DNA of 64,000 nt. Origin: Shinella zoogloeoides (GTDB lineage Bacteria; Pseudomonadota; Alphaproteobacteria; Rhizobiales; Rhizobiaceae). A program made the position numbers and the translations under genes. Each line of letters opens with the position of its first letter. The first letter of the stretch is position 1. The notes beneath the pieces are model-generated. The model was given only the letters and a program-made list of their open reading frames with translations, had not been told where the DNA came from and did not search any database. The DNA is taken from assembly GCF_003574625.1 (NCBI RefSeq), contig NZ_QNUJ01000006.1, positions 62,001-126,000 of the forward strand. Reading direction: 5' to 3'. Below are positions 1 through 64,000 of this stretch, piece after piece.

Positions 1-735
1 AAGCGGAAATTCGGCCTCGTGCATGTCGATATCGTGCCGAGCGATCCGGGCTCCACCTCCACGACGATCGGCATCGCCGAGGCGGGGGCGGCCGAGATCG
101 AGCGCTGGCTTAAGAAGAGCGAGCCCATCGTGCTCGCCGTCGGTACCGGGCGCACGCTGAAGGCGGCGATCGACCAGCTTCCGGCGATGGAGTGCCCGCA
201 GCACCGTATCCTGTCTCTCACCGGCAATATCGGGCCGGACGGCTCGGCCGCCTATTACAACGTCATCTTCTCCATGGCCGACGCGGTGAAGGCCCGGCAC
301 TATCCGATGCCGCTGCCCGTCCTCGTCTCCTCGACGGAGGAGCGCGATCTCCTGCACCGGCAGAGCCTCGTGCAGTCGACGCTTCAGCTCGGCCGCGAGG
401 CGGATGTCGCCTTCGTCGGCATCGGCGAGCTCGGCGCCGACGCGCCGCTCTGCCTCGACGGTTTCCTCGATCCCGAAGAGATGGCGCGGCTGATGGAGGA
501 GGGCGCGGCCGGCGAGATCTGCGGCTGGATGTTCGACAGTAATGGAAGGCTGCTCGACGGCAGCATCAACGAGCGCGTCGCCTCCGTGCCGCTGCCGCCG
601 CGCGAGACGACCACGGTCATCGGCCTTGCCAAGGGCAAGCGCAAATATGCCGCCCTTCTCGCCGCCCTCAGGGGCCGCATGATCAATGGCGTGATCACCG
701 ACGAAGCGACGGCGCGCGACCTGCTTTCGGCCTGA
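1..735 (+). CDS. SorC/DeoR-type sugar-binding transcriptional regulator, C-terminal part (5' end cut by window)
   Basis: The frame is open from the first base, so the N-terminal helix-turn-helix lies outside the window. The visible 244 residues match the SorC-type sugar-phosphate-binding domain, including the AVGTGRTLKAAI stretch near residue 40 and a VGIGELG turn further on; full-length family members are about 310-330 residues. It sits directly upstream of and codirectional with the polyol operon, so it is most likely the local regulator responding to a polyol-derived phosphorylated sugar. The family is clear; the ligand is inferred from context. Confidence 0.82.
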   Translation, partial: KRKFGLVHVDIVPSDPGSTSTTIGIAEAGAAEIERWLKKSEPIVLAVGTGRTLKAAIDQLPAMECPQHRILSLTGNIGPDGSAAYYNVIFSMADAVKARHYPMPLPVLVSSTEERDLLHRQSLVQSTLQLGREADVAFVGIGELGADAPLCLDGFLDPEEMARLMEEGAAGEICGWMFDSNGRLLDGSINERVASVPLPPRETTTVIGLAKGKRKYAALLAALRGRMINGVITDEATARDLLSA

Positions 736-816
736 CGGCGTTTTCGCCCGGCAGAAATTTTCCATGAGATTCAAGGCATGGCTGCGTGCATTGTGCATTG
801 CAGCAACGAATGGTCG

Positions 817-871
817 TTGACTTCCTGCGGCATTGTGTGAGTAATTGCCCATGAGCGAAGCAAATGCTCAT
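817..871 (+). promoter_or_regulatory. Candidate promoter and operator of the polyol operon
   Basis: A TTGACT element at 817-822 has a weak -10 (AGTAAT, 840-845) 17 bases downstream. An inverted repeat ATGAGC-N9-GCTCAT at 851-871 falls where transcription would begin, just before the smoE ribosome-binding site. The layout suits repression by the adjacent SorC-type regulator, but neither element has been tested. Confidence 0.35.
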
Positions 872-892
872 AACCCTTCTGGGAGGAAGATG

Positions 893-2203
893 ATGAATTT
901 GAGAACCCTTCTGCTGGGCACCTGCTCGGCTGCTCTTCTTGCCGGTTTCGCCAATGCCGAAACCCTCACGATCGCTACCGTCAACAACGGCGACATGATC
1001 CGCATGCAGGGGCTGACGGAAGACTTCACCACCAAGAATCCGGACATTCAGCTCGAGTGGGTGACGCTCGAGGAAAACGTGCTGCGCGAGCGCGTCACGA
1101 CCGATATCGCGACGAAGGGCGGCCAGTACGACATCGTCACGATCGGCAACTACGAAGTTCCGATCTGGGCGAAGCAGGGCTGGCTGGTCGCGCTCGACGG
1201 CCTCGGCGACGACTATGACGTCGACGACCTCCTGCCGGCGATCCGCGGCGGCCTTTCCGTCGACGGCAAGCTCTATGCCGCGCCGTTCTACGGCGAATCC
1301 GCCATGATCATGTACCGCAAGGACCTGTTCGAGAAGGCCGGCCTCAAGATGCCCGATTCCCCGACCTGGGAATTCATCGGCGATGCCGCCCGCAAGATCA
1401 CCGACCGCAGCGCCGACATCAACGGCATCTGCCTTCGTGGCAAGGCGGGCTGGGGCGAGAACATGGCGTTTCTCTCCGCGCTCAACAACTCCTTCGGCGG
1501 TCGCTGGTTCGACGAGAAGTGGCAGCCGCAGTTCGACCAGCCGGAGTGGAAGGCCTCCCTCCAGTTCTATGTCGACCTGATGAAGGATGCCGGCCCGCAG
1601 GGCGCCTCGTCCAACGGCTTCAACGAGAATCTGACGCTCTTCCAGCAGGGCAAGTGCGGCATGTGGATCGATGCGACGGTCGCCGCTTCCTTCGTTTCCA
1701 ACCCGAAGGACTCGACGGTCGCCGACAAGGTCGGCTACGCGATCTTCCCGGATACGGGTAACGGCAACCATGGCCATTGGCTGTGGTCGTGGAACCTCGC
1801 CATTCCGGCAAGCTCGACCAAGGCGGAAGCCGCGCAGAAGTTCATCGCTTGGGCGACCGGCAAGGGCTACACCGAGCTCGTCGCCAGCAAGGAAGGCTGG
1901 GCGAACGTTCCTCCGGGCACGCGCACCTCGCTCTACAAGAATGCCGAGTACGAGAAGGCAGCGCCCTTCGCGGCTCCGACCCTTGCGGCGATGGACGCGG
2001 CGGACATCACCAAGCCCTCGGTCAAGCCGGTGCCCTATACGGGTGGCCAGTTCGTCGCGATCCCGGAATTCCAGGGTCTCGGCACGACGGTCGGCCAGCT
2101 CTTCTCGGCCGTGCTCGCAGGCCAGTCCTCCGTGGACGACGCGCTGGCACAGGCCCAGACGACGGCCGTGCGCGAAATGACCCGCGCCGGCTACATCAAG
2201 TAA
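893..2203 (+). CDS. smoE: Sorbitol/mannitol ABC transporter, periplasmic substrate-binding protein
   Basis: A 436-residue extracellular solute-binding protein family 1 member. It opens with a Sec signal peptide (MNLRTLLLGTCSAALLAGF, cleavage likely after ANA near residue 22), and the mature region has the usual two-lobed binding-protein pattern with YAAPFYGESAMIMYRKD. Start 893 is chosen because GGGAGGAAG at 881-889 precedes it; the frame is open further upstream but without a signal peptide. It is first in smoEFGK-smoS-mtlK, matching the polyol (sorbitol, mannitol, arabitol) transporters of Rhodobacter and rhizobia. The exact polyol is inferred. Confidence 0.9.
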   Translation: MNLRTLLLGTCSAALLAGFANAETLTIATVNNGDMIRMQGLTEDFTTKNPDIQLEWVTLEENVLRERVTTDIATKGGQYDIVTIGNYEVPIWAKQGWLVALDGLGDDYDVDDLLPAIRGGLSVDGKLYAAPFYGESAMIMYRKDLFEKAGLKMPDSPTWEFIGDAARKITDRSADINGICLRGKAGWGENMAFLSALNNSFGGRWFDEKWQPQFDQPEWKASLQFYVDLMKDAGPQGASSNGFNENLTLFQQGKCGMWIDATVAASFVSNPKDSTVADKVGYAIFPDTGNGNHGHWLWSWNLAIPASSTKAEAAQKFIAWATGKGYTELVASKEGWANVPPGTRTSLYKNAEYEKAAPFAAPTLAAMDAADITKPSVKPVPYTGGQFVAIPEFQGLGTTVGQLFSAVLAGQSSVDDALAQAQTTAVREMTRAGYIK

Positions 2204-2221
2204 GCCTCCTCCCCAAGGACG

Positions 2222-2249
2222 GGCTGCCCGGAATGCGTTCCGGGCAGCC
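2222..2249. repeat. Intercistronic hairpin between smoE and smoF
   Basis: A perfect 12-bp stem (2222-2233 with 2238-2249) and a 4-base loop start 18 bases after the smoE stop, with no T-run. Such hairpins after a binding-protein gene commonly stabilise the upstream mRNA or lower read-through, so that binding protein exceeds permease. This role is inferred. Confidence 0.6.
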
Positions 2250-2285
2250 GAGGACGCGGGGTTTCGTGCTCGGCGTTTGCCTCCC

Positions 2286-2395
2286 CCTGCCGGGACCTTC
2301 TCCCCGCAGGCGGGGAGAAGGAGGAAAACGGCGCGCCCATCGTTCCTCTCCCCGCCTGTGGGGTGAGGATGCCGGCAGGCAGGTGAGGGGCCGCT
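2286..2395. repeat. Rhizobial intergenic palindromic repeat
   Basis: Contains the palindrome CCTTCTCCCCGC-AG-GCGGGGAGAAGG (2296-2321) followed by a second, looser CTCTCCCCGCC.../GGGGTGAGG unit. GC-rich dyads of this kind are scattered through Rhizobiaceae intergenic regions and generate long spurious antisense frames. It fills most of the smoE-smoF gap and leaves the smoF ribosome-binding site intact. Confidence 0.6.
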
Positions 2396-2452
2396 GGCGG
2401 CATATATGATCTGACAGCATCGGCCGGCCGCACCGGCCCTCGGGAGGAAATC

Positions 2453-3325
2453 ATGGCGACGGAGAATACGCGCGGGCTTGCGCGGCTGATGTTGGCGCCC
2501 TCTGTGGGCTTGCTTCTGATCTGGATGATCGTGCCGCTGGCGATGACGCTGTGGTTCTCGTTCCAGAACTACAACCTGCTGAACCCTGCGAATGTCAGCT
2601 GGACGGGGCTCTTCAACTACCAGTTCTTCTATACCGATCCGGCCTTCTTCCAGTCGATCTGGAACACGCTGATGATCGTCGGCGGGGTGCTGCTCATCAC
2701 CGTCGTCGGCGGGATCGCCATCGCGCTTCTCCTCGACCAGCCGGTCTGGGGGCAGGGGATCGTGCGCATCATGATCATCTCGCCCTTCTTCGTCATGCCG
2801 CCGGTGGCGGCGCTGGTGTGGAAGAATATGATCATGCATCCGGGCTACGGGGTGCTTGCGGATATCAACCGCGCCTTCGGCTTCCAGCCCATCGACTGGT
2901 TCGCCCAGTTCCCGCTGCTCTCCATCATCATCATCGTCGCCTGGCAATGGCTGCCGTTTGCGACGCTCATCCTGCTGACCGCCCTGCAATCGCTCGACGG
3001 CGAGCAGAAGGAAGCGGCCGAGATGGACGGCGCGGGCTTCGTTTCCCGCTTCATCTACCTGACGCTGCCGCATCTCGCGCGCGCCATCACGGTCGTCATT
3101 CTCATCCAGACGATCTTCCTGCTCGGCGTCTATGCGGAAATCCTCGTCACCACCAATGGTGGTCCGGGCTATGCCTCGACGAACCTCGCCTTCCTGATCT
3201 ACCGCACCGCGCTCCTCGGCTACGATGTGGGCGGCGCCTCCGCCGGCGGCATCATCGCCGTCATCCTCGCCAATATCGTCGCCATCTTCCTGATGCGCGC
3301 CGTCGGCAAGAACCTGGACAAGTAG
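2453..3325 (+). CDS. smoF: Polyol ABC transporter permease (MalF-like)
   Basis: A 290-residue inner-membrane permease of the carbohydrate uptake (CUT1) type with about six transmembrane segments. The EAA loop is present around residues 185-205 (KEAAEMDGAGFVSRFIY), the contact site for the ATPase. The start follows a CGGGAGGAAATC ribosome-binding site. It lies between smoE and smoG and pairs with SmoG to form the membrane channel. Confidence 0.9.
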   Translation: MATENTRGLARLMLAPSVGLLLIWMIVPLAMTLWFSFQNYNLLNPANVSWTGLFNYQFFYTDPAFFQSIWNTLMIVGGVLLITVVGGIAIALLLDQPVWGQGIVRIMIISPFFVMPPVAALVWKNMIMHPGYGVLADINRAFGFQPIDWFAQFPLLSIIIIVAWQWLPFATLILLTALQSLDGEQKEAAEMDGAGFVSRFIYLTLPHLARAITVVILIQTIFLLGVYAEILVTTNGGPGYASTNLAFLIYRTALLGYDVGGASAGGIIAVILANIVAIFLMRAVGKNLDK

Positions 3326-3336
3326 GGAGAGAAGCC

Positions 3337-4161
3337 ATGGCAAGAGCCGTTTCGACCCGCCACAAGGTTGTGGCCACGATCGCCGCCTGGATCGTCGCGC
3401 TGATCATCTTCTTCCCGATCCTCTATACCGTCATCACCTCGCTGAAGACGGAGCCGGAGGCGATCAAGGGCTTCAGCCTCATCCCGTCCTTCACGCTGGA
3501 AAGCTACGTGACGGTGCAGACCCAGCGCGACTATCTCAAGCCCTTCATGAACTCGGTGGTCATCTCCGTCGGTTCCACGCTGCTGGCGCTTATCGTCGCC
3601 ATCCCCGCCGCCTGGTCGATGGCCTTCGCGCCGACGCGCCGGACCAAGGACATCCTGATGTGGATGCTCTCGACCAAGATGATGCCGGCCGTCGCCGTGC
3701 TGGTGCCGATCTACCTGATCTTCCGCGACACGGGCCTTCTCGACACGCGCTTCGGCCTCACCGTCATGCTGACGCTGATCAACCTGCCGATCGTCGTGTG
3801 GATGCTCTACACCTACTTCCGCGAAATCCCCGGCGAGATCCTGGAAGCGGCCCGCATGGACGGAGCGACGCTCTGGGGCGAGATCGTGCATGTGCTGACG
3901 CCGATGGCGGTGCCGGGCATCGCCTCGACGCTGCTGCTCAACATCATCCTCGCCTGGAACGAATCCTTCTGGACGATCCGCCTGACGACGACCAACGCCG
4001 CGCCGCTCACGGCCTTCATCGCCTCGTTCTCAAGTCCGCAAGGGTTGTTCTGGGCGAAACTCTCGGCGGCATCCACGCTCGCCATCGCCCCCATCCTCAT
4101 CATGGGATGGTTCAGCCAGAAACAGCTTGTCCGCGGCCTGACCTTCGGCGCCGTGAAGTAA
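3337..4161 (+). CDS. smoG: Polyol ABC transporter permease (MalG-like)
   Basis: A 274-residue CUT1 permease beginning 11 bases after smoF with a GGGAGAGAAG ribosome-binding site. It has a first membrane helix at residues about 12-32, the [10 protein letters not shown] segment typical of MalG homologues, and the EAA motif [17 protein letters not shown]. It partners SmoF. The frame is open far upstream, but only this ATG has a ribosome-binding site and a MalG-type N-terminus. Confidence 0.9.
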
Positions 4162-4174
4162 GGGGAGGGAACTC

Positions 4175-5172
<998 letters not shown>

Positions 5173-5176
<4 letters not shown>

Positions 5177-5946
5177 ACAGACTGGAAGGCAAGAGCGCGC
5201 TGATCACCGGATCGGCGCGGGGTATCGGCCGCGCTTTCGCGGAGGCCTATGTCCGCGAGGGCGCGCGCGTCGCCATCGCCGACATCAATATCGAGCGGGC
5301 CGAGGCGACCGCGAAGGAGATCGGCCCTGCGGCCTATGCGATCCAGATGGACGTGACGCGGCAGGAGTCCATCGACGCGGCCATCGGGACCTGCGTGAAG
5401 GAGGCCGGCGGGCTCGACATCCTCGTCAACAACGCCGCGCTCTTCGATCTCGCGCCGATCGTCGAGATCACGCGGGAGAGCTACGACAGGCTGTTCTCGC
5501 TCAATGTCGCCGGCACGCTCTTCACAATGCAAGCTGCGGCGAAACAGATGATCGCGCAGGGCCGCGGCGGCAAGATCGTCAATATGGCGAGCCAGGCCGG
5601 CCGGCGCGGCGAGGCGCTCGTCGCCATCTACTGCGCCACCAAGGCGGCGGTCATCAGCCTGACCCAGTCGGCCGGGCTGAACCTCATCAGGCACGGCATC
5701 AACGTCAACGCCATCGCCCCCGGCGTGGTCGACGGCGAGCACTGGGACGGCGTCGACGCGCTCTTTGCGAAATACGAGAACCGGCCGCTCGGCGAGAAGA
5801 AGCGCCTCGTCGGCGCCGAAGTGCCCTTCGGCCGCATGGGAACGGCGGACGACCTCACCGGCATGGCGATCTTCCTGGCCTCTGAGGAGAGCAACTACGT
5901 CGTCGCCCAGACCTACAATGTCGACGGCGGCAACTGGATGAGCTGA
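5173..5946 (+). CDS. smoS: Short-chain sorbitol (L-iditol 2-) dehydrogenase
   Basis: A 257-residue classical SDR. The NAD-binding motif TGSARGIG lies at residues 13-20, NNAA near 87, and the catalytic Ser (NMAS) plus YCATK (Tyr-x3-Lys) near 153-157. Length and position after smoK match the sorbitol dehydrogenase that oxidises D-sorbitol to D-fructose (and galactitol to tagatose) in polyol operons. The substrate is inferred from synteny. It starts within the smoK stop codon. Confidence 0.87.
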
Positions 5947-5965
5947 GCCCGCGCCGAACGCGGGC
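5947..5965. repeat. Intercistronic hairpin between smoS and mtlK
   Basis: GCCCGCG pairs with CGCGGGC around a CCGAA loop directly after the smoS stop. There is no T-run, so it is more likely an mRNA-processing or stability element than a terminator. Confidence 0.45.
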
Positions 5966-6006
5966 CCGGCAAGAGAGATGACCGGACAGACCGGAAGGAA
6001 TGGACC

Positions 6007-7491
6007 ATGACCACGAAACTGTCGCTCGCCAATCTCAGGGAAATCGCCAGGACGGCAAGCGTGCCCGCCTATGAGCGCGGCAGCCTTGCGGCCGGCATCG
6101 TCCATTTCGGCGTCGGCAATTTCCACCGGGCGCATCAGGCGGTCTATCTCGACGACCTCTTCAATCTCGGCCTCGACCATGACTGGGCGATCATCGGTGC
6201 GGGCGTGCTGCCCTCCGATGCGGCGATGCGCGACAAGCTCGCGGGCCAGGATTTCCTGACGACCGTGGTCGAGCAGGACAACAACCGCTCCGGCGCGCGC
6301 GTCACCGGCGCGATGATCGGCTATCTCGCCCCCGGCAATGCGGCGGCGACCGTCGCCCGGCTTGCCGATCCGGCGATCCGCATCGTCTCGCTGACCATCA
6401 CCGAGGGCGGCTATTTCATCGATCCGGCCTCCGGCGTCTTCGATCCCACCCATCCGGCGATTGCCGCCGACGCCGCCAATCCCGGCGATCCGAAGACCGT
6501 CTTCGGCCTCATCCTCGCTGGCCTCAGGGCGCGCCGGGAGAAGGGCATTGCGCCCTACACCGTCATGTCCTGCGACAACATTCCCGGCAATGGCGAGGTC
6601 ACGCACGCCGCCATCTCCGGCCTTGCCCGTCTTTCCGATCCGGCGCTCGCCGACTGGATCGACGCCAATGTCGCCTTCCCGAACGGCATGGTCGACCGCA
6701 TCACGCCCGCCACCGGGCCGCGCGAGATCGGCATCGCGGCCGACGACTACGGCATCGACGATGCCTGGCCGGTCTTCTGCGAGGAATTCAAGCAATGGGT
6801 GCTGGAGGATCATTTCCCGCAAGGCCGCCCGGCGCTGGAGAAGGCCGGCGTCCAGTTCGTGCCGGATGTCGCGCCCTACGAGCACATGAAGATCCGCATC
6901 CTCAACGGCGGTCATGCGGCCATCGCGTATCCGGCGGCGCTGCTCGACATCCATTTCGTGCACGAGGCGATGGAGGATGCGGATATCCGCGCGTTCCTCG
7001 CCAAGCTGGAGCGGGACGAGATCATCCCCGTCATCCCGCCCGTGCCGGATACCGACCTCAACGACTATTATGCACTCATCGAGCGGCGCTTCTCCAATCC
7101 GAAGATCGCCGATACGATCCCGCGGCTGGCGCAGGACGGGTCCAACCGCCAGCCGAAGTTCATCCTGCCCTCCACCGCCGACCGGCTGTCGCGCGGCGAG
7201 GACGTCGTCGGCCTCTCGCTGGTCTCGGCGCTCTGGTGCCATTATCTCGCCGGCACGACCGACAGCGGCAAGGATATCGTCTTCAACGATCCCAATATCG
7301 ACCGCATCCGCGCCGCCGCGACGGCCGCCAGGGACGAGCCGCTCGCCTTCCTCGACATGAAGGACATCTTCGGCTCCGTCGGCACGTCGGAACTCTTCCG
7401 CCGGCGCTTTGCCGATGCGCTCCGCTCTCTTCAGAAAGAAGGAACGCGTGCGACGCTGAAGCGCTATCTGGAAGGCCGTCTCGCAAAGTGA
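6007..7491 (+). CDS. mtlK: Mannitol/D-arabitol 2-dehydrogenase (polyol-specific long-chain dehydrogenase)
   Basis: A 494-residue member of the long-chain polyol dehydrogenase family (usual length 480-500). The N-terminal nucleotide-binding part includes HFGVGNFHRAHQ, and the catalytic Lys-x4-Asn-x2-His pattern is visible as KIRILNGGH near residue 298. It oxidises D-mannitol to fructose and often D-arabitol to xylulose with NAD. Its position after smoS completes the polyol oxidation module. Confidence 0.92.
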   Translation: MTTKLSLANLREIARTASVPAYERGSLAAGIVHFGVGNFHRAHQAVYLDDLFNLGLDHDWAIIGAGVLPSDAAMRDKLAGQDFLTTVVEQDNNRSGARVTGAMIGYLAPGNAAATVARLADPAIRIVSLTITEGGYFIDPASGVFDPTHPAIAADAANPGDPKTVFGLILAGLRARREKGIAPYTVMSCDNIPGNGEVTHAAISGLARLSDPALADWIDANVAFPNGMVDRITPATGPREIGIAADDYGIDDAWPVFCEEFKQWVLEDHFPQGRPALEKAGVQFVPDVAPYEHMKIRILNGGHAAIAYPAALLDIHFVHEAMEDADIRAFLAKLERDEIIPVIPPVPDTDLNDYYALIERRFSNPKIADTIPRLAQDGSNRQPKFILPSTADRLSRGEDVVGLSLVSALWCHYLAGTTDSGKDIVFNDPNIDRIRAAATAARDEPLAFLDMKDIFGSVGTSELFRRRFADALRSLQKEGTRATLKRYLEGRLAK

Positions 7492-7567
7492 GGAGATCGG
7501 CAATCGGGGCTTTTCATCGCGCGGGGCAGACAGTACCAACGGGGGCCTGAAAACGGAACGGAACGCC

Positions 7568-8260
7568 ATGGCCGCCAAAGCGACAGAACTGGTCATCTTC
7601 GATTGCGACGGGGTGCTCGTCGACAGCGAACCCATCTCGATCACCGTTCTGGTCGAAGCGCTCGCCGCCGCGGGCGTCGCGATGAGCGAGGCGGAGGCGC
7701 ACGAACGCTTTCTCGGCCGCAGCCTCAAGAGCATGTCGGAAATCCTGCATGACGAATACGGCCTTGCTGTAGACGCGGCCTTCCTCGAGGCCATGCGCAA
7801 GGTGCTCTACGAGCGCTTCCGTTCGGAACTCCAGCCGATAGCCGGCGTCGCCGAGACCGTCGATGCGCTCGGCGTCGCCCATTGCGTGGCCTCGTCCAGC
7901 CAGCCGGAGCGCATCCGGCTGTCGCTTTCCGTGACCGGTCTCCTCGACTGCTTCGAGCCGAACATTTTCAGCGCCAGCATGGTCACCCACGGCAAGCCGG
8001 CGCCGGATCTCTTCCTCCATGCCAGCGCCGAGATGGGTGTGGACCCCGCGCGCTGCGTGGTGGTGGAGGACAGCCCCGCCGGCATCATGGCCGCCAAGGC
8101 CGCCGGCATGCGGGTCGTCGCCTTCACCGGCGGCTCCCATGCGCGCACGCCCCGTCATCGCGACGCGCTGCTCGACCTTCGCCCCGACGCGCTGTTTGAC
8201 GACATGCGGGAATTGTTACAGTTTGTCCGCGAGGAAGAGGACGTCGGGAAAGAGCATTGA
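7568..8260 (+). CDS. HAD-superfamily phosphatase (beta-phosphoglucomutase-like)
   Basis: A 230-residue HAD subfamily IA hydrolase: motif I FDCDGVLVDSEP near residue 10, a helical cap, motif II ASSSQPER, motif III lysine in HGKPAPD and motif IV VVEDSPAGI. It probably dephosphorylates a phosphosugar or phosphopolyol; the precise substrate cannot be read from sequence. It sits between mtlK and the kinase, and its stop overlaps the kinase start, so the two are coupled. Confidence 0.85.
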   Translation: MAAKATELVIFDCDGVLVDSEPISITVLVEALAAAGVAMSEAEAHERFLGRSLKSMSEILHDEYGLAVDAAFLEAMRKVLYERFRSELQPIAGVAETVDALGVAHCVASSSQPERIRLSLSVTGLLDCFEPNIFSASMVTHGKPAPDLFLHASAEMGVDPARCVVVEDSPAGIMAAKAAGMRVVAFTGGSHARTPRHRDALLDLRPDALFDDMRELLQFVREEEDVGKEH

Positions 8261-9840
8261 TGCGCGATCTGATCGTTGCGGTGGACATCGGCACGGGCAG
8301 TGCCCGCGCCGGTGTGTTCGACCGGAGCGGTGCGCTGCTCGGGCGTTCCGAGCATCCGATCGCCATGCGCCGCCCGGCGGCCGACCATGCCGAACACGAT
8401 TCCGAGGATATCTGGCGCGCCGTCTGCGGCGCGGTCCGGCGTGCCTGCGCGGCGGCGGATGCGCGCCCGTCGCGGGTCGCCGCGCTCGGCGTGGATGCGA
8501 CCTGCTCGCTGGTCGTCCGCGACGGGGCGGGAAAGCCGCTCGCCGTTTCCGGCGATGACGCGCGCTGGGATACGATCGTCTGGCTCGACCACCGGGCGCT
8601 GGAGGAGGCCGATGCCTGCACGGCGACGGCGCATCCGGTGCTTGATCATTCCGGGCGCGTGATGTCGCCGGAAATGGAAATGCCGAAGCTCATGTGGCTG
8701 AAGCGCCACCGGCCCGGGCAATGGGCCAAGGCCGGCTATTTCTTCGATCTCGCCGATTTCGTCACCTGGCGGGCGACGGGCTCGAATGCTCGCTCGCGCT
8801 GCACGATGACGGCCAAATGGAACTACCTTTCCCATGCGGAAAGGCCCTGGAGCGAGGATTTCCTCGCCGCGATCGGGCTCGAGGACGTGCGCGAGCGCGG
8901 GTCGCTGCCGCAAACGACCCTGCCCGTCGGGCAGGCGGTCGGGCGGCTCGCCGCCGGGGCGGCGGAAGACCTCGGGCTGGATACGGACTGCGTGGTCGCG
9001 AGCGGCCTCATCGATGCCTATGCCGGCGCCTTCGGCGTGCTCGGCCCGTTCGCCGGCGCGCCGGAAAAGCTGGAGCGGCAGCTTGCGCTGATCGGCGGGA
9101 CGTCGAGCTGCATCGTCGCCTTCGCGCGGGAAAAGAAATTCGGCTACGGCATGTGGGGACCCTATTACGAGGCGGTCCTGCCGGGCCTCTGGCTGCTGGA
9201 GGGCGGCCAGTCGGCGGCGGGCGCGCTACTCGATCACATCGTCGGCACGCACAGCGCCGGCGGCGAGCCCACGGCGGCAACGCATGCCCGGATCGTCGCG
9301 CGGATCGGAGAACTGCGGGCCGAAGAGGGCGAGGCCTTTGCAGAGCGGCTGCATGTCCTGCCCGATTTTCACGGCAACCGCTCGCCGCTCGCCGATCCCC
9401 ATGCCCTCGGCGTGATCAGCGGGCTGGCGCTCGATGCCTCCTTCGACGGGCTCTGCCGGCTCTACTGGCGGACCTCGGTCGCCATCGCGCTCGGCATCCG
9501 CCATATCCTCGAAAAGCTCGCCGACGGCGGCTATCCGCTCGATACGCTCCATGTCGCGGGCGGCCACGTGCGCAATCCGCTGCTGATGGAACTCTACCGG
9601 GACGTGACCGGCTGCCGTCTCGTCGTGCCGCAGACGCAGGACGCGGTGCTGCTCGGCACGGCGATGGCCGCGGCGGTTGCCGGCGGCCTCTATCCGGACC
9701 TGCCGGCGGCGGGATCAGGCATGTATCCGGGCGGGCGGGAATACCTGCCGGATACGACCCGAAAGGCCCGCTACGACCGGGATTTCCGGCGCTTCCTGGC
9801 GCTCTATCGCCATCGCGCCGAGCTCGACGCGATCGACTGA
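8260..9840 (+). CDS. FGGY-family carbohydrate kinase (ribulo-/xylulokinase-like)
   Basis: A 526-residue FGGY kinase. The ATPase phosphate-1 motif VDIGTGSARAG starts at residue 6, GGTSSC lies mid-protein, and VAGGHVRNPLL near 435 is the adenosine-binding segment. It most likely phosphorylates the ketopentose produced by the polyol dehydrogenases (D-xylulose or D-ribulose); which one is not decidable here. It is the last gene of the polyol operon, followed by a small-RNA locus whose terminator may also serve it. Confidence 0.85.
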   Translation: MRDLIVAVDIGTGSARAGVFDRSGALLGRSEHPIAMRRPAADHAEHDSEDIWRAVCGAVRRACAAADARPSRVAALGVDATCSLVVRDGAGKPLAVSGDDARWDTIVWLDHRALEEADACTATAHPVLDHSGRVMSPEMEMPKLMWLKRHRPGQWAKAGYFFDLADFVTWRATGSNARSRCTMTAKWNYLSHAERPWSEDFLAAIGLEDVRERGSLPQTTLPVGQAVGRLAAGAAEDLGLDTDCVVASGLIDAYAGAFGVLGPFAGAPEKLERQLALIGGTSSCIVAFAREKKFGYGMWGPYYEAVLPGLWLLEGGQSAAGALLDHIVGTHSAGGEPTAATHARIVARIGELRAEEGEAFAERLHVLPDFHGNRSPLADPHALGVISGLALDASFDGLCRLYWRTSVAIALGIRHILEKLADGGYPLDTLHVAGGHVRNPLLMELYRDVTGCRLVVPQTQDAVLLGTAMAAAVAGGLYPDLPAAGSGMYPGGREYLPDTTRKARYDRDFRRFLALYRHRAELDAID

Positions 9841-9868
9841 AAAAATCTCGAAAAATTTGCAACCGGGC

Positions 9869-9893
9869 GGAACCAAATCGTGCGTCGCGTGTT
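9869..9893 (+). promoter_or_regulatory. EcfG (general stress sigma) promoter for the GsrN-like RNA
   Basis: GGAAC at 9869-9873, then 16 bases, then TGTT at 9890-9893, against the consensus GGAAC-N16/17-CGTT (equivalently GGAAC-N18-TT). It faces away from the kinase gene, into a region with no reading frame but strong RNA structure. Confidence 0.65.
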
Positions 9894-9898
9894 TCTAG

Positions 9899-10030
9899 GT
9901 CGTCACCGGTCTGCGCATATCCCCCAAATGCGAGGCCCTCGACCGGTGAACGACCACGACACCGTGTCCCCCTCCGGTCCGTGGATACTCAAGCAGCCAG
10001 TGCCTCCCCGGCGCTGGCTGTTTTCTCTTT
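9899..10030 (+). ncRNA. Probable general-stress small RNA, GsrN-like
   Basis: About 130 nt between an EcfG promoter and an intrinsic terminator, with no credible frame. A long stem (9898-9911 with 9941-9955, one bulged base, 13 pairs) encloses a hairpin CGCAT/ATGCG whose loop ATCCCCCAA (9919-9927) exposes five cytosines. A C-rich 5' loop, a sigma-EcfG promoter and a terminator hairpin define GsrN of Caulobacter, and homologues elsewhere in Alphaproteobacteria often sit near the GSR locus. Here it adjoins phyR. Structure and promoter are read directly; identity is inferred. Confidence 0.65.
9994..10030 (+). terminator. Rho-independent terminator of the small RNA (and polyol operon)
   Basis: An 11-bp stem with one G-T pair (CAGCCAGTGCC, 9994-10004, with GGCGCTGGCTG, 10010-10020), loop TCCCC, followed by TTTTCTCTTT. 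Confidence 0.8.
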
Positions 10031-10067
10031 GGGGCCTGCCCCGTCATGTCCGTATGGTCGGCATGGC

Positions 10068-10106
10068 AAAAAAAGGCGGCGGTGGGCGTGCCGTCCCACC
10101 GCCGCC
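10068..10106 (-). terminator. Rho-independent terminator of phyR
   Basis: Read on the minus strand: a perfect 12-bp stem (10095-10106 with 10075-10086), 8-base loop, then seven T (10074-10068). It lies about 35 bases after the phyR stop. Confidence 0.85.
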
Positions 10107-10141
10107 AGCCGCGCCGCCGCTGCGGCTATCCGGGAGCGAGA

Positions 10142-10936
10142 TCAGGCCGCTGCGCGGGTCTGCGGCGTAAAGAGGAGAGCCTGGTTGATCAGCACCTTCA
10201 CCTGTTCGGGATTGAAGGGCTTGGAGACGAGGAAGGCCGGTTCGGGCCGCTCGCCGGTCAGGAGCTTCTCCGGGTAGGCGGTGATGAAGATCACCGGGAT
10301 ATCCGTGCGCGAGAGGATGGTGTTGACGGCGTCGATGCCGGAGGAACCGTCGGCCAGCTTCACGTCGGCGAGCACGAGGCCGGGGCGGCTGTCGCTCCAC
10401 AGCGTCTCGGCCTCGGCCTGCGTGCGGGCGATTCCGGTGACGCGGTGGCCCATGCCGGCGACCATGTGGGCAAGATCGAGCGCGATTAGCGGCTCGTCCT
10501 CGATGATCATGATGCCCGTTTCCGCCTGTGCGGCGATTTCCGCGAAGGCGGCGTCGAGCAGGTCGCGGATGTCCGAGGCGTCCGCCTCGAGGATATCGGC
10601 GGTCTTTTCGACCGAGAAGCCCTCGACGGTTGCCAGCAGCAGGGCCTGCCGGCCGAGCGGCGGCACGCCGGAAAGATCGAAGGGCGCCTCCTTGCCCGGT
10701 GCGATGGCGCCGGCGGCCCGGCTCATGGAAACCGGCAGCGATGCGATGATGCGGCTGAGGAGCCCGAAGAGCCTTGCCTTGTCGTCTCCGCCTTCCGGCA
10801 TGGTCGAGGGATCGATGAGGATGGTTTCCAGAGTGGCTGCCACATAGGCATCGCCGGAGGACTGGGTGCCCGTAAGGGCGCGGGCGTAACGGCGAAGCGC
10901 CGGAAGATGAGGTCCGATGCGGTCGGAAATCGGCAT
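10142..10936 (-). CDS. phyR: General stress response anti-anti-sigma response regulator PhyR
   Basis: 264 residues, the normal PhyR length. Residues 1-135 form a sigma-like output domain resembling EcfG, and 140-255 form a receiver with acidic pocket E146/D147, phosphoacceptor D191 (LVLADVKL), the VIFITAYPEKLLTG motif and K239. When phosphorylated it binds NepR and frees EcfG. Start 10936 gives the canonical N-terminus after AGGGGACAG; an upstream in-frame codon would add an atypical leader. It is divergent from nepR-ecfG, with a perfect EcfG promoter. Confidence 0.95.
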   Translation of the reverse strand: MPISDRIGPHLPALRRYARALTGTQSSGDAYVAATLETILIDPSTMPEGGDDKARLFGLLSRIIASLPVSMSRAAGAIAPGKEAPFDLSGVPPLGRQALLLATVEGFSVEKTADILEADASDIRDLLDAAFAEIAAQAETGIMIIEDEPLIALDLAHMVAGMGHRVTGIARTQAEAETLWSDSRPGLVLADVKLADGSSGIDAVNTILSRTDIPVIFITAYPEKLLTGERPEPAFLVSKPFNPEQVKVLINQALLFTPQTRAAA

Positions 10937-10984
10937 ATTCTGTCCCCTGTTCTCGAATTGCTGCACTGGCAGTTGACGGTTTGA

Positions 10985-11009
10985 ACGCGGCAATCAAATT
11001 TAGGTTCCG
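10985..11009 (-). promoter_or_regulatory. EcfG promoter of phyR
   Basis: Minus strand GGAAC (11009-11005), 16 bases, then CGTT (10988-10985): an exact match to the general-stress consensus, about 50 bases before the phyR start. It supports positive feedback on phyR. Confidence 0.85.
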
Positions 11010-11016
11010 GGGAAGG

Positions 11017-11041
11017 GAACTTTTTTCGCCTGGCGGCATTT
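11017..11041 (+). promoter_or_regulatory. EcfG promoter of nepR-ecfG
   Basis: GGAAC at 11017-11021, 16 bases, then CATT (11038-11041), one mismatch from CGTT and an exact fit to GGAAC-N18-TT. It lies back to back with the phyR promoter, 7 bases apart. Confidence 0.8.
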
Positions 11042-11095
11042 TCACGCCGAAATCTTCACCGGGGCGTGGAGCGTCAAAGATGAAAGTGGCCAAGA

Positions 11096-11284
11096 GTGAA
11101 TAGTGTTGAAAAGCAGACGAGGGCGGGGACGTCCTCCAGAAAACCCGACGATCCGAACGGGCAGATCGCGATGAAGCTTCGCGCCTTCTACCATTCGGTT
11201 CAGGATGAGGCGCTTCCCCAGAGGTTCCTGGATCTTCTCGAAAAATTGGATGCTGTCGAAAACAGCGTGCAAAGGGCCGAGTGA
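11096..11284 (+). CDS. nepR: Anti-sigma factor NepR
   Basis: 62 residues with the conserved NepR core IAMKLRAFYHSVQDEALP, which folds into helices that clamp EcfG or phosphorylated PhyR. The start is a GTG, because no ATG upstream is in frame and the only internal ATG would remove part of the conserved core. It precedes ecfG by 7 bases in the same transcript, giving autoregulated sigma and anti-sigma production. Confidence 0.93.
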   Translation: MNSVEKQTRAGTSSRKPDDPNGQIAMKLRAFYHSVQDEALPQRFLDLLEKLDAVENSVQRAE

Positions 11285-11291
11285 GGAAGCA

Positions 11292-11846
11292 ATGGACAGG
11301 GACCAGACCAATTTCAAACGAGAACTGCTGGCCGTTCTGCCGAGCCTGCGTGCCTTCGCCATTTCGCTGATCGGCCGCCACGACCAGGCGGACGATCTCG
11401 TGCAGGACACGATCATGAAAGCCTGGGCGAAGCAGGAACAGTTCGAGATGGGCACGAACATGAAGGCCTGGCTCTTCACGATCCTGCGCAACGAACTCTA
11501 CAGCAAGCTGCGCAAGCGCGGTCGCGAGGTGCAGGATTCCGACGGCATCTTCACCGAAAACCTCGCCCAGCACCCCTCCCAGTACGGCTCGCTGGACATG
11601 CAGGATTTCAAGAAGGCGCTGGAAAAGCTGCCGGACGAACAGCGCGAGGCCATCATCCTCGTCGGCGCTTCGGGCTTTTCCTACGAGGAGGCGGCGGAAA
11701 TCTGCGGCTGCGCCCTCGGCACGATCAAGAGCCGGGTCAACCGTGCCCGGCAGCGCCTGCAGGAGCTTCTGCAGGTCAGCGGCGAAAGCGACTACGGTCC
11801 GGACGCCGTGTCCGCGCCGATCACCTCTCGTGCATTCGCATCCTGA
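11292..11846 (+). CDS. ecfG: General stress response ECF sigma factor
   Basis: A 184-residue ECF15 sigma factor (EcfG, called RpoE2 in Ensifer). Region 2 includes DDLVQDTIMKAW (residues about 37-48), and region 4 carries the helix-turn-helix GFSYEEAAEICGCALGTIKS. The start follows GTGAGGAAG. The frame is open upstream, but the extension overlaps nepR and is not sigma-like. It recognises GGAAC-N16/17-CGTT promoters, several of which are in this window. Confidence 0.95.
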   Translation: MDRDQTNFKRELLAVLPSLRAFAISLIGRHDQADDLVQDTIMKAWAKQEQFEMGTNMKAWLFTILRNELYSKLRKRGREVQDSDGIFTENLAQHPSQYGSLDMQDFKKALEKLPDEQREAIILVGASGFSYEEAAEICGCALGTIKSRVNRARQRLQELLQVSGESDYGPDAVSAPITSRAFAS

Positions 11847-11964
11847 TGGCAAAAGCCGCCCGTCATCGTGGCGGGCGGCGGAAAGATTGAGGGGGAACGG
11901 CGAAAATACATCCATTTGCTCGCATGGCGGGTGAAATCGGACGTGGAATCGCCTACCAAAGGGC

Positions 11965-13470
11965 ATGAAGGACAACGCTCAGCCATTGCCGACCGGTGTA
12001 GCTGCGATTCTCGGCGCGCCGGAACGGCTTGCGGCGCTGCAAGCCGCCATGCCGGTCTTTCTTGGCCCCGATCCCGATTTCGACGACATCGCCGGCCTGG
12101 CCGCCGGTCTTGCCGACACTCCCATGGCCTTCGTCACCGTTCTCGGCCAGACGGACCAATGGTTCCTGGCGCGCCGCGGCACGCCGGAAATCCGCTTTCC
12201 CTCCCAGGAGACCTTTTGCGCACGGATGCTGGCGGAAAAGGGGGCGCCGCCGCTCATGGTGGCCGATGCGTCCAGGGATCCCCGCTTTTCCGGCCTGCCG
12301 AGCGTCAGCGGCGAGGCGCATGTTCGCTTCTATGCGGGCGCGCCGATCGTGATGGACGGCCAGCCCATCGGCACGGTCGCGGTCGCCGACAGGAAGGTCC
12401 GCACAGCCGCTGCCGACACCCTTCTGCCGCAACTCGCAAGGCTCGCCTCGCTCGCCGGCGTCCTGATCCGTCAGAAGGAAGAGGCGCGGCGGCGCATGCT
12501 GGCCGCCGAGGTCCTGTCGCGTGACGAGAAGCGTCATGCGCTGGCGCTCGACGCCGCCAATGTGGCGAGCTGGATGTGGGACCTCTCGACGGGCATCGTG
12601 TCGGGCAACGAGACCTTCCACCGCATGCTGGGCTTCCGTTCGACGCGGCCGATGAGCGCGCGCACCTTCTTCGGTGCGGTCCACCCCGCCGACCGCAAGA
12701 CGACCATCGACCGCCTGCGCAATGCGCTCGCCACCGGCAAGGAATATGACGGCCTGTTCCGTGCGTCCAAGTCGGGCCGCTGGCTGCTCGGCCGCGGCCG
12801 GGTGCATGAATGGGACGCGGAGGGCAAGCCGACCCTCTTCCTCGGCATCAATGTCGACGTCACCGACGGGCAGCTCGCCTCCGAGCGGACGCGGCTCCTG
12901 CTGCGCGAATTGAACCATCGCGTCAAGAACACGCTTGCCATGCTGCAGTCGCTCGCCCGCCAGACCCTTCGCCAGACGAGCGATCCGGTGGAGTTCATGG
13001 ATGCCTTCGCCGGCCGCCTGCAATCGCTTTCCGAGGCGCATGGGCTGCTCAGCGATCACGAATGGGGCGTCATCCATCTCAAGATGCTGCTGCAGAAGCA
13101 GATCATGCCCTATGCGCTCGATTACGAGAGCCAGGTCGAGATCCACAAGGACGAGGTGGAGCTGGGGCCGGACGAGGCCGTCGGCCTCGGCCTCGTGCTG
13201 CACGAGCTTGCCACCAATGCCCGCAAATACGGGGCGCTCTCGGTCGCCACCGGCAAGGTGGTGATCACGGCGCGCATCGTCAACGAAGAGGGCCGCCGCG
13301 TGCTCAACATGACCTGGCACGAGGTCGGCGGGCCGCCGGTCAATCCGAACGGGCGGCGCGGCTTCGGCTCCGTGCTGATCGAGCGCAGCCTCGACAAGAT
13401 CCTCGGCAGCAGCGTGCATGTCGAATACCTGCCGAAGGGCGTGACCGCCGTCGTGCGGATGCCGCTGTAG
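11965..13470 (+). CDS. HWE/HisKA_2 sensor histidine kinase with GAF and PAS domains (probable PhyR kinase)
   Basis: A 501-residue soluble kinase with no membrane helix. GAF domain about 30-165 (SQETFCARML; YAGAPIVMDG), PAS about 190-300 (WMWDLSTGIVSGNETFHRML), then a kinase core with phospho-acceptor H318 in LRELNHRVKNTL and the N-box HELATNARKYGAL. HWE/HisKA_2 kinases encoded beside ecfG typically phosphorylate PhyR. Here the cytosolic GAF-PAS input suggests an internal signal. Partner assignment rests on position. Confidence 0.88.
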   Translation: MKDNAQPLPTGVAAILGAPERLAALQAAMPVFLGPDPDFDDIAGLAAGLADTPMAFVTVLGQTDQWFLARRGTPEIRFPSQETFCARMLAEKGAPPLMVADASRDPRFSGLPSVSGEAHVRFYAGAPIVMDGQPIGTVAVADRKVRTAAADTLLPQLARLASLAGVLIRQKEEARRRMLAAEVLSRDEKRHALALDAANVASWMWDLSTGIVSGNETFHRMLGFRSTRPMSARTFFGAVHPADRKTTIDRLRNALATGKEYDGLFRASKSGRWLLGRGRVHEWDAEGKPTLFLGINVDVTDGQLASERTRLLLRELNHRVKNTLAMLQSLARQTLRQTSDPVEFMDAFAGRLQSLSEAHGLLSDHEWGVIHLKMLLQKQIMPYALDYESQVEIHKDEVELGPDEAVGLGLVLHELATNARKYGALSVATGKVVITARIVNEEGRRVLNMTWHEVGGPPVNPNGRRGFGSVLIERSLDKILGSSVHVEYLPKGVTAVVRMPL

Positions 13471-13493
13471 TTTCAGGGAAATAGAACGGCCTT

Positions 13494-13513
13494 GTGCGCC
13501 CGTTCGGGCGCAC
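13494..13513. terminator. Bidirectional hairpin between converging genes
   Basis: GTGCGCCC/GGGCGCAC stem with GTTC loop, extended by AGAAC/GTTCT outside an interior bulge. It lies between the converging kinase and DUF1469 genes. T-runs are poor on both sides, so terminator function is only probable. Confidence 0.4.
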
Positions 13514-13542
13514 GGTTCTCCTGTCGGAAATGGTGGGGATCG

Positions 13543-13974
13543 TCAGTCGTCGTCGCGTCGCGATTTCGGCGCGAGCAGGAAGCCGAGGGCAAGCGCCACG
13601 GCCGTCGCGGCGAAGGGCTTTTGCGTGGCGACGCTGGCGGCCGCGGCCATCAGGTCGCGGCGCGCGGCGAGTTGCTGCCGGCGGATGCGGCGCAGTTCCC
13701 GCTCCCGCCTGTTGCGGGCGGCGACGACGACGAGCACGATGATCGCCAGCACGAGGAAGCCGCCGGCAAGGCCGAAGAGGGCCGGCGCCGTGCCGTAGCG
13801 CTCGGCCAGCAGCACCGCGCCGCCGACGACGGCCAGCACATAGGCGGTGACGAGCAGCACGCCGGCGATCAGGCCGCCGATCGCGTTGCGCCGGGCGCTG
13901 TCGACCGTTTCTTCCACCCGGTCCGTGACGCGGGTGACGAGATTTTGCACGAGAATGGCCCCCAGTGACAGCAT
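13543..13974 (-). CDS. DUF1469/phage-holin-like (YqjE) membrane protein
   Basis: 143 residues with two strong membrane helices (about 32-55 and 66-90), a basic Arg-rich stretch (RNRRERELRRIRRQQ) and a further hydrophobic segment near 118-135. This is the YqjE/DUF1469 architecture, usually encoded beside a DUF883 protein, as here (66 bases downstream). Cellular role unknown; homologues are stress-induced inner-membrane proteins. The EcfG promoter upstream of the partner gene probably drives both. Confidence 0.8.
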   Translation of the reverse strand: MLSLGAILVQNLVTRVTDRVEETVDSARRNAIGGLIAGVLLVTAYVLAVVGGAVLLAERYGTAPALFGLAGGFLVLAIIVLVVVAARNRRERELRRIRRQQLAARRDLMAAAASVATQKPFAATAVALALGFLLAPKSRRDDD

Positions 13975-14040
13975 GCCTTGTGTGCTCCGCGGAAGTGGGG
14001 GGACGCAGGCGCGTCCCTGGATCGATCGTGAAGGGAAGGC

Positions 14041-14439
14041 TCAGCGCCGCAGCAGTGCGGCCAGCAGGAAGCCGGCGGCGGCGGCAACGCCGAGCGTCGT
14101 CAGCGGATGCTCCTTGACGGCCTTGCGGGCCATGCGGCCGGAATCCTGGTAGCGGGACTGGAGTTCGGAGAGGATGTCCTCGCCGGCGGCGATCATGTCG
14201 CGGAAGTCGCCTTCCGCGCGGTCCTTCAGGCCGTGCGCGGCGTCGCTCATCTCGGCCTTGGCCGCCCGGGCCCTCTTGCGGATGTTTCCCGCCCCCTTCG
14301 AGGCGTCGGTGGCGAGCAGGCGGGTGAGCGAGGCGATTTCCTCGCGCAGTTCCGTGATCTGGTCCTCGACGGCCTGGGCTTCGTCCTTGAGCCCGTTTTT
14401 GAGGGTCTTGCTGCGGGATGAAAACATTCCGTTGGCCAT
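14041..14439 (-). CDS. DUF883 (ElaB/YqjD-like) membrane-anchored protein
   Basis: 132 residues: a long amphipathic, probably coiled region (20-100, ending SELQSRYQDSG) and one C-terminal membrane helix (TTLGVAAAAGFLLAALL), the hallmark of ElaB/YqjD proteins that tether ribosomes to the inner membrane in E. coli. Start 14439 follows AAAGGAG; a longer frame upstream lacks such a site and would run through the promoter. Induction by EcfG is predicted from the exact promoter upstream. Confidence 0.85.
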   Translation of the reverse strand: MANGMFSSRSKTLKNGLKDEAQAVEDQITELREEIASLTRLLATDASKGAGNIRKRARAAKAEMSDAAHGLKDRAEGDFRDMIAAGEDILSELQSRYQDSGRMARKAVKEHPLTTLGVAAAAGFLLAALLRR

Positions 14440-14523
14440 GCCGTTTCTCCTTTGCGGTCGCCCGCTTGCGCGCGGGCCGAACTGCGCTCCACCCCCTTGG
14501 CGGAACGGTCTTCCGGGGCAGAA

Positions 14524-14548
14524 AACGTGCAATGTCGCAAAAGGTTCC
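14524..14548 (-). promoter_or_regulatory. EcfG promoter of the DUF883-DUF1469 pair
   Basis: Minus strand GGAAC (14548-14544), 16 bases, CGTT (14527-14524): exact consensus, 85 bases before the DUF883 start. It places the membrane pair in the general stress regulon. Confidence 0.8.
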
Positions 14549-14575
14549 CTGGAGCTGCTCCAGGACGCTGGAACG

Positions 14576-15364
14576 TTAGGCCGAAGCGGTATGGGGCAGC
14601 ACGAAGGGCACGCCCGCTTCGGGCACGCCGTTGATGCGCATGCGGCAGCCGAAGACGGCTTCCATCGCATCGTCCGTCATGACATCGGCCGGGTGTCCCG
14701 CCCGCTCGATGCGGCCGGCCTTCATCATCACCATGTGGTCGGCGAACATGGCGGTGAGGTTGAGGTCGTGCATGACGGCGATCACCCCGCCGCCGTTTTC
14801 GCAATAGCGGCGGGCGAGCTGCATGATGGTGAGCTGGTGGCGGATGTCGAGCGCCGAGACCGGCTCGTCGAGCATCAGGAAGCAGGGCTCGCCGTCGAGG
14901 ATTGGCTCCCAGATCTGGGAGAGTACGCGGGCAAGCTGCACGCGCTGCTGCTCGCCGCCGGAAAGCTCCTGATAGAGCCGCCCGGCAAAGCCCGAAAGGT
15001 CGACGGCGCGGAGCGCCTCGGCGGTGATGGCGTCGATGCGGTCGGCATGGCGGTTCGGGCCGACGGTCAGGCCGAGGCGGACGATCTCGCGCACGGTGAA
15101 GGGAAAGGCGATGGTCGCGGCCTGCGGCAGTACGGCACGCTTGATGGCGAGTTGCCAGGGCTCGAGCGCGCGGATGTCGTGGCCGTTGAGGGTGATGTCG
15201 CCCTTGCTCGAAAGCTCGCCGGCGACCGCCTTCAGCGTCGTCGTCTTGCCCGAGCCGTTGGGGCCGACGATGGCGGTCAGCTCGCCGGCCTTCGCCTGCA
15301 GCGATACGCCTTGGACGATGGTCTTGCCGGACAGGCTGACCGTAAGGTTCCTTGTAGCGATCAT
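14576..15364 (-). CDS. hmuV: Heme ABC transporter ATP-binding protein
   Basis: A 262-residue FecE/BtuD-type ATPase with Walker A GPNGSGKTT, signature LSGGEQQR, Walker B FLMLDEPVSALD and switch H (AVMHDLN). Last gene of hmuSTUV, seven bases after hmuU. It powers heme import across the inner membrane with HmuTU. Confidence 0.93.
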   Translation of the reverse strand: MIATRNLTVSLSGKTIVQGVSLQAKAGELTAIVGPNGSGKTTTLKAVAGELSSKGDITLNGHDIRALEPWQLAIKRAVLPQAATIAFPFTVREIVRLGLTVGPNRHADRIDAITAEALRAVDLSGFAGRLYQELSGGEQQRVQLARVLSQIWEPILDGEPCFLMLDEPVSALDIRHQLTIMQLARRYCENGGGVIAVMHDLNLTAMFADHMVMMKAGRIERAGHPADVMTDDAMEAVFGCRMRINGVPEAGVPFVLPHTASA

Positions 15365-15371
15365 TTCCGTC

Positions 15372-16493
15372 CTACCAGCCGTTCCGCGTGCGGTCGCGCA
15401 GCAGCACCCAGAGGAAGAAGGGCGCGCCGGCCAGCGCCGTGATGATGCCGATGGGCAGTTCCGCGGGGGCGACGATGGTGCGCGCCAGCATGTCCGCCCC
15501 GAGCATCAGCACGCCGCCGAGCAGCGCGGAGGCCGGCAGCAGGTAGCGATGGTCCGGGCCGATGACGATGCGCAGCAGGTGCGGCACCACTATGCCGACG
15601 AAGCCGATGCCGCCGCTGACGGCGACCGAGGCGCCGACGGCGCCCGCGACGGCGATGACTGCGGTGTATTTCAGCCGCTGCACCTTCACGCCCATGTGGA
15701 AGGCGGCGGCCTCGCCGAGGGTGATGGCGTTGAGCCCGCGCGACAGGAAGGGCACGACGAGGAGGGCGACGAGGATGATCGGGCCGGCGGCGAGAAGCTT
15801 CGTCCAGGTCATGCCCGAGAGCGAGCCGAGGCTCCAAAAGGTGACGTCGCGCAGCTGCTTGTCGTCGGCCATGTAGATGAGGATGCCGGTGACGGCGCCG
15901 GCAAGGGCCGCGATGGCGATGCCGGCGAGCAGCATGGTGGCGACGGAGGTCTGCCCGCCGCGCGTGGCGATCTGGTAGAGCAGCAGCGTCGTCAGAAGCC
16001 CGCCGAGGAAGGCGGCAAGCGGCAGCGCATAGGCGCCGAGCGCCAGCATGAGGCCGGCCGGCAGGCTGCCGCCGAGCACGATCATCAGCACCGCGCCGAG
16101 CGCCGAGCCCGAGGAGATGCCGACGAGGCCGGGATCGGCGAGCGGGTTGCGGAAGAGGCCCTGCATGACGGCGCCTGACATGGCGAGTGCCGCGCCGATC
16201 AGGAAGCCGAGCAGGGCGCGCGGCATGCGGATGTCGAAGACGATGATGCGGTCGCGCATGCTGAGCGCGGTGTCTTCCGCGCCGGTGAGGAGCGCGCCGA
16301 TGACATTGACCGCGGATGCGTCCGATGCGCCGGTGGCGATGGACAGTGCGATCGCGGCGGCCGACAGGATGACGAGGAGACAGAGGGTGAGGCGGGCGAT
16401 CGCGGTGCGGTCGCCGGCCGCCTGCCCGCCGGCGGCGCGCATCAGGAAGGACCTGCGTGCGACCGGGCCGCGCATGGCGTCATTGAGAGACAT
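15372..16493 (-). CDS. hmuU: Heme ABC transporter permease
   Basis: A 373-residue FecCD/BtuC-type permease with about ten membrane segments and the signature DIRMPRALLGFLIGAALAMSG and NPLADPGLVGISSGSALG. It has a longer cytoplasmic N-terminus (about 35 residues) than E. coli BtuC. Its start overlaps the hmuT end by 14 bases. Confidence 0.93.
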   Translation of the reverse strand: MSLNDAMRGPVARRSFLMRAAGGQAAGDRTAIARLTLCLLVILSAAAIALSIATGASDASAVNVIGALLTGAEDTALSMRDRIIVFDIRMPRALLGFLIGAALAMSGAVMQGLFRNPLADPGLVGISSGSALGAVLMIVLGGSLPAGLMLALGAYALPLAAFLGGLLTTLLLYQIATRGGQTSVATMLLAGIAIAALAGAVTGILIYMADDKQLRDVTFWSLGSLSGMTWTKLLAAGPIILVALLVVPFLSRGLNAITLGEAAAFHMGVKVQRLKYTAVIAVAGAVGASVAVSGGIGFVGIVVPHLLRIVIGPDHRYLLPASALLGGVLMLGADMLARTIVAPAELPIGIITALAGAPFFLWVLLRDRTRNGW

Positions 16494-17430
16494 TACCGGG
16501 CTTGCCGTAGAGTTCTTTGTTGAGGTCGCTGACGGCCGAGGCGGTGCGCGGGCCGAAGCCGAGCAGGTGCAGGCTGTTCATGCGCAGGACCGTCTTGTTC
16601 TTGCCGGCCGGTGTCACGGCGATGGCGGGATGGGCGAGCACTTCCTCGTCCGTGCTGCCGGCGCCCGGGCGCGTCATGACCATGACGACGTCGGGCTTGG
16701 CGTTGATGACTGCCTCGTCGGTGAGCGGCTTGTAGCCGTCGAAGGTGCCTTCGGTGGCGTTGATCGCGCCGGCAAGGCCGATGATGCCGTCGGCGGCCGT
16801 GTGGTTGCCGGCGGCCATGATGCGGCCGTTCTGGAAGCTCAGGATGAAGAGCACGCGCTTGCGTTCGCTTTCCGGCCGCTTGGCGGCATCGGCGATGGCG
16901 CCGTCGAGTTCCGCGCCGACCTTCTCTTCCAGCGCCTTCGCCTTTTCCGGCACGCCGAGGAAATTGCCGACGACGTCGATCTTCCTGAGGATCGCGGCGC
17001 GGTCATAGCCTTCCGGCACGGTTTCGAAGGGAATACCGGCGCTCTTCAGCACGGCCAGCGCATCGGCCGGACCGCTGCCCTCCACCGCGAGGATCGCGGT
17101 GGGATTGACGGCGATGACGCCTTCCGGCGAGAGGGCGCGCATGTAGCCGACATCCGGCAGCTTCAGCGCCTCCTCGGGATACATGCTGGTGGAATCGCGC
17201 GCGACGATCCGCTCGCCTTCGCCGAGCGCATAGACGATTTCCGTCACCGCGCCGCCGATCGTCACCAGCTTCGACGTGTCGACCTTTTGCATGTCCTGTG
17301 CGGCCGCCTTGCGGACGAAGCCGCCGTCGACGGGCAGGGTGAAGGTCGCCAGCAGCGGGGCGGAAAGCGCGAAGACGGTGAGGGCCACTTCCCACGGGCG
17401 GGCGCGGCGCAGATCGAAGCTCTTGCTCAT
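16480..17430 (-). CDS. hmuT: Periplasmic heme-binding protein
   Basis: A 316-residue cluster-A-9-like binding protein with an N-terminal export signal (hydrophobic 13-30, cleavage probably after AAA-QD near 46). The core has VTEIVYALGEGERIVARDSTSMYPEEA, containing the Tyr/Arg region used for heme contact in HmuT/ShuT. It delivers heme to HmuUV. It follows hmuS by 41 bases. Confidence 0.92.
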   Translation of the reverse strand: MSKSFDLRRARPWEVALTVFALSAPLLATFTLPVDGGFVRKAAAQDMQKVDTSKLVTIGGAVTEIVYALGEGERIVARDSTSMYPEEALKLPDVGYMRALSPEGVIAVNPTAILAVEGSGPADALAVLKSAGIPFETVPEGYDRAAILRKIDVVGNFLGVPEKAKALEEKVGAELDGAIADAAKRPESERKRVLFILSFQNGRIMAAGNHTAADGIIGLAGAINATEGTFDGYKPLTDEAVINAKPDVVMVMTRPGAGSTDEEVLAHPAIAVTPAGKNKTVLRMNSLHLLGFGPRTASAVSDLNKELYGKPGNVSQ

Positions 17431-17471
17431 GATCGTAATCCTTGGGTCGTGGTCCCTGATGGTGCTCGTCT

Positions 17472-18518
17472 TCAGGCGGCGGCGCTGTCGGGGCGCGGCA
17501 GGCCGTCGAGGATCTCGCGCCAGTCGGCGCGCTCGCTCATGCCTTCCTTCCGCTTGCCGAAGAACTGGACGATCATCTCGCCACTCGCGTCATAGGCTTC
17601 GAGCGAGGTGACGTGGCCGTCGCTGGTCGGCTTGCGGACGACCCAGCACTCGACGATGTGATCGGTGCGCAGGTGCATGTGGAAGGTGGGATCCATCACG
17701 TTGAGCCAGGGACCCATCGGCTGGATGTTCTTCACCGGCCCGGTGTGGATCTGGATCGTGCCGTGATTGCCGGCGAAGCACATGATCTCGGCGTCGCGCT
17801 CGGCCGAGGCGCGCAGCAGTTCGCTGACGGCATCGGCGCGCACCTGGCGGGCGAAATCCTCACCGACGCTGCGCACGGCGTCCTGGCGGGCGATCTTCAG
17901 CTTGCGCAGCATGCCGAAGAACTGGTGCGTATCCGTCATGGCGCTCCAGTTCTCGCGCAGCGCCGCCACATCGACCGGGCCGGTCTCGACGGTCTTCTCC
18001 GAGACGACTTCGACGAATTCCTGCGACTGGTCCTCCAGGCGGAAGTCGGCGACGATGGCCTCGTAGGCTTCGAGGTTGGAGGCCGGGCGAAGGTGGACCT
18101 TGTGCACGGCGTCGCCGGCCTTGTCGAAGAACTGCAGGCTGCGGCGGACCTGCTCGCCGTCGGTCTTCGTCACGGCGAAGCCATGGGCCCAGGTGCCGGG
18201 GAAGATACGCAGGTCGATATTCTCGCCAAGCACGATCGAGGCGTGCTTGCCGGTGGTGACCTTCTCGAACACGCCGATCTTCTCGTGCACGACGCTCTCG
18301 TTGCGGGTCAGCGCCATGATCTCGCCGAGGGCTTCGGCACGCTCGAGGAAGCGATTGGCGCTGCCGTCGATGCGGATCGCGGTGAGCCCGACCTCGGCCG
18401 CGACGAGCGCAGCCTCCGAAATACCGAGCTGGGCGGCGATGTCACGCTCGCGCATCTTGGGGTTTTCCGCACGGAAGGCGCGGATTTCGGCAGGTGTCGG
18501 TCGGGTCGTGTCGGTCAT
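17472..18518 (-). CDS. hmuS: Cytoplasmic hemin-degrading/heme-handling protein
   Basis: 348 residues, the normal HmuS/ChuX-domain duplication length, containing two related halves (FEKVTTGKHASIVLG and FAGNHGTIQIHTGPV). It takes imported heme and releases or stores iron. Start 18518 is preferred since GAAGG lies 9 bases before it; an ATG five codons upstream lacks a site. First gene of the operon; its promoter region carries an iron box. Confidence 0.92.
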   Translation of the reverse strand: MTDTTRPTPAEIRAFRAENPKMRERDIAAQLGISEAALVAAEVGLTAIRIDGSANRFLERAEALGEIMALTRNESVVHEKIGVFEKVTTGKHASIVLGENIDLRIFPGTWAHGFAVTKTDGEQVRRSLQFFDKAGDAVHKVHLRPASNLEAYEAIVADFRLEDQSQEFVEVVSEKTVETGPVDVAALRENWSAMTDTHQFFGMLRKLKIARQDAVRSVGEDFARQVRADAVSELLRASAERDAEIMCFAGNHGTIQIHTGPVKNIQPMGPWLNVMDPTFHMHLRTDHIVECWVVRKPTSDGHVTSLEAYDASGEMIVQFFGKRKEGMSERADWREILDGLPRPDSAAA

Positions 18519-18625
18519 GGTCGCGGCCTTCATTCAAATGTTCATGGCCATTTTCCTGCTGCTCCCGCTGGTCCGTTTTTCTCGGCGGAACAGGGAGTTG
18601 CGGGGGAATTTGGCGTTTACTATCT

Positions 18626-18640
18626 TGACTTGCTTACTCA
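18626..18640. promoter_or_regulatory. RirA-type iron-responsive operator (IRO) between hmuS and the TonB operon
   Basis: TGA-N9-TCA at 18626-18640, the IRO core bound by RirA in rhizobia. It overlaps a TTGACT -35 element pointing right and lies in the only intergenic region shared by hmuS (left) and the secreted protein-TonB genes (right), so it can repress both in iron-replete cells. Confidence 0.6.
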
Positions 18641-18737
18641 TATTTATCTATAGGCGCAATACAGGACTGGCAAACTCATGTTAATTTTGTGAGACGCCGG
18701 AACCGACGTCCGGACCGAAAACACGAACAGGCAAGCC

Positions 18738-19166
18738 ATGATCGTACGCACCCTTCTTCTCTCGTCGATGCTCGCAGCCGCCGCCGTCTCCGGCGCGGCC
18801 GCACAGGAAGCCGCGCCCAAGGGGCTGGATGTCGAGCTCAATGCGCTTGCCGCCTCGCAGAAGGGCTGCCTCTTCACCTTCGTCGCGGCGAACGGCTTTC
18901 AGCAGAACGTTTCGAAGGTCTCCTTCGAATTCGTGATCTTCAACGACAAGGGCACGGTCGAGCGGCTGGCGCTGCTCGATTTCCGCGACCTGCCGGCCGG
19001 CAAGTCGAAGGTGCGCCAGTTCGACGTGCCGGGCATCAAGTGCGAAGGGGTGAAGAACCTGCTGATCAACGATGCGCCGGTCTGCGAAGGCGAGGGGCTC
19101 GACAAGGCCCGCTGCATGGACGGCATCGTCACGCGCAGCAAGGTTTCGGCCGGTCTCGAAGGTTGA
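18738..19166 (+). CDS. Conserved secreted protein of the heme locus, function unknown
   Basis: 142 residues with a Sec signal peptide (hydrophobic 5-22, cleavage after GAAA-QE). The mature domain is beta-rich and keeps four cysteines in two pairs (KGCLF, GIKCEG, APVCEG, ARCMDG), probably disulphides in the periplasm. It lies between the iron box and tonB, so a role in TonB-dependent heme or siderophore uptake is likely, but I do not recognise a named family. Confidence 0.75.
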   Translation: MIVRTLLLSSMLAAAAVSGAAAQEAAPKGLDVELNALAASQKGCLFTFVAANGFQQNVSKVSFEFVIFNDKGTVERLALLDFRDLPAGKSKVRQFDVPGIKCEGVKNLLINDAPVCEGEGLDKARCMDGIVTRSKVSAGLEG

Positions 19167-19223
19167 GTTGAGTGGCGGCCCGCATGAGGCGGGATCGCGA
19201 TAAACGGAACGGTGGATAAGACG

Positions 19224-20117
19224 ATGGCTGGAAGCAAGTGGCTCTGGATCGGTGCGGGGGTGTTTTCCCTGCTGGCCCATGCCGGGGCGGCCGCGATCCT
19301 CACCATGACGCCGGCGGCGCCGGAAGACGAGGCGCTGATCGCCGGCGGCGTCGTCGCGGAAGTGGCCATGCTCGGCAACGGCGCCTTCGAGGCGGTCGAG
19401 TCTGGCAATCCCGAAGAGGCGATCACGCCGGAAGCGATCCAGCCCGACGTCACCGAGCCGCAACCGCAGGAGGTTGCGGAAATCAAGCCCACCGAGATCC
19501 AGCCCGAGACGACCGAGATCGCGCCCGTCGATCCGGTGGTGTCGGAGCCGGTGCATGAGTTGATCGTTCCCTCCGCCGAGGTGGAGATCGCCGCGATCCC
19601 GATCCCGGAAATCAAGCCCGAGGTCGAGCCGGAACGGGAGATCAAGCCGGTTCCCGAGGTGAAGAAGCAAGAGCCGGTAAAAAAGGTCGAGCGCAAGAAG
19701 CCGAAGCAGAAGGTCGTCCGCAAGGCCGGCGAGAAGGGCACGGCGAAGGCGAATGCCACGAAGGGCGAGGTGGATGGCTCGGCCGATGTGAAGACCGCCT
19801 CCGTCGGCGGCCAGAAGAAGGGCAATTCGTCCACGGCCGGCAATGCCGCCGTCAGCAATTATCCGGGCAAGGTCCGCAACAAGATCAACCGCGCCAAGCG
19901 GCGCGCGCCGGGCGGCGAGAGCGGCAGCGTCGTGGTAAGCTTCGTCGTCGGCTCGGGCGGACAGGCGAGCGGCATCCGCGTCGCGCGCAGCTCCGGCAGC
20001 GCGGCGCTCGACAGGGCGGCGGTCGATTCGGTGCAGCGCGCCGCGCCCTTCGCGAAGATCCCCGAGGCCGCGGGGCGCGCGTCCTGGGCATTCAACGTGC
20101 CGATCGTTTTCAACTGA
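19224..20117 (+). CDS. tonB: TonB-family energy transducer
   Basis: 297 residues: one N-terminal signal-anchor helix (residues about 5-25), a long periplasmic Pro/Glu/Lys-rich linker (60-160: repeated EIKP, QPE, KKPK), and a C-terminal TonB domain (about 210-297, KINRAKRRAPGGESGSVVVS). It transmits proton-motive force to outer-membrane receptors. ATG 19224 is chosen; a GTG four codons earlier is possible. Lies beside hmu genes, probably heme-dedicated. Confidence 0.88.
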   Translation: MAGSKWLWIGAGVFSLLAHAGAAAILTMTPAAPEDEALIAGGVVAEVAMLGNGAFEAVESGNPEEAITPEAIQPDVTEPQPQEVAEIKPTEIQPETTEIAPVDPVVSEPVHELIVPSAEVEIAAIPIPEIKPEVEPEREIKPVPEVKKQEPVKKVERKKPKQKVVRKAGEKGTAKANATKGEVDGSADVKTASVGGQKKGNSSTAGNAAVSNYPGKVRNKINRAKRRAPGGESGSVVVSFVVGSGGQASGIRVARSSGSAALDRAAVDSVQRAAPFAKIPEAAGRASWAFNVPIVFN

Positions 20118-20126
20118 GGCGATCTT

Positions 20127-20158
20127 TCCCGCTGCCTTCCGGTTGGCGGGATTTTTTT
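20127..20158 (+). terminator. Rho-independent terminator after tonB
   Basis: TCCCGC (20127-20132) pairs with GCGGGA (20146-20151), with G-T pairs extending inward, followed by seven T. Confidence 0.8.
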
Positions 20159-20169
20159 GTCGGAAAATA

Positions 20170-20184
20170 TGACTTTAATAGTCA
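20170..20184. promoter_or_regulatory. RirA-type iron box upstream of the DUF2325 gene
   Basis: TGA-CTTTAATAG-TCA, an exact TGA-N9-TCA motif in an AT-rich promoter stretch and part of a longer dyad ATGAC...GTCAT. It predicts iron repression of the DUF2325 pair. Confidence 0.55.
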
Positions 20185-20270
20185 TGTTTATACTTTACTC
20201 TGAAAATCAAGTTTTGTAGGTTGACCCGGACTGAGGCTCCGCCCACGCGGAGTGCCAAAGGGGATGCTGC

Positions 20271-20912
20271 ATGAATACGATGACTGCGGGCCGCATGGAG
20301 TCGGTCCTGAAGGCAATGATCGCCGAGCGGGACCGGCGCATCGCCGATCTGGAGCGCCAGCTTGCCGCGCTCCGCAAGCAGATGGCCGAAGGCTCGCAGG
20401 AGGGAGCGGCCGCAGCGCCGGCCGCCCAGCGGATGGAGGTGCGGGCGCCGCAGGCGCAGGCCCCCCGCAGCGTGGAAGTCACCAAAGTGAAGCGCCGGAC
20501 CGGCGAAGCGGAGAGGAAGGCGATGCGCGAGAAAAGGCAACAGCAGCAGGCCCGCCAGCGGCAGGACAATGACGAGAAGGCCGACAAGGCCGGCCTCGAG
20601 GGCCGCAGCTTCCTCTATGTCGGCGGCCGCGACTGCCAGGTGGCGCATCTGCGCCAGATCGCCAGCTCCTACGGCGCCAACCTCATCCATCACGACGGCG
20701 GTCTGCGCGAGGCGGTTTCCCGCATCGACAACGTGCTGCCCTCCGTGGACTGCGTCTTCTGCCCCATCGACTGTATCAGCCATGATGCCTGCATCCGCGT
20801 GAAAACGGGCTGCAAGAAGTGGGAGAAGGCCTTCGTGCCGCTGCGCAACGGCAGCAAGTCCTCCTTCGAGCGGGCCCTGCAGAGCATGAGCCAGGGAGAC
20901 AGTACCCAGTGA
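20271..20912 (+). CDS. DUF2325 domain protein with N-terminal coiled coil
   Basis: 213 residues. The N-terminus (8-45) is a heptad-rich coiled coil (ERDRRIADLERQLAALRKQM); an Ala/Gln/Arg-rich linker follows; the C-terminal ~95 residues are a DUF2325 fold beginning FLYVGGRDCQVAHLRQIA, with five cysteines in CVFCPIDC, HDACI and TGCKKW that may bind metal. DUF2325 function is unknown. The iron box upstream and heme neighbours suggest an iron- or heme-linked role (inference). Confidence 0.82.
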   Translation: MNTMTAGRMESVLKAMIAERDRRIADLERQLAALRKQMAEGSQEGAAAAPAAQRMEVRAPQAQAPRSVEVTKVKRRTGEAERKAMREKRQQQQARQRQDNDEKADKAGLEGRSFLYVGGRDCQVAHLRQIASSYGANLIHHDGGLREAVSRIDNVLPSVDCVFCPIDCISHDACIRVKTGCKKWEKAFVPLRNGSKSSFERALQSMSQGDSTQ

Positions 20913-21175
20913 ATGACGAAAGACCCGAGGCCTTCGCGATGATCGGCCTGCACAAGCTGGCCGCCCAGAACGGCGACGGCCTCGTACCGGAGCTCTATGC
21001 CCTCCTGACGCGCCGCGCTTGCCTGCTGGACAGCGCCAATGTCGTGGAATTTCCCGTGAACGACGCTCGCCCGCCGGCGCGACGGGCGGCTTTCGAGGAC
21101 GACACCGCCCTCGATGCGCGCAACGACAATGTCGTCGCGTTCTCCTCGCTGCGTCGCGCGCCCTCCGGGCGCTGA
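20909..21175 (+). CDS. Small conserved hypothetical protein coupled to DUF2325
   Basis: 88 residues from a GTG overlapping the DUF2325 stop (GTGA), a translational-coupling arrangement. No membrane segment. Visible are a helical N-terminus (AMIGLHKLAAQNGDGLVPELYALLT) in pieces and two similar NVVEFP/NVVAF stretches flanking an Arg/Pro-rich linker. No family recognised. GC and codon use match the neighbours. An alternative ATG at 20939 would give 78 residues. Confidence 0.55.
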   Translation: MNDERPEAFAMIGLHKLAAQNGDGLVPELYALLTRRACLLDSANVVEFPVNDARPPARRAAFEDDTALDARNDNVVAFSSLRRAPSGR

Positions 21176-21192
21176 CGTCAGGCTTGATTCTT

Positions 21193-21294
21193 AGAGCATT
21201 TCCGCTTTTCTTCGAATCGCGAAAACGCTCTAACTCTTTATTTTAACGCAATTCCGGACGCAAAACCGCTTCACACTTTTGCTGGAATTGCTCT
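21193..21294. repeat. Rhizobiaceae intergenic repeat, full-length copy (~102 bp)
   Basis: The element has imperfect terminal inverted repeats (AGAGCATTTCC at the left, GGAATTGCTCT at the right) and internal segments CGCAATTCCGGACGCAAAACCGC and AACTCTTTATTTTAA. A shorter related copy lies in this window at 58648-58690 in the opposite orientation. Such sequences are numerous in rhizobial genomes. Here it lies between converging genes and supplies the last codons of the DUF423 gene. Confidence 0.75.
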
Positions 21295-21645
21295 AGGCAG
21301 GAACGCGCCGAGCGCGACCGCCAGCCATCCCGCCATCATCACGACGCCGCCGGTCGGCGCGGACATGGGGAAAAGCCCGTGCCCCGCCGAATGGCGGAAG
21401 ACGAGGTCGCCGGCAAAGAGCGCCGTGCCGAGGGCCAGCAGCAGCGCGGCCAGCGGCGCGGTCCGCACCATTGGCCAGGCCGCGTGGAGCGCGACCAGCG
21501 CCGGGGCATGGGCAAGGCACATGGCGGAAGCGCCGGCCATCAGGCGCGGATCGCTGCCATGCGAGGCGGCCGCCGCTGTTGCGACGCCGGCAAGGCCCAT
21601 CAGGCCGGCGACGAGAAGGCTTGCCGAGCGGAGCGAAAAGGACAT
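21271..21645 (-). CDS. DUF423 small integral membrane protein
   Basis: 124 residues, four predicted membrane helices, typical DUF423 (YgdD-like) with the early glycine-rich helix GLMGLAGVATAAAASHG and a terminal helix GVVMMAGWLAVALGAFL. Function unknown. The final seven codons and stop (encoding AIPAKV) come from the flanking rhizobial repeat, so the C-terminal tail is repeat-derived. Separated from the globin gene by 15 bases in the same direction. Confidence 0.83.
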   Translation of the reverse strand: MSFSLRSASLLVAGLMGLAGVATAAAASHGSDPRLMAGASAMCLAHAPALVALHAAWPMVRTAPLAALLLALGTALFAGDLVFRHSAGHGLFPMSAPTGGVVMMAGWLAVALGAFLPRAIPAKV

Positions 21646-21660
21646 GGATGACTCCCGGGG

Positions 21661-22077
21661 CTATTCCTGGTTCTGCATGTGGTGGGCAAGCCGGGTAACC
21701 GGCTCGAGGATGATCTTCCGCAGGCCCTCGCTAGGCACCGTCTCTTCCAGCGCGCGCACGAAGCAGAGCAGCCATTCGTCCCGTTCGGCCGGGCCGATCG
21801 GCGCGACGAAATGGCGGCGGCGCAGCATGGGGTGGCCGCGCTTCTGCGTATAGAGCGGCGGGCCACCGAGCCAGCCGGTCAGGTATTCGTAGAGCTTTTC
21901 CTCGCTGCCGGTGAGGTCCGGCGGATGGATGGCGCGGCAGCGGGCCGCTTCCGGCATTGTATCCATCAATTCGTAGAAGCGGCGCGTCAGGGCGCGTACG
22001 CCCGCCTCGCCGCCCACCGCCTGGTAGAGGGTGATCGTCTCGCCCTGCCGTTCCTGCTCTTGCGTCGCGTCGGTCAT
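21661..22077 (-). CDS. Group II truncated hemoglobin
   Basis: 138 residues, the trHbII (GlbO-like) fold. Proximal-side region GHPMLRRRHF contains the F8 histidine; LYEYLTGWLGGPPLY gives the aromatic residues of the distal pocket. It binds heme and probably handles oxygen, NO or peroxide in the cytoplasm. Start 22077 follows GGGAAGA; the longer upstream frame lacks similarity. Forms a two-gene unit with DUF423. Confidence 0.88.
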   Translation of the reverse strand: MTDATQEQERQGETITLYQAVGGEAGVRALTRRFYELMDTMPEAARCRAIHPPDLTGSEEKLYEYLTGWLGGPPLYTQKRGHPMLRRRHFVAPIGPAERDEWLLCFVRALEETVPSEGLRKIILEPVTRLAHHMQNQE

Positions 22078-22176
22078 GGTTCTTCCCGTTGCCTTGGGTC
22101 TTAGCGCCGCCGCATCCGCCGCGCAATCCCGGCCGCAGAGCTGCGGCAATGCGCCCGGCAGCGCCGCCTCGGCGGA

Positions 22177-22205
22177 TTGACAAGAAACCGTCTAGACGGT
22201 ATGTT
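22177..22205 (+). promoter_or_regulatory. Promoter and palindromic operator of the TetR gene
   Basis: TTGACA (22177-22182), 17-bp spacer, TATGTT (22200-22205). A perfect 14-bp palindrome ACCGTCTAGACGGT (22187-22200) occupies the spacer, ideal for autorepression. Transcription should start within a base or two of the ATG at 22211. Confidence 0.7.
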
Positions 22206-22210
22206 TTATC

Positions 22211-22771
22211 ATGAGCAAAGCCCACCATCGCAAAAAGCATCCCGAGGCCGTCCGCCAGCAATTGCTGGAGGTCGCGGCGAAGCTGTCGCTGGAGAAGGGG
22301 CCGGCGAGCGTGACGCTCGATGCCGTTTCCCAGGCGGCCGGGGTCAGCAAGGGGGGGCTGCTGCATCATTTTCCCAACAAGCTGTCGCTGCTCGACGGCC
22401 TGTTCGACGACCTGACGGAAAAGTTCGACCGGGCGCTTGCCGAGCGCATGCGCGACGATCCTGAGCCGAAGGGCCGCTTCACGCGGGCCTATGCGGCGAT
22501 CTGGTTCCTGCCGGAGGGCCTTTCCGACGGCGAGCAATGGAAGGTGCTCACCGTCGCGCTCATCTCCGAGCCGCACCTGCGCGAACGCTGGCGACAATGG
22601 GTCGACCGGCACCTTGCGGAAAATGTCGGCACGGATTCGACGCTCGACGCCATGCTCGTCCGCTATGCGGTGGACGGGCTTTGGCTGGCCGACCTGCTCG
22701 GGGCGCCCGTCATGGATGCCGCACCGCGCGCGGCCATGCTGGAGCGCCTGATGGCCCTGTCGCGCACCTGA
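22211..22771 (+). CDS. TetR-family repressor of an SMR efflux pump
   Basis: 186 residues. N-terminal DNA-binding domain with the TetR helix-turn-helix (TLDAVSQAAGVSKGGLLHHF, residues about 37-56) and a helical ligand domain behind it. It precedes an SMR transporter gene by 61 bases, so it probably represses itself and the pump. No Shine-Dalgarno sequence precedes the ATG, and the promoter geometry predicts a leaderless mRNA. Confidence 0.88.
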   Translation: MSKAHHRKKHPEAVRQQLLEVAAKLSLEKGPASVTLDAVSQAAGVSKGGLLHHFPNKLSLLDGLFDDLTEKFDRALAERMRDDPEPKGRFTRAYAAIWFLPEGLSDGEQWKVLTVALISEPHLRERWRQWVDRHLAENVGTDSTLDAMLVRYAVDGLWLADLLGAPVMDAAPRAAMLERLMALSRT

Positions 22772-22832
22772 CCGTCTTTTGCAATCCGCGCCGGAAGGCG
22801 CCCGTTGGCGCGGCCTGCGCCGGAGACCTCAC

Positions 22833-23174
22833 ATGAACATCACCGCCGTCTATGCCGTCCTGGTGGCCGCCATCGTCTTCGAGGTGCTCGGCACCTCCGC
22901 CATGCAGGCCGCGCAGCACTTCTCCCGCCTCGGGCCGACCCTCGTCATGGTGGTCTGCTATGCCGTGGCATTCTACTTCCTCTCGTGGAGCCTGCGCTAC
23001 GTTCCGGTCGGCATCGCCTATGCGATCTGGAGCGGCCTCGGCATCGTGCTGATCTCGCTCGTCGGCTACTTCGCCTTCGGCCAGAAGCTCGACTTTGCCG
23101 CCATTGCCGGCCTCGGCCTGATCATCGCCGGCGTTCTTGTGCTGAACCTTTTCTCCAAATCGACATTCCACTGA
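22833..23174 (+). CDS. Small multidrug resistance (SMR) family transporter
   Basis: 113 residues, four membrane helices, with the essential membrane glutamate in the first helix (E17, VFEVLGTSAM) and the SMR segment PVGIAYAIWSGLG. It works as an antiparallel dimer exporting quaternary ammonium compounds, polyamines or guanidinium; which one is not evident. GGAG before ATG 22833 sets the start. Confidence 0.88.
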   Translation: MNITAVYAVLVAAIVFEVLGTSAMQAAQHFSRLGPTLVMVVCYAVAFYFLSWSLRYVPVGIAYAIWSGLGIVLISLVGYFAFGQKLDFAAIAGLGLIIAGVLVLNLFSKSTFH

Positions 23175-23240
23175 AAGGGAGCCGGAATCGTGAGAGGACC
23201 CCGCTTGCCAAGATGCGGGACTGCCTCTATCGGTTTCGAC

Positions 23241-23262
23241 GAATTGAAAGCGGTTTCAATTC
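23241..23262. promoter_or_regulatory. LacI-type operator upstream of thuA
   Basis: A perfect palindrome GAATTGAAA-GCGG-TTTCAATTC, with the AAAGCG...TTT core typical of LacI/GalR sites, just 5' of the thuA ribosome-binding site. Probably bound by the LacI regulator at the end of this cluster. Confidence 0.6.
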
Positions 23263-23283
23263 CCGGCCTTGAAGGAATGGCAC

Positions 23284-24069
23284 ATGGCAATACGCACCAT
23301 CGTATGGGGTGAGAACATCCACGAGCAGACGAACGAGATCGTCCGCTCGATCTATCCGAACGGCATGCACAACACGATCGCCGAGGCGCTGAACAGGGAT
23401 CCCGCGATCCACGCCACGACGGCGACGCTGCAAGAGCCGGAACACGGGCTCACCGAGGCCCGCCTTGCCGAGACGGACGTCCTCGTCTGGTGGGGCCACA
23501 AGGATCACGGCGCGGTCGACGATGCGGTGGTGGAGCGCGTGGCGCGGCGCGTGTGGGAGGGCATGGGCCTCCTCGTGCTGCATTCCGGCCATTTCTCCAA
23601 GATCTTCAAGCGCCTGATGGGCACGCCCTGCGCGCTGAAATGGCGCGAGGCCGGCGAGCGCGAGCGGCTCTGGGTGATCAATCCCCGCCACCCGATTGCC
23701 GAAGGGCTCGGCGAGAACTTCGTGCTGGAAAACGAGGAGATGTATGGCGAGCAGTTCTCCGTGCCGGAACCGCTGGAGACCGTCTTCATCTCGTGGTTTG
23801 CGGGCGGCGAGGTGTTCCGCTCGGGTCTCACCTGGCGCCGCGGCGCCGGCAACATCTTCTATTTCCGCCCGGGCCACGAGACCTACCCGACCTATCACGA
23901 CGCCACGGTCCAGAAGGTCCTGGTCAATGGCGTGAAATGGGCCTTCAACCCGCAGGGCACCTATGCGGCCATCCACGATGCGCCGAACGTGCCGGTCGAC
24001 AAGGCCCTGGAGCCGATCGAGGAGCGCGGCCCGAAACTGCATGAGGCCGGCGAAGCCGGTTACCGCTGA
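23284..24069 (+). CDS. thuA: ThuA-like trehalose utilization protein
   Basis: 261 residues with the ThuA (glutamine-amidotransferase-like) fold: [21 protein letters not shown] at the start in pieces, [12 protein letters not shown] near 65, [11 protein letters not shown] near 100 and [11 protein letters not shown] near 200. In Ensifer, thuA and thuB degrade trehalose through a 3-keto intermediate. Start 23284 follows GAAGGA. The transporter genes (thuEFGK) are absent, so the actual sugar here is uncertain. Confidence 0.85.
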
Positions 24070-24077
24070 GGCGAACG

Positions 24078-25121
24078 ATGCGTCTTCTCGTTGTTGGAAC
24101 AGGCGGCATGGCCAATACCCATGCCAGATATTTTGCCGCGATAGACGGCGTCGAGCTGGTCGGCGCGGTCGATGTCGACCCCTCGCGGGCCAAGGCCTTC
24201 GCCGACCAGCACGGCATCGCGAATGTCTTCACCTCGCTGGAGGACGCCATCGCCTGGAATGGCTTCGACGCGGCGACCAACGTCACGCCCGACCGTGCGC
24301 ACCATCCGACGACGTTGGCGCTGCTGGCGGCGGGCAAGCATGTGATGTGCGAGAAGCCGCTGGCGGAAAACTACGCCAAGGCCGACGAGATGGCCCGCGC
24401 CGCCGAGGCGTCCGGGCTCGTGACCATGGTGAACCTCACCTATCGCAACGTGGCGCCGCTGCAGAAGGCGCGCGCGATGGTGCTGGCGGGCGAGATCGGC
24501 CGCGTGCGCCATGTCGAGGCGTCCTACCTGCAAAGCTGGCTCGTCTCGAAGGCCTGGGGCAACTGGGCGACGGAAAGCCAGTGGCTCTGGCGCCTTTCCA
24601 CCCGCCACGGCTCGAACGGCGTGCTGGGCGATGTCGGCATCCACATCCTCGATTTCGCCAGCTACGGCGCGGCGAGCGACGTGGACCATGTCTTCGCGCG
24701 GCTGAAGGCTTTCGACAAGGCGCCGGACAACCGGATCGGCGAATACGACCTCGACGCCAATGACAGCTTCACCATGACGGTGGATTTCGACAACGGCGCG
24801 CTTGGCGTGATCCATGCCAGCCGCTGGGCGACCGGCCATCTCAACGAGCTGCGCCTGCGCATGCATGGCGACAAGGGCGCCCTCGAGGTCATCCATTCGA
24901 CCGAGGGATCGAAGCTGCGCGGCTGCCTCGGCGAGGATGTCGAGCAGGCCGTCTGGCGGGAGATCGACGCCGGCACGGTGCCGACCAATTACGAGCGCTT
25001 CGCCGCGGCCGTCGCGGCGGGCGAAAGGATCGAGCCGGGCTTCCGTCATGCCGCCGAGCTCCAGAAGGTGCTCGATCTTGCCATCGAAACCGAGAAGGGG
25101 CGCTGCGAGCTGGCGGTCTGA
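24078..25121 (+). CDS. Gfo/Idh/MocA-family oxidoreductase (ThuB-like)
   Basis: A 347-residue NAD(P)-dependent dehydrogenase. Rossmann motif VVGTGGMANTHARYF at residues 5-19, CEKPLAEN near 95-102 with the family lysine, and GVLGDVGIHILDFASYG around 180 with the Asp/His pair. Immediately follows thuA (8 bases), matching the thuAB order, so it probably oxidises a disaccharide or cyclic sugar. The substrate is inferred. Confidence 0.85.
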   Translation: MRLLVVGTGGMANTHARYFAAIDGVELVGAVDVDPSRAKAFADQHGIANVFTSLEDAIAWNGFDAATNVTPDRAHHPTTLALLAAGKHVMCEKPLAENYAKADEMARAAEASGLVTMVNLTYRNVAPLQKARAMVLAGEIGRVRHVEASYLQSWLVSKAWGNWATESQWLWRLSTRHGSNGVLGDVGIHILDFASYGAASDVDHVFARLKAFDKAPDNRIGEYDLDANDSFTMTVDFDNGALGVIHASRWATGHLNELRLRMHGDKGALEVIHSTEGSKLRGCLGEDVEQAVWREIDAGTVPTNYERFAAAVAAGERIEPGFRHAAELQKVLDLAIETEKGRCELAV

Positions 25122-25123
25122 CC

Positions 25124-26140
25124 TTAACTCCGGACCGGGCCTGTCGAGCCGCGGATGATGAACTCGACCGGCCAGACCTCCTGAAGCGCTTCCGGCGCTT
25201 CCCCCTGCAAAAGCCGCAAGGTCATGTCGCCGATCCGCTCGCCCGCCGCGCGGATCGGCGATTGCGTCGTGGTGACGGCCGGAACGAGATTGTCGGGGCT
25301 GAGATAGGGAAAGACGTCGTCATGGGCGATGAGCGAGACATCCTCGCCGACGGCAAGCCCCGCGATGCGGATCGCCCGCATCGCGCCCAGCGCCGACATC
25401 ATCGACCCCGCGATGACCGCCGTCGGCGGGGCGGGGAGGGCGAGGAAGCCCTGCATGAGCCGGAAGCCGGTCTCGTCGGTGAATTCGCCGTGGCCGGTCA
25501 GCGCCGGATCCGCCGCGATGCCTTCTGCCGCGAGCGTCCTGCGGTAGCCCTCGTCCCGGTCGCGGGCATAGGTGCTGTCCGTATCGCCGTTGATGAGGGC
25601 GATGCGGCGATGGCCGAAGGCGGCGAGATGCTTCGTCGCGGCGGCGATGGCGCCGAAATTGTCGATGTCGAGGAAGGCGAAGGGCTTTTCCGCCTCGCTC
25701 CGCCCGTGCACGATGAAGGGGAGGCCGAACGCCTGCAACAGCGCGATGCGCTCGTCGGTGCAGGCGGGCGTATGCACGATGACGGCATCCACCCGCTTGC
25801 TCGCCGCAAGCCGGCGATAGGCGGCCGCCTCGTCTTCCGCGCTCTCGACGGTCGAGACGAGGATGTCGATGCCTTCCTGCTGTAGCCGCGTCGAAAGACC
25901 GCCCATGAACTCGCTGGAATGGGGCCCGAAGCGCCCGCCGCCCTGGAAGACGATGCCGATGGCGCCGGCCCGGCCGGTCGCCAGCCGTTGCGCGATGCTG
26001 TTCGGGCGGTAGCCCAGCCGCTCCGCGGCCTCCAGCACGCGCGCACGCGTTTCCGCCTTCACCTCCGGATAGCCGCTCATAGCCCGGCTCACCGTCGTCT
26101 GGGAGAGGCCGATGCGCGCGGCAAATTCCTTGAGGTTCAT
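25124..26140 (-). CDS. LacI-family transcriptional regulator of the thuAB-like operon
   Basis: 338 residues. N-terminal LacI helix-turn-helix (KEFAARIGLSQTTVSRAMSG, residues 3-22) with hinge helix, then a periplasmic-binding-protein-like effector domain. It converges with thuB (2-base gap). Start 26140 follows GGGGAAGAGA. Palindromes of the same style occur upstream of thuA and of this gene, indicating repression of thuAB and itself. Confidence 0.88.
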   Translation of the reverse strand: MNLKEFAARIGLSQTTVSRAMSGYPEVKAETRARVLEAAERLGYRPNSIAQRLATGRAGAIGIVFQGGGRFGPHSSEFMGGLSTRLQQEGIDILVSTVESAEDEAAAYRRLAASKRVDAVIVHTPACTDERIALLQAFGLPFIVHGRSEAEKPFAFLDIDNFGAIAAATKHLAAFGHRRIALINGDTDSTYARDRDEGYRRTLAAEGIAADPALTGHGEFTDETGFRLMQGFLALPAPPTAVIAGSMMSALGAMRAIRIAGLAVGEDVSLIAHDDVFPYLSPDNLVPAVTTTQSPIRAAGERIGDMTLRLLQGEAPEALQEVWPVEFIIRGSTGPVRS

Positions 26141-26150
26141 TCTCTTCCCC

Positions 26151-26168
26151 TCGAAAGCAGTCTTTCGA
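26151..26168. promoter_or_regulatory. Candidate autoregulatory LacI operator
   Basis: TCGAAAG-CAGT-CTTTCGA palindrome starting 11 bases upstream of the lacI start codon, resembling the GAAAGCGGTTTC core before thuA. Confidence 0.45.
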
Positions 26169-26292
26169 TTGCGGTCTTTATGGACTCTCCCGCCCATCGC
26201 CGCAAGCAAGGGCAGGGGCGTGGCTGTCCGCTTCCGGTAAGGCCGATCGCGCTAAGGCATCATTCAGGTTGCGGAATCCCGCTTGATAAATG

Positions 26293-26307
26293 TTAACGAC
26301 ACGTTAA
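26293..26307 (+). promoter_or_regulatory. CtrA-type binding box upstream of the orphan glycosyltransferase
   Basis: TTAA-CGACACG-TTAA, an exact TTAA-N7-TTAA CtrA consensus and also a 6-3-6 palindrome, 157 bases before the gene. The rest of 26169-26463 shows no frame of its own. It suggests cell-cycle control, but a single site is only suggestive. Confidence 0.45.
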
Positions 26308-26463
26308 GGTCCGGATTTGAACGACATGGTTGTGGCGGAGGCGAATTTCGCTTCTACTAATATGTCGATGGGTTGAGGGCCGAAGGGAACGCGGCCGCTC
26401 ATCCGGGCCTTTCGGGCAGGGACGGCTTCGAGGGCTATTCGCGACGATTTTGGGGGGAAGATC

Positions 26464-27576
26464 ATGCAGGCGGGCAGCGTGTTGCCGGCCGCGGTGGGTC
26501 CGTCTGTTCGATCGGACCTGCAGCCGGAAAATCTCGACGCGAGGGCAGGCGGGCGGTCACGCGAAGCCTTGGCGGGGCAGGGTCGGCTGGGTGCGCCGCT
26601 CGTCTATAGCCGGAGCGAGGCCGGCCGGCGGCCTGCCTATTTCCGCGTGCTGGAGCGGGTATTCGGCGCGCGGCGGGCGCGGCTTCGCAGCCTCCTGTTC
26701 GCGCGGGCGCCAGTGCTTTTCCTTATGGTGGAGGAGGCGTTCTTTCTTTATGTGCTGGTCGGGCTTTTCCGTACCCTGCTGGGACGGCGGACCGTGGGGC
26801 TCCTGCTCAAGCCGGGGCCGCTCGCCGTTTCGCCCCGCTGGGGAAACCGCTGGCGGCGCGCGGTGCTGCAAAGGCTGAAGCGCTGCCGCGCGGTGCGCAC
26901 GCTCTCCATCGTGCCCTTCAGCGTGCTTCCGCCCGCCGCCGCCATTGCCGATGGCTATATCTACGATTTCCAGCTCTGGGACCTGAGCGAGGAGGAGCGC
27001 AAGGCGGTGAACGCGCTACGCGCCGAGCGCCGGCCGGGCGACCGCCTTGTGCTGACGGCCATCGGCAGCCAGTGCGGCCGGAAAGGCTTCGATCTCTTCG
27101 CCGATATCTATGCCCGGTCCGCGCGGCTGCGGGCGTGCTACCAGTTCATCGCCTGCGGCAAGGTTGCCGTGGCCGACGCCGAGCATGCCGAGGTCCTGCG
27201 CGAGGGCGGCGGCGTCACGGTTGACCGGTTCATCTCCGATGCTGAGCTGCTGGGCGCCTATGCGGCGAGCGATGCGATCTGGTGCTTCTACCCGCGGACG
27301 GGGGACCAGGCCTTCGGCATTCTCGGGCGGGCGGCGCAGCTCGGCCTTCCGGTGGTGGTGCGCGAGGGCTCGCTCGCCCATCGCCTGTGCGCCATCGAGG
27401 ACGTGCCGCATCTTGCCGCCCCGATGGAGGGGCTTTCCGTCCGTCTTGCCGGCCCGCTGCCGCCGCGGGACGAGCTGCGCGGCCGTCATGCGGCCGAGCG
27501 CTTTGCTATGGAAAGCGAGGCGACACTGCGCGCCGCCCTCGGCCTCGCCGCAACGCACCCGACTATGGAGGCATAG
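26464..27576 (+). CDS. Glycosyltransferase family 4-like protein
   Basis: 370 residues. The C-terminal half has the GT-B acceptor pattern (LTAIGSQCGRKGFDLFADIY; a FISDAELLGAYAASDAIWCFYP segment; GILGRAAQLGLPVVVREG) of GT4 enzymes. The N-terminal ~90 residues are Arg-rich and poorly conserved, with a hydrophobic stretch near 85-100. No polysaccharide genes flank it, so its product is unknown. GC matches the chromosome. Confidence 0.7.
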   Translation: MQAGSVLPAAVGPSVRSDLQPENLDARAGGRSREALAGQGRLGAPLVYSRSEAGRRPAYFRVLERVFGARRARLRSLLFARAPVLFLMVEEAFFLYVLVGLFRTLLGRRTVGLLLKPGPLAVSPRWGNRWRRAVLQRLKRCRAVRTLSIVPFSVLPPAAAIADGYIYDFQLWDLSEEERKAVNALRAERRPGDRLVLTAIGSQCGRKGFDLFADIYARSARLRACYQFIACGKVAVADAEHAEVLREGGGVTVDRFISDAELLGAYAASDAIWCFYPRTGDQAFGILGRAAQLGLPVVVREGSLAHRLCAIEDVPHLAAPMEGLSVRLAGPLPPRDELRGRHAAERFAMESEATLRAALGLAATHPTMEA

Positions 27577-27579
27577 CCC

Positions 27580-28002
27580 TCAAGCGAGCCGCTTGCCATC
27601 CTCGCCGATCACCTTCTCGCCATCCTCCTTGGCGAAAGGCCCCTTGTGCGTGTCGGGAAGGATATCCAGCACGACTTCCGAAGGCCGGCAGAGCCGCGTT
27701 CCGAGCGGCGTCGTCACGAAGGGGCGGTTGATGAGGATCGGCTCGGCCACCATGTGGTCGAGCAGCTCATCGTCCGACAGCGCGGGATCGGCAAGACCGA
27801 GGGCGGCGTAAGACGCCTCCTTCTCGCGAATGGCAGCGCGCACCGCAAGGCCGGCGGCAGCGATCAGGGCCTGCAGCTCCTCCCGGGTCGGCGGTGCAGC
27901 GAGATAGTCCACGATCCTCGGCTCGATGCCCGCATTGCGGATTAGGGCCAGCGTGTTGCGCGAGGTGCCGCATCGCGGATTGTGATAGATGATCGCTTCC
28001 AT
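27580..28002 (-). CDS. arsC: Arsenate reductase (glutaredoxin-type ArsC)
   Basis: 140 residues, family-typical. The catalytic Cys11 lies in HNPRCGTSRNTL, and downstream NRPFVTTPLGTRLCRPSE supplies the conserved Arg cluster of ArsC. It reduces arsenate to arsenite using glutathione and glutaredoxin. It stands alone without arsR or an efflux pump, so it could be a housekeeping or Spx-like relative. Start 28002 follows AAAGG. Confidence 0.88.
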   Translation of the reverse strand: MEAIIYHNPRCGTSRNTLALIRNAGIEPRIVDYLAAPPTREELQALIAAAGLAVRAAIREKEASYAALGLADPALSDDELLDHMVAEPILINRPFVTTPLGTRLCRPSEVVLDILPDTHKGPFAKEDGEKVIGEDGKRLA

Positions 28003-28164
28003 GGCCGGCCTTTTGAAGAGGTGTCCGGCAAGGGATACGCGATCCCGGCGCAGCGTCAAGCCGGAAGGCGAGGCGACGCCATCCCCGCCTTTTCGCAGCC
28101 GGCGTTCAGCGCCCTGTCAGCCGCAAGGCTTTTTCTGTCGCCCAAATCGGCAGGAAAGGCGATC

Positions 28165-28728
28165 ATGAAGCGGTTCTTGAAATGGACAGGGCTTGCGTCC
28201 GGCGCGGCCGGCCTCGGGCTGGGCCTCTATCTCGTGGCAATACAGCTGACAGGAAATTTCGCCGCCGTCGTGCCGGGGGAAGCCTACCGCTCCAACCAGC
28301 CCACGCCAGCCGATCTCGCGACCTATGCCGAGCGCTACAAGATCCGCACCGTCATCAATCTCAGAGGCCGGGATGAAAAGTCGGCCTGGTACAAAAACGA
28401 GGCCGCCGCCGCAAGACAGCTCGGCCTCACCCTGATCGACTTCCCCCTGAACGCCAGCCGGCGCCTCGACGCGAAGACGGCGGACGACCTTGTCGCAACC
28501 CTTCGCGACGCGCCACGCCCGATCCTCATCCATTGTCGCTCAGGCGCCGACCGAACCGGCCTCGCCTCAGTCGTCTATCTCGCCCGCGTCGCGCATGAGG
28601 ACGAGGAAACCGCGGAACACCAGCTCTCCATCCGCTACGGCCATTTCGGCGTTCCCTTCTTCTCCCCGACCTATGCGATGGACGAAAGCTGGGAGGATAT
28701 GGAGGCGGCGGCACGTTCCGCCGGCTGA
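28165..28728 (+). CDS. Membrane-anchored dual-specificity/tyrosine phosphatase
   Basis: 187 residues. One N-terminal membrane helix (9-30) is followed by a cysteine phosphatase domain: EAYRSNQPTPADL near 43, INLRGRDEKS near 67 and the P-loop HCRSGADRTG with nucleophile C124 and R130. It probably acts in the periplasm or at the membrane face on phosphotyrosine or phosphoinositide-like substrates. It adjoins the polysaccharide island, where tyrosine phosphatases often modulate export, though this may be coincidental. Confidence 0.83.
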   Translation: MKRFLKWTGLASGAAGLGLGLYLVAIQLTGNFAAVVPGEAYRSNQPTPADLATYAERYKIRTVINLRGRDEKSAWYKNEAAAARQLGLTLIDFPLNASRRLDAKTADDLVATLRDAPRPILIHCRSGADRTGLASVVYLARVAHEDEETAEHQLSIRYGHFGVPFFSPTYAMDESWEDMEAAARSAG

Positions 28729-29189
28729 GCGTTCCTACTGATGTTGAAAGTCTCCTCGCGAGGGTAATTGCACCCCTACGTAAAACCGACCGGATTGTGC
28801 CATCAAGGCATCAAACGCCACGCCTACATCATTATGAATAGCCGCACCGAAAATCGCTATGACGTCGGGGGTAAGTTCTATATGAGCACGCCTTTGAGTG
28901 GAACTAGTTAGAGTACCTTTTGAAAAAAGGCTGTGAGTTCTTCTGGTTTTTTTCATCGCAACAGATAGATGTTCCGTGATTGCGGGACAGATGTGACAAT
29001 CTCGAATCTGAGGCGATTGGATTTAGGGAAGGTGTTAGCGTTGTTGTGTTGGTGGCATAAATGATGCATTAGAACCTTGCATGAAAATTACTCGGAATTC
29101 TTGGCATAGGCGTTAATTGATGTTAGTTTTCATATACTTCGAGGTGCATGGGGCACTTTCCACCAACACGGTATGTTCGAGAATTTGGC
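28729..29189. other. AT-rich non-coding boundary of the polysaccharide island
   Basis: GC content falls sharply after 28,740 and stays low to about 31,400. The stretch holds no frame I would call a gene: a 73-codon minus-strand frame (28735-28956) and a 38-codon one (just upstream of it) lack ribosome-binding sites or family matches. Promoter-like AT-rich sequence lies at 29,040-29,140 before the acetyltransferase. This marks the left edge of acquired DNA. Confidence 0.5.
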
Positions 29190-29678
29190 ATGACCATCGA
29201 AATTCACCCTGACGCAAAAATTTCAACGCTGGCCGATATCGAAGATAGTGTTCGTGGAACATGTATTGTTATCGGTCCTCGCTCAATTATCGATAGTTTT
29301 GTTAAGATTAAGCCCGCGGGTGGGAGTGGAGGCGTTTTCATAGGAAGCGATAGCAAAATTAATTCTGGCTGCGTTATATATACAGGGAATGGCGTGCAAA
29401 TTGGTAATGGTGTATTAGTCGCCGCAAATACAACTTTTGCTTCAACTAACCATGTTTATGAGCGGCGTGATATTCCTATATTTAGGCAGGGGCATGCAAA
29501 GGGGCTTGGTATAGTTATTGAGGATGATGTTTGGATAGGAGCGAACTGCGTTATTCTCGATGGAGCGTATATCGGGAAGGGAACTATTATCGCAGCGGGA
29601 TCGGTCGTGCGTGGCAAGCTCGAGTCTTACTGTGTATATGGTGGTATTCCTGCGCGCAAAATTAAGGATCGCCCGTGA
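29190..29678 (+). CDS. Hexapeptide-repeat acetyltransferase (WbbJ/maltose-O-acetyltransferase-like)
   Basis: 162 residues of left-handed beta-helix hexapeptides: I-G-x4 repeats such as VFIGSDSKINSGCVIY, VQIGNGVLVAANTTF and VWIGANCVILDGAYIGKGT, with the catalytic-type His in STNHVY. It acetylates a sugar in polysaccharide or lipopolysaccharide synthesis. Start 29190 (MTIEIHPDAK) is the usual N-terminus; an ATG at 29148 would add 14 residues. AT-rich codon use unlike the left flank. Its stop overlaps the next start. Confidence 0.82.
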   Translation: MTIEIHPDAKISTLADIEDSVRGTCIVIGPRSIIDSFVKIKPAGGSGGVFIGSDSKINSGCVIYTGNGVQIGNGVLVAANTTFASTNHVYERRDIPIFRQGHAKGLGIVIEDDVWIGANCVILDGAYIGKGTIIAAGSVVRGKLESYCVYGGIPARKIKDRP

Positions 29679-30526
29679 TGAAGAGTGGCTGTGTTTCCGC
29701 CACGCCTATGTACACAATCTTCGGGTCCGGCTTCGTCGGCAAAGCCCTGATGGCTCGACTCAAGCAGAATGGGCTTCCATGTCGAATCGTATCGCGTAAT
29801 ACTTGGCCTGAGAGCGGTAGTGATTTGGGTCGTGTGATCTTTACTTCCGGAATGACGTCGGGGTTTCGGGATGATCCCATGCAAACCGCCGATGTGCATG
29901 TAACATATCTAATATCAGCTCTTCGCCAATTCCGATTCGAGAGATTTGTCTATTTATCTTCAACTAGGCTCTATGTTCATACAGAATATACTAATGAAGA
30001 TACGCCCATTATTGTGGATGCTGCTGATCCGAATGATATCTTTACCGTAACTAAGTTGACTGCCGAATTGTTGGTGATCGGCCGACGTGATCCCCGTTTT
30101 AAGGTTGTTCGCCTATCGAATGTCTTTGGCCTTGGGGATGTTTCGAACAATTTTCTTACTTCATTGATAAGGGATTGGAAGGAAGGGCGGCCTGTCGTTA
30201 TTCGTAATTCTCAAACTTCAAATAAAGATTATATTCATATAGAAGATGCCGTATCTGGCATACTTTCTATCGTCGACGCTGAGAATACATGTCATCAAAT
30301 TTATAACCTAGCAAGCGGCAGAAATACGTCAAACGCAGAAATTGCATCTATTTTCAGAGAGTATGGTTGCTCAGTTCGTTTTGAGAATGAGCAGTTCACT
30401 ATCATATTTCCGGAAATCAATGTTTCCCGCTTTCGGGAAGAATTTTGTGAGCCGTCCCGGAACCCGTTTAGGCGCGATTTTTCAAAAATCTTATTGCAGA
30501 AATTGCAATTGAACAAAAAAAGCTAA
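29678..30526 (+). CDS. NAD-dependent epimerase/dehydratase-family (extended SDR) protein with atypical active site
   Basis: 282 residues. The nucleotide-binding motif is TIFGSGFVGKAL and the SDR second strand YLSSTRLYV. The catalytic Tyr-x3-Lys is replaced by Phe-x3-Lys (DIFTVTKLTAE, codon TTT). Downstream VVRLSNVFGLGD and IHIEDAVSGILS are normal. It might be a nucleotide-sugar 4-ketoreductase or a non-catalytic relative. Coupled to the acetyltransferase (ATGA overlap). Low GC. Confidence 0.75.
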   Translation: MKSGCVSATPMYTIFGSGFVGKALMARLKQNGLPCRIVSRNTWPESGSDLGRVIFTSGMTSGFRDDPMQTADVHVTYLISALRQFRFERFVYLSSTRLYVHTEYTNEDTPIIVDAADPNDIFTVTKLTAELLVIGRRDPRFKVVRLSNVFGLGDVSNNFLTSLIRDWKEGRPVVIRNSQTSNKDYIHIEDAVSGILSIVDAENTCHQIYNLASGRNTSNAEIASIFREYGCSVRFENEQFTIIFPEINVSRFREEFCEPSRNPFRRDFSKILLQKLQLNKKS

Positions 30527-31404
30527 TATTTCTTTCCCAGAATTCGCTTTACCTTGAGACGAAAAATGCGCCAAGGCGAGGCTCGAAGCTTATTATACGT
30601 GAAGCGCCTGCGTTCAGTTAGTAAACGTCGTTCTTCATCGAGGTGCAGATTTCTTCGCCGTATTTCGGCGTCATAGCAAGCGTAGAAGATAGGCATTAGC
30701 CTCTCTAGGAGTGTGATCCGATCCTTCAGTGAACGGCGGCCACGCATACCATCTCCCTTAACAGGGGAATAGGTGCGTTGCACAAATAAAGTATCATTAC
30801 TGCCAACGACGCTTTCATCCAGTAGTGCCGAAAGCAATGTAAGATGATCTCCGGCATATGCTTCGGGATAAGCTTCCCATACGCGAGAGCACGTCTCTTG
30901 AATATATTTGGTTCTCCAGAGGCCATAATACCAGCTAGCATGGTATAGATAGAAGCGTTTTAAAAGGCGTTCGATATATGTGCCATCGGAAATCTCTATA
31001 AAAGGAAATTCGGGGCCAAACTCAGTTTCATTCATACGTGTAACGATGCGTGGGACGGCTAATTGTGCGTTCGGGCTGCGGTCGTGGGTTTCGACAAGCT
31101 TTTCAAGAAAATTTCTGTCCGAATAATCATCATCCGCGCGCCACATGAAGAATTCAGTATTTGCGCGATCAACTAGATATTTGAAATTAGGTAGAGGGCC
31201 GACATTTTCCTGATGACGTATAACTTCAATCCGGTTATCTCTTGCGGCATATTCTGTGCAAATATCTGGCGTGTTGTCGGTCGATCCGTTATCGGAGATA
31301 ATAATGAGGAAATCGACATAAGTCTGCGCCAGCAGGCTGTCGAGACATTCGCGCAGCATGGGCGCTCCGTTATAAACTGGAATTCCGACCGTTACCCGTG
31401 CCAT
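30523..31404 (-). CDS. Family 2 glycosyltransferase
   Basis: 293 residues, GT-A fold: N-terminal VTVGIPVYNGAPMLRECLDS, SDNGSTDNT nucleotide contact, and metal-binding WRADDDYS around residue 90. It transfers a sugar in assembly of the surface polysaccharide. It is the only gene of the cluster on the minus strand and its end overlaps the preceding gene by 4 bases. Low GC suggests a separate acquisition. Confidence 0.82.
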   Translation of the reverse strand: MARVTVGIPVYNGAPMLRECLDSLLAQTYVDFLIIISDNGSTDNTPDICTEYAARDNRIEVIRHQENVGPLPNFKYLVDRANTEFFMWRADDDYSDRNFLEKLVETHDRSPNAQLAVPRIVTRMNETEFGPEFPFIEISDGTYIERLLKRFYLYHASWYYGLWRTKYIQETCSRVWEAYPEAYAGDHLTLLSALLDESVVGSNDTLFVQRTYSPVKGDGMRGRRSLKDRITLLERLMPIFYACYDAEIRRRNLHLDEERRLLTERRRFTYNKLRASPWRIFRLKVKRILGKKY

Positions 31405-31437
31405 AGTCCGCGCGTCCTCAAATCATGCTGGTAGCAG

Positions 31438-32544
31438 ATGCCCCTCTTTGCACATAAGAACGACTGGTCGCAAGCCGGAAACAACTTCGATTTCCTTCGT
31501 CTCGTGCTGGCCTCGTTAGTGATTGTCAGCCACGCCTATCCGCTGTTTATCGGGGCAGCGGATCCCTGGCAGGCGCATGGTTCGCCGTTCAATATCGGCC
31601 AGATGTGTGTCATGGCTTTCTTCGCCATCAGTGGCATGCTGGTGACACGTTCCGCCATCCTGTCTCGTTCGGTGCTGTCCTATATCGTTTCGCGCGTCAT
31701 GCGGCTCTTGCCAGGCGCTTTCATCTGTGCCCTGTTGATGACCTTTGCTCTCGGTCTCGTTTTTACGACTCTAGGCATCTACGAGTATCTCACGGACGGT
31801 TCGGTGTGGTCGTTTCTCCGGCGCAATACCATGCTGATGTCGATCCAATATGACCTGCCGGGAGTGTTCAAGGACAATGTTTATCCTGGTGCGGTCAATG
31901 GGTCTCTATGGTCGCTACGTGTTGAAATCCGCATGTACATGCTGTTCGGCGTAATCGTTTTTCTTGCACGGCTTAGACCGGAATGGATGCGTCATCTGAA
32001 ATATTTGCTGATGGTGCTTTTTGTCGTCGCATATTTTGGAGCGATACTTCCTCCACTTCTTCCAGAAGGTGTTTTGACGCCAAAAACGAACTGGATTTAC
32101 GGTTATTATTTCGCGGCCGGTGCTGTTCTGCTATGCTGGGAACATGTTATTCCGCGCAATTTGATAGTTGCTGTGGTGTTGTTCATCGCTTCGCTTTTTA
32201 CCGTTAATACGCCTTTTCTTGATCCTGCGATGCGATTGACTTTACCCTATCTTGTGTATTGCTTCGCCTTTTCGCAGGCTACTGCGTTAAAAAGGCTGCG
32301 TGGGGCGCCGGACATTTCCTATGGCATCTACATTTATGGCTTTCCGGTTCAGCAGTCGCTTTCGGCGCTATTCGCGGACCGCTTCGGTCTCCTGCCGCTT
32401 ACCACCGCTTCGCTGGCAATTACCGTGGTGCTGGCCTCGCTAAGTTGGAAGCTGGTCGAGAAGCCTGCCCTCACGCGCAAGCGCGCTGTCGAGGATGCAA
32501 TGGCAGGGCTTTATCGACGCGTCGTTCCGGTGGCTGGGGCGTAA
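31438..32544 (+). CDS. Acyltransferase-3 family membrane protein (OafA/ExoZ-like)
   Basis: 368 residues with about ten membrane helices. N-terminal NNFDFLRLVLASLVIVSHAYP carries the Arg/His residues of the acyltransferase-3 catalytic site (RLVLA, SHAYP), with NGSLWSLRVEIRMY near 160. It probably O-acetylates a surface polysaccharide at the inner membrane. The GC content is intermediate between flank and preceding genes. Confidence 0.85.
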   Translation: MPLFAHKNDWSQAGNNFDFLRLVLASLVIVSHAYPLFIGAADPWQAHGSPFNIGQMCVMAFFAISGMLVTRSAILSRSVLSYIVSRVMRLLPGAFICALLMTFALGLVFTTLGIYEYLTDGSVWSFLRRNTMLMSIQYDLPGVFKDNVYPGAVNGSLWSLRVEIRMYMLFGVIVFLARLRPEWMRHLKYLLMVLFVVAYFGAILPPLLPEGVLTPKTNWIYGYYFAAGAVLLCWEHVIPRNLIVAVVLFIASLFTVNTPFLDPAMRLTLPYLVYCFAFSQATALKRLRGAPDISYGIYIYGFPVQQSLSALFADRFGLLPLTTASLAITVVLASLSWKLVEKPALTRKRAVEDAMAGLYRRVVPVAGA

Positions 32545-32643
32545 TGGTGCGGCCCCGTTCACAGGGACGCATCTGCGACGTATAAGGAGCCCATCATAGG
32601 GAGCGATTCCTGCCCCGTTCAACTTGGAAACAGGACCAGCCCA

Positions 32644-33414
32644 GTGTCGATGAGCAGCGCCGAAGCTCCCGTCAATGTCGTCTGCATGAAATGGGGTACG
32701 CTCTATGGCCCGGAATATGCCAACCGGCTTTATGCGATGGTGGCGCGCAATCTCTCCCGGCCGTTTCGTTTCGTCTGCTTCACAGACGATACGGCTGGAC
32801 TTTGCTCTGGAATCGAGACGATGGAGCTGCCGCCGATCCGTATCGATCCACCTTATAAGAATACGCCGTGGAAGAAGCTGGCGCTTTATAATCCGACGCT
32901 TGGTAATCTTTCCGGGCCGACCCTTTTTCTTGATCTCGACGTAGTGATTACCGGTCCGCTGGATAGATTTTTCGACCGGCAGGGCGAATATTGCGTTATT
33001 CATAATTGGACGCAACCAAAGCAGATCAATGGCAATACATCTGTTTTCCGCTTCGAGATCGGTGCGCATTCTGACCTGCTAGAACTGTTCCACAGTCAGC
33101 CGACTCAGCACTGGGTGGATGTCTATCGAATTGAGCAGACCTTTCTTTCCCAGCAACTGCACCGGCAGGGTCGGTTGAGCTATTGGCCGGAAGGCTGGTG
33201 TGTCTCGTTCAAGGTGCATTGTCTGCCTGGTGGTTGGAAATTTCCGCGTATCTTACTCAATTGGTTCGTGCCGGCGCGCCTGCCGGATGGGGCGAGCGTC
33301 TGTGTTTTCCACGGGCGCCCCAATCCGGACGATGCGCTGGCGGGGAAATGGCCAGGCAAGTGGTACAAGAGGCTTCTGCCAGCCCGCTGGATCGCGGATT
33401 ACTGGCATGAATGA
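32644..33414 (+). CDS. Glycosyltransferase-like hypothetical protein
   Basis: 256 residues, no membrane helix. NVVCMKWGTLYGPEYANRLYAMV at the start in part and TLFLDLDVVITGPLD near 98 form a GT-A style DxD site, followed by VIHNWTQPKQINGNTSVFRF; this resembles uncharacterised GT8-like proteins of polysaccharide loci. Start GTG 32644 follows AGGACC; ATG 32650 is an alternative. Linked to two further glycosyltransferases downstream. Confidence 0.65.
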   Translation: MSMSSAEAPVNVVCMKWGTLYGPEYANRLYAMVARNLSRPFRFVCFTDDTAGLCSGIETMELPPIRIDPPYKNTPWKKLALYNPTLGNLSGPTLFLDLDVVITGPLDRFFDRQGEYCVIHNWTQPKQINGNTSVFRFEIGAHSDLLELFHSQPTQHWVDVYRIEQTFLSQQLHRQGRLSYWPEGWCVSFKVHCLPGGWKFPRILLNWFVPARLPDGASVCVFHGRPNPDDALAGKWPGKWYKRLLPARWIADYWHE

Positions 33415-33432
33415 AATCCGTCGGATCGCCGC

Positions 33433-34356
33433 ATGACCGGGCCACTCCTCAGTATCATTTCCGCTGTCTACAACAAAGCCGAAGTTCTGCCGGAGACCCT
33501 TCGGCTGGCCAGGGCGCAAAGGGGTATAGCGGAAGAAGACATCGAGTTCGTGTTTGTCGATGACAATTCTGCCGACGGTTCGCTGGCGCTACTTGAAGAG
33601 GAGGCGGGAAGGGATTCTCGCGTCCGAATTTTTGCCTCGCAGGAAAACAACGGTCCGGCCATTGCTTTCAATCGGGCGGCGTCGCAGGCGCGGGGGCGGT
33701 ATCTTCTTGCTATTGACGCTGACGACATGCTCCCCGGCAATGCGGCTAAGTTTCTGATCGACAGCGCGCGGCGTTTTGACGCCGCACTCGTCTTCGGGCG
33801 GTCGCGTCGTGGCGAAGATTGCCGGGATGTTCCGGAGGACGCCGCGCTTTCCGTCGAGAGCGATCCGCTCGCTTTTGTCGCCGAACGCAAGATCGTGCGC
33901 ATGGGATTTCTTGCCGAAAGGCAACTGTGGCTCAAGGCCGGCGGCGCGGACGAAACGGTCTTCATCCAGGATCAATCCCTGCCACTACGTCTTGCAGCTG
34001 CCGCCGACCGGCTCGTCTTCGTCGATGCACTGGTCTATCATTTGCGCCAGGCGGGGGATGGCAATCTGTCGCGCAACGTGCTGCAGCAACATCACGATCG
34101 CTTTTTCGCATTATTGCCATTCCTCGACCGGCCGGATGCTTCGCCTACAGCGCGCAGGGCGGTCATGCGGCAGATGGTTTCAAGCCTGTGGAAAATGGAT
34201 CGCGATCGTGGCGTGCAACTGCCGTTCCTCTCGGCTGCGGGCCGCTGCTACCTCCTTAATCGCATGCTCGGTCTGGAACCGTCCGGACGCCTCCTCGCAG
34301 ATGTAGCTGCCCGCCTGAAGACCCTTCCCGGCATCCGCCGCCCCGGAGGCATATGA
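33433..34356 (+). CDS. Family 2 glycosyltransferase
   Basis: 307 residues: LLSIISAVYNKAEVLPETLR, DDNSADGS and DADDMLPGN mark the nucleotide and metal sites of GT2 enzymes. The C-terminal part is helical and specific to the acceptor. Eighteen bases after the preceding gene; overlaps the next start (ATGA). Confidence 0.84.
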   Translation: MTGPLLSIISAVYNKAEVLPETLRLARAQRGIAEEDIEFVFVDDNSADGSLALLEEEAGRDSRVRIFASQENNGPAIAFNRAASQARGRYLLAIDADDMLPGNAAKFLIDSARRFDAALVFGRSRRGEDCRDVPEDAALSVESDPLAFVAERKIVRMGFLAERQLWLKAGGADETVFIQDQSLPLRLAAAADRLVFVDALVYHLRQAGDGNLSRNVLQQHHDRFFALLPFLDRPDASPTARRAVMRQMVSSLWKMDRDRGVQLPFLSAAGRCYLLNRMLGLEPSGRLLADVAARLKTLPGIRRPGGI

Positions 34357-35408
34357 TGCGACCAAGACGTATTATGATCGTCGGTAATTTCGGGCGCAAA
34401 GACCTGTTCCGCCGCTACTTCAATACGGAAAGCAAGCTGGCGAATGGCTTCATCCGCGCCGGGCATCATGTCCTTTGCTTTTCTGATCGTGATCATGCGC
34501 GCGAGGCTAATATTTTCAGTACCCAGAAGCTTGGCGTGAAGAAAATGCAAGCGAAGTTGATCGAGACGGCGGCGCATTACTGTCCTCACCTCGTGCTCTT
34601 CGGCCATGCGGATCTCATCGAGTCAGAAATCTATGAACGTTTGCGAGCCAATCATCCCGGTTTGCGGCTCGCCGCCTTCTGTGTCGATGCGCTGTTCCGC
34701 AGGGCGACCATGCAGCGTTTTGCCGCTCGCGCCCAACACGTGGATGCGGCCTTCCTGACTAGCGCCGATCGCGTGCAGGCAAAGGTGCTTGGAATACCCG
34801 CGGGTCGGCTGTTCTTCATGCCAAACCCCGTCGATCCGGGAATGGAAACGGCTCGCGTCTTCGAAACGCCTCGTGCAGCGTTGCGACTTGATGGCCAGTT
34901 CCTTGGCACGGGCATCGAGCGGCGGGAAGAACAGATCGAGGCGATTCGTGCTGCGCTTCCGGCCGCCTATCGTTTCGAATCCGGCGGAAGGGCTTTTGCA
35001 ACAACACGAATGGACAGCACCACCTATCTGGAGCGCCTCGCCGACGCGGCTGTTTGTCCCAACTTGCCGCTGGACGATCTGAAGCCGGAGCAATTGACCT
35101 ATCTCTATTCGTCCGACCGCATTGCCCAGACGCTGGGACAGGGAGTAACGACCCTGACCATCGCCGCTAGTCGGCTTGCCGACCTTTATGAAGATGGCCT
35201 GGTAGAATATGCAGATCGGCAGGATCTCATTGCAAAAATGATCACCCTTTATGAAAACGATGCAGAGCGGCGTCGTGTAGGTGGGATTGGTCATCGCATC
35301 GCGCACGACCGTACGAATGGAGCACGAGTCGCCAGTTACATTCTGGCGATCAGTCTGGGTGAAAGTGAAGGCGCCGTTTCCTGGCCGACCGTGTTGAATG
35401 ACGGATAG
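34353..35408 (+). CDS. CgeB-like glycosyltransferase
   Basis: 351 residues. N-terminal RIMIVGNFGRKDLFRRYFNTE, then VLFGHADLIESEIYERLR, and a C-terminal half with glycosyltransferase-type DDLKPEQLTYLYSSDRIAQ and LADLYEDGLVEYADRQDL, the pattern of DUF3880/Glyco_trans_1_2 (CgeB) proteins. Probably a GT-B transferase of the same polysaccharide. Substrates unknown. Confidence 0.68.
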   Translation: MMRPRRIMIVGNFGRKDLFRRYFNTESKLANGFIRAGHHVLCFSDRDHAREANIFSTQKLGVKKMQAKLIETAAHYCPHLVLFGHADLIESEIYERLRANHPGLRLAAFCVDALFRRATMQRFAARAQHVDAAFLTSADRVQAKVLGIPAGRLFFMPNPVDPGMETARVFETPRAALRLDGQFLGTGIERREEQIEAIRAALPAAYRFESGGRAFATTRMDSTTYLERLADAAVCPNLPLDDLKPEQLTYLYSSDRIAQTLGQGVTTLTIAASRLADLYEDGLVEYADRQDLIAKMITLYENDAERRRVGGIGHRIAHDRTNGARVASYILAISLGESEGAVSWPTVLNDG

Positions 35409-35526
35409 TGGGCGATAATGAAAGGTCCGGAACCGTTGCGGGTCACCATGGCGGGCTAGCAGCAAGTCTGGCACATGAGGATGTCCATCCTATCGCTGCG
35501 ACGAGGAGTGGGGCAGTCGTTTATTG

Positions 35527-35554
35527 TTGACAGGTCGGGCATATTTGCTAGTTG
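35527..35554 (+). promoter_or_regulatory. Candidate promoter of the CDP-sugar operon
   Basis: TTGACA (35527-35532), 16-base spacer, TAGTTG (35549-35554) with an extended TG (TGC) just before, inside the 235-base gap preceding rfbF. Nothing else is evident in the gap. Confidence 0.4.
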
Positions 35555-35643
35555 CTGCGAAGGGAGCGCAGGCGCTTTTGGTCGGGGAAATGGCTAAAAA
35601 GAGCGGCGAATACTTGTAGTTCTATTTGTAGAATGGAAGCGTT

Positions 35644-36417
35644 ATGAAGGCAGTGATTTTGGCCGGGGGGCTTGGCAGCAGGATCTCCGAGGAATCCGTC
35701 TTGCGGCCGAAGCCGATGATCGAGATCGGCAATCGTCCCATCTTGTGGCATATCATGAAGATGTACTCGGCCCACGGTGTCAACGAGTTCATCATCTGCC
35801 TTGGTTACAAGGGCTATATGATCAAGGAGTTCTTCACGAACTTCATTCGCCATGGCGCTGACATGACCGTGGATACGACGACCGGCGACATTCAGTATCA
35901 CCAGAACATCGTCGAACCGTGGAAGGTGACGCTGGTGGAGACCGGCGAGAATAGCATGACTGGTGGCCGGCTTGGCCGCGTCCGCCCTTATCTTGAGGGC
36001 GAGGAGAACTTCTGCTTCACCTATGGCGATGGTGTTTCTGACGTCGATATTGCCGCGTCCATCGCCTTCCACAAGGCGCATGGCGCACGGGCGACGATGA
36101 CAGCCGTCGCACCGCCCGGCCGCTTCGGTGCGTTGAAGATCGAAGGCGATGTCATTGAGCGTTTCGAGGAAAAGCCGGCAGGTGACAATGGTCTCATCAA
36201 TGGCGGCTTTTTCGTGCTTCAGCATAATTGCCTTGACCTGATCAAAGGGGATGAGACCATCTGGGAAGCAGAGCCGTTGGAAATGCTCGCCTCTACTGGG
36301 CAGTTGCACGCTTTCCGCCACCCCGGATTCTGGCATCCGATGGATACGCTGCGCGACAAGAACCATTTGCAGAAACTTTGGGAAAGCGGCGCTGCGCCGT
36401 GGAAAAAATGGGCTTGA
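35644..36417 (+). CDS. rfbF: Glucose-1-phosphate cytidylyltransferase
   Basis: 257 residues, full family length. Signature GGLGSRISEESVLRPKPM near residue 9 binds CTP, followed by EIGNRPILWHIMKMYSAHG, and FTYGDGVSDVD holds the metal-binding Asp. It makes CDP-glucose, the entry step to CDP-deoxysugars. Its stop is immediately followed by the rfbG ATG (TGATGA). Confidence 0.95.
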   Translation: MKAVILAGGLGSRISEESVLRPKPMIEIGNRPILWHIMKMYSAHGVNEFIICLGYKGYMIKEFFTNFIRHGADMTVDTTTGDIQYHQNIVEPWKVTLVETGENSMTGGRLGRVRPYLEGEENFCFTYGDGVSDVDIAASIAFHKAHGARATMTAVAPPGRFGALKIEGDVIERFEEKPAGDNGLINGGFFVLQHNCLDLIKGDETIWEAEPLEMLASTGQLHAFRHPGFWHPMDTLRDKNHLQKLWESGAAPWKKWA

Positions 36418-37493
36418 TGACGCGAGTGAACAAAGGCGGACGGCTTCCTGATCCGGCCTTCTGGAACGGCAAGCGCGTCCTTCTGACAGGACAGACTGGC
36501 TTCAAGGGAGCTTGGTGCGCTCTGTGGCTCAAGGCCTTGGGTGCGAAGGTAACGGCGATCGCCCTGCCGCCGGAAGGTGAGCCTAGTCTTTTTGGGCTGG
36601 CCGAGGTTGCAAAAGAGTGCGACAGCCGCTTTCTCGACTTGCGTGACGGCGATGGCATCGACACGCTGATGAAGCAAACACGGCCGGACATCGTCCTGCA
36701 TATGGCGGCGCAGGCGCTGGTGCGCCGCTCGGTGCGCGACCCGGTCACGACCTGGCAGACGAATGTCGATGGCACGCTCAATCTCCTGCAGGCGCTGCGC
36801 GGTCTCGATGGCCTTGAGGCCGTTCTGGTCGTGACCTCCGATAAGGTCTATGCCAATGACGGCAAGGGCAGGGCGTTCCGGGAGGACGATCCGCTGGGCG
36901 GTAAGGATCCTTATTCGGCCAGCAAGGCAGCCTGCGAAATTCTCGTGCGCTCCATGCGGGAGACTTATTTCCGCGATATCCCGCTCGCTACGGTCCGCGG
37001 CGGCAATGTGATCGGCGGAGGCGACTTCTCCGAGGATCGCCTTGCACCCGACTGCGTGCGGGCGATCGTGTCCGGCGCGCCGGTGGTGCTGCGTCAGCCC
37101 GCCGCCACGCGGCCCTGGCAGCACGTCCTTGATTGCCTGTGCGGCTATCTGGTCTATGCCGAAGATCTCGCCTTGAAGACCGATACGCCGCGCGTGATGA
37201 ATATCGGTCCAGAAAGCGCTCATGATCTGCCGGTGCTGACCTTCGCTCAGGCTCTTCTTGCCGAAATGGCGTGCCCGGACCTGCTGCGCATAGAAGAAGA
37301 AGCGAGGTCGGTAGAGGCGCCGCGTCTGGCGCTTGATCCGTCACTCGCCCACCGCCTGCTGAACTGGCGTGACCGTCTGGTCGGCGGCGAGGCGATCGCC
37401 GCTACGGCGCGCTGGTACAATGCATGGCATTCCGGCCAGGACATGGCTGCCGCTACACGGCGCGAGATTGCTGCTTATCAAGGTCTGGAGTGA
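36417..37493 (+). CDS. rfbG: CDP-glucose 4,6-dehydratase
   Basis: 358 residues. NAD-binding TGQTGFKGAW, HMAAQALVRRS, catalytic Thr-Asp in VTSDKVY and YSASK (Tyr-x3-Lys) near 155. It converts CDP-glucose to CDP-4-keto-6-deoxyglucose. ATG 36417 in the overlapping stop/start gives the family length; longer frames start inside rfbF. Confidence 0.95.
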   Translation: MTRVNKGGRLPDPAFWNGKRVLLTGQTGFKGAWCALWLKALGAKVTAIALPPEGEPSLFGLAEVAKECDSRFLDLRDGDGIDTLMKQTRPDIVLHMAAQALVRRSVRDPVTTWQTNVDGTLNLLQALRGLDGLEAVLVVTSDKVYANDGKGRAFREDDPLGGKDPYSASKAACEILVRSMRETYFRDIPLATVRGGNVIGGGDFSEDRLAPDCVRAIVSGAPVVLRQPAATRPWQHVLDCLCGYLVYAEDLALKTDTPRVMNIGPESAHDLPVLTFAQALLAEMACPDLLRIEEEARSVEAPRLALDPSLAHRLLNWRDRLVGGEAIAATARWYNAWHSGQDMAAATRREIAAYQGLE

Positions 37494-37496
37494 GTA

Positions 37497-38723
37497 ATGA
37501 CTAAGTGCCGTTTCTGTTCCGCCCCGCTTTCGTTGTCCCTGGTGAATCTCGGAATGACGCCGCTGGCCAATTCGAACCTGCGGGCGCGCGATGATATCCC
37601 TACGGAAAAGGCTTTTCCGCTGCATGTGATGGTCTGCGAGAAATGCCACTTGGCGCAAACGACCGAGACAGTGCCGGCTGACGCCATATTCCACGACGAT
37701 TATGCTTATTTTAGCAGTTTCTCGTCGAGTTGGGTCGAACATGCCCGGCAGTACTGCGAAATGATGCTGCATCGTTTCGGTCTTGGCGAATCCTCGCTGG
37801 TTATCGAGGTGGCTTCGAACGACGGTTATCTACTGCAGCATTTCGTAAAGGCTGGTATCCCCGTGCTGGGCGTGGAGCCTGCGGGCAATTGTGCCGCCGA
37901 AGCCGAGTTGCGAGGCGTGCCTTCGATGGTAGCCTTTTTCGGCAGCGCGCTTGGCGAGCGTCTTGTGTCGGAAGGGCGCCAGGCTGACCTGATGGCCGCC
38001 AACAATGTCCTTGCGCATGTTCCGGACATTTCCGATTTCGTCAAGGGCTTTTCCATTGCGTTGAAGCCGGAGGGTGTGGTGACCTTCGAGTTTCCGCATC
38101 TTCTCAATCTCATCAATCTCGTGCAGTTCGATACGATCTATCACGAGCATTATTCCTATCTTTCGCTCATCGCCGTCGAAACAATCCTGCGCAGCCATCG
38201 ATTGCGGGTGTTCGATGTGCAGCAGCTTCCGACTCATGGCGGGTCTTTGCGTGTCTTCGCCTGCCGTGAAGAGGCGAGCCATGCCGAGCAACCCGGCCTT
38301 TTCGCTGTGCGAGCGGCCGAGAAGCACGCATGTCTTGACGAGCGCGCCGGATATGAAGGTTTCACAGCCAAAGTCGAAAAGGTGCGGGAGGATTTCCTCG
38401 CTTTCCTTGGCGAGGCGAAACGCGCCGGCAAGACAATTGCCGGCTATGGTGCGGCAGCGAAAGGAAACACTTTCCTGAATTACTGTGGTCTCGGTGCGGA
38501 CGATATTGCTTACGTTGCCGACCGCAACGTTCACAAGCAGGGTCGACTTTTACCCGGCGTACATGCGCCGATCGTTGATCCGGAGAAAATCATGGAAACG
38601 AAACCGGATTATGTCGTGATCCTGCCGTGGAACCTTGCGCGCGAAGTGGAGCAACAGCTTGCGCCTGTTCGTGATTGGGGAGGCCGCTTCGTGACAGCCA
38701 TTCCCGAGTTGAAGGTTTTCTGA
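37497..38723 (+). CDS. SAM-dependent sugar C-methyltransferase (NovU/TylC3-like)
   Basis: 408 residues in three parts: an N-terminal zinc-binding segment with CRFCSAPL and CEKCHLAQ, a methyltransferase core (VIEVASNDGYLLQHF, LMAANNVLAHVPD) and a C-terminal domain (TIAGYGAAAKGNTFLNY). This is the architecture of enzymes methylating carbon 3 of NDP-4-keto-6-deoxyhexoses. With rfbFG it predicts a branched-chain sugar. Starts 3 bases after rfbG. Confidence 0.88.
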   Translation: MTKCRFCSAPLSLSLVNLGMTPLANSNLRARDDIPTEKAFPLHVMVCEKCHLAQTTETVPADAIFHDDYAYFSSFSSSWVEHARQYCEMMLHRFGLGESSLVIEVASNDGYLLQHFVKAGIPVLGVEPAGNCAAEAELRGVPSMVAFFGSALGERLVSEGRQADLMAANNVLAHVPDISDFVKGFSIALKPEGVVTFEFPHLLNLINLVQFDTIYHEHYSYLSLIAVETILRSHRLRVFDVQQLPTHGGSLRVFACREEASHAEQPGLFAVRAAEKHACLDERAGYEGFTAKVEKVREDFLAFLGEAKRAGKTIAGYGAAAKGNTFLNYCGLGADDIAYVADRNVHKQGRLLPGVHAPIVDPEKIMETKPDYVVILPWNLAREVEQQLAPVRDWGGRFVTAIPELKVF

Positions 38724-38730
38724 GGTCGGC

Positions 38731-39270
38731 ATGGAACGTCGCCTTCCGGAATTCGGCAGCACCATCGATGGCCCGGCGGTGATCGTGCCAACGCCGCATG
38801 AGGACGAGCGGGGTTTGTTCGCTCGTCTTTTCTGTCCGAATGAGGTCGCTGACCTCGGCATTGCTTTCCAGCCGGTACAGACGAGTGTTTCACGCAACCC
38901 GATGAGGCGTACGTTGCGTGGCATGCATTACCAGCCTGGCGAATGGGCGGAAGGTAAGCTGATCCGTGCAGCGCGTGGCTCCATATACGACGTGGCGGTG
39001 GATCTCCGGGACGGAAGCCCGACCTACTTGAAGTGGTGCGCGACCATTCTTTCCGCGGACAACCTCGCCTCGTTCTACATTCCACGCGGCTTCCTGCATG
39101 GATTTTTGACGCTGGAGCCTGATACCGATGTAGTTTACGAGATCGATCGTATGTTCGAGCGAGGGCATGGTGCTGGTTTCCGCTGGAATGATCCGGCCTT
39201 CTCGATCAATTGGCCGGAAGCACCAAGCCTAATAGGTGAGCGTGATAGAAATTATACAGATTTTTCCTAA
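38731..39270 (+). CDS. NDP-4-keto-6-deoxyhexose 3,5-epimerase-like protein (RfbC family)
   Basis: 179 residues with the cupin RfbC fold: TLRGMHYQPG includes the catalytic His, and YDVAVDLRDGSPTYLKW and FYIPRGFLHGFLTL follow. It epimerises C3 and/or C5 (or only C5) of the keto-sugar after methylation. The linked genes make CDP sugars, so calling it dTDP-rhamnose-specific would be misleading. Last gene of the operon. Confidence 0.87.
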   Translation: MERRLPEFGSTIDGPAVIVPTPHEDERGLFARLFCPNEVADLGIAFQPVQTSVSRNPMRRTLRGMHYQPGEWAEGKLIRAARGSIYDVAVDLRDGSPTYLKWCATILSADNLASFYIPRGFLHGFLTLEPDTDVVYEIDRMFERGHGAGFRWNDPAFSINWPEAPSLIGERDRNYTDFS

Positions 39271-39880
39271 AGGTCCGACTTTGAAGGAAAAGCACCGCAA
39301 GCTTGCAGAAATCTTGTCAGTTATTCTGTAAACTTGAAGGGACGTTGGCGCATCAAGGATGGTGGAGATGAGAAATTAGGCCATCAACATTGCCGGTAAG
39401 AAGGGCGGTTTCAATCTAAGCTTGCTCCCCATCTGGGGGGGTGCGTTATGGTGCGAAGGGGCAGTAGAGCGCCTTTGTTCCGGCCCTTCGGGTAGTACCG
39501 ACATTACTTGCATTTGCAGCTATCGAGCATGATAGGGGGAGCGGCCACGCACCTCGTCTCCGTTGTTCCTGCGACCCTGGCAAATACCGAAAGCAGATAT
39601 TCGGCATTGGTCGCCGATGCAGGTGGGAAGCCCTCTGAGGGGTGCTCTCAACCAGCGGCCTTTCGGTGGATTTTTTCCTCACCGATCACTGAATATCCAC
39701 GCAGTCAAAAGCTCCCGTGCGGCAGCAAGAAACCAAAGATTAACCATAATATCCGATGGTCTGCGCATGGCGGCGTCCTGGTGGCTGTTCATCTCGAACG
39801 GTGCCGCTCGGCGTCACGTCTGAGCGGCGAATTGCGGTAGGGAGCTCTCCACGCATTCGTAAGTGACGAAAGAATGCCGG
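39271..39880. other. Intergenic segment without recognisable genes
   Basis: About 600 bases between the epimerase and the autotransporter. Short frames on both strands (for instance 39446-39682 minus and 39508-39840 plus) carry no ribosome-binding site, family motif or consistent codon bias. The segment may be decayed mobile DNA, but I see no terminal repeats or transposase motif. Confidence 0.45.
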
Positions 39881-42775
39881 ATGGCGAAACCTATTAATTT
39901 AGCGGGCTCCGCAGAGCGCCGAACATATTTTTTACTGACGACGGCGCTTGTTACGCTTGTCTCCATGATGGCTGGCATACGGCCGGTATGCGCCCAGTCA
40001 GTCACCGGAAACGGCGTGACCTCCTCTGGCGGCCCTGGCGGCATCGTGTCGCCGAACTGGACGGTGGGCGGCGACCTTGACGTTGGCGCTTCCGGCCCCA
40101 CCCCCGGCTTCCTGAAAATCGAGAATGGCGGCACAGTCACCAACAACAACGGTATTGTCGGCGACGGTGCTTCCGATCAGGGCGAAGTCACCGTATCCGG
40201 TCGTGACGCGACCGGAAACGCCTCGACCTGGACCAACAATGGCGATCTTACGATCGGCCAAGACGGTAAAGGCATGCTCTCCGTCATCAATGGCGGCGTT
40301 GTAAACAGCGCGTGGAGCTATATCGGTGCTGGGGCCAACGGCCAGGGCGACGTCACGATTTTGGGCAGAGATGTCGATGGCAATGCCTCGATATGGACCA
40401 TTACCGGGCAGTTTTACATCGGCGAAAGCGGAGCGGGCACCCTCAACATTTCAGATGGAGGAACGGTAAGCAGCTCGGTGACCACGATCGGTAACAGCAG
40501 CGGCGGCGTAGGTACCGTCACTGTTTCCGGTCATGACGGCAATGGAAACGTGTCGACCTGGAACAATGCCAACCAGCTTCATATCGGCGACGGCGGCGTA
40601 GGAACGTTGAACATTCTGAACGGGGGCGTGGTGAACAGCGGGCAGGGCCTGATAGGGTCCAACGCCGGCGCCAATTCAGTCACGGTCTCCGGCCATGATG
40701 GCAACGGCCACGCGTCAACCTGGAATGCCGCCAACAACATCTATGTCGGGTATTATGGCAATGGGGCGCTCTCTGTTGAGGATGGCGCGCAGGTCGCGAC
40801 AAGTGCGACCGGCGGCGGTGCTGCTTCCATTTATGTCGGCCACGGGGCTGGCAGTACCGGTTCGGTAGTCGTTTCGAGCAGCAACGGCGCCCTGTCCAGC
40901 TTGAGCGCGTCCGATCGCATCGAGTTGGGGTACGGCGGCACTGGTGAAATGACTGTCAGCAAGGGCGGCTTCGTCAGTGCCGGCAGCGCCGTCTATCTCG
41001 CCAATAGTGCTACAGGCAGCGCGACACTTCATCTCGATGGTGACCCCAGCGGCCGCGGCATTCTTGAAACCGGCGCGGTGATCAAGGGCTCCGGCTCCAG
41101 CGCCGTGCTGGACCTCGATGGCGGCATCCTGCGCGCCAATCGAGATCAGGCCAATTTCCTCAACGGGTTCTCATCGGTGGCGGTGGCAGCCGGAGGCGCC
41201 TGGTTCGACACGAATGGCTACGACATTGCCATCGGCACGGATTTCTCCGGCTCCTCGAGCTTCGACAAGTTTGGCCTTGGACAACTGACGCTGACTGGCG
41301 ACAGCTCCGGCTTTTATGGTGACTCGACCGTCTCGGCGGGCACATTGGCGGTCAATGGTATTCTGGGCGGCAACATGCTGATCGATACATCCGGCCGGCT
41401 GGCGGGCACAGGGCATGTTGGACCCGTCGTGAATACCGGGGTCGTCGCCCCGGGTTCCGGCGGGATGATGGGCACGCTCACCATTGACGGCGACTATACC
41501 AGCAATGGCGGTCGCCTCGAAATTGCAGCTGTTCTCGGTGACGACAGCTCCCAGACCAGCCTCGTCGTCGTCGATGGTTCGACCTCCGGGCTCACGCTGA
41601 TCAATGTCATCAATCAGGGCGGCCTTGGCGCACAGACGGTGGAAGGCATCAAGATCGTCGATGTCGCCGGAGCGTCCAACGGCAGCTTCGTGCTCGACGG
41701 CAACTATCTGTTCGAGGGCGATCCGTCGGTAATCGCGGGCGCCTACGCCTATCGCCTCTACCAAGGCGGGGTATCCGACCCGACGGACGGCGACTGGTAT
41801 TTGCGCTCCGTGCTTGTCAACACGCCCCTATATCAGCCCGGCGTGCCAATCTACGAAGCCTACGGTGCCAATCTACAATCGATCAACACCTTGCCGACCC
41901 TCCAGCAACGCGTGGGAAGCCGCTTCCAGCTGGCTGGCGTCGATAGTGACGGTAGCGGCTTCTGGGGCAGGATGGAAGGCACATACGGCCGCTTCGATGA
42001 TGCTCGGATATCGACGACAGGTATGGATCACCGCATCGATACCTGGAAGATACAGCTCGGAGCGGATGGTTTGCTTGCTGAAGACCACAATGGTGGAAGT
42101 CTGATCGCGGGCATCAACCTGAGCTATGGCGAGGCCAACAGCCGGATAAAATCCGTTTTTGGCAACGGAGCGCTGAAATCCGAAGGCTATGGTATCGGCG
42201 CGACGCTGACATGGTATGACGGTGCCGGCTTCTATGCAGATGCCCAGGCTCAAATAGGCCGCTATGGCAGCGACCTCAGATCAGAGCTTCTCGGCATTCT
42301 TGCCAATAACAACGGTGGCCAGGCTGAAGCATTCAGTGTGGAGGTCGGCAAGAGGCTGTCGATCGATGAAAATCTCGGCATCACACCGCAATTCCAGATG
42401 ATCTATTCGAATGTCCGGTTTGATCGTTTTGTCGACCCGGCAGGCGCTGTCGTGACGGCGGACGGCAACGACAGTCTGATGACACGCTGGGGTTTGGCCT
42501 TTGATTACCAGAGCACCTGGGAGGGCAGGAGCAGCCGAGCCTATGGCATAGCCAACCTCAGCTACGAGTGGCTGGACGGGACGCAGGCCTCGGTTGCGGG
42601 CACAGCCATCCGACACGCCAGCGAACGCCTCACGGGTGAAATCGGCCTTGGTGCGAGCATGGATTGGCAGAGCAATATCGCTCTCTACGGCGAAGTGCTG
42701 GCAGGTACCCCGATAAGCAGCTTTGGCAAAAGCTATGCCCTAAAAGGCAATCTTGGTCTTCGGATGCAATTCTGA
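39881..42775 (+). CDS. Type V autotransporter with T5SS/PEP-CTERM-type repeats
   Basis: 964 residues. Extended signal peptide (1-38, hydrophobic FLLTTALVTLVSMMAG, cleavage after CAQ). Residues about 59-395 hold roughly six tandem ~54-residue units (pattern IGxxGxGxLNIxxGGxV...VTVSGxDxNGNxSTW). A beta-helix passenger with an autotransporter-associated strand (QLTLTGDSSGFYG; GTLAVNG) follows, then a beta-barrel from ~690 ending in aromatic F (GLRMQF). It displays a passenger, probably adhesive, on the outer membrane. ATG 39881 follows GAAAGAA; a GTG six codons earlier is possible. Confidence 0.9.
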   Translation: MAKPINLAGSAERRTYFLLTTALVTLVSMMAGIRPVCAQSVTGNGVTSSGGPGGIVSPNWTVGGDLDVGASGPTPGFLKIENGGTVTNNNGIVGDGASDQGEVTVSGRDATGNASTWTNNGDLTIGQDGKGMLSVINGGVVNSAWSYIGAGANGQGDVTILGRDVDGNASIWTITGQFYIGESGAGTLNISDGGTVSSSVTTIGNSSGGVGTVTVSGHDGNGNVSTWNNANQLHIGDGGVGTLNILNGGVVNSGQGLIGSNAGANSVTVSGHDGNGHASTWNAANNIYVGYYGNGALSVEDGAQVATSATGGGAASIYVGHGAGSTGSVVVSSSNGALSSLSASDRIELGYGGTGEMTVSKGGFVSAGSAVYLANSATGSATLHLDGDPSGRGILETGAVIKGSGSSAVLDLDGGILRANRDQANFLNGFSSVAVAAGGAWFDTNGYDIAIGTDFSGSSSFDKFGLGQLTLTGDSSGFYGDSTVSAGTLAVNGILGGNMLIDTSGRLAGTGHVGPVVNTGVVAPGSGGMMGTLTIDGDYTSNGGRLEIAAVLGDDSSQTSLVVVDGSTSGLTLINVINQGGLGAQTVEGIKIVDVAGASNGSFVLDGNYLFEGDPSVIAGAYAYRLYQGGVSDPTDGDWYLRSVLVNTPLYQPGVPIYEAYGANLQSINTLPTLQQRVGSRFQLAGVDSDGSGFWGRMEGTYGRFDDARISTTGMDHRIDTWKIQLGADGLLAEDHNGGSLIAGINLSYGEANSRIKSVFGNGALKSEGYGIGATLTWYDGAGFYADAQAQIGRYGSDLRSELLGILANNNGGQAEAFSVEVGKRLSIDENLGITPQFQMIYSNVRFDRFVDPAGAVVTADGNDSLMTRWGLAFDYQSTWEGRSSRAYGIANLSYEWLDGTQASVAGTAIRHASERLTGEIGLGASMDWQSNIALYGEVLAGTPISSFGKSYALKGNLGLRMQF
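40050..41060 (+). repeat. Tandem coding repeats in the autotransporter passenger
   Basis: About six degenerate units of roughly 160 bases, each encoding an IG-x-G-x-G-x-L-x-V/I-x3-GG-V segment and a V-T-V-S-G-x-D-x-x-G-N-x-S-T-W segment. The best-conserved pair spans about 40,500-40,730. Confidence 0.7.
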
Positions 42776-42927
42776 TTGGGGCCGTAGCACAACAGCCGAC
42801 GGTTCTGACTTTTGTTCAAGAATGGCGCACCGCCCCAGACAGAAATGATAAATACGCCTACGCTATAGCTCTCTAAAATGGCGTCATGAAATTGGCTGTA
42901 ACTCACTGAAGAAACATCAGGAATCCG

Positions 42928-43161
42928 TCAGGCCTGTTCGTTGGTGATCTGCTTTTGGAAAGCGGTGACAAGTGCCCGCTCTCTCAACCTGTCCAGCAGA
43001 TCAAAGGCGAGGCCGAGCATGTGGGAAAGGCCCCAGGGGCGACAGTCAAAATTGAAAACCGGAAAACGAACTGATGGGACGTCGCAATTTATTCGGTCCA
43101 CCTCATTAGCTACGTAATTATCTGCCGAATTTCCGAATAGTGCGGCGCCGCTAAACTGACG
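42928..43161 (-). pseudogene. C-terminal gene fragment, N-terminus missing
   Basis: A minus-strand frame of 77 codons without a start codon at its 5' end, closed upstream by a TAA. The residues look genuinely protein-like: SGAALFGNSADNYVANEV, FPVFNFDCRPWGLSH and GLAFDLLDRLRERALVT before the stop. No family recognised. Most likely the surviving tail of a gene cut by the event that brought in the neighbouring HAD gene. The rest of 42776-43219 shows nothing. Confidence 0.4.
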
Positions 43162-43219
43162 TTAAATGCTTCCAGCTCACATCCTTATCAATCCAAATCA
43201 GCTCGCGAGACCTTGTCCT

Positions 43220-44632
43220 ATGAAGCCAAAAATCAACACTCTCATCGTCGATTTGGACAACACCCTATACGACTGGTTTGATATATGGCGCGCGGCATTC
43301 TTGCCGATTTACATTGGGCTGCGTGATCGTTTAAATGTTGATGAGGTCGCTCTTCAGACGGCGATCCGCGACGTCCATAGACATCGACGAACGTCTGAAT
43401 ACACCTTTCTTCTAGACGAGCTACAGATTACCACTCCAGATGGCTTGACTCTTCGGGCTTTTCTTGCAGAGGAAATCCGCCGGTCCAAAACCGATCGAGA
43501 TCGTGCCCTTAAGCTTTATAACACGGTCTTGAAAACTCTTTGGCAGGTGAAAAAGAGTGGTACGAGAATTATAGCGTACACTGAATCTCTTTCATTCTAT
43601 AGCGGTTACCGCCTTAAGAAGCTCGGCCTGGATGGAGTCATTGACTACCTCTATTGCCCTGAGGACAACGATCTACCCTCTGGTATTAGTCTCACCAAGA
43701 TTCGCAGTCTTCCTGACGAATTTTACGAATTGCAGATCACCGAAATCAAACACACTGTTCCGAATGAGCTAAAGCCAAATCCGAAGCTTCTTCGGGAAAT
43801 TATCCGCGATCTCAACACGAAACCGGAAGAATGTGTTTATGTAGGAGACAGCTTGTTTAAGGACGTTGCGATGGCTCAGGACGCAGGCGTTCATGACGTC
43901 TACGCGGAATACGGAGCTGTGCAGATGCACCTAGATTATGAGCTTTTGCGGAAGGTGTCACACTGGAGCGACGCCGATATTGAAAGAGAGAAACGCGTCA
44001 CTGAGCGAACAGTGACCCCTTCCTATTCCATTGAGGTTTTCAGTGAAATTCTTCAAAAGTTTGATTTCGTCGGCCCTCAAGTGAAACTCGCCGACCTAAA
44101 TGCAAACAATATGATTGATATTTGGAAAAAGGTCGTCGATGTCCAGCAGCATTTCAATCAGCTTGAAATGCAAATTCGTAACTACGCCCTCACTGTCATC
44201 GGAGCCATTATGGCGGCGGCCGGAATTTCGTTCCGTGATGGTTTGTCAGTCCGCTTTCTCGAAGCGAATATTAGCATATCAGTTGGGATTGCGTTGATTG
44301 CACTGACCATATGGGCCGGCTTCTGGTTCATGGATAGGCACTGGTACCATCGCCTTCTGAAAGGGGCTGTGGACCATGCGGCAACGATCGAAGAAAAATT
44401 TGGGAAAAGTATTCCAGAGATAACACTTGGCTCACGCATCAGCGCTAGCAGCCCGGTTTCAATCTTTGGCATCAAACTGGGATCAAACGGAAAAATCAAT
44501 CTCTTCTACGGCCTAGGCGCATTGGTAATCCTGTTCTTCGGCATTTTTGCATTGTTCGCTAATCCAATCCCTGCTGAAGCCGCCAAAACAAGCAGCATTG
44601 CATTCAACGGCGCAACTTTAAATGGGGATTAA
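43220..44632 (+). CDS. HAD-family nucleotidase-like hydrolase fused to C-terminal membrane helices
   Basis: 470 residues. Residues 1-260 form a HAD domain close to pyrimidine 5'-nucleotidases: D11/D13 in LIVDLDNTLYDW, motif II AYTES, motif III Lys in ELKPNPKL, motif IV GDSLFKDVAMAQDAG. A linker leads to three predicted membrane helices (about 320-337, 351-372, 426-448), resembling two-helix effector modules. GC is lower than the flanks. ATG 43220 begins the HAD domain directly; an upstream ATG at 43166 would add 18 residues. Function unknown. Confidence 0.75.
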   Translation: MKPKINTLIVDLDNTLYDWFDIWRAAFLPIYIGLRDRLNVDEVALQTAIRDVHRHRRTSEYTFLLDELQITTPDGLTLRAFLAEEIRRSKTDRDRALKLYNTVLKTLWQVKKSGTRIIAYTESLSFYSGYRLKKLGLDGVIDYLYCPEDNDLPSGISLTKIRSLPDEFYELQITEIKHTVPNELKPNPKLLREIIRDLNTKPEECVYVGDSLFKDVAMAQDAGVHDVYAEYGAVQMHLDYELLRKVSHWSDADIEREKRVTERTVTPSYSIEVFSEILQKFDFVGPQVKLADLNANNMIDIWKKVVDVQQHFNQLEMQIRNYALTVIGAIMAAAGISFRDGLSVRFLEANISISVGIALIALTIWAGFWFMDRHWYHRLLKGAVDHAATIEEKFGKSIPEITLGSRISASSPVSIFGIKLGSNGKINLFYGLGALVILFFGIFALFANPIPAEAAKTSSIAFNGATLNGD

Positions 44633-44646
44633 GGAAAACGAAAAGC

Positions 44647-44666
44647 GGGCCCTATCACAGGGGCCC
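44647..44666 (+). terminator. Candidate terminator of the HAD-membrane gene
   Basis: GGGCCC (44647-44652) and GGGCCC (44661-44666) pair across an 8-base loop 15 bases after the stop; the following ACTTTGATT is only moderately T-rich. Confidence 0.4.
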
Positions 44667-44698
44667 ACTTTGATTCGTCTTTCCAGGAGCTAAAAGTA

Positions 44699-44722
44699 TG
44701 GCGGGTCGATCGGGATTCGAAC
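44699..44722 (-). other. tRNA 3'-end remnant (possible attachment-site scar)
   Basis: Minus strand GTTCGAATCCCG followed by ATCGACCCGCCA: a T-loop, the 3' half of a T-stem, acceptor strand and encoded CCA of a tRNA, with no matching 5' half nearby. Such 24-base scars are typical of sites where integrases recombine at tRNA 3' ends. It does not match the intact tRNA-Arg next door. Sequence 44723-44960 holds nothing else I can name. Confidence 0.45.
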
Positions 44723-44960
44723 TTATAATGCCGAAAAGGTCTTCGACGTTCGAGGGTAAGCGTGAAGCTGCCGTTTAAAATCCCGCATGCAACGGCGCCG
44801 TAGGTGCAAAATCTTTTCATTGACCGGAAGGGATCCGAACTTTTTCACCGCCAAACGCCGCCGTTTCTACGCTTTCCTGCGCACAGGCCTAGCCTTCACC
44901 CGATGCAAAGGCGTAATTTCGGCGGCTATAGCGTACTATGGAGGGTAATTGGCGGAGAAA

Positions 44961-45037
44961 TGGCGCACCCGGCAGGATTCGAACCTGCGACCTTTGGAAT
45001 CGGAATCCAACACTCTATCCAGCTGAGCTACGGGTGC
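44961..45037 (-). tRNA. tRNA-Arg (anticodon CCG)
   Basis: A 77-base cloverleaf including encoded CCA: acceptor GCACCCG/CGGGTGC, D-arm AGCTCAGCTGGATAGAGT, anticodon loop TTCCGAT with CCG at the centre, and T-loop GGTTCGAATCC. It reads CGG codons. tRNA-Arg genes are common integration targets, and this one sits at the right edge of the mosaic island. Confidence 0.96.
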
Positions 45038-45153
45038 ATCCAAGGCGATGACTCGCCTGTCCGATGAGAGGGTTCTTAACCCAGGTGGGGGCGGGCTTCA
45101 ATGCGGAAATTGCGGAAATGGCAAACTGTCATAGGTTTGCCGGGGATGAAATG

Positions 45154-45178
45154 AAAGGCCGCCTATTGGGCGGCCTTT
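45154..45178. terminator. Terminator downstream of xylG
   Basis: AAAGGCCGCC/GGCGGCCTTT 10-bp stem with 5-base loop, T-ending in both directions; 12 bases after the xylG stop. Confidence 0.75.
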
Positions 45179-45189
45179 CTGGTAGGGGA

Positions 45190-45975
<786 letters not shown>

Positions 45976-45989
45976 TGGGTGGGCTCCTC

Positions 45990-47303
45990 TTACTTGGCGC
46001 GGGCGCGGTAGATCGTGTCGAGCCAGACGGCGACCACGAGGACCACACCGACAACGATGCGCTGGAACGGGGTGTCGATGCCGACCAGCACCATGCCCGA
46101 TTGCAGCGATTGCATGACGAGAGCGCCGAGCATGGCGCCCGCGATGGTGCCCATGCCGCCGCCGAGCGAGGTGCCGCCGATGACGGCGGCCGCGATGGTA
46201 TAGAGCTCGTCGAGCTCGCCCTGCGCATTGGTCGCGGCGTTGAGGCGGGCGGTCGAGATGGCGGCGGCGATGGCGCAGAGCATGCCCATCAGCGCGAAGA
46301 TCTTGACCGTGACCCAGCGCGTCTTGATGCCGGCGAGCTCGGCGGCTTCCTGGTTGCCGCCTATGGCGAAGACATAGCGGCCGAAGCGCAGGCGCGTCGA
46401 GATGAAGGTCATGACGATGCCGACGACGATGGCGATCAGCACGGGAATGGCGATGCCGTGCGGGATGAAGAGGCCGCCGTCCGGCCAGGCGATGCCGTTG
46501 GCATCGGCATATCTGCGGGCGATGGCGACGGGCCAGGGATAGCTGTTGACGACCCCGACGGCGCCGAGCACCAGCGCGCAGCCGATGGCGACGAGGAAAC
46601 ATTCGGCCCACATGGGGCGCAGCGGAAAGCCGAAGCGCTTGCGCTGCTTGCGGGAATTGGCGATCGTCGCGACGATGGCGACACAGGCGAGGGCGCCGAC
46701 GATCCAGCTTGCCGTCGCGCCGATCGAGCCCTCGGTGCCGCCGCCCATCAGGCGGAAGGTGGCGTCCATCGGGGCGACGGTGCGGCCGCTCGTGACGAAC
46801 CAGGTGGCGCCGCGCCAGACGAGCAGGCCGCCAAGCGTGACGATGAAGGACGGCACGTTCATGAAGGCGATGATCGAGCCTTGCAGCGCGCCGATGGCGG
46901 CGCCGAGCAGAAGGCCGGCGAGCAGCGTGACGATCCAGGTAGCCGGATGGTTGAAGCCGAGAAGCTGCGGCAGCAGCTCGGCCTGCAGCACGCCCATGAT
47001 CATGCCGACGAAGCCGAGGATCGAGCCGACGGAAAGGTCGATGTTGCGCGTGACGATGACCAGCACCATGCCGGTCGCCATCACGGCGACGGAGGCGGTC
47101 TGGACGGAGAGGTTCCAGAGGTTTCGCGGCGTCAGGAACAGGCCGCCGGACAGGAAGTTGAAGCCGATCCAGATGATCAGCAGCGCGCCGACCATGCCGA
47201 GCAGGCGCGTGTCGATCTCGGTCGCGCGGAAGAAGCGCTTCACCGGATTCTCGCTCGCCGAGCGCGCACGGTTGGCATGTGCGGTATTCGTGATGTCGGC
47301 CAT
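45990..47303 (-). CDS. xylH: Sugar (xylose-type) ABC transporter permease
   Basis: A 437-residue CUT2 permease with more than ten membrane helices. The length, due to an inserted loop around residues 225-300 ([15 protein letters not shown]... to DGGLFIPHG), is typical of XylH rather than RbsC. The motif [21 protein letters not shown] is the family cytoplasmic loop. Lies 14 bases before xylG. Confidence 0.87.
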
Positions 47304-47479
47304 GGTCTTGCCGTCCCCCTCACTTTTGTTGAACGTTCGTTTCGGGCACGCAGTTCGTGTGCTGCTTCTTGAAAGGATGGATCCGCATCATCCTCCGCCC
47401 GCTGTCCATCTTGCGCAAGCGCCGCAACGGTGTCGTTGCGGCGCCTGGCGATGGTCAGGTCATTACCGGTTGATCGGGC

Positions 47480-48520
47480 TCAGTCGCAGGCCGCGACCGA
47501 ACCGGTCTTCACGCCCTGGCAGGCCGCGTCCTTGGAGATCCAGCCGGCGTCGATGACGACGTTCAGGTTGTCCTTGGTGACGGGCAGGGGGGCGAGGAAC
47601 ACGGACTTCATCTCGACGCCCTTCGGGCCGCCGTTGAAGGTGGTGACGCCTTCGATCTCGTCCATGGTCTTGCCGCCGGCAAGCTCGGCCGCAATTTCCG
47701 CGGCGCGCTTGCCGAGTTCACGCGAGTCCTTCCAGACCGAGACGGTCTGCGTGCCGAGCGCGACGCGGTTGAGCGCGGCGTGGTCGGCGTCCTGGCCGGA
47801 GACCGGAACGGAGCCGGCAAGGCCCTGGGCCGCGAGCGCCGCGATCGCGCCGCCGGCGGTGCCGTCGTTCGAGGCGACGACCGCGTCGACCTTGTTGTCG
47901 TTCGCCGTCAGGAACTGCTCCATGTTCTTCTGGGCGTTCTCCGGCTTCCAGCCGTCGGTATAGGCTTCGCCGACATTCTTGATCTTGCCGGCGTCGATCG
48001 CTTCCTTCAGCACTTCCTGCTGGCCAGCGAAGAGGAAGTCGGCGTTCGGGTCGGCGGAGTTGCCCTTGATGAAGACATAGTTGCCTTCCGGCTTCACCTT
48101 GAACACTTCGCGGGCCTGCATGCGGCCGACTTCCTTGTTGTCGAAGGTGATGTAGAAGGCGGCCGGGTTTTCGATCAGGCGGTCGTAGCCGACGACCGGG
48201 ATGCCTTCCGCCGCGGCCTTCTCGATGGCCGGGCCGATGGCGTCGGAATCCTGCGCCAGGACGATGATGGCGTTGGCGCCCTGTGCGATCAGCGATTCGA
48301 TGTCGGTGAGCTGCTTGGCGGCGGACGACTGGGCGTCAGCGGAAATGTACTTGTCGCCGGAAGCCTCGAGCGCTGTCTTGATGGCGGCTTCGTCGGTTTT
48401 CCAGCGCTCTTCCTGGAAGTTGGACCAGGAGACGCCGACGACGAGGTCCTTGGCGTGAACGGCGGAATGCATGGAAACGATGATGGCAGCCCCTGCCATC
48501 AGCTTCAAAACGGATTTCAT
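47480..48520 (-). CDS. xylF: D-xylose-type periplasmic binding protein
   Basis: 346 residues with signal peptide (2-22, cleavage after VHA-KD) and a ribose-type Peripla_BP fold. The stretches [16 protein letters not shown] and [17 protein letters not shown] are characteristic of XylF. It binds D-xylose or a close aldose and feeds XylHG. Start 48520 follows GGGAGGAGAT. A 176-base gap to xylH contains no frame and probably lowers permease expression. Confidence 0.88.
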
Positions 48521-48626
48521 CTTATCTCCTCCCAAGTGAACACCGGCCGCCTGGACGAATCCCGTCCTTTCAACGACCGGCCACGATAACACTGTCTCGA
48601 TAACCCCTCCCGACACGCCGGGACTT

Positions 48627-48647
48627 TTTTCTCGACAGTCGAGAAAA
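48627..48647. promoter_or_regulatory. ROK-type operator between xylF and its regulator
   Basis: A perfect 21-bp palindrome TTTTCTCGAC-A-GTCGAGAAAA in the divergent region, with the TTTCTCGA half-site style of ROK repressors. Placed to control both xylF and the regulator gene. Confidence 0.65.
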
Positions 48648-48764
48648 TAAATGTCAGATGTTTCGAAGGCTGTCAACAAGGCTTTGACGGCTCTTGAACG
48701 GCGGCGTGACAGGTGCTTTGGAGGGGCATGTGTTGCATCTCATGAAAGCGGGCGGAAACAGGCG

Positions 48765-49985
48765 ATGCTGGTGAAGTCGAGCACGGAGCTTGTGCGTCAG
48801 CAGAACAGCGCGCTCGTGCTCGCCTCGCTGCGCCGGCATGGACCGCTCGCCCATACCGATATTTCCCAGCATACCGGCCTTGCCTCGGCGACCGTCTCGG
48901 CTATCACGGCGGAGCTAGAAAAGGCCGATGTGCTGGAGCGGCGCGAGCAGCAGGCGACCGCAATGCGCGGGCGGCCTCGCGTCATCTTCGGCCAGCGGCG
49001 CGCGGCCGGCTATCTCATCGCGGTGCGCATTTCCTCCGACATCGTGCAATATTCGCTGGCTGACTATGGCGGCACGCTGATCGACCGGTTCGAGGAAGCG
49101 CGCAACCATGCGGACAGCTCGACGGAGCCCTTTGCGGCAGCCTTCGTGGCGGCGCTGGAGAAGCTTGCGAGCCGGTCGCGGATCGCGCGGGAAGACGTGC
49201 TCGTCGTTTCGATCAGCAGCAAGGGGCTCGTCGATCCGGCGCTTGCGCGGCTCGTCTGGTCGCCGATCTTCGGTTCGCGGCAGGTGGATTTCGCCGCGCT
49301 GCTCCAGCCACATTGGCGGGCGAAGATCCTGCTCAGCAACGAGACGCTGCTCGTCGCGCATGCCATGGCGCTGCGCATGGAGCGGGCCGGCATGGAAAAC
49401 CTGCATTCCGTCGCCGCGCTATCGCTCGGCCACAGCATTGGCCTCGGCATCGCGCGGTTCGACCGCTCCGGCGAACTGTCGGTAACCGCGCCGAATTTCG
49501 GGCACATGCTGAATTCGTCGGACGGCAAGCTGTGCCGCTGCGGCTCGCAGGGATGCATCGAGGCCTCTGCCGGCTTCTACGGCATCCTGCGCACGGCCTT
49601 CGAGGTGCCGCCGGATACGATTCCCGCCAAGTTCGTGCCGCTGGCCGAGATGGACAAGATCGCGCTTCGGGCCCGGCAGGGGCATCGCATGTCGGAATAT
49701 GCCTTCCGCCAGGCCGGGCTTGCGCTGGGGCAGGGGCTGTCGCGCATGGTCAGCCTCCACGAGAGCATGCCCATCGCCATCACCGGCCCCGGCACGCGCT
49801 ATTTCGATCTCATGCGGCGCGGTCTCGAGGAGGGGCTGGCGCAGTCGCAGCAGGTCCGCCTCTTCGGCGCGCCGCCGATCACCGTCGTGCCGGAGGAGGC
49901 GACGCTGGTGCTGGAGGGCCATCTCGACCGGGCATTGGCGGAGATGGATCACGATATCATCGCGGCGCGGACGAGCGGGGATTAA
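48765..49985 (+). CDS. ROK-family transcriptional repressor (XylR-like)
   Basis: 406 residues: N-terminal winged helix (HTDISQHTGLASATVSAITA, residues about 28-47) then a ROK domain with the zinc-binding CRCGSQGCIEA and kinase-like GTR. It is divergent from xylFHG, with a palindrome between them, so it probably represses xylose uptake. ATG 48765 is chosen as the normal N-terminus; the frame is open from 48651 but the extension runs close to the operator. Confidence 0.85.
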   Translation: MLVKSSTELVRQQNSALVLASLRRHGPLAHTDISQHTGLASATVSAITAELEKADVLERREQQATAMRGRPRVIFGQRRAAGYLIAVRISSDIVQYSLADYGGTLIDRFEEARNHADSSTEPFAAAFVAALEKLASRSRIAREDVLVVSISSKGLVDPALARLVWSPIFGSRQVDFAALLQPHWRAKILLSNETLLVAHAMALRMERAGMENLHSVAALSLGHSIGLGIARFDRSGELSVTAPNFGHMLNSSDGKLCRCGSQGCIEASAGFYGILRTAFEVPPDTIPAKFVPLAEMDKIALRARQGHRMSEYAFRQAGLALGQGLSRMVSLHESMPIAITGPGTRYFDLMRRGLEEGLAQSQQVRLFGAPPITVVPEEATLVLEGHLDRALAEMDHDIIAARTSGD

Positions 49986-50004
49986 GGGCGCGCCCGCCGG
50001 ACGC

Positions 50005-50034
50005 AAAAAGACCGGGCGATGGAACCGCCCGGTC
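50005..50034 (-). terminator. Rho-independent terminator of the leftward cyclitol operon
   Basis: Minus strand GACCGGGCG/CGCCCGGTC 9-bp stem (50026-50034 with 50010-50018), then five T (50009-50005). It lies about 25 bases after the dehydrogenase stop. Confidence 0.85.
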
Positions 50035-50058
50035 AGGTGTCCTGGGAGTCGTCTTCCG

Positions 50059-51051
50059 TCAGCCGACGGCGATCTGGCGCTTTTCTTCCACCGACTTCAC
50101 GGCCGCGTCGGCCAGCGCGAGGGCGGCGAGGCCGTCGGCGCCGGAGGGCGAGATGGCGGCGCCCTTCTCGATGGCGGCGATGAAGGCCGCGATCTCGTTG
50201 GCATAGGCCTCGGTGTAGCGGGTCATGAAGAAATCGTGCAGCGGCGGGCGGGTGTAGCCGTCGCCGTTGGCGATCTCGATGGAGACCGGGCGCTGGTTCT
50301 CGGCGGAGACGACGCCCTTGGAGCCGTGCACCTCGATGCGCTGGTCGTAGCCGTAGGTGGCGCGGCGGGAGTTCGAGATGATCGCCTGCCTGCCGGACTT
50401 CGTCTGCAGGATGACGGAGACGCTGTCATAGTCGCCGGCCTTGCCGATTTCCGGATCGACCAGCACGGCGGCCGTCGCCGATACCGAGACGACCTCTTCG
50501 CCCAGCAGGAAGCGGGCCATGTCGAAGTCGTGGATGGTCATGTCGCGGAAGATGCCGCCGGAGCGCTTGATATAGTCGACCGGCGGGGCGCCGGGGTCGC
50601 GCGAGGTGATCGTCACCATCTCGACGTCGCCGATGCGGCCGTCGTCGATGGCCTTGCGGACGGCCATGAAATGCGGGTCGAAGCGGCGGTTGAAGCCGAC
50701 CATCAGCTTGCCCTTGGTCTCGTCCACGACCTTCATGCAGGCGCGGACGCGGTCGATGTCGAGGTCAATCGGCTTTTCGCAGAAGATGGCCTTGCCGGCG
50801 CGGGAGAAGCGCTCGATGAGATCGGCATGGGTGTCGGTCGGCGTGCAGATCACGACGGCGTCGATGTCCTTGGCGGCTTCGATCGCCTCGATGGTGCGGA
50901 CCTCGCAGCCATACTGCTTGGCGATGGCATCGGCGGCGGCGGGAAAGGCATCGGCGACGGCGACGAGCACGGCATCGGGATTGCCGGTCACGGCCTTGGC
51001 GTGGACCTTGCCGATACGGCCTGCGCCGAGAAGACCAAATCTCACAGTCAT
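50059..51051 (-). CDS. iolG: Inositol 2-dehydrogenase / MocA-like Gfo/Idh oxidoreductase
   Basis: 330 residues. Rossmann GLLGAGRIGKVHAKAV, CEKPIDLD lysine motif (K near 95) and RDMTIHDFDMARFLLG with Asp/His near 170, as in bacterial inositol dehydrogenases. It oxidises myo- or scyllo-inositol-type cyclitols with NAD; MocA of rhizopine catabolism belongs to the same family, so the substrate could be scyllo-inosamine-related. Start 51051 follows AGAGAGA; an ATG two codons earlier is possible. Confidence 0.87.
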   Translation of the reverse strand: MTVRFGLLGAGRIGKVHAKAVTGNPDAVLVAVADAFPAAADAIAKQYGCEVRTIEAIEAAKDIDAVVICTPTDTHADLIERFSRAGKAIFCEKPIDLDIDRVRACMKVVDETKGKLMVGFNRRFDPHFMAVRKAIDDGRIGDVEMVTITSRDPGAPPVDYIKRSGGIFRDMTIHDFDMARFLLGEEVVSVSATAAVLVDPEIGKAGDYDSVSVILQTKSGRQAIISNSRRATYGYDQRIEVHGSKGVVSAENQRPVSIEIANGDGYTRPPLHDFFMTRYTEAYANEIAAFIAAIEKGAAISPSGADGLAALALADAAVKSVEEKRQIAVG

Positions 51052-51152
51052 CTTCATTCTCTCTGGTATACTGCCGGCCACGCCGGCGGGGAGGGACGGG
51101 GCGATGCGCTCGCCCCGCGAAGGCGCCGCGGCCGGGGCCGCGGAGATTGGGA

Positions 51153-52172
51153 TCAGACCTTGCGCTTCTTCTGGCGGTAGACGTCGACGACGACGGCGGC
51201 CACGATGATCACGCCCTTGACGATCTCCTGGTAAAAAGCATCGACGCGCAGGAAGGTAAAGCCCGATGTCATGACGCCGAGGATGACGGTGCCGATGACC
51301 GTGCCGGTGATGCGGCCGACGCCGCCGGCAAGCGAGGTGCCGCCGATGACGGTCGCGGCGATGGCGTCGAGTTCGTACATCACGCCCATGCCGGCCTGCG
51401 CGGTCTGGGCTCTTGCCGCGGTGACGACGCCGGCAAGACCGGCAAGCGCCCCGGCGATGGCATAGACCTTCACCAGATGGGATTCGACGTTGATGCCGGA
51501 GACGCGGGCGGCCTGCACGTTCGCGCCGATGGCATAGGTGAACTTGCCGTAGCGGGTGTAGCGCAGCGCGATGTGGAAGATCACCGCGACGACGAGGAAG
51601 ATCACGACGGGCCAGATGCCGGTGCCGATGAAGTTGAACTGCTCGGTGAGGCCGGAGACCGGTTGGCCCTTGGTGTACCACTTGGAAATGCCGCGGGCCG
51701 AGACCATCATGCCGAGCGTGGCGATGAAGGGCGGGATCTTGGTCTTGGCGATGAGCTGGCCGTTGACGATGCCGGCCAGGAGGCCGACGCCGATGCCGAC
51801 GGCAACCGGCACGATGACCGGAAGGTCCGTCAGCGAGGGATAGAGCGCGCGCGGCCAGGTCGAGGCCTGGGCGAGCGAGGCCGTGAACATCGCCGTCATG
51901 CCGACCACCGAGCCGGACGACAGGTCGATGCCCCCGGTGATGATGACCTGCGTCACCCCGACGGCGATGATGCCGATGACCGAGACCTGCAGAATGATGA
52001 TCGTCAGGCGCTGCGAGTTCATCAGGAAGCTCTGGCCGACGAAGATCCAGCCGAGGATTTCGTAGACCAGCGCGATGCCGACGAGGACGAGAAAGATGTT
52101 GAGTTCCGGCGGCAGCCGGCGGGCAGATTTCTGCGCGGCGACCTGGGCCTGCGCTGCGGAATTCGTGCTCAT
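51153..52172 (-). CDS. iatP: Inositol/rhizopine ABC transporter permease
   Basis: A 339-residue CUT2 permease with about eight to ten helices; GVTQVIITGGIDLSSGSVVG and ATVIGGTSLAGGVGRITG are the family signatures. It lies between the ATPase gene and the dehydrogenase, and moves the cyclitol delivered by the binding protein. Confidence 0.85.
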   Translation of the reverse strand: MSTNSAAQAQVAAQKSARRLPPELNIFLVLVGIALVYEILGWIFVGQSFLMNSQRLTIIILQVSVIGIIAVGVTQVIITGGIDLSSGSVVGMTAMFTASLAQASTWPRALYPSLTDLPVIVPVAVGIGVGLLAGIVNGQLIAKTKIPPFIATLGMMVSARGISKWYTKGQPVSGLTEQFNFIGTGIWPVVIFLVVAVIFHIALRYTRYGKFTYAIGANVQAARVSGINVESHLVKVYAIAGALAGLAGVVTAARAQTAQAGMGVMYELDAIAATVIGGTSLAGGVGRITGTVIGTVILGVMTSGFTFLRVDAFYQEIVKGVIIVAAVVVDVYRQKKRKV

Positions 52173-52221
52173 GATTACCTCCCTTGCGGCCGCTCGGCGG
52201 CCCTGAACTTACTGGCCGGGC

Positions 52222-53760
52222 TCACTGGGCCGCCAGTTCCATCACCCTGACCTGCGTCGCCTCGGCGCGGTCGAGGATGCCGGTGACGCGGCCCTCGTGC
52301 ATGACCATGACGCGGTCGCTCATGCCGAGCACTTCCGGCATTTCCGACGAGATCATGATGACGGCGACGCCGTCGCGGGCGAGTTCCGTGACGAAGCGGT
52401 GGATTTCCGCCTTCGCGCCGACATCGATGCCGCGCGTCGGCTCGTCGAGGATGAGGATGCGCGGATTGGTGAGCAGCCAGCGGCCGATCAGCACCTTCTG
52501 CTGGTTGCCGCCCGAAAGGTTCTCGATCCTTTCGGAAAGGTTCGGCGTCTTGACGCGCAGCTTCCGGCTCATCTCCTCGCAGACCTTGCTCAGCGCCCCC
52601 TCCTGGACGAAGCCGTTCTTGACGAACTTGTCCTGCAGCACGGCGATCTGCATGTTTTCCAGGATATCGAGGATCAGCAGACAGCCGGTATCCTTGCGGT
52701 CCTCCGTCAGGAACGCCATGCGATGTTTGATCGCCGTGTTCGGGCTGTCGATCGCGACTTCCTTGCCGTTGATCGAGATCGTGCCGGAAGTGGCGGGCGT
52801 CACGCCGAAGATCGTCTCTGCGACATTCGAGCGGCCCGAGCCGACGAGGCCGGCGAGGCCGAGGATTTCACCGGCGCGCACGTCGAAGGAAACGTCGTGG
52901 AAGACGCCCTTGAGGGTGAGGTTCTTCACCGACAGGACGACGTCGCCGATCGGCACTTCCTCCTTCGGGAACATCTGGGTGATCTCGCGGCCGACCATCA
53001 TGCGGATGATGTCGTCGCGCGTCACGTCGGTCGAGGCGTGGGTGCCGATATACTTGCCGTCGCGGAACACCGAGAATTCGTCGGCGATCTCGAACAGCTC
53101 GTTCATCTTGTGGGTGATGTAGACGATGCCGATGCCCTGCGAGCGCAGGTCCCGGATGATGGTGAAGAGATGCTCCACCTCGCGTTCCGTCAGGGCCGAA
53201 GTCGGCTCGTCCATGATGAGGACGTCGCTCTCGTAGGAGACGGCCTTGGCGATCTCGACCATCTGGCGGTTGGCGACGGAGAGGTCGCGCACCTGCGTTT
53301 CCGGGTCCATCGCGATGTTGAGGCGCTTGAAGAGCTCGGCCGTCTTGCGGTGCATCTCGCCGTGATCGACGAAGCCGAAGCGGTTCTTCGGTTCGCGGCG
53401 GATCCAGATGTTCTCCGCGACCGTCATGAAGGGCATCAGGTTCAGTTCCTGATGGATCATGGCGATGCCGTTTTCCAGCGCGTCGAGCGGCGATGCGAGC
53501 CGGATCTTCTGGCCCTTCAGCAGCACCTCGCCCTGATCGGGCGTGTAGATGCCGGCGAGGATCTTCATCAGGGTGGATTTGCCGGCGCCGTTCTCGCCCA
53601 TCAGGGCGTGCACGGTGCCGCGCTTCAGCTTGAACTGGACGTCGTCGAGCGCGACGACGCCGGGGAATTCCTTGCGGATGCCTTCCGCGGACAGAAGATA
53701 TTCCGCATTCGGAATGGCGCCGCTTGCACGAACCGCGGCCATGGTGGTCGGGCTGACCAT
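52222..53760 (-). CDS. iatA: Inositol/rhizopine ABC transporter ATP-binding protein
   Basis: 512 residues with two ABC domains. The first has Walker [10 protein letters not shown] and DEPTSALT; the second has the degenerate GLVGSGRSN Walker A usual for CUT2 ATPases, with LSGGNQQK and [10 protein letters not shown]. Twin-domain organisation as in RbsA/MglA. Follows the binding protein after a strong hairpin. Confidence 0.88.
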
Positions 53761-53795
53761 CGTGTTCCTCCCTCCCGGAGCATCTGAAACGGGTC

Positions 53796-53825
53796 GGACG
53801 CGCGCACGCAGGCGTGCGCGCGTCC
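53796..53825. repeat. Intercistronic hairpin between binding protein and ATPase
   Basis: A perfect 13-bp GC stem (53796-53808 with 53813-53825), CAGG loop, no T-run. Likely raises the ratio of binding protein to transporter by protecting upstream mRNA; the same layout occurs after smoE. Confidence 0.6.
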
Positions 53826-53866
53826 CTGGATCAATCTGGCAGTTTTATCGTTTGCCGGCGAGCCGG

Positions 53867-54796
53867 TCAGTTCTTCGCCTGGAAGTCGGCGATGTTCGCC
53901 GGGGTCACGAGCTGGAAGGGGATGTAGACCTTGGTATCCACCTTCTCGCCCTTGGCGAGCTTCAGCGCGGCGTCGACCGAGCCCTTGCCCTGACCGGCGG
54001 CATCCTGGAACACGGTGGCGTCGAGGTCGCCGGCAGCCATGGCGGCGAGCGCGTCCTGCGTGGCGTCGACACCGGCGACGACGACGCTGTCCATCGAGCG
54101 GCCGGCGGCCTTCAGGGCCTGGATCGCGCCGATGGCCATTTCGTCATTGTTGGAGATGACGGCATCGAATTCCACGCCGGCGGAGAGCCAGTTGGTCATC
54201 AGGTCCGAGCCCTGCGTGCGCGACCAGTTGGCGGTCTGCTCCTCGACGATCTCGAGGCCCTTGCACTCGTCGGTGGCGATGACGTCCTTGACGTCCTGCG
54301 TGCGCATGCGGGCGGCCTGGTTGGAAAGCTCGCCCATCATGACGACGACCTTGCCCTTGCCGTTCAGCAGGCGGCAGACTTCCTTGGTTTCCAGCGTGCC
54401 GGATTCCTGCTCGTTGGAGGCGACGAAGGCCTGCTTTTCCGGCAGTTCGTTGATGTTGGCCGGCTCGCGGTTGACATAGACCAGCGGAATGCCGGCATCG
54501 GCGGCGGCCTTGGAGAGCGCGGCGGTCGCGTCGGTATCGACCGGGTTCACGATGATGGCGCTGACGCCCGAGGCGATGAAGTTCTGGACCTGGCTCTGCT
54601 GTTTGGCGACGTCGTTCTGGGCGTCCTCGATCTGCAGCTCGACGCCGTCGAGCGTCTTGGCATAGTCGGACATGCCGTTGCGCAGGACGGTCAGGAAGTT
54701 GTCGTCGAACAGCGCCATGGAAACGCCGATCGTTTCGGCATGGGCGGCCGTGGACATCATGACGGCGAGCGCCGAACCAAGAATGAATTTTTTCAT
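53867..54796 (-). CDS. ibpA: Inositol/rhizopine-type periplasmic binding protein (IbpA/MocB-like)
   Basis: 309 residues: signal peptide (KFILGSALAVMMSTAAHA, cleavage after AHA) and a ribose-type binding fold (IGVSMALFDDNFLTVLRNGM, NPVDTDATAAL, VISNNDEMAIGAIQALK). Proteins with this sequence style are annotated as rhizopine- or inositol-binding proteins in rhizobia. The IolR-like box upstream favours inositol-family ligands. Start 54796 follows GGAGGAG. Confidence 0.87.
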   Translation of the reverse strand: MKKFILGSALAVMMSTAAHAETIGVSMALFDDNFLTVLRNGMSDYAKTLDGVELQIEDAQNDVAKQQSQVQNFIASGVSAIIVNPVDTDATAALSKAAADAGIPLVYVNREPANINELPEKQAFVASNEQESGTLETKEVCRLLNGKGKVVVMMGELSNQAARMRTQDVKDVIATDECKGLEIVEEQTANWSRTQGSDLMTNWLSAGVEFDAVISNNDEMAIGAIQALKAAGRSMDSVVVAGVDATQDALAAMAAGDLDATVFQDAAGQGKGSVDAALKLAKGEKVDTKVYIPFQLVTPANIADFQAKN

Positions 54797-54936
54797 GTTG
54801 TTCTCCTCCTCAACATGGTGTCCGGCGGCACCACAGATCAACCGGAAGACCGACCCTTGCAGGACGGCCCGCCCCCTGCTCCTCCCGGGATGCAAAAGGC
54901 CAAAACAGAATAAACAAACCGCGAATTCCGTATTGC

Positions 54937-54950
54937 GGAATGTTTATTCC
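54937..54950. promoter_or_regulatory. IolR-type operator (GGAA-N6-TTCC)
   Basis: GGAA-TGTTTA-TTCC, an exact match to the GGAA-N6-TTCC motif reported for the RpiR-type regulator IolR of rhizobial inositol genes, 140 bases before the binding-protein gene. A flanking ATTCCG...CGGAAT dyad extends it. No iolR is in the window, so regulation would be in trans. Confidence 0.55.
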
Positions 54951-55052
54951 ATTTTCTGCCCGGGACGTCAAGCCCGTTCCATTTTTGCGATAAGGCAAGG
55001 CCCGGGTCCTGGGGAAAAATGCCGGCGGCAGGGGCCGCCGGCATGAGGCTTT

Positions 55053-55865
55053 TCAGATATTTGCGCGTAGGAAAGCGACGCTTTCGGCAACGGCGGCCTT
55101 CGGGTCCGCGACGTCGTGAACGGAAGGCGAGAAGGGCTCGAAGGAGAGCGGCCCGGCATAGCCGGCGGCCAACAGGGCCTTGATCTGGCCGGCATTGTCG
55201 AGGCGATCCTTCGGGCCGACGAGGACGCGGTGGCCGTCGCGCATGTCGGAAACGGAGACCGCAGGGTCCTCGACGCCGGAAATGTGCACGAGGCCGGTGA
55301 GGCCGGCGAAGAGGTCGGGCTCGCCGGCAAGGTGGTGGTGGAACGTGTCGTGCACCAGGCGGAACGTCGCTTCGCCGCCGACGGCGCGGATCGCTTCGGC
55401 CGCCTCGCGCTTGGAGCGCAGCGAGCAGATCTCGAAGCCGAGCGGCTCGACGAGGCCGACGATGCCGGCGGCGTCGAGCAGGGGCTTCAGGGCCGTCAGC
55501 GCCGTGCGCAGGTTTTCCTGCCGCTCGCCGTCGGCCTGGCCGGTGCCGTCGTTCTTCGGCACGAGCACCAGCGCGCGGGCGCCGCAGGCGCTGGCATAAT
55601 CGATGAGGTCCTTCGCCTCGGCGGCGCGGGCGGGCGTCCACTCGTTGAAGCGCTGGAGCGCGTTGATCGAGATGATCGTGACGCCGTGGCGCTCGGCGAG
55701 GGCCTTCACCTCGGTCGGCGTCGTGCCGTCGAGGATGGCGTTGCCGTCGAGGTCGTTGCGAATCTCCACCGCCTTCATGCCGAGGGAGACGGCAAGGGCG
55801 AAGAAGGCGTCCAGCTTGAGGCCGGGGGCCGTCATGTGGTTGAGGGCGAAATCAAGGGGCGGCAT
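55053..55865 (-). CDS. TIM-barrel sugar-phosphate isomerase/epimerase-like protein (inosose isomerase/MocC-like)
   Basis: 270 residues, AP-endonuclease-2-type TIM barrel. Metal-binding residues appear in GLVEPLGF, RLVHDTFHHHLAG, GLVHISGVEDP and LSFEPFSP. Relatives isomerise or epimerise 2-keto-inositols (IolI, IolH) or act in rhizopine catabolism (MocC). Start 55865 follows GGAGGA. Separated by 250 bases from the transporter genes, with its own operator region upstream. Confidence 0.83.
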   Translation of the reverse strand: MPPLDFALNHMTAPGLKLDAFFALAVSLGMKAVEIRNDLDGNAILDGTTPTEVKALAERHGVTIISINALQRFNEWTPARAAEAKDLIDYASACGARALVLVPKNDGTGQADGERQENLRTALTALKPLLDAAGIVGLVEPLGFEICSLRSKREAAEAIRAVGGEATFRLVHDTFHHHLAGEPDLFAGLTGLVHISGVEDPAVSVSDMRDGHRVLVGPKDRLDNAGQIKALLAAGYAGPLSFEPFSPSVHDVADPKAAVAESVAFLRANI

Positions 55866-56004
55866 GGAATGGGTGTCCTCCGGTCTTCGAGGTCGCCGAC
55901 AGGGCGGCCTCGCATGCACGCATGAGGATCGGGACGCACTTGACGGGCGTCAAAGCCCAAGGCGTGGCCGGCACCTTCATCGCTGAGAGATTTGGCCAAG
56001 GGCG

Positions 56005-56020
56005 TGATGGAAAACCATCA
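56005..56020. promoter_or_regulatory. LacI-type operator upstream of the isomerase
   Basis: TGATGG-AAAA-CCATCA palindrome between the lacI stop and the isomerase start. The same TGATGGAA half-site recurs upstream of the lacI/mocD-like divergent pair. Confidence 0.5.
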
Positions 56021-56027
56021 TTCCAGC

Positions 56028-57059
56028 TCAGATATTTTCCGGCAGGAGGATGTCGAAGGGCAGGAAGGTCTGACCCGGAACGGCGTTTCCGCCCTTCTCG
56101 ATGGCCGTGACCATCAGCGAGACGAGCTCGCGGCAGAGGGCCGGCAGCGGGGTATTGATCGCCATGGTGACGACGTCGTCGGCAAGGCCGGCCTTCGATT
56201 CGGGCGTCAACTCGTTGACGATGAGTTGGATCCGTCCGGCGTAACCTTCCTCGCGGATCGCCGAGATCGCCCCCTCCATGCCGCCGCCGGCGACATAGAG
56301 GCCGACGAGGTCGGGATGCTGGGCGAGAAGGTTCGCCGTCGCCTCGTGGGTGATCTCGCTGGTGTCGAGATTGACCAGCGTGTCCAGCACCTCGAAATCC
56401 TGGCCCTTCTCGCGGAAGAAGGAGCGGAAGCCCATTTCGCGCAGCTCGTGGCCGTGGAAGCGGTGGCTGCCGACGAAGATCGCCACCTTGCCCGGCCGTT
56501 TCGCGCCCTTGGCGATCATCCAGGCCGCCGTGCGCCCGACCTTCATGTTGTTGAGGCCGATATAGCCCTGCCGCACGTCCATGGCGAAGTCGGAGAGCAG
56601 GCAGAATAGCGGAAGGCCGCGCTCCTTCAGCTCCTCCACCATGGCGGTCGTCGCCGGATAGTCCGGCGCGACGACGGCGAGCGCCTGGTTGCGCGCGGAA
56701 AGCTGGCGCAGCATCTCCGTCATCGCCGCCGGGGTCTGCGCGTTGATGAAGTCGACCTGCGGGACGATGCGGGCGGTCGTGCAGGCATTGCAGGCGATCT
56801 CGATCTCGCGGGCGAAGTTCTGGTAGAAGGCCTGGCTCGGGCGCTGCAGGCTGAAGCCGAGCCTATATTGCGGCAGGTCCTCGAAGACGCGTTGCCGGAT
56901 GAGGCCGATGGCATGGTAGCCGATCGCATTGGCCGCCTCGTAGACCCGGCGCGCCGTCTCCTCGCGGACCTTGTGGCGGCCGTTCAACACCCGGTCGACC
57001 GTCGCGACGCTGACGCCGGCCGCCTGGGCGAGATCCGAGATGGTGGGTCTCGATGCCAT
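56028..57059 (-). CDS. LacI-family regulator of the cyclitol/rhizopine-like cluster
   Basis: 343 residues. Helix-turn-helix ISDLAQAAGVSVATVDRVLN (residues 7-26, with D replacing the common S) and hinge, then a periplasmic-binding-protein-like effector domain (VVAPDYPAT; YVAGGGMEGAISA). It is divergent from the mocD-like operon; shared TGATGGAAT motifs flank it on both sides, so it probably controls both arms. Confidence 0.87.
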   Translation of the reverse strand: MASRPTISDLAQAAGVSVATVDRVLNGRHKVREETARRVYEAANAIGYHAIGLIRQRVFEDLPQYRLGFSLQRPSQAFYQNFAREIEIACNACTTARIVPQVDFINAQTPAAMTEMLRQLSARNQALAVVAPDYPATTAMVEELKERGLPLFCLLSDFAMDVRQGYIGLNNMKVGRTAAWMIAKGAKRPGKVAIFVGSHRFHGHELREMGFRSFFREKGQDFEVLDTLVNLDTSEITHEATANLLAQHPDLVGLYVAGGGMEGAISAIREEGYAGRIQLIVNELTPESKAGLADDVVTMAINTPLPALCRELVSLMVTAIEKGGNAVPGQTFLPFDILLPENI

Positions 57060-57103
57060 TTTCCCCTCCCTGAAATCTTTCCATCAAGGACGAATGATAG
57101 CGG

Positions 57104-57130
57104 ATGATGGAATTTGATGCATTCTATCAT
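57104..57130. promoter_or_regulatory. Operator-like dyad between the LacI gene and the mocD-like operon
   Basis: ATGATGGAAT-N7-ATTCTATCAT, 10-bp arms with one mismatch; a further CCATCA half-site lies at 57081-57086. Matches the motif at 56005-56020. Confidence 0.55.
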
Positions 57131-57221
57131 GGCAGGATTGAGAGATGCAAGGAGCGGCGCTATCGTTCGGTCACTGGACGAGGCGTGGAGCGGAAACGCC
57201 CCCTCAAGGAGGAGACGAGCG

Positions 57222-58307
57222 ATGAAGCCGACGAAGCGGGACTACAGCCTTCTTGGCCGCGATGCCGAGGCCGCCGTTGCCAATGGTCTTGCGGCGGCCG
57301 AGTGGTACCACACCGAAATCCCGCGCAAGGAGATGAAGGCGCTGATGCAGCGCAGCGATGGCCCGGCGATCCGCGACACCGCGATCTGGCTCGGCTGTCT
57401 CGCCGTTTCCGGCGGGCTCGGCGCGTGGTTCTGGGGAACCTGGGCCTGCGTGCCGTTCTTCCTCGTCTATGGCGTGCTCTACGGCTCGGCCTCCGACAGC
57501 CGCTGGCACGAATGCGGCCACGGCACGGCCTTCAAGACGATGTGGATGAACAATGCGGTCTACCAGATCGCCTGCTTCATGATCATGCGCAACCCGGTGA
57601 CCTGGCGCTGGAGCCATACGCGCCACCATACGGATACGGTGATCGTCGGTCGCGACCCGGAAATCGCCGTCATGCGCCCGCCGGATCTTGCGCGCCTCGT
57701 GCTGAACTTCTTCGGCCTTCTCGATGCCTGGCATGCCGTCATCGACATGCTGCGCAATGCGGCGGGCGTCATGAGCGCCGCGGAAAAGACCTTCATTCCC
57801 GAATCCGAGCAGCCGAAGGCGATCCGCATCGCCCGCATCTGGCTCGCCATCTATGTCGCGACCATTGCCGCCTGCCTCGCGTTCGGCTCGATCCTGCCGG
57901 CCATGCTGATCGGCCTGCCACGGCTCTACGGTGCCTGGCATCATGTGCTGACGGGCCTGCTGCAGCATGGCGGCCTTGCCGACAATGTCATCGACCACCG
58001 GCTCAACAGCCGCACGGTCTACATGAACCCGGTCAGCCGCTTCATCTACTGGAACATGAACTACCATGTGGAGCACCACATGTTCCCGATGGTGCCCTAC
58101 CATGCGCTGCCGAGGCTGCACGCCATGATCAGGCACGACCTGCCGGAGCCGAACCCGTCGATGTGGCACGGCTACAGGGAGATGATCCCGGCCTTCCTGC
58201 GCCAGCTTCGCAACGAGGACTACTTCCTGAAGCGCGAGCTGCCGCCGACGGCGCGGCCCTACAAGGAAGAATTCCACGCGGAACCCGCCATCGCGGCCGC
58301 CGAATAA
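57222..58307 (+). CDS. Membrane di-iron fatty-acid-desaturase-family oxygenase, MocD-like
   Basis: 361 residues, about four membrane helices and the three histidine boxes HECGH, HTRHH and HVEHH that bind a di-iron centre. Desaturase-fold hydroxylases include MocD, needed with MocE and MocF for rhizopine (3-O-methyl-scyllo-inosamine) use. The gene order desaturase, Rieske ferredoxin, ferredoxin reductase here is the same. Start 57222 follows AAGGAGGAGA. A true lipid desaturase is the alternative. Confidence 0.82.
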   Translation: MKPTKRDYSLLGRDAEAAVANGLAAAEWYHTEIPRKEMKALMQRSDGPAIRDTAIWLGCLAVSGGLGAWFWGTWACVPFFLVYGVLYGSASDSRWHECGHGTAFKTMWMNNAVYQIACFMIMRNPVTWRWSHTRHHTDTVIVGRDPEIAVMRPPDLARLVLNFFGLLDAWHAVIDMLRNAAGVMSAAEKTFIPESEQPKAIRIARIWLAIYVATIAACLAFGSILPAMLIGLPRLYGAWHHVLTGLLQHGGLADNVIDHRLNSRTVYMNPVSRFIYWNMNYHVEHHMFPMVPYHALPRLHAMIRHDLPEPNPSMWHGYREMIPAFLRQLRNEDYFLKRELPPTARPYKEEFHAEPAIAAAE

Positions 58308-58331
58308 CCAACAGTCACTGGAGGAGAGACC

Positions 58332-58646
58332 ATGAGCGACACCTGGATCGAGGTCTGCGCGGCGGACGAGATCGACGAGGAGGACGTCATCCGCTTCGAC
58401 CATGCGGGCCGGACCTTCGCGATCTACCGCAGCCCGGAAGACACCTATCACGCCACGGACGGGCTCTGCACGCACGAGAAAATCCACCTCGCCGACGGCC
58501 TCGTGATGGATCACGTCATCGAATGTCCCAAGCACAACGGCCGCTTCAACTACAAGAGCGGCGAGGCGCTGGGTGCGCCGGTCTGTATCGACCTCAAGAC
58601 CTATCCGGTCAAGGTCGAGGGCGGTACCGTCTTTATAGGTCTCTAG
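58332..58646 (+). CDS. Rieske [2Fe-2S] ferredoxin, MocE-like
   Basis: 104 residues with Rieske cluster ligands Cys-x-His (CTHEKIH) and Cys-x2-His (CPKHNGRF). Carries electrons from the reductase encoded next to the di-iron oxygenase. Starts 24 bases after it with GGAGGAGAG. Confidence 0.9.
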   Translation: MSDTWIEVCAADEIDEEDVIRFDHAGRTFAIYRSPEDTYHATDGLCTHEKIHLADGLVMDHVIECPKHNGRFNYKSGEALGAPVCIDLKTYPVKVEGGTVFIGL

Positions 58647-58647
58647 C

Positions 58648-58690
58648 AGCGGTTTTGCGTCCGGAATTGCGTAAAAACAAAGAGATAGAG
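58648..58690. repeat. Partial copy of the rhizobial intergenic repeat
   Basis: The segment AGCGGTTTTGCGTCCGGAAT and its continuation (GCGTAAAAACAAAGAGATAGAG) match, with two or three changes, the middle of the element at 21193-21294 in reverse orientation. It occupies the whole mocE-mocF gap; its end supplies the purine-rich AGAGATAGAGGA before the mocF-like start. Confidence 0.7.
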
Positions 58691-58699
58691 GATATCGCC

Positions 58700-59923
58700 A
58701 TGATGAGCTTCGTCATCGTCGGTGCCGGCGAATGCGGCGCACGCGCGGCCTTCGCGCTGCGCGAAAAGGGCTTCGACGGTGCGATCACCCTGATCGGCAG
58801 CGAAACCCATCTGCCTTATGAGCGCCCGCCGCTCTCCAAGGAGGCGCTGGTCGCGGGCGCCGGCCCGAAGCTCGTCGCGGAGGCGGAACGCTATGTCGAG
58901 GCCGGCATCGACCTTCTGCTCGGCCGCACGGTGTCTAGAATCGACCGCTCGGCAAAGCATGTCGTGCTGGGAGACGGCACGGTCGTTCCCTATGACAGGC
59001 TGCTGCTTGCCACTGGCGCGCGCCCGCGCGCCCTGCCGGGCACGAACCATGGCGGCCGCATCGCGGCGCTGCGCAGCCATGACGATGCGGCCCGCATCCG
59101 CGCGCATCTGGTGGAGGGCAGCCACGTCGCCATTCTCGGCGGCGGCTTCATCGGGCTGGAACTTGCCGCGAGCGCCCGCAAGCTCGGCGCCTCCGTCACG
59201 CTGGTCGAGGGCCTGCCGCGCGTGCTGACGCGGGGCGTGCCGCCCGAGATCGCCGAGATCGTTGCCAACCGGCACATGGCCGAAGGCGTGGAAATCCTCT
59301 GCGGCGCGAAGGTCGCCGGGATCGAGGACCTGCCGGGCGAGGTGCGCATTGCGCTGGAGGATGGCCGCGTCGTTTCGGCAAGCCTCCTCGTCGTCGGTAT
59401 CGGCGCGGTGCCGAACACGGAACTGGCGGAGGCCGCCGGCCTCGCTATCGACAACGGCATTGCCGTCGACGGCCATCTGCGCACCTCCGATCCCGACATT
59501 TTTGCTGCGGGAGACTGCACCTCTTATCCACTCCCCCTTTACGGCGACCGCCGCATCCGCCTCGAATCCTGGCGCAACGCGCAGGAGCAGGGCCAGCTTG
59601 CCGCCGCCAATATGCTGGGCGGCGAGGATGTCCATTCGGCCGTGCCGTGGTTCTGGTCGGACCAGTACGACATGACGCTCCAGATCGCCGGCCTTGCCGA
59701 CGGGATGGTGACGACGGTGCGGCGCGAGATGGGCGAGGGGGCCTTCATCCTCTTTCATCTCGACGGCGAGGGCCGGCTGATCGCGGCGAGCGGCATCGGG
59801 CCGGGCAATGCGGTCGCCCGCGACATTCGTCTTGCGGAAATGCTGATCGCCGCCCGCATCCATCCCGACCCGGCAGAACTCGCCGCGCCGGAAACCAAGC
59901 TCAAGAAACTGCTCGCCGCCTGA
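58700..59923 (+). CDS. FAD-dependent ferredoxin reductase, MocF-like
   Basis: 407 residues. FAD-binding VIVGAGECGARAA, LPYERPPLSKEAL, NAD-binding AILGGGFIGLELAAS and a C-terminal FAD motif DIFAAGDCT, as in oxygenase-coupled ferredoxin reductases. The C-terminal domain begins PWFWSDQYDMTLQIAG. It passes NAD(P)H electrons to the Rieske protein. ATG 58700 is 7 bases after AGAGGA; a second ATG follows directly. Confidence 0.9.
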   Translation: MMSFVIVGAGECGARAAFALREKGFDGAITLIGSETHLPYERPPLSKEALVAGAGPKLVAEAERYVEAGIDLLLGRTVSRIDRSAKHVVLGDGTVVPYDRLLLATGARPRALPGTNHGGRIAALRSHDDAARIRAHLVEGSHVAILGGGFIGLELAASARKLGASVTLVEGLPRVLTRGVPPEIAEIVANRHMAEGVEILCGAKVAGIEDLPGEVRIALEDGRVVSASLLVVGIGAVPNTELAEAAGLAIDNGIAVDGHLRTSDPDIFAAGDCTSYPLPLYGDRRIRLESWRNAQEQGQLAAANMLGGEDVHSAVPWFWSDQYDMTLQIAGLADGMVTTVRREMGEGAFILFHLDGEGRLIAASGIGPGNAVARDIRLAEMLIAARIHPDPAELAAPETKLKKLLAA

Positions 59924-59933
59924 GGAGATCCCC

Positions 59934-60728
59934 GTGAAGACCAAGAGACCGACCGTCGCCGACCTCCAGGCCATGAAGGGCAAGCGCCAGCTCACCATGC
60001 TGCGCGTCGTGACGCTGGAGGAGGCGGAGGCCGCCGAGCAGGCGGGCATCGACCTCGTCTCCGTGCCGCCGGCCCTGCTGGGACCGGCCTTCCGCGAGGC
60101 CGCGCCGACGGTCTTCGCCTTTCCAGGCCTCGAATATGGCGACTTCGTCACCGCCGACGATTACCTGCGCGGCGCCTTCCAGGCGATGAAGGCGGGGGGC
60201 GATGCCGTCTATTGCGCGGCCGGCCTTTCGACCGTGCGGCGGCTGCGCGAGGAGGGCATCCCGGTCTGCGGCCATGTCGGTCTCATCCCCTCCAAGGCGA
60301 CGTGGACGGGCGGCTTCCGCGCCGTCGGCAAGACGGCGGAGAGCGCGCTGGAAATCTTCCGGCAGGTCAAGGCGCTGGAGGAGGCGGGGGCCTTCGCGGC
60401 CGAGATCGAGGTCGTGCCGGGCGAGGTCGCCGCCGCGATCAGCGCGAAGACCTCGCTCGTCATGCTCTCCATGGGCGCGGGCACCGGCTGCGACGCGCAA
60501 TATCTCTTCGCCGAGGATGTGCTCGGCCAGAACCGCGGCCACTATCCGCGCCATGCCAGGGTCTACCGCAATTTCGCCGCCGAATACGACCGGCTGCAGC
60601 AGGAGCGCATCGCCGCCTTCCGCGAATATGCCGACGACGTGCGCTCCGGCGTCTATCCTGAGAAGGGCCATCTCGTCGGCATCGAGGCGGCGGAGCTTGC
60701 CGCCTTCCTCGAGCGGCTGGATGGTTGA
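59934..60728 (+). CDS. 3-methyl-2-oxobutanoate hydroxymethyltransferase-like (PanB family) protein
   Basis: 264 residues, GTG start after GAGGAG. The TIM barrel of PanB is visible: MLRVVTLEEAEAAEQAGIDL, CGHVGLIP, EVVPGEVAAAIS and SMGAGTGCDAQYL with family metal/substrate residues. Classical PanB makes ketopantoate from methylene-tetrahydrofolate. Its position last in a probable demethylating operon suggests a one-carbon or aldol role on a different substrate (inference). Confidence 0.82.
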   Translation: MKTKRPTVADLQAMKGKRQLTMLRVVTLEEAEAAEQAGIDLVSVPPALLGPAFREAAPTVFAFPGLEYGDFVTADDYLRGAFQAMKAGGDAVYCAAGLSTVRRLREEGIPVCGHVGLIPSKATWTGGFRAVGKTAESALEIFRQVKALEEAGAFAAEIEVVPGEVAAAISAKTSLVMLSMGAGTGCDAQYLFAEDVLGQNRGHYPRHARVYRNFAAEYDRLQQERIAAFREYADDVRSGVYPEKGHLVGIEAAELAAFLERLDG

Positions 60729-60791
60729 AAGCCGGTTTCCTCGCGACGGAAAACCGCCTATGTACACGGGCAAAGGCGTGAGGAGACGTTC

Positions 60792-61028
60792 ATGAAATTC
60801 ATCGATCCCGACCATCCGTTCTACCGTCCGCTCTGGCGGCGGCTGCTTCTGGTCGGGATCTGCGCCGCATGGACCGGCGTGGAATTCTACAATGGCGAGC
60901 AGACTTGGGGCACGGTCTTCCTCATCGTGACCGCCTATGCCTTCGCCAACCTCATCCTCTTCTTCAAGCCCTCCGATCCGGCCGCCAAGCCGCCCGGCGA
61001 GGGTGGCGAAACGAAGAGCGAGGGCTAG
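60792..61028 (+). CDS. Small two-helix membrane protein
   Basis: 78 residues with two hydrophobic helices (about 16-32 and 39-58) and a hydrophilic Pro/Glu/Lys tail. Strong GTGAGGAGA site before the ATG. Similar short proteins are common in Rhizobiaceae; function unknown. Its last 4 bases overlap the convergent next gene. Confidence 0.65.
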   Translation: MKFIDPDHPFYRPLWRRLLLVGICAAWTGVEFYNGEQTWGTVFLIVTAYAFANLILFFKPSDPAAKPPGEGGETKSEG

Positions 61029-61510
61029 AGGCCGAGGCTCTTTTCCACATTGATCCGCCGGATCGTCTCGTCGATCAGCATGTTGGCGATCTTCATGCGG
61101 AGCGTCGCATTGGCGCGAAGCTCGGCCGGGGCGCGGTCGGGGTGGTTTTCGCGTGCGAAGCTGCGGCGGCGCGCGGCGAGGTCGTCGATGCCTTCGCGGC
61201 CGGTAAGGGCGAGGTCTTCCGCGACCGCCTCCGGCGTGATGCGCAGGAGATGCTCCGGCACGGGGGCGGGTTCTTCCGGCGGGCTTTCCGGCTCCGGCTC
61301 CGGCGGCGCAGGCTCCTCGTAGAGGTCGAGATAGGCGGCGGTGGCCTGCGAGCCGGACATGAAGGCACCCGTCGCGCCGAGGCCGGCAAAGCCGGACGTC
61401 AGCCCACGGACAGGGCCGGGGCCTTGCTCTTCCGCTATCTCCTCTTCCGCCTCGCGCGCCTCGGCGCGCAGCCGCTCCAGCACGGATTCGAAAACGGTCA
61501 TGCCGAACAT
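61025..61510 (-). CDS. J-domain-like hypothetical protein
   Basis: 161 residues. N-terminus helical and Glu-rich; middle Gly/Ala then a long Pro/Glu linker (about 70-85); the C-terminal 65 residues resemble a J domain with the HPD tripeptide in RRSFARENHPDR, the site that stimulates DnaK. Helix spacing before and after HPD fits, but similarity to classical DnaJ is weak. Role unknown. Confidence 0.65.
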   Translation of the reverse strand: MFGMTVFESVLERLRAEAREAEEEIAEEQGPGPVRGLTSGFAGLGATGAFMSGSQATAAYLDLYEEPAPPEPEPESPPEEPAPVPEHLLRITPEAVAEDLALTGREGIDDLAARRRSFARENHPDRAPAELRANATLRMKIANMLIDETIRRINVEKSLGL

Positions 61511-61525
61511 GGTCTCTCCGATCGA

Positions 61526-62533
61526 TCAGTCCGGCGAAAGCATCCGGCTGCGTTGCAGGATGAGATCATAGAGGAGTTTGGCGCTCGGCGGGAGCGCCCG
61601 GCCTTTGACGGAGATGAGGCTGTAGGGCTTGATGTCGATCTCGAAATCCGTGTCGAGGATCCTGATCTCGCCGGCCTGCGCGCCGACATCGGCGACGAAG
61701 TCGGCCATGTCGCGCGCCACCGGCGCAATGGCGTTGGAGCCGCAGACGATGGCGGTGGTGAGCAGGATGGACGAGGTGTTGACCACGGTGGAGGGAAGCG
61801 GCACCCCGGCGGCGAGGAACAGCTCCTCGATGCGCCGCCGCAGCAGCGTGCCCGAGGGCTGGAACACCCAGTCGTAATGCGGCAGGTCGGCAAGGCCGAC
61901 GACCGGCTTGTCCGCAAGGGGGTGACCCTTGCGGACGATGAGACAGGCCCTCTCGATGCCGATCTCCGTGACGTTGAAGAGCCGCGGATTGAGGTCGTCC
62001 GGCACGCGGGCGATGATGAAATCCTGCTGGGCGGCCAGCAGCTCGCGGGCGAGCACGTTGCTGGTCTCCACGCGCACATTCACCTCGATGCCGGGATAGG
62101 CGGCGCTGACCTGCTGGATCGCCGGCACGGCAAGGCTGATGGCCGGCGCCGTCACGGAGCCGAGGAAGACCGAGCCGCCGGTGCCGGATTTCAGCGCCGA
62201 AAGCTCGCGGTCGACCTCGCGCAGTTCGAGCAGGATGGTGCGGGCGCGCCGCGCGAAGGCCCGGCCGAAGGCGGTGAGGGCGACGCCCCGCGAGACGCGC
62301 TCGCAGAGCTGCGCCTTGAGGATCATCTCCATTTCCGTAAGCATGCGGGAGGCGGCGGGCTGGGAGATGTTCAGCGCATCGGCCGCCGCGCTCACCTGCT
62401 TGTGCTCCTCGATGGCGACGATCATGCGCAGGTGGCTGAGCTTCAGGCCGCTGCGCAGCAGCGCCACGCCCTGCAGGTTGTCGAAGCTCTCGCCGGCAAA
62501 AAACTGATCCTCGCTCTCGCCGTGCAAACGCAT
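61526..62533 (-). CDS. gbpR: LysR-family regulator, galactose-binding protein regulator
   Basis: 335 residues. N-terminal winged helix with QVSAAADALNISQPAASRML, then a LysR effector domain (GSVTAPAISLAVPAIQQVSA). It is divergent from chvE, as gbpR is in Agrobacterium, where it activates chvE in response to sugars. Start 62533 follows GGAGA; a longer frame lacks a site. Confidence 0.87.
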   Translation of the reverse strand: MRLHGESEDQFFAGESFDNLQGVALLRSGLKLSHLRMIVAIEEHKQVSAAADALNISQPAASRMLTEMEMILKAQLCERVSRGVALTAFGRAFARRARTILLELREVDRELSALKSGTGGSVFLGSVTAPAISLAVPAIQQVSAAYPGIEVNVRVETSNVLARELLAAQQDFIIARVPDDLNPRLFNVTEIGIERACLIVRKGHPLADKPVVGLADLPHYDWVFQPSGTLLRRRIEELFLAAGVPLPSTVVNTSSILLTTAIVCGSNAIAPVARDMADFVADVGAQAGEIRILDTDFEIDIKPYSLISVKGRALPPSAKLLYDLILQRSRMLSPD

Positions 62534-62576
62534 GGTTTCTCCGATCGGTAAAAAGTAATATATTTCGCTCACTGCA

Positions 62577-62592
62577 TATCAAATTTGATATC
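62577..62592. promoter_or_regulatory. LysR-type palindrome between gbpR and chvE
   Basis: Perfect 16-bp ATATCAAATTTGATAT, 43 bases upstream of gbpR and about 200 before chvE. A likely GbpR-binding site. Confidence 0.55.
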
Positions 62593-62789
62593 GATTTAGA
62601 AGCTCATTGCATTTGACAGTTATGGCAATTCGGTAGACCTTGCGCCAATGTGCGCTGGGGTCCTTGGGAGTGGGGATCGGCGGGCTCTTGCCCGGCCGTT
62701 TCCAGGCGTCGCCTGAATGCGACCCTGCCGCGCATGGAACAATGCCTGGCTGCAATTACGGCCAGTGCGCACAAGGGAGAGACCTTTCA

Positions 62790-63863
62790 ATGAAAATGAT
62801 CACTTCGCTTCTCGCCGCCGCTGCCATCAGCGTTGCGTCGTTCGTGGCGCCGTCCTTCGCCCAGGACAAGGGCATGGTCGGCATCTCCATGCCCACCAAG
62901 ACCTCGACCCGCTGGATCTCGGACGGCGAGACGATGGAAAAGCTGTTCAAGGAAGCCGGCTACACGCCGGACCTGCAGTTCGCCGACGACGACATTCCGA
63001 ACCAGCTCGCCCAGATCGAGAACATGGTCACCAAGGGCGCCAAGGTCCTCGTCATCGGCGCCATCGACGGCACGACGCTTTCCGACATCCTGCAGAAGGC
63101 TGCCGATGCCGGCGTCAAGGTCATCGCTTATGACCGCCTGATCCGCGATTCGGGCAATGTCGACTACTACGCCACCTTCGACAACTTCCAGGTCGGCGTC
63201 CTGCAGGCCACCAGCCTCGTCGACGGCCTGAAGGCGAAGTTCCCGGACACCAAGCCGTGGAACGTCGAGCTCTTCGGCGGTTCGCCGGACGACAACAACG
63301 CCTTCTTCTTCTATGACGGCGCGATGTCGGTCATCCAGCCGCTCGTCGACAAGGGCGATATCGTCATCAAGTCGGGCCAGACCGGCATGGAAACCGTCGG
63401 CACGCTGCGCTGGGACGGTGCGGTCGCACAGGCCCGCATGGAGAACCTGCTCTCCTCGACCTACACCGATGGCCGCGTCGATGGCGTTCTTTCGCCCTAT
63501 GACGGTCTTTCCATCGGCATCATCTCGGCCCTGAAGGGCGTCGGCTACGGCTCGGGCGACCAGCCGATGGCCATCGTCACCGGCCAGGACGCCGAACTCC
63601 CCTCCGTCAAGTCGATCCTCGCCGACGAGCAGTACTCGACGATCTTCAAGGACACGCGTGAACTCGCCAAGGTTACCGTCGGCATGGTCAACGCGATCCT
63701 GGAAGGCAAGGAGCCGGAAGTGAACGACACCAAGACCTATGACAACGGCGTCAAGGTCGTTCCGTCCTACCTCCTCAAGCCGGTCGCCGTCGACAAGTCC
63801 AATGCCGAGAAGATCCTCGTCACGGACTCGGCCTACTACACGGCCGACCAGCTCAAGAACTGA
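62790..63863 (+). CDS. chvE: Multiple monosaccharide periplasmic binding protein ChvE
   Basis: 357 residues. Signal peptide (hydrophobic 6-22, cleavage after SFA-QD). Mature part has [38 protein letters not shown] and [18 protein letters not shown], characteristic of ChvE, which binds arabinose, galactose, glucose and uronic acids and in Agrobacterium co-activates VirA. Start 62790 follows AAGGGAGAG. Here it serves sugar uptake with the ABC genes expected next. Confidence 0.93.
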
Positions 63864-63882
63864 TCGCTTCCTACATTCTCCG

Positions 63883-63914
63883 GGGTTCGCGCGTTTCGCG
63901 CGAACCCTCTTTTA
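63883..63914 (+). terminator. Hairpin terminator/attenuator after chvE
   Basis: GGGTTCGCGCG-TTT-CGCGCGAACCC, perfect 11-bp stem, followed by TCTTTTAT. Since transport genes normally follow in the same direction, it may act as a partial terminator that keeps chvE expression highest. Confidence 0.75.
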
Positions 63915-63984
63915 TCCGGATCGCAGAGCGAATAGGCTCGCTTTCGCCGCCGCGAGGTGGCGAACGGCCGCTGGAAACTGGTAA

Positions 63985-64000
63985 ATGAGCAAGACCCTTC
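63985..64000 (+). CDS. Start of next gene, probably the sugar ABC transporter ATPase (gguA-like), cut by window
   Basis: An ATG at 63985 opens MSKTL before the window ends, preceded by a weak GGAAACTGG site. In relatives chvE is followed by gguA and gguB. Only five codons are visible, so identity rests on synteny. Confidence 0.4.

Follow-up and report, generated by a model that had tools for sequence, protein, structure and literature searches.

In Shinella zoogloeoides, the gap between a sugar kinase gene and phyR is very probably the site of a small-RNA gene that has a promoter of the stress type. We propose that its product is a trans-acting sRNA of the general stress response (GSR), the Shinella counterpart of ReC64 of R. 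etli and of the phyR-adjacent RNAs put forward by Tien et al. in 2018 as putative GsrN homologues; we give this reading a probability of roughly 0.83. The RNA belongs to a kind already described, an EcfG-driven sRNA at the phyR locus, as in R. etli, and our literature search returned nothing on a phyR-adjacent sRNA in Shinella. New here are a structure supported by covariation, a second loop that resembles an anti-Shine-Dalgarno sequence, and a hint of RNAs at the same place in further genera. The 2018 list of Rhizobiaceae RNAs becomes an RNA family with a structure backed by compensatory changes and with two conserved C-rich loops. A first estimate of the range of this family, together with its known false positives, makes the RNA annotatable and tests of loops and targets specific. 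The DNA analysed, referred to as the window, is the whole stretch of 64,000 nucleotides, and positions are those of the window unless a contig is named.

The phyR locus and its EcfG-type promoters

The window contains a standard PhyR-NepR-EcfG partner switch, comprising phyR, nepR, ecfG and an HWE histidine kinase locus (Table 1). The nearest named relatives of its PhyR are from Shinella (84–93% identity). The sRNA gene is held within this phyR-nepR-ecfG locus, downstream of phyR and convergent with it, with a predicted 5' end at about 9898–9902 from the spacing of the promoter. The earlier note had argued that the RNA is not a phyR leader, and the arrangement agrees: the sRNA lies on the plus strand, phyR on the minus strand, and phyR has a terminator-like site of its own. 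Because this predicted terminator lies at 10106–10075 on the minus strand, the transcripts of the sRNA and of phyR are predicted to converge without overlap.

The far flank of the sRNA gene is occupied by an FGGY-family kinase gene. This kinase is not part of the stress system, since there are lineages that keep the RNA and show no kinase match in the fetched flanks. A frame of 96 codons also runs over the sRNA; we rejected a coding reading of it, as the frame is mechanical and one-base indels between orthologues ignore it.

An EcfG-type promoter, properly spaced before an RNA of ~130 nt, had been reported from the letters alone, and the GGAAC-N17-GTT pattern is indeed present at that spacing. 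Another copy precedes phyR. Within the window the pattern occurs four times against 1.19 expected, a count reached by 3 of 100 shuffles. A further EcfG-type promoter (14524–14548, minus strand) is followed after ~85 bases by a DUF883-family gene on the same strand, whose start lies near 14439; judged by this pattern, the gene is likely to be a further member of the stress regulon.

Table 1. Positions of the sRNA, its parts and the neighbouring genes in the window.
Feature	Position	Strand	Basis or remark
FGGY-family pentulose kinase	8257..9840	+	far flank of sRNA; outside the system
EcfG-type promoter of sRNA, GGAAC-N17-GTT	9869..9893	+	pattern match; spacing proper
sRNA gene, ~125-130 nt	9898..10028	+	fold and match to covariance model R1 (146.4 bits); 5' end predicted by promoter spacing
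Hairpin 1	9898..9955	+	outer stem 9898-9911/9941-9955; inner stem 9914-9918/9928-9932; 3' bulge 9933-9940
Loop 1, 9 bases, AUCCCCCAA, five C	9919..9927	+	presumed mRNA-pairing site
Hairpin 2	9954..9984	+	stems 9954-9958/9980-9984 and 9961-9964/9975-9978; missed by the earlier note
Loop 2, UGUCCCCCUC, five C, anti-Shine-Dalgarno-like	9965..9974	+	C4 run in 53/53 orthologous sequences
Intrinsic terminator, C-rich loop, U-rich tail	9991..10028	+	14 pairs at 9991-10023, then TCTCTTT
Predicted phyR terminator	10075..10106	-	terminator-like site; between phyR and sRNA
phyR	10142..10936	-	PRK09191; PF22029, PF22233, PF00072
EcfG-type promoter of phyR, GGAAC-N17-GTT	10984..11008	-	pattern match
nepR	11096..11284	+	PF18557
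ecfG	11292..11846	+	PRK12516, PRK12547; sigma-70 regions 2 and 4
HWE histidine kinase (GAF-PAS-HWE)	11965..13470	+	PF07536

Structure and range of the RNA

The minimum-energy fold of positions 9897–10030 has a free energy of −60.9 kcal/mol, compared to a mean of −40.6 kcal/mol for shuffled sequences (z −5.3), and none of 200 shuffles was as low. This fold reproduces, base for base, the nested stem and the nine-base inner loop with five C residues that had been drawn by inspection. The strong intrinsic terminator described alongside them is likewise recovered as a 14-pair stem and tail, although terminator-like sites as such are common (five in 3.5 kb versus 2.8 expected). The minimum-energy fold of the window itself over these positions lacks hairpin 2, whose base is in competition with the final two pairs of hairpin 1. 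Nevertheless, of the 53 orthologous sequences, 51 have a C-rich hairpin loop at the place of hairpin 2 in their best fold, all but the window and one other locus (L033).

We compared the window to related loci. The sRNA was found downstream of phyR, on the opposite strand and with an EcfG motif, in 21 of 23 PhyR loci (L029–L051; 22 rhizobial and one from Pseudovibrio). The remaining pair, L050 and L051, gave no covariance-model match and were dropped from the set; the covariance model R1 was built from the window and the 21 loci. With BLAST, the sRNA sequence gave matches in 23 of 297 family genomes; in 12 of these the match covers no more than the last 30–40 bases, the terminator end. R1 matched in 55 of 394 family genomes (E <= 0.01). 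All 55 matches were inspected, and 52 adjoin a sugar kinase, PhyR or an HWE kinase, including three (G337, G369 and G297) with an HWE-type kinase alone within the short stretch fetched. The other three matches (L123, L125 and L126) have none of these neighbours and no promoter, and were discarded as false. Since many of the matches are weak by score, the shared place provides independent support for them, and the position beside phyR, an element of the original proposal, is kept across the relatives. In several lineages phyR and the RNA are separated by a histidine kinase gene, an arrangement reported for R. etli as well, and loci with the order kinase, sRNA, histidine kinase, phyR also match R1.

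The stems are supported by two alignments. In the alignment of the Shinella group (A1, 22 sequences) 95.8% of cells pair, with double changes in 7 of 34 pairs (24 cells, versus a mean of 6.2 in 500 shuffles, none of which was as high). The second, independent alignment (A4) comprises 23 Rhizobium- and Sinorhizobium-like members; it omits the Shinella group together with L088, L090–L093, L110, L111 and L117, and near-identical loci of the same genomes were entered once. Here 92.5% of cells pair, with double changes in 11 of 33 pairs (26 cells, versus a mean of 9.3 in 500 shuffles, again with none as high). The shuffles leave the relatedness of the sequences in place. When the partners were slid by one to three columns, pairing fell to 27–43%. 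One of the five measures, further pair types, was not above the shuffles, as 344 of 500 (A1) and 215 of 500 (A4) reached the observed value.

Hairpin 1 carries the strongest covariation signal, and there is little variation in hairpin 2 and in the terminator; the lower stem of hairpin 2 is unpaired in six rows of A1. The earlier note had singled out the outer stem of hairpin 1 as the place to look for compensatory changes, and these are present, with both sides changed in five of its eight pairs. Loss of the C-rich loop in close relatives had been named as a point that would speak against the RNA. Instead, loop 1 keeps at least four consecutive C in 50 of the 53 distinct orthologous sequences, and the three that lack such a run (L110, L111 and L117) belong to one genus.

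The range of the family was explored with a further model, R2, which matched in 49 of 247 family genomes, a count that includes some transporter coding sequence and in which the neighbours of a minority of the weaker matches were inspected. Outside the family, all 17 order-level matches and the single class-level match (289 class genomes) had no GSR genes within about 1.5 kb, in R2 searches that over 40 genomes use strict filters, at which weak matches are lost. Thus, as far as the models see it, the RNA family is confined to part of the GTDB family of Shinella.

False R2 matches of 96 nt were noted at G000:C23:221218-221313 in the window's own genome, in L157 and in L173, and a longer one in L177. 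They reach E values down to 1e-6 and read as transporter coding sequence by eye. Their recurrence is a warning for covariance searches in GC-rich genomes. Separately, three loci of another family in the same order (f2; L158, L159 and L161) hold an RNA-like element with three hairpins by eye and the C-rich loops CCCCCC, CCCTCC and CCCTCCCCCC. This element has no EcfG motif in the 60 bases upstream, no GSR genes in its locus and no Rfam match at the cut-off.

PhyR is present in 91 of 111 family genomes, and 14 of those 91 have the sRNA. From the other 77 PhyR genomes we took 59, one per genus, and analysed the stretch downstream of phyR by position. In 12 of the 59 genera the strand opposite phyR shows an EcfG motif and, after it, a well-folded, C-rich RNA and a U-run, compared to 1 of 59 in the same-strand control; this comparison is exploratory, because the filter was chosen after a first look and the fold z-scores come from 30 simple shuffles each. 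An HWE-kinase match accompanies 11 of the 12 candidates and 48 of all 59 loci. Six loci (L183, L189, L206, L209, L219 and L222) share a plan of a C-run hairpin, a second C-run hairpin and a terminator. The 12 candidates hint, on this exploratory footing, that their genera may likewise carry a C-rich RNA driven by EcfG downstream of phyR. The window's own genome also has a second PhyR (G000:C26:276715-277503; locus L202), which is 54% identical to that of the window; near it lie EcfG-like motifs on both strands, and there is no R1 match.

Relation to known RNAs and rival readings

We compared the Shinella sRNA to described RNAs of the general stress response. ReC64 of R. etli is encoded downstream of phyR-tcrY, in the ecfG1-phyR region, and has an EcfG1 motif with which the start found by 5' RACE agrees; a ReC64 reporter fusion is silent in ecfG1 mutants, EcfG switches ReC64 on in E. 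coli, and the length is reported as 88 nt (Jans et al. 2013, PMC3892343). An additional band of larger size has been observed, and ReC64 was detected in stationary phase (Vercruysse et al. 2010, PMC2881028). A further report describes over-expression of ReC64 in saline shock and assigns overlapping SigA and RpoH promoters to it, not EcfG (PMC4167512). ReC64 shares with the Shinella sRNA the site downstream of phyR, the EcfG promoter and its trans-encoded nature. The two differ in length, 88 nt for ReC64 versus ~128 nt predicted for Shinella, and the likeness is one of position and promoter description. An 88-nt ReC64 and a larger band would fit a full-length RNA plus a processed piece. Unlike R. 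etli, where tcrY is found there, Shinella has no histidine kinase between phyR and the RNA.

Putative GsrN homologues were proposed in R. etli, S. meliloti and B. abortus on the basis of position, promoter and transcript evidence, and the Rhizobiaceae RNAs were described as exposing a 5' loop rich in cytosine (Tien et al. 2018, PMC5869019). SmelC601 of S. meliloti has 127 nt, a predicted RpoE2 promoter and a position on the minus strand at 2,625,313–2,625,439 (PMC7143759), and on the large chromosomes of three genomes (G373, G138 and G302) our sRNA lies at a broadly comparable place. SmelC601 may be the same RNA as that of Shinella, a guess from coordinates and promoter. Bsr6 of Brucella abortus needs the GSR sigma factor RpoE1 and carries an RpoE1 promoter box (PMC12772402); our comparison of it with the Shinella sRNA covers the sigma-factor dependence and the promoter box.

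An alternative is that the sRNA and Caulobacter GsrN share descent and that the sRNA acts mainly by stabilising katG mRNA, which we consider unlikely. Both RNAs use the same sigma factor and expose a C-rich 5' loop, and gsrN lies near GSR genes in Caulobacteraceae other than C. crescentus (PMC5869019). However, the BLASTn homologues of GsrN reported by Tien et al. are in Caulobacteraceae only (PMC5869019), and the R2 matches outside the Shinella family, at the level of order and class alike, were found away from GSR genes. GsrN of C. crescentus is ~100 nt long, is processed to a 5' piece of 51–54 nt, is encoded away from the GSR locus, and has six tandem C in its loop versus five in loop 1 of Shinella (PMC5869019). 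No sequence or model match links the Shinella sRNA to C. crescentus GsrN, in an R2 search of 289 class genomes with strict filters. katG is present in 19 of 21 genomes of the genus Shinella, and inspection by eye of the katG leaders of 20 loci revealed no obvious G-run for loop 1, a partial view, as the starts are uncertain and at least five loci (L244, L252, L254, L256 and L257) were read in the wrong frame. The GsrN-like general-stress sRNA of the earlier note stands as a description, whereas homology to Caulobacter GsrN was not found.

A second alternative, which we hold to be very improbable, takes the hairpins for nothing more than a terminator region, in the 3' untranslated end of the operon of the sugar kinase, and the EcfG-like motif before them for a coincidence. 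The sRNA starts ~60 bases past the stop codon of the kinase gene, on the same strand, so read-through transcripts from the kinase would also end at the sRNA terminator, and, as noted above, the window has four copies of the promoter pattern, more than the number expected. The relatives argue against this. A strict EcfG motif lies upstream of 45 of the 53 distinct orthologues and a relaxed form upstream of all 53. These counts are in part circular: the promoter pattern served to select the named loci in the first place, and to set most of the other orthologue ends. The fairer count is that of loci picked by the model alone: GGAA-N15-20-GTT occurs in 26 of the 35 such loci with shared neighbours, and the remaining nine have a near form, GGAAC with ATT in place of GTT, versus 0 of the 3 without shared neighbours. 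The sRNA is still present, with promoter or phyR, where the fetched flank has no kinase match (L091–L093, L110, L111, L117 and L145–L149). In addition, the covariation and the kept C-runs indicate selection on stems and loops upstream of the terminator.

It is equally improbable, in our view, that the sRNA is a member of another C-rich rhizobial sRNA family, such as ar7, in place of a separate phyR-linked family. Its best sub-threshold match in Rfam (release 15), a full-length one, is to ar7 (RF02342), at 20.3 bits (E 0.2). ar14 RNAs resemble the Shinella sRNA too, with three hairpins and anti-Shine-Dalgarno loops (PMC7143759), although the promoter assigned to NfeR1, an ar14 RNA, is of the sigma-70 type (PMC7143759), unlike that of the Shinella sRNA. 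Against ar7, the score reaches one third of the gathering cut-off (60 bits), 8 of 14 control genomes likewise give ar7 matches below threshold, and the window's own genome has a separate ar7 gene elsewhere that scores 116.1 bits. At gathering scores, one tRNA is the only Rfam hit in the window, and 20 loci carrying relatives or candidates give none. Elsewhere in the window's genome, at G000:C12:91504-91612 (L026), a weak ar7-like match scores 20.2 bits.

Finally, the convergent orientation might suggest an element that acts in cis on phyR, by antisense or interference, a reading we give hardly any weight, as the predicted phyR terminator between the two genes should keep the transcripts from overlapping and many relatives have a histidine-kinase gene between sRNA and phyR.

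Proposed action and candidate targets

The anti-Shine-Dalgarno loops of rhizobial RNAs pair with G-rich sites on mRNAs. The Shinella sRNA probably acts in trans through its C-rich loops on G-rich mRNA sites. Its expression in Shinella, its use of Hfq, its targets and the direction of regulation are what we infer in the following scheme. Activated PhyR would free EcfG from NepR, and EcfG would transcribe the sRNA gene. The RNA of ~130 nt would fold into three hairpins, and the C-runs in loop 1 and loop 2 would pair with G-rich stretches of mRNAs, mostly at or near ribosome-binding sites, which would alter the translation or the stability of the mRNA. Some targets could be activated instead, as katG is by GsrN, which pairs with katG mRNA (PMC5869019).

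A more specific idea concerns phyR itself. Loop 2 (UGUCCCC) of the EcfG-made RNA might pair with the phyR ribosome-binding site and limit PhyR synthesis, and might also curb sugar ABC transporters, such as the permease encoded at 45990–47303, with the RNA as a standing part of the partner switch; we regard this as unlikely. If it is true, the stress response would be self-limiting via feedback of the sRNA on phyR, and a phyR-adjacent, EcfG-driven RNA would be kept by position across Rhizobiaceae even where its sequence has drifted beyond recognition.

The ribosome-binding site of phyR is unusual (AGGGGAC at 10942–10948, minus strand), and its CAGGG is kept in 20 of 22 loci. The site opposite loop 2 reads GGGGACA in the window, and relatives have longer forms, up to GUGUCCCC/GGGGACAC. 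In all 22 loci, 5–8 contiguous bases of the phyR leader pair with loop 2. However, cognate pairs of phyR leader and loop 2 were no better than permuted ones over the 22 loci (p 0.16; Shinella alone p 0.03), and 27 of 500 shuffled loops paired with the phyR leader as well as loop 2 does, so chance suffices. Among 54 leaders in the window, with genes from a home-made caller, phyR ranks seventh for pairing with loop 2. A wider set of 33 loci gave p 0.0001 and was not counted, as the loops of L118 and L121 had been taken from the wrong strand; it was also discounted because the loops of the Mycoplana group pair better with Shinella leaders than with their own.

For loop 1, we searched the window's own genome for its exact complement, TTGGGGGAT, which occurs at eight places, one of them the sRNA itself, versus one for the reversed pattern. 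We rejected this excess as evidence of targets: none of the other seven places is clearly a leader, and some, L258 and L262 among them, lie inside coding frames.

The best partner of loop 2 in the window is the leader of a sugar ABC permease gene (45990–47303), which offers nine complementary bases, GAGGGGGAC, at 47313–47321 on the minus strand. This leader is a lead only, because any G-rich ribosome-binding site pairs with C-runs. The ribosome-binding site of the permease is G-rich in all 20 loci of the genus, in varying form, with GGGGGAC in 14. Across these 20 loci the leader has the form GAGGGGGAC in seven and GGGGGGAC in another seven, and the other six have GGGGGAAC, GAGGGGAAC or GAGGGAAC.
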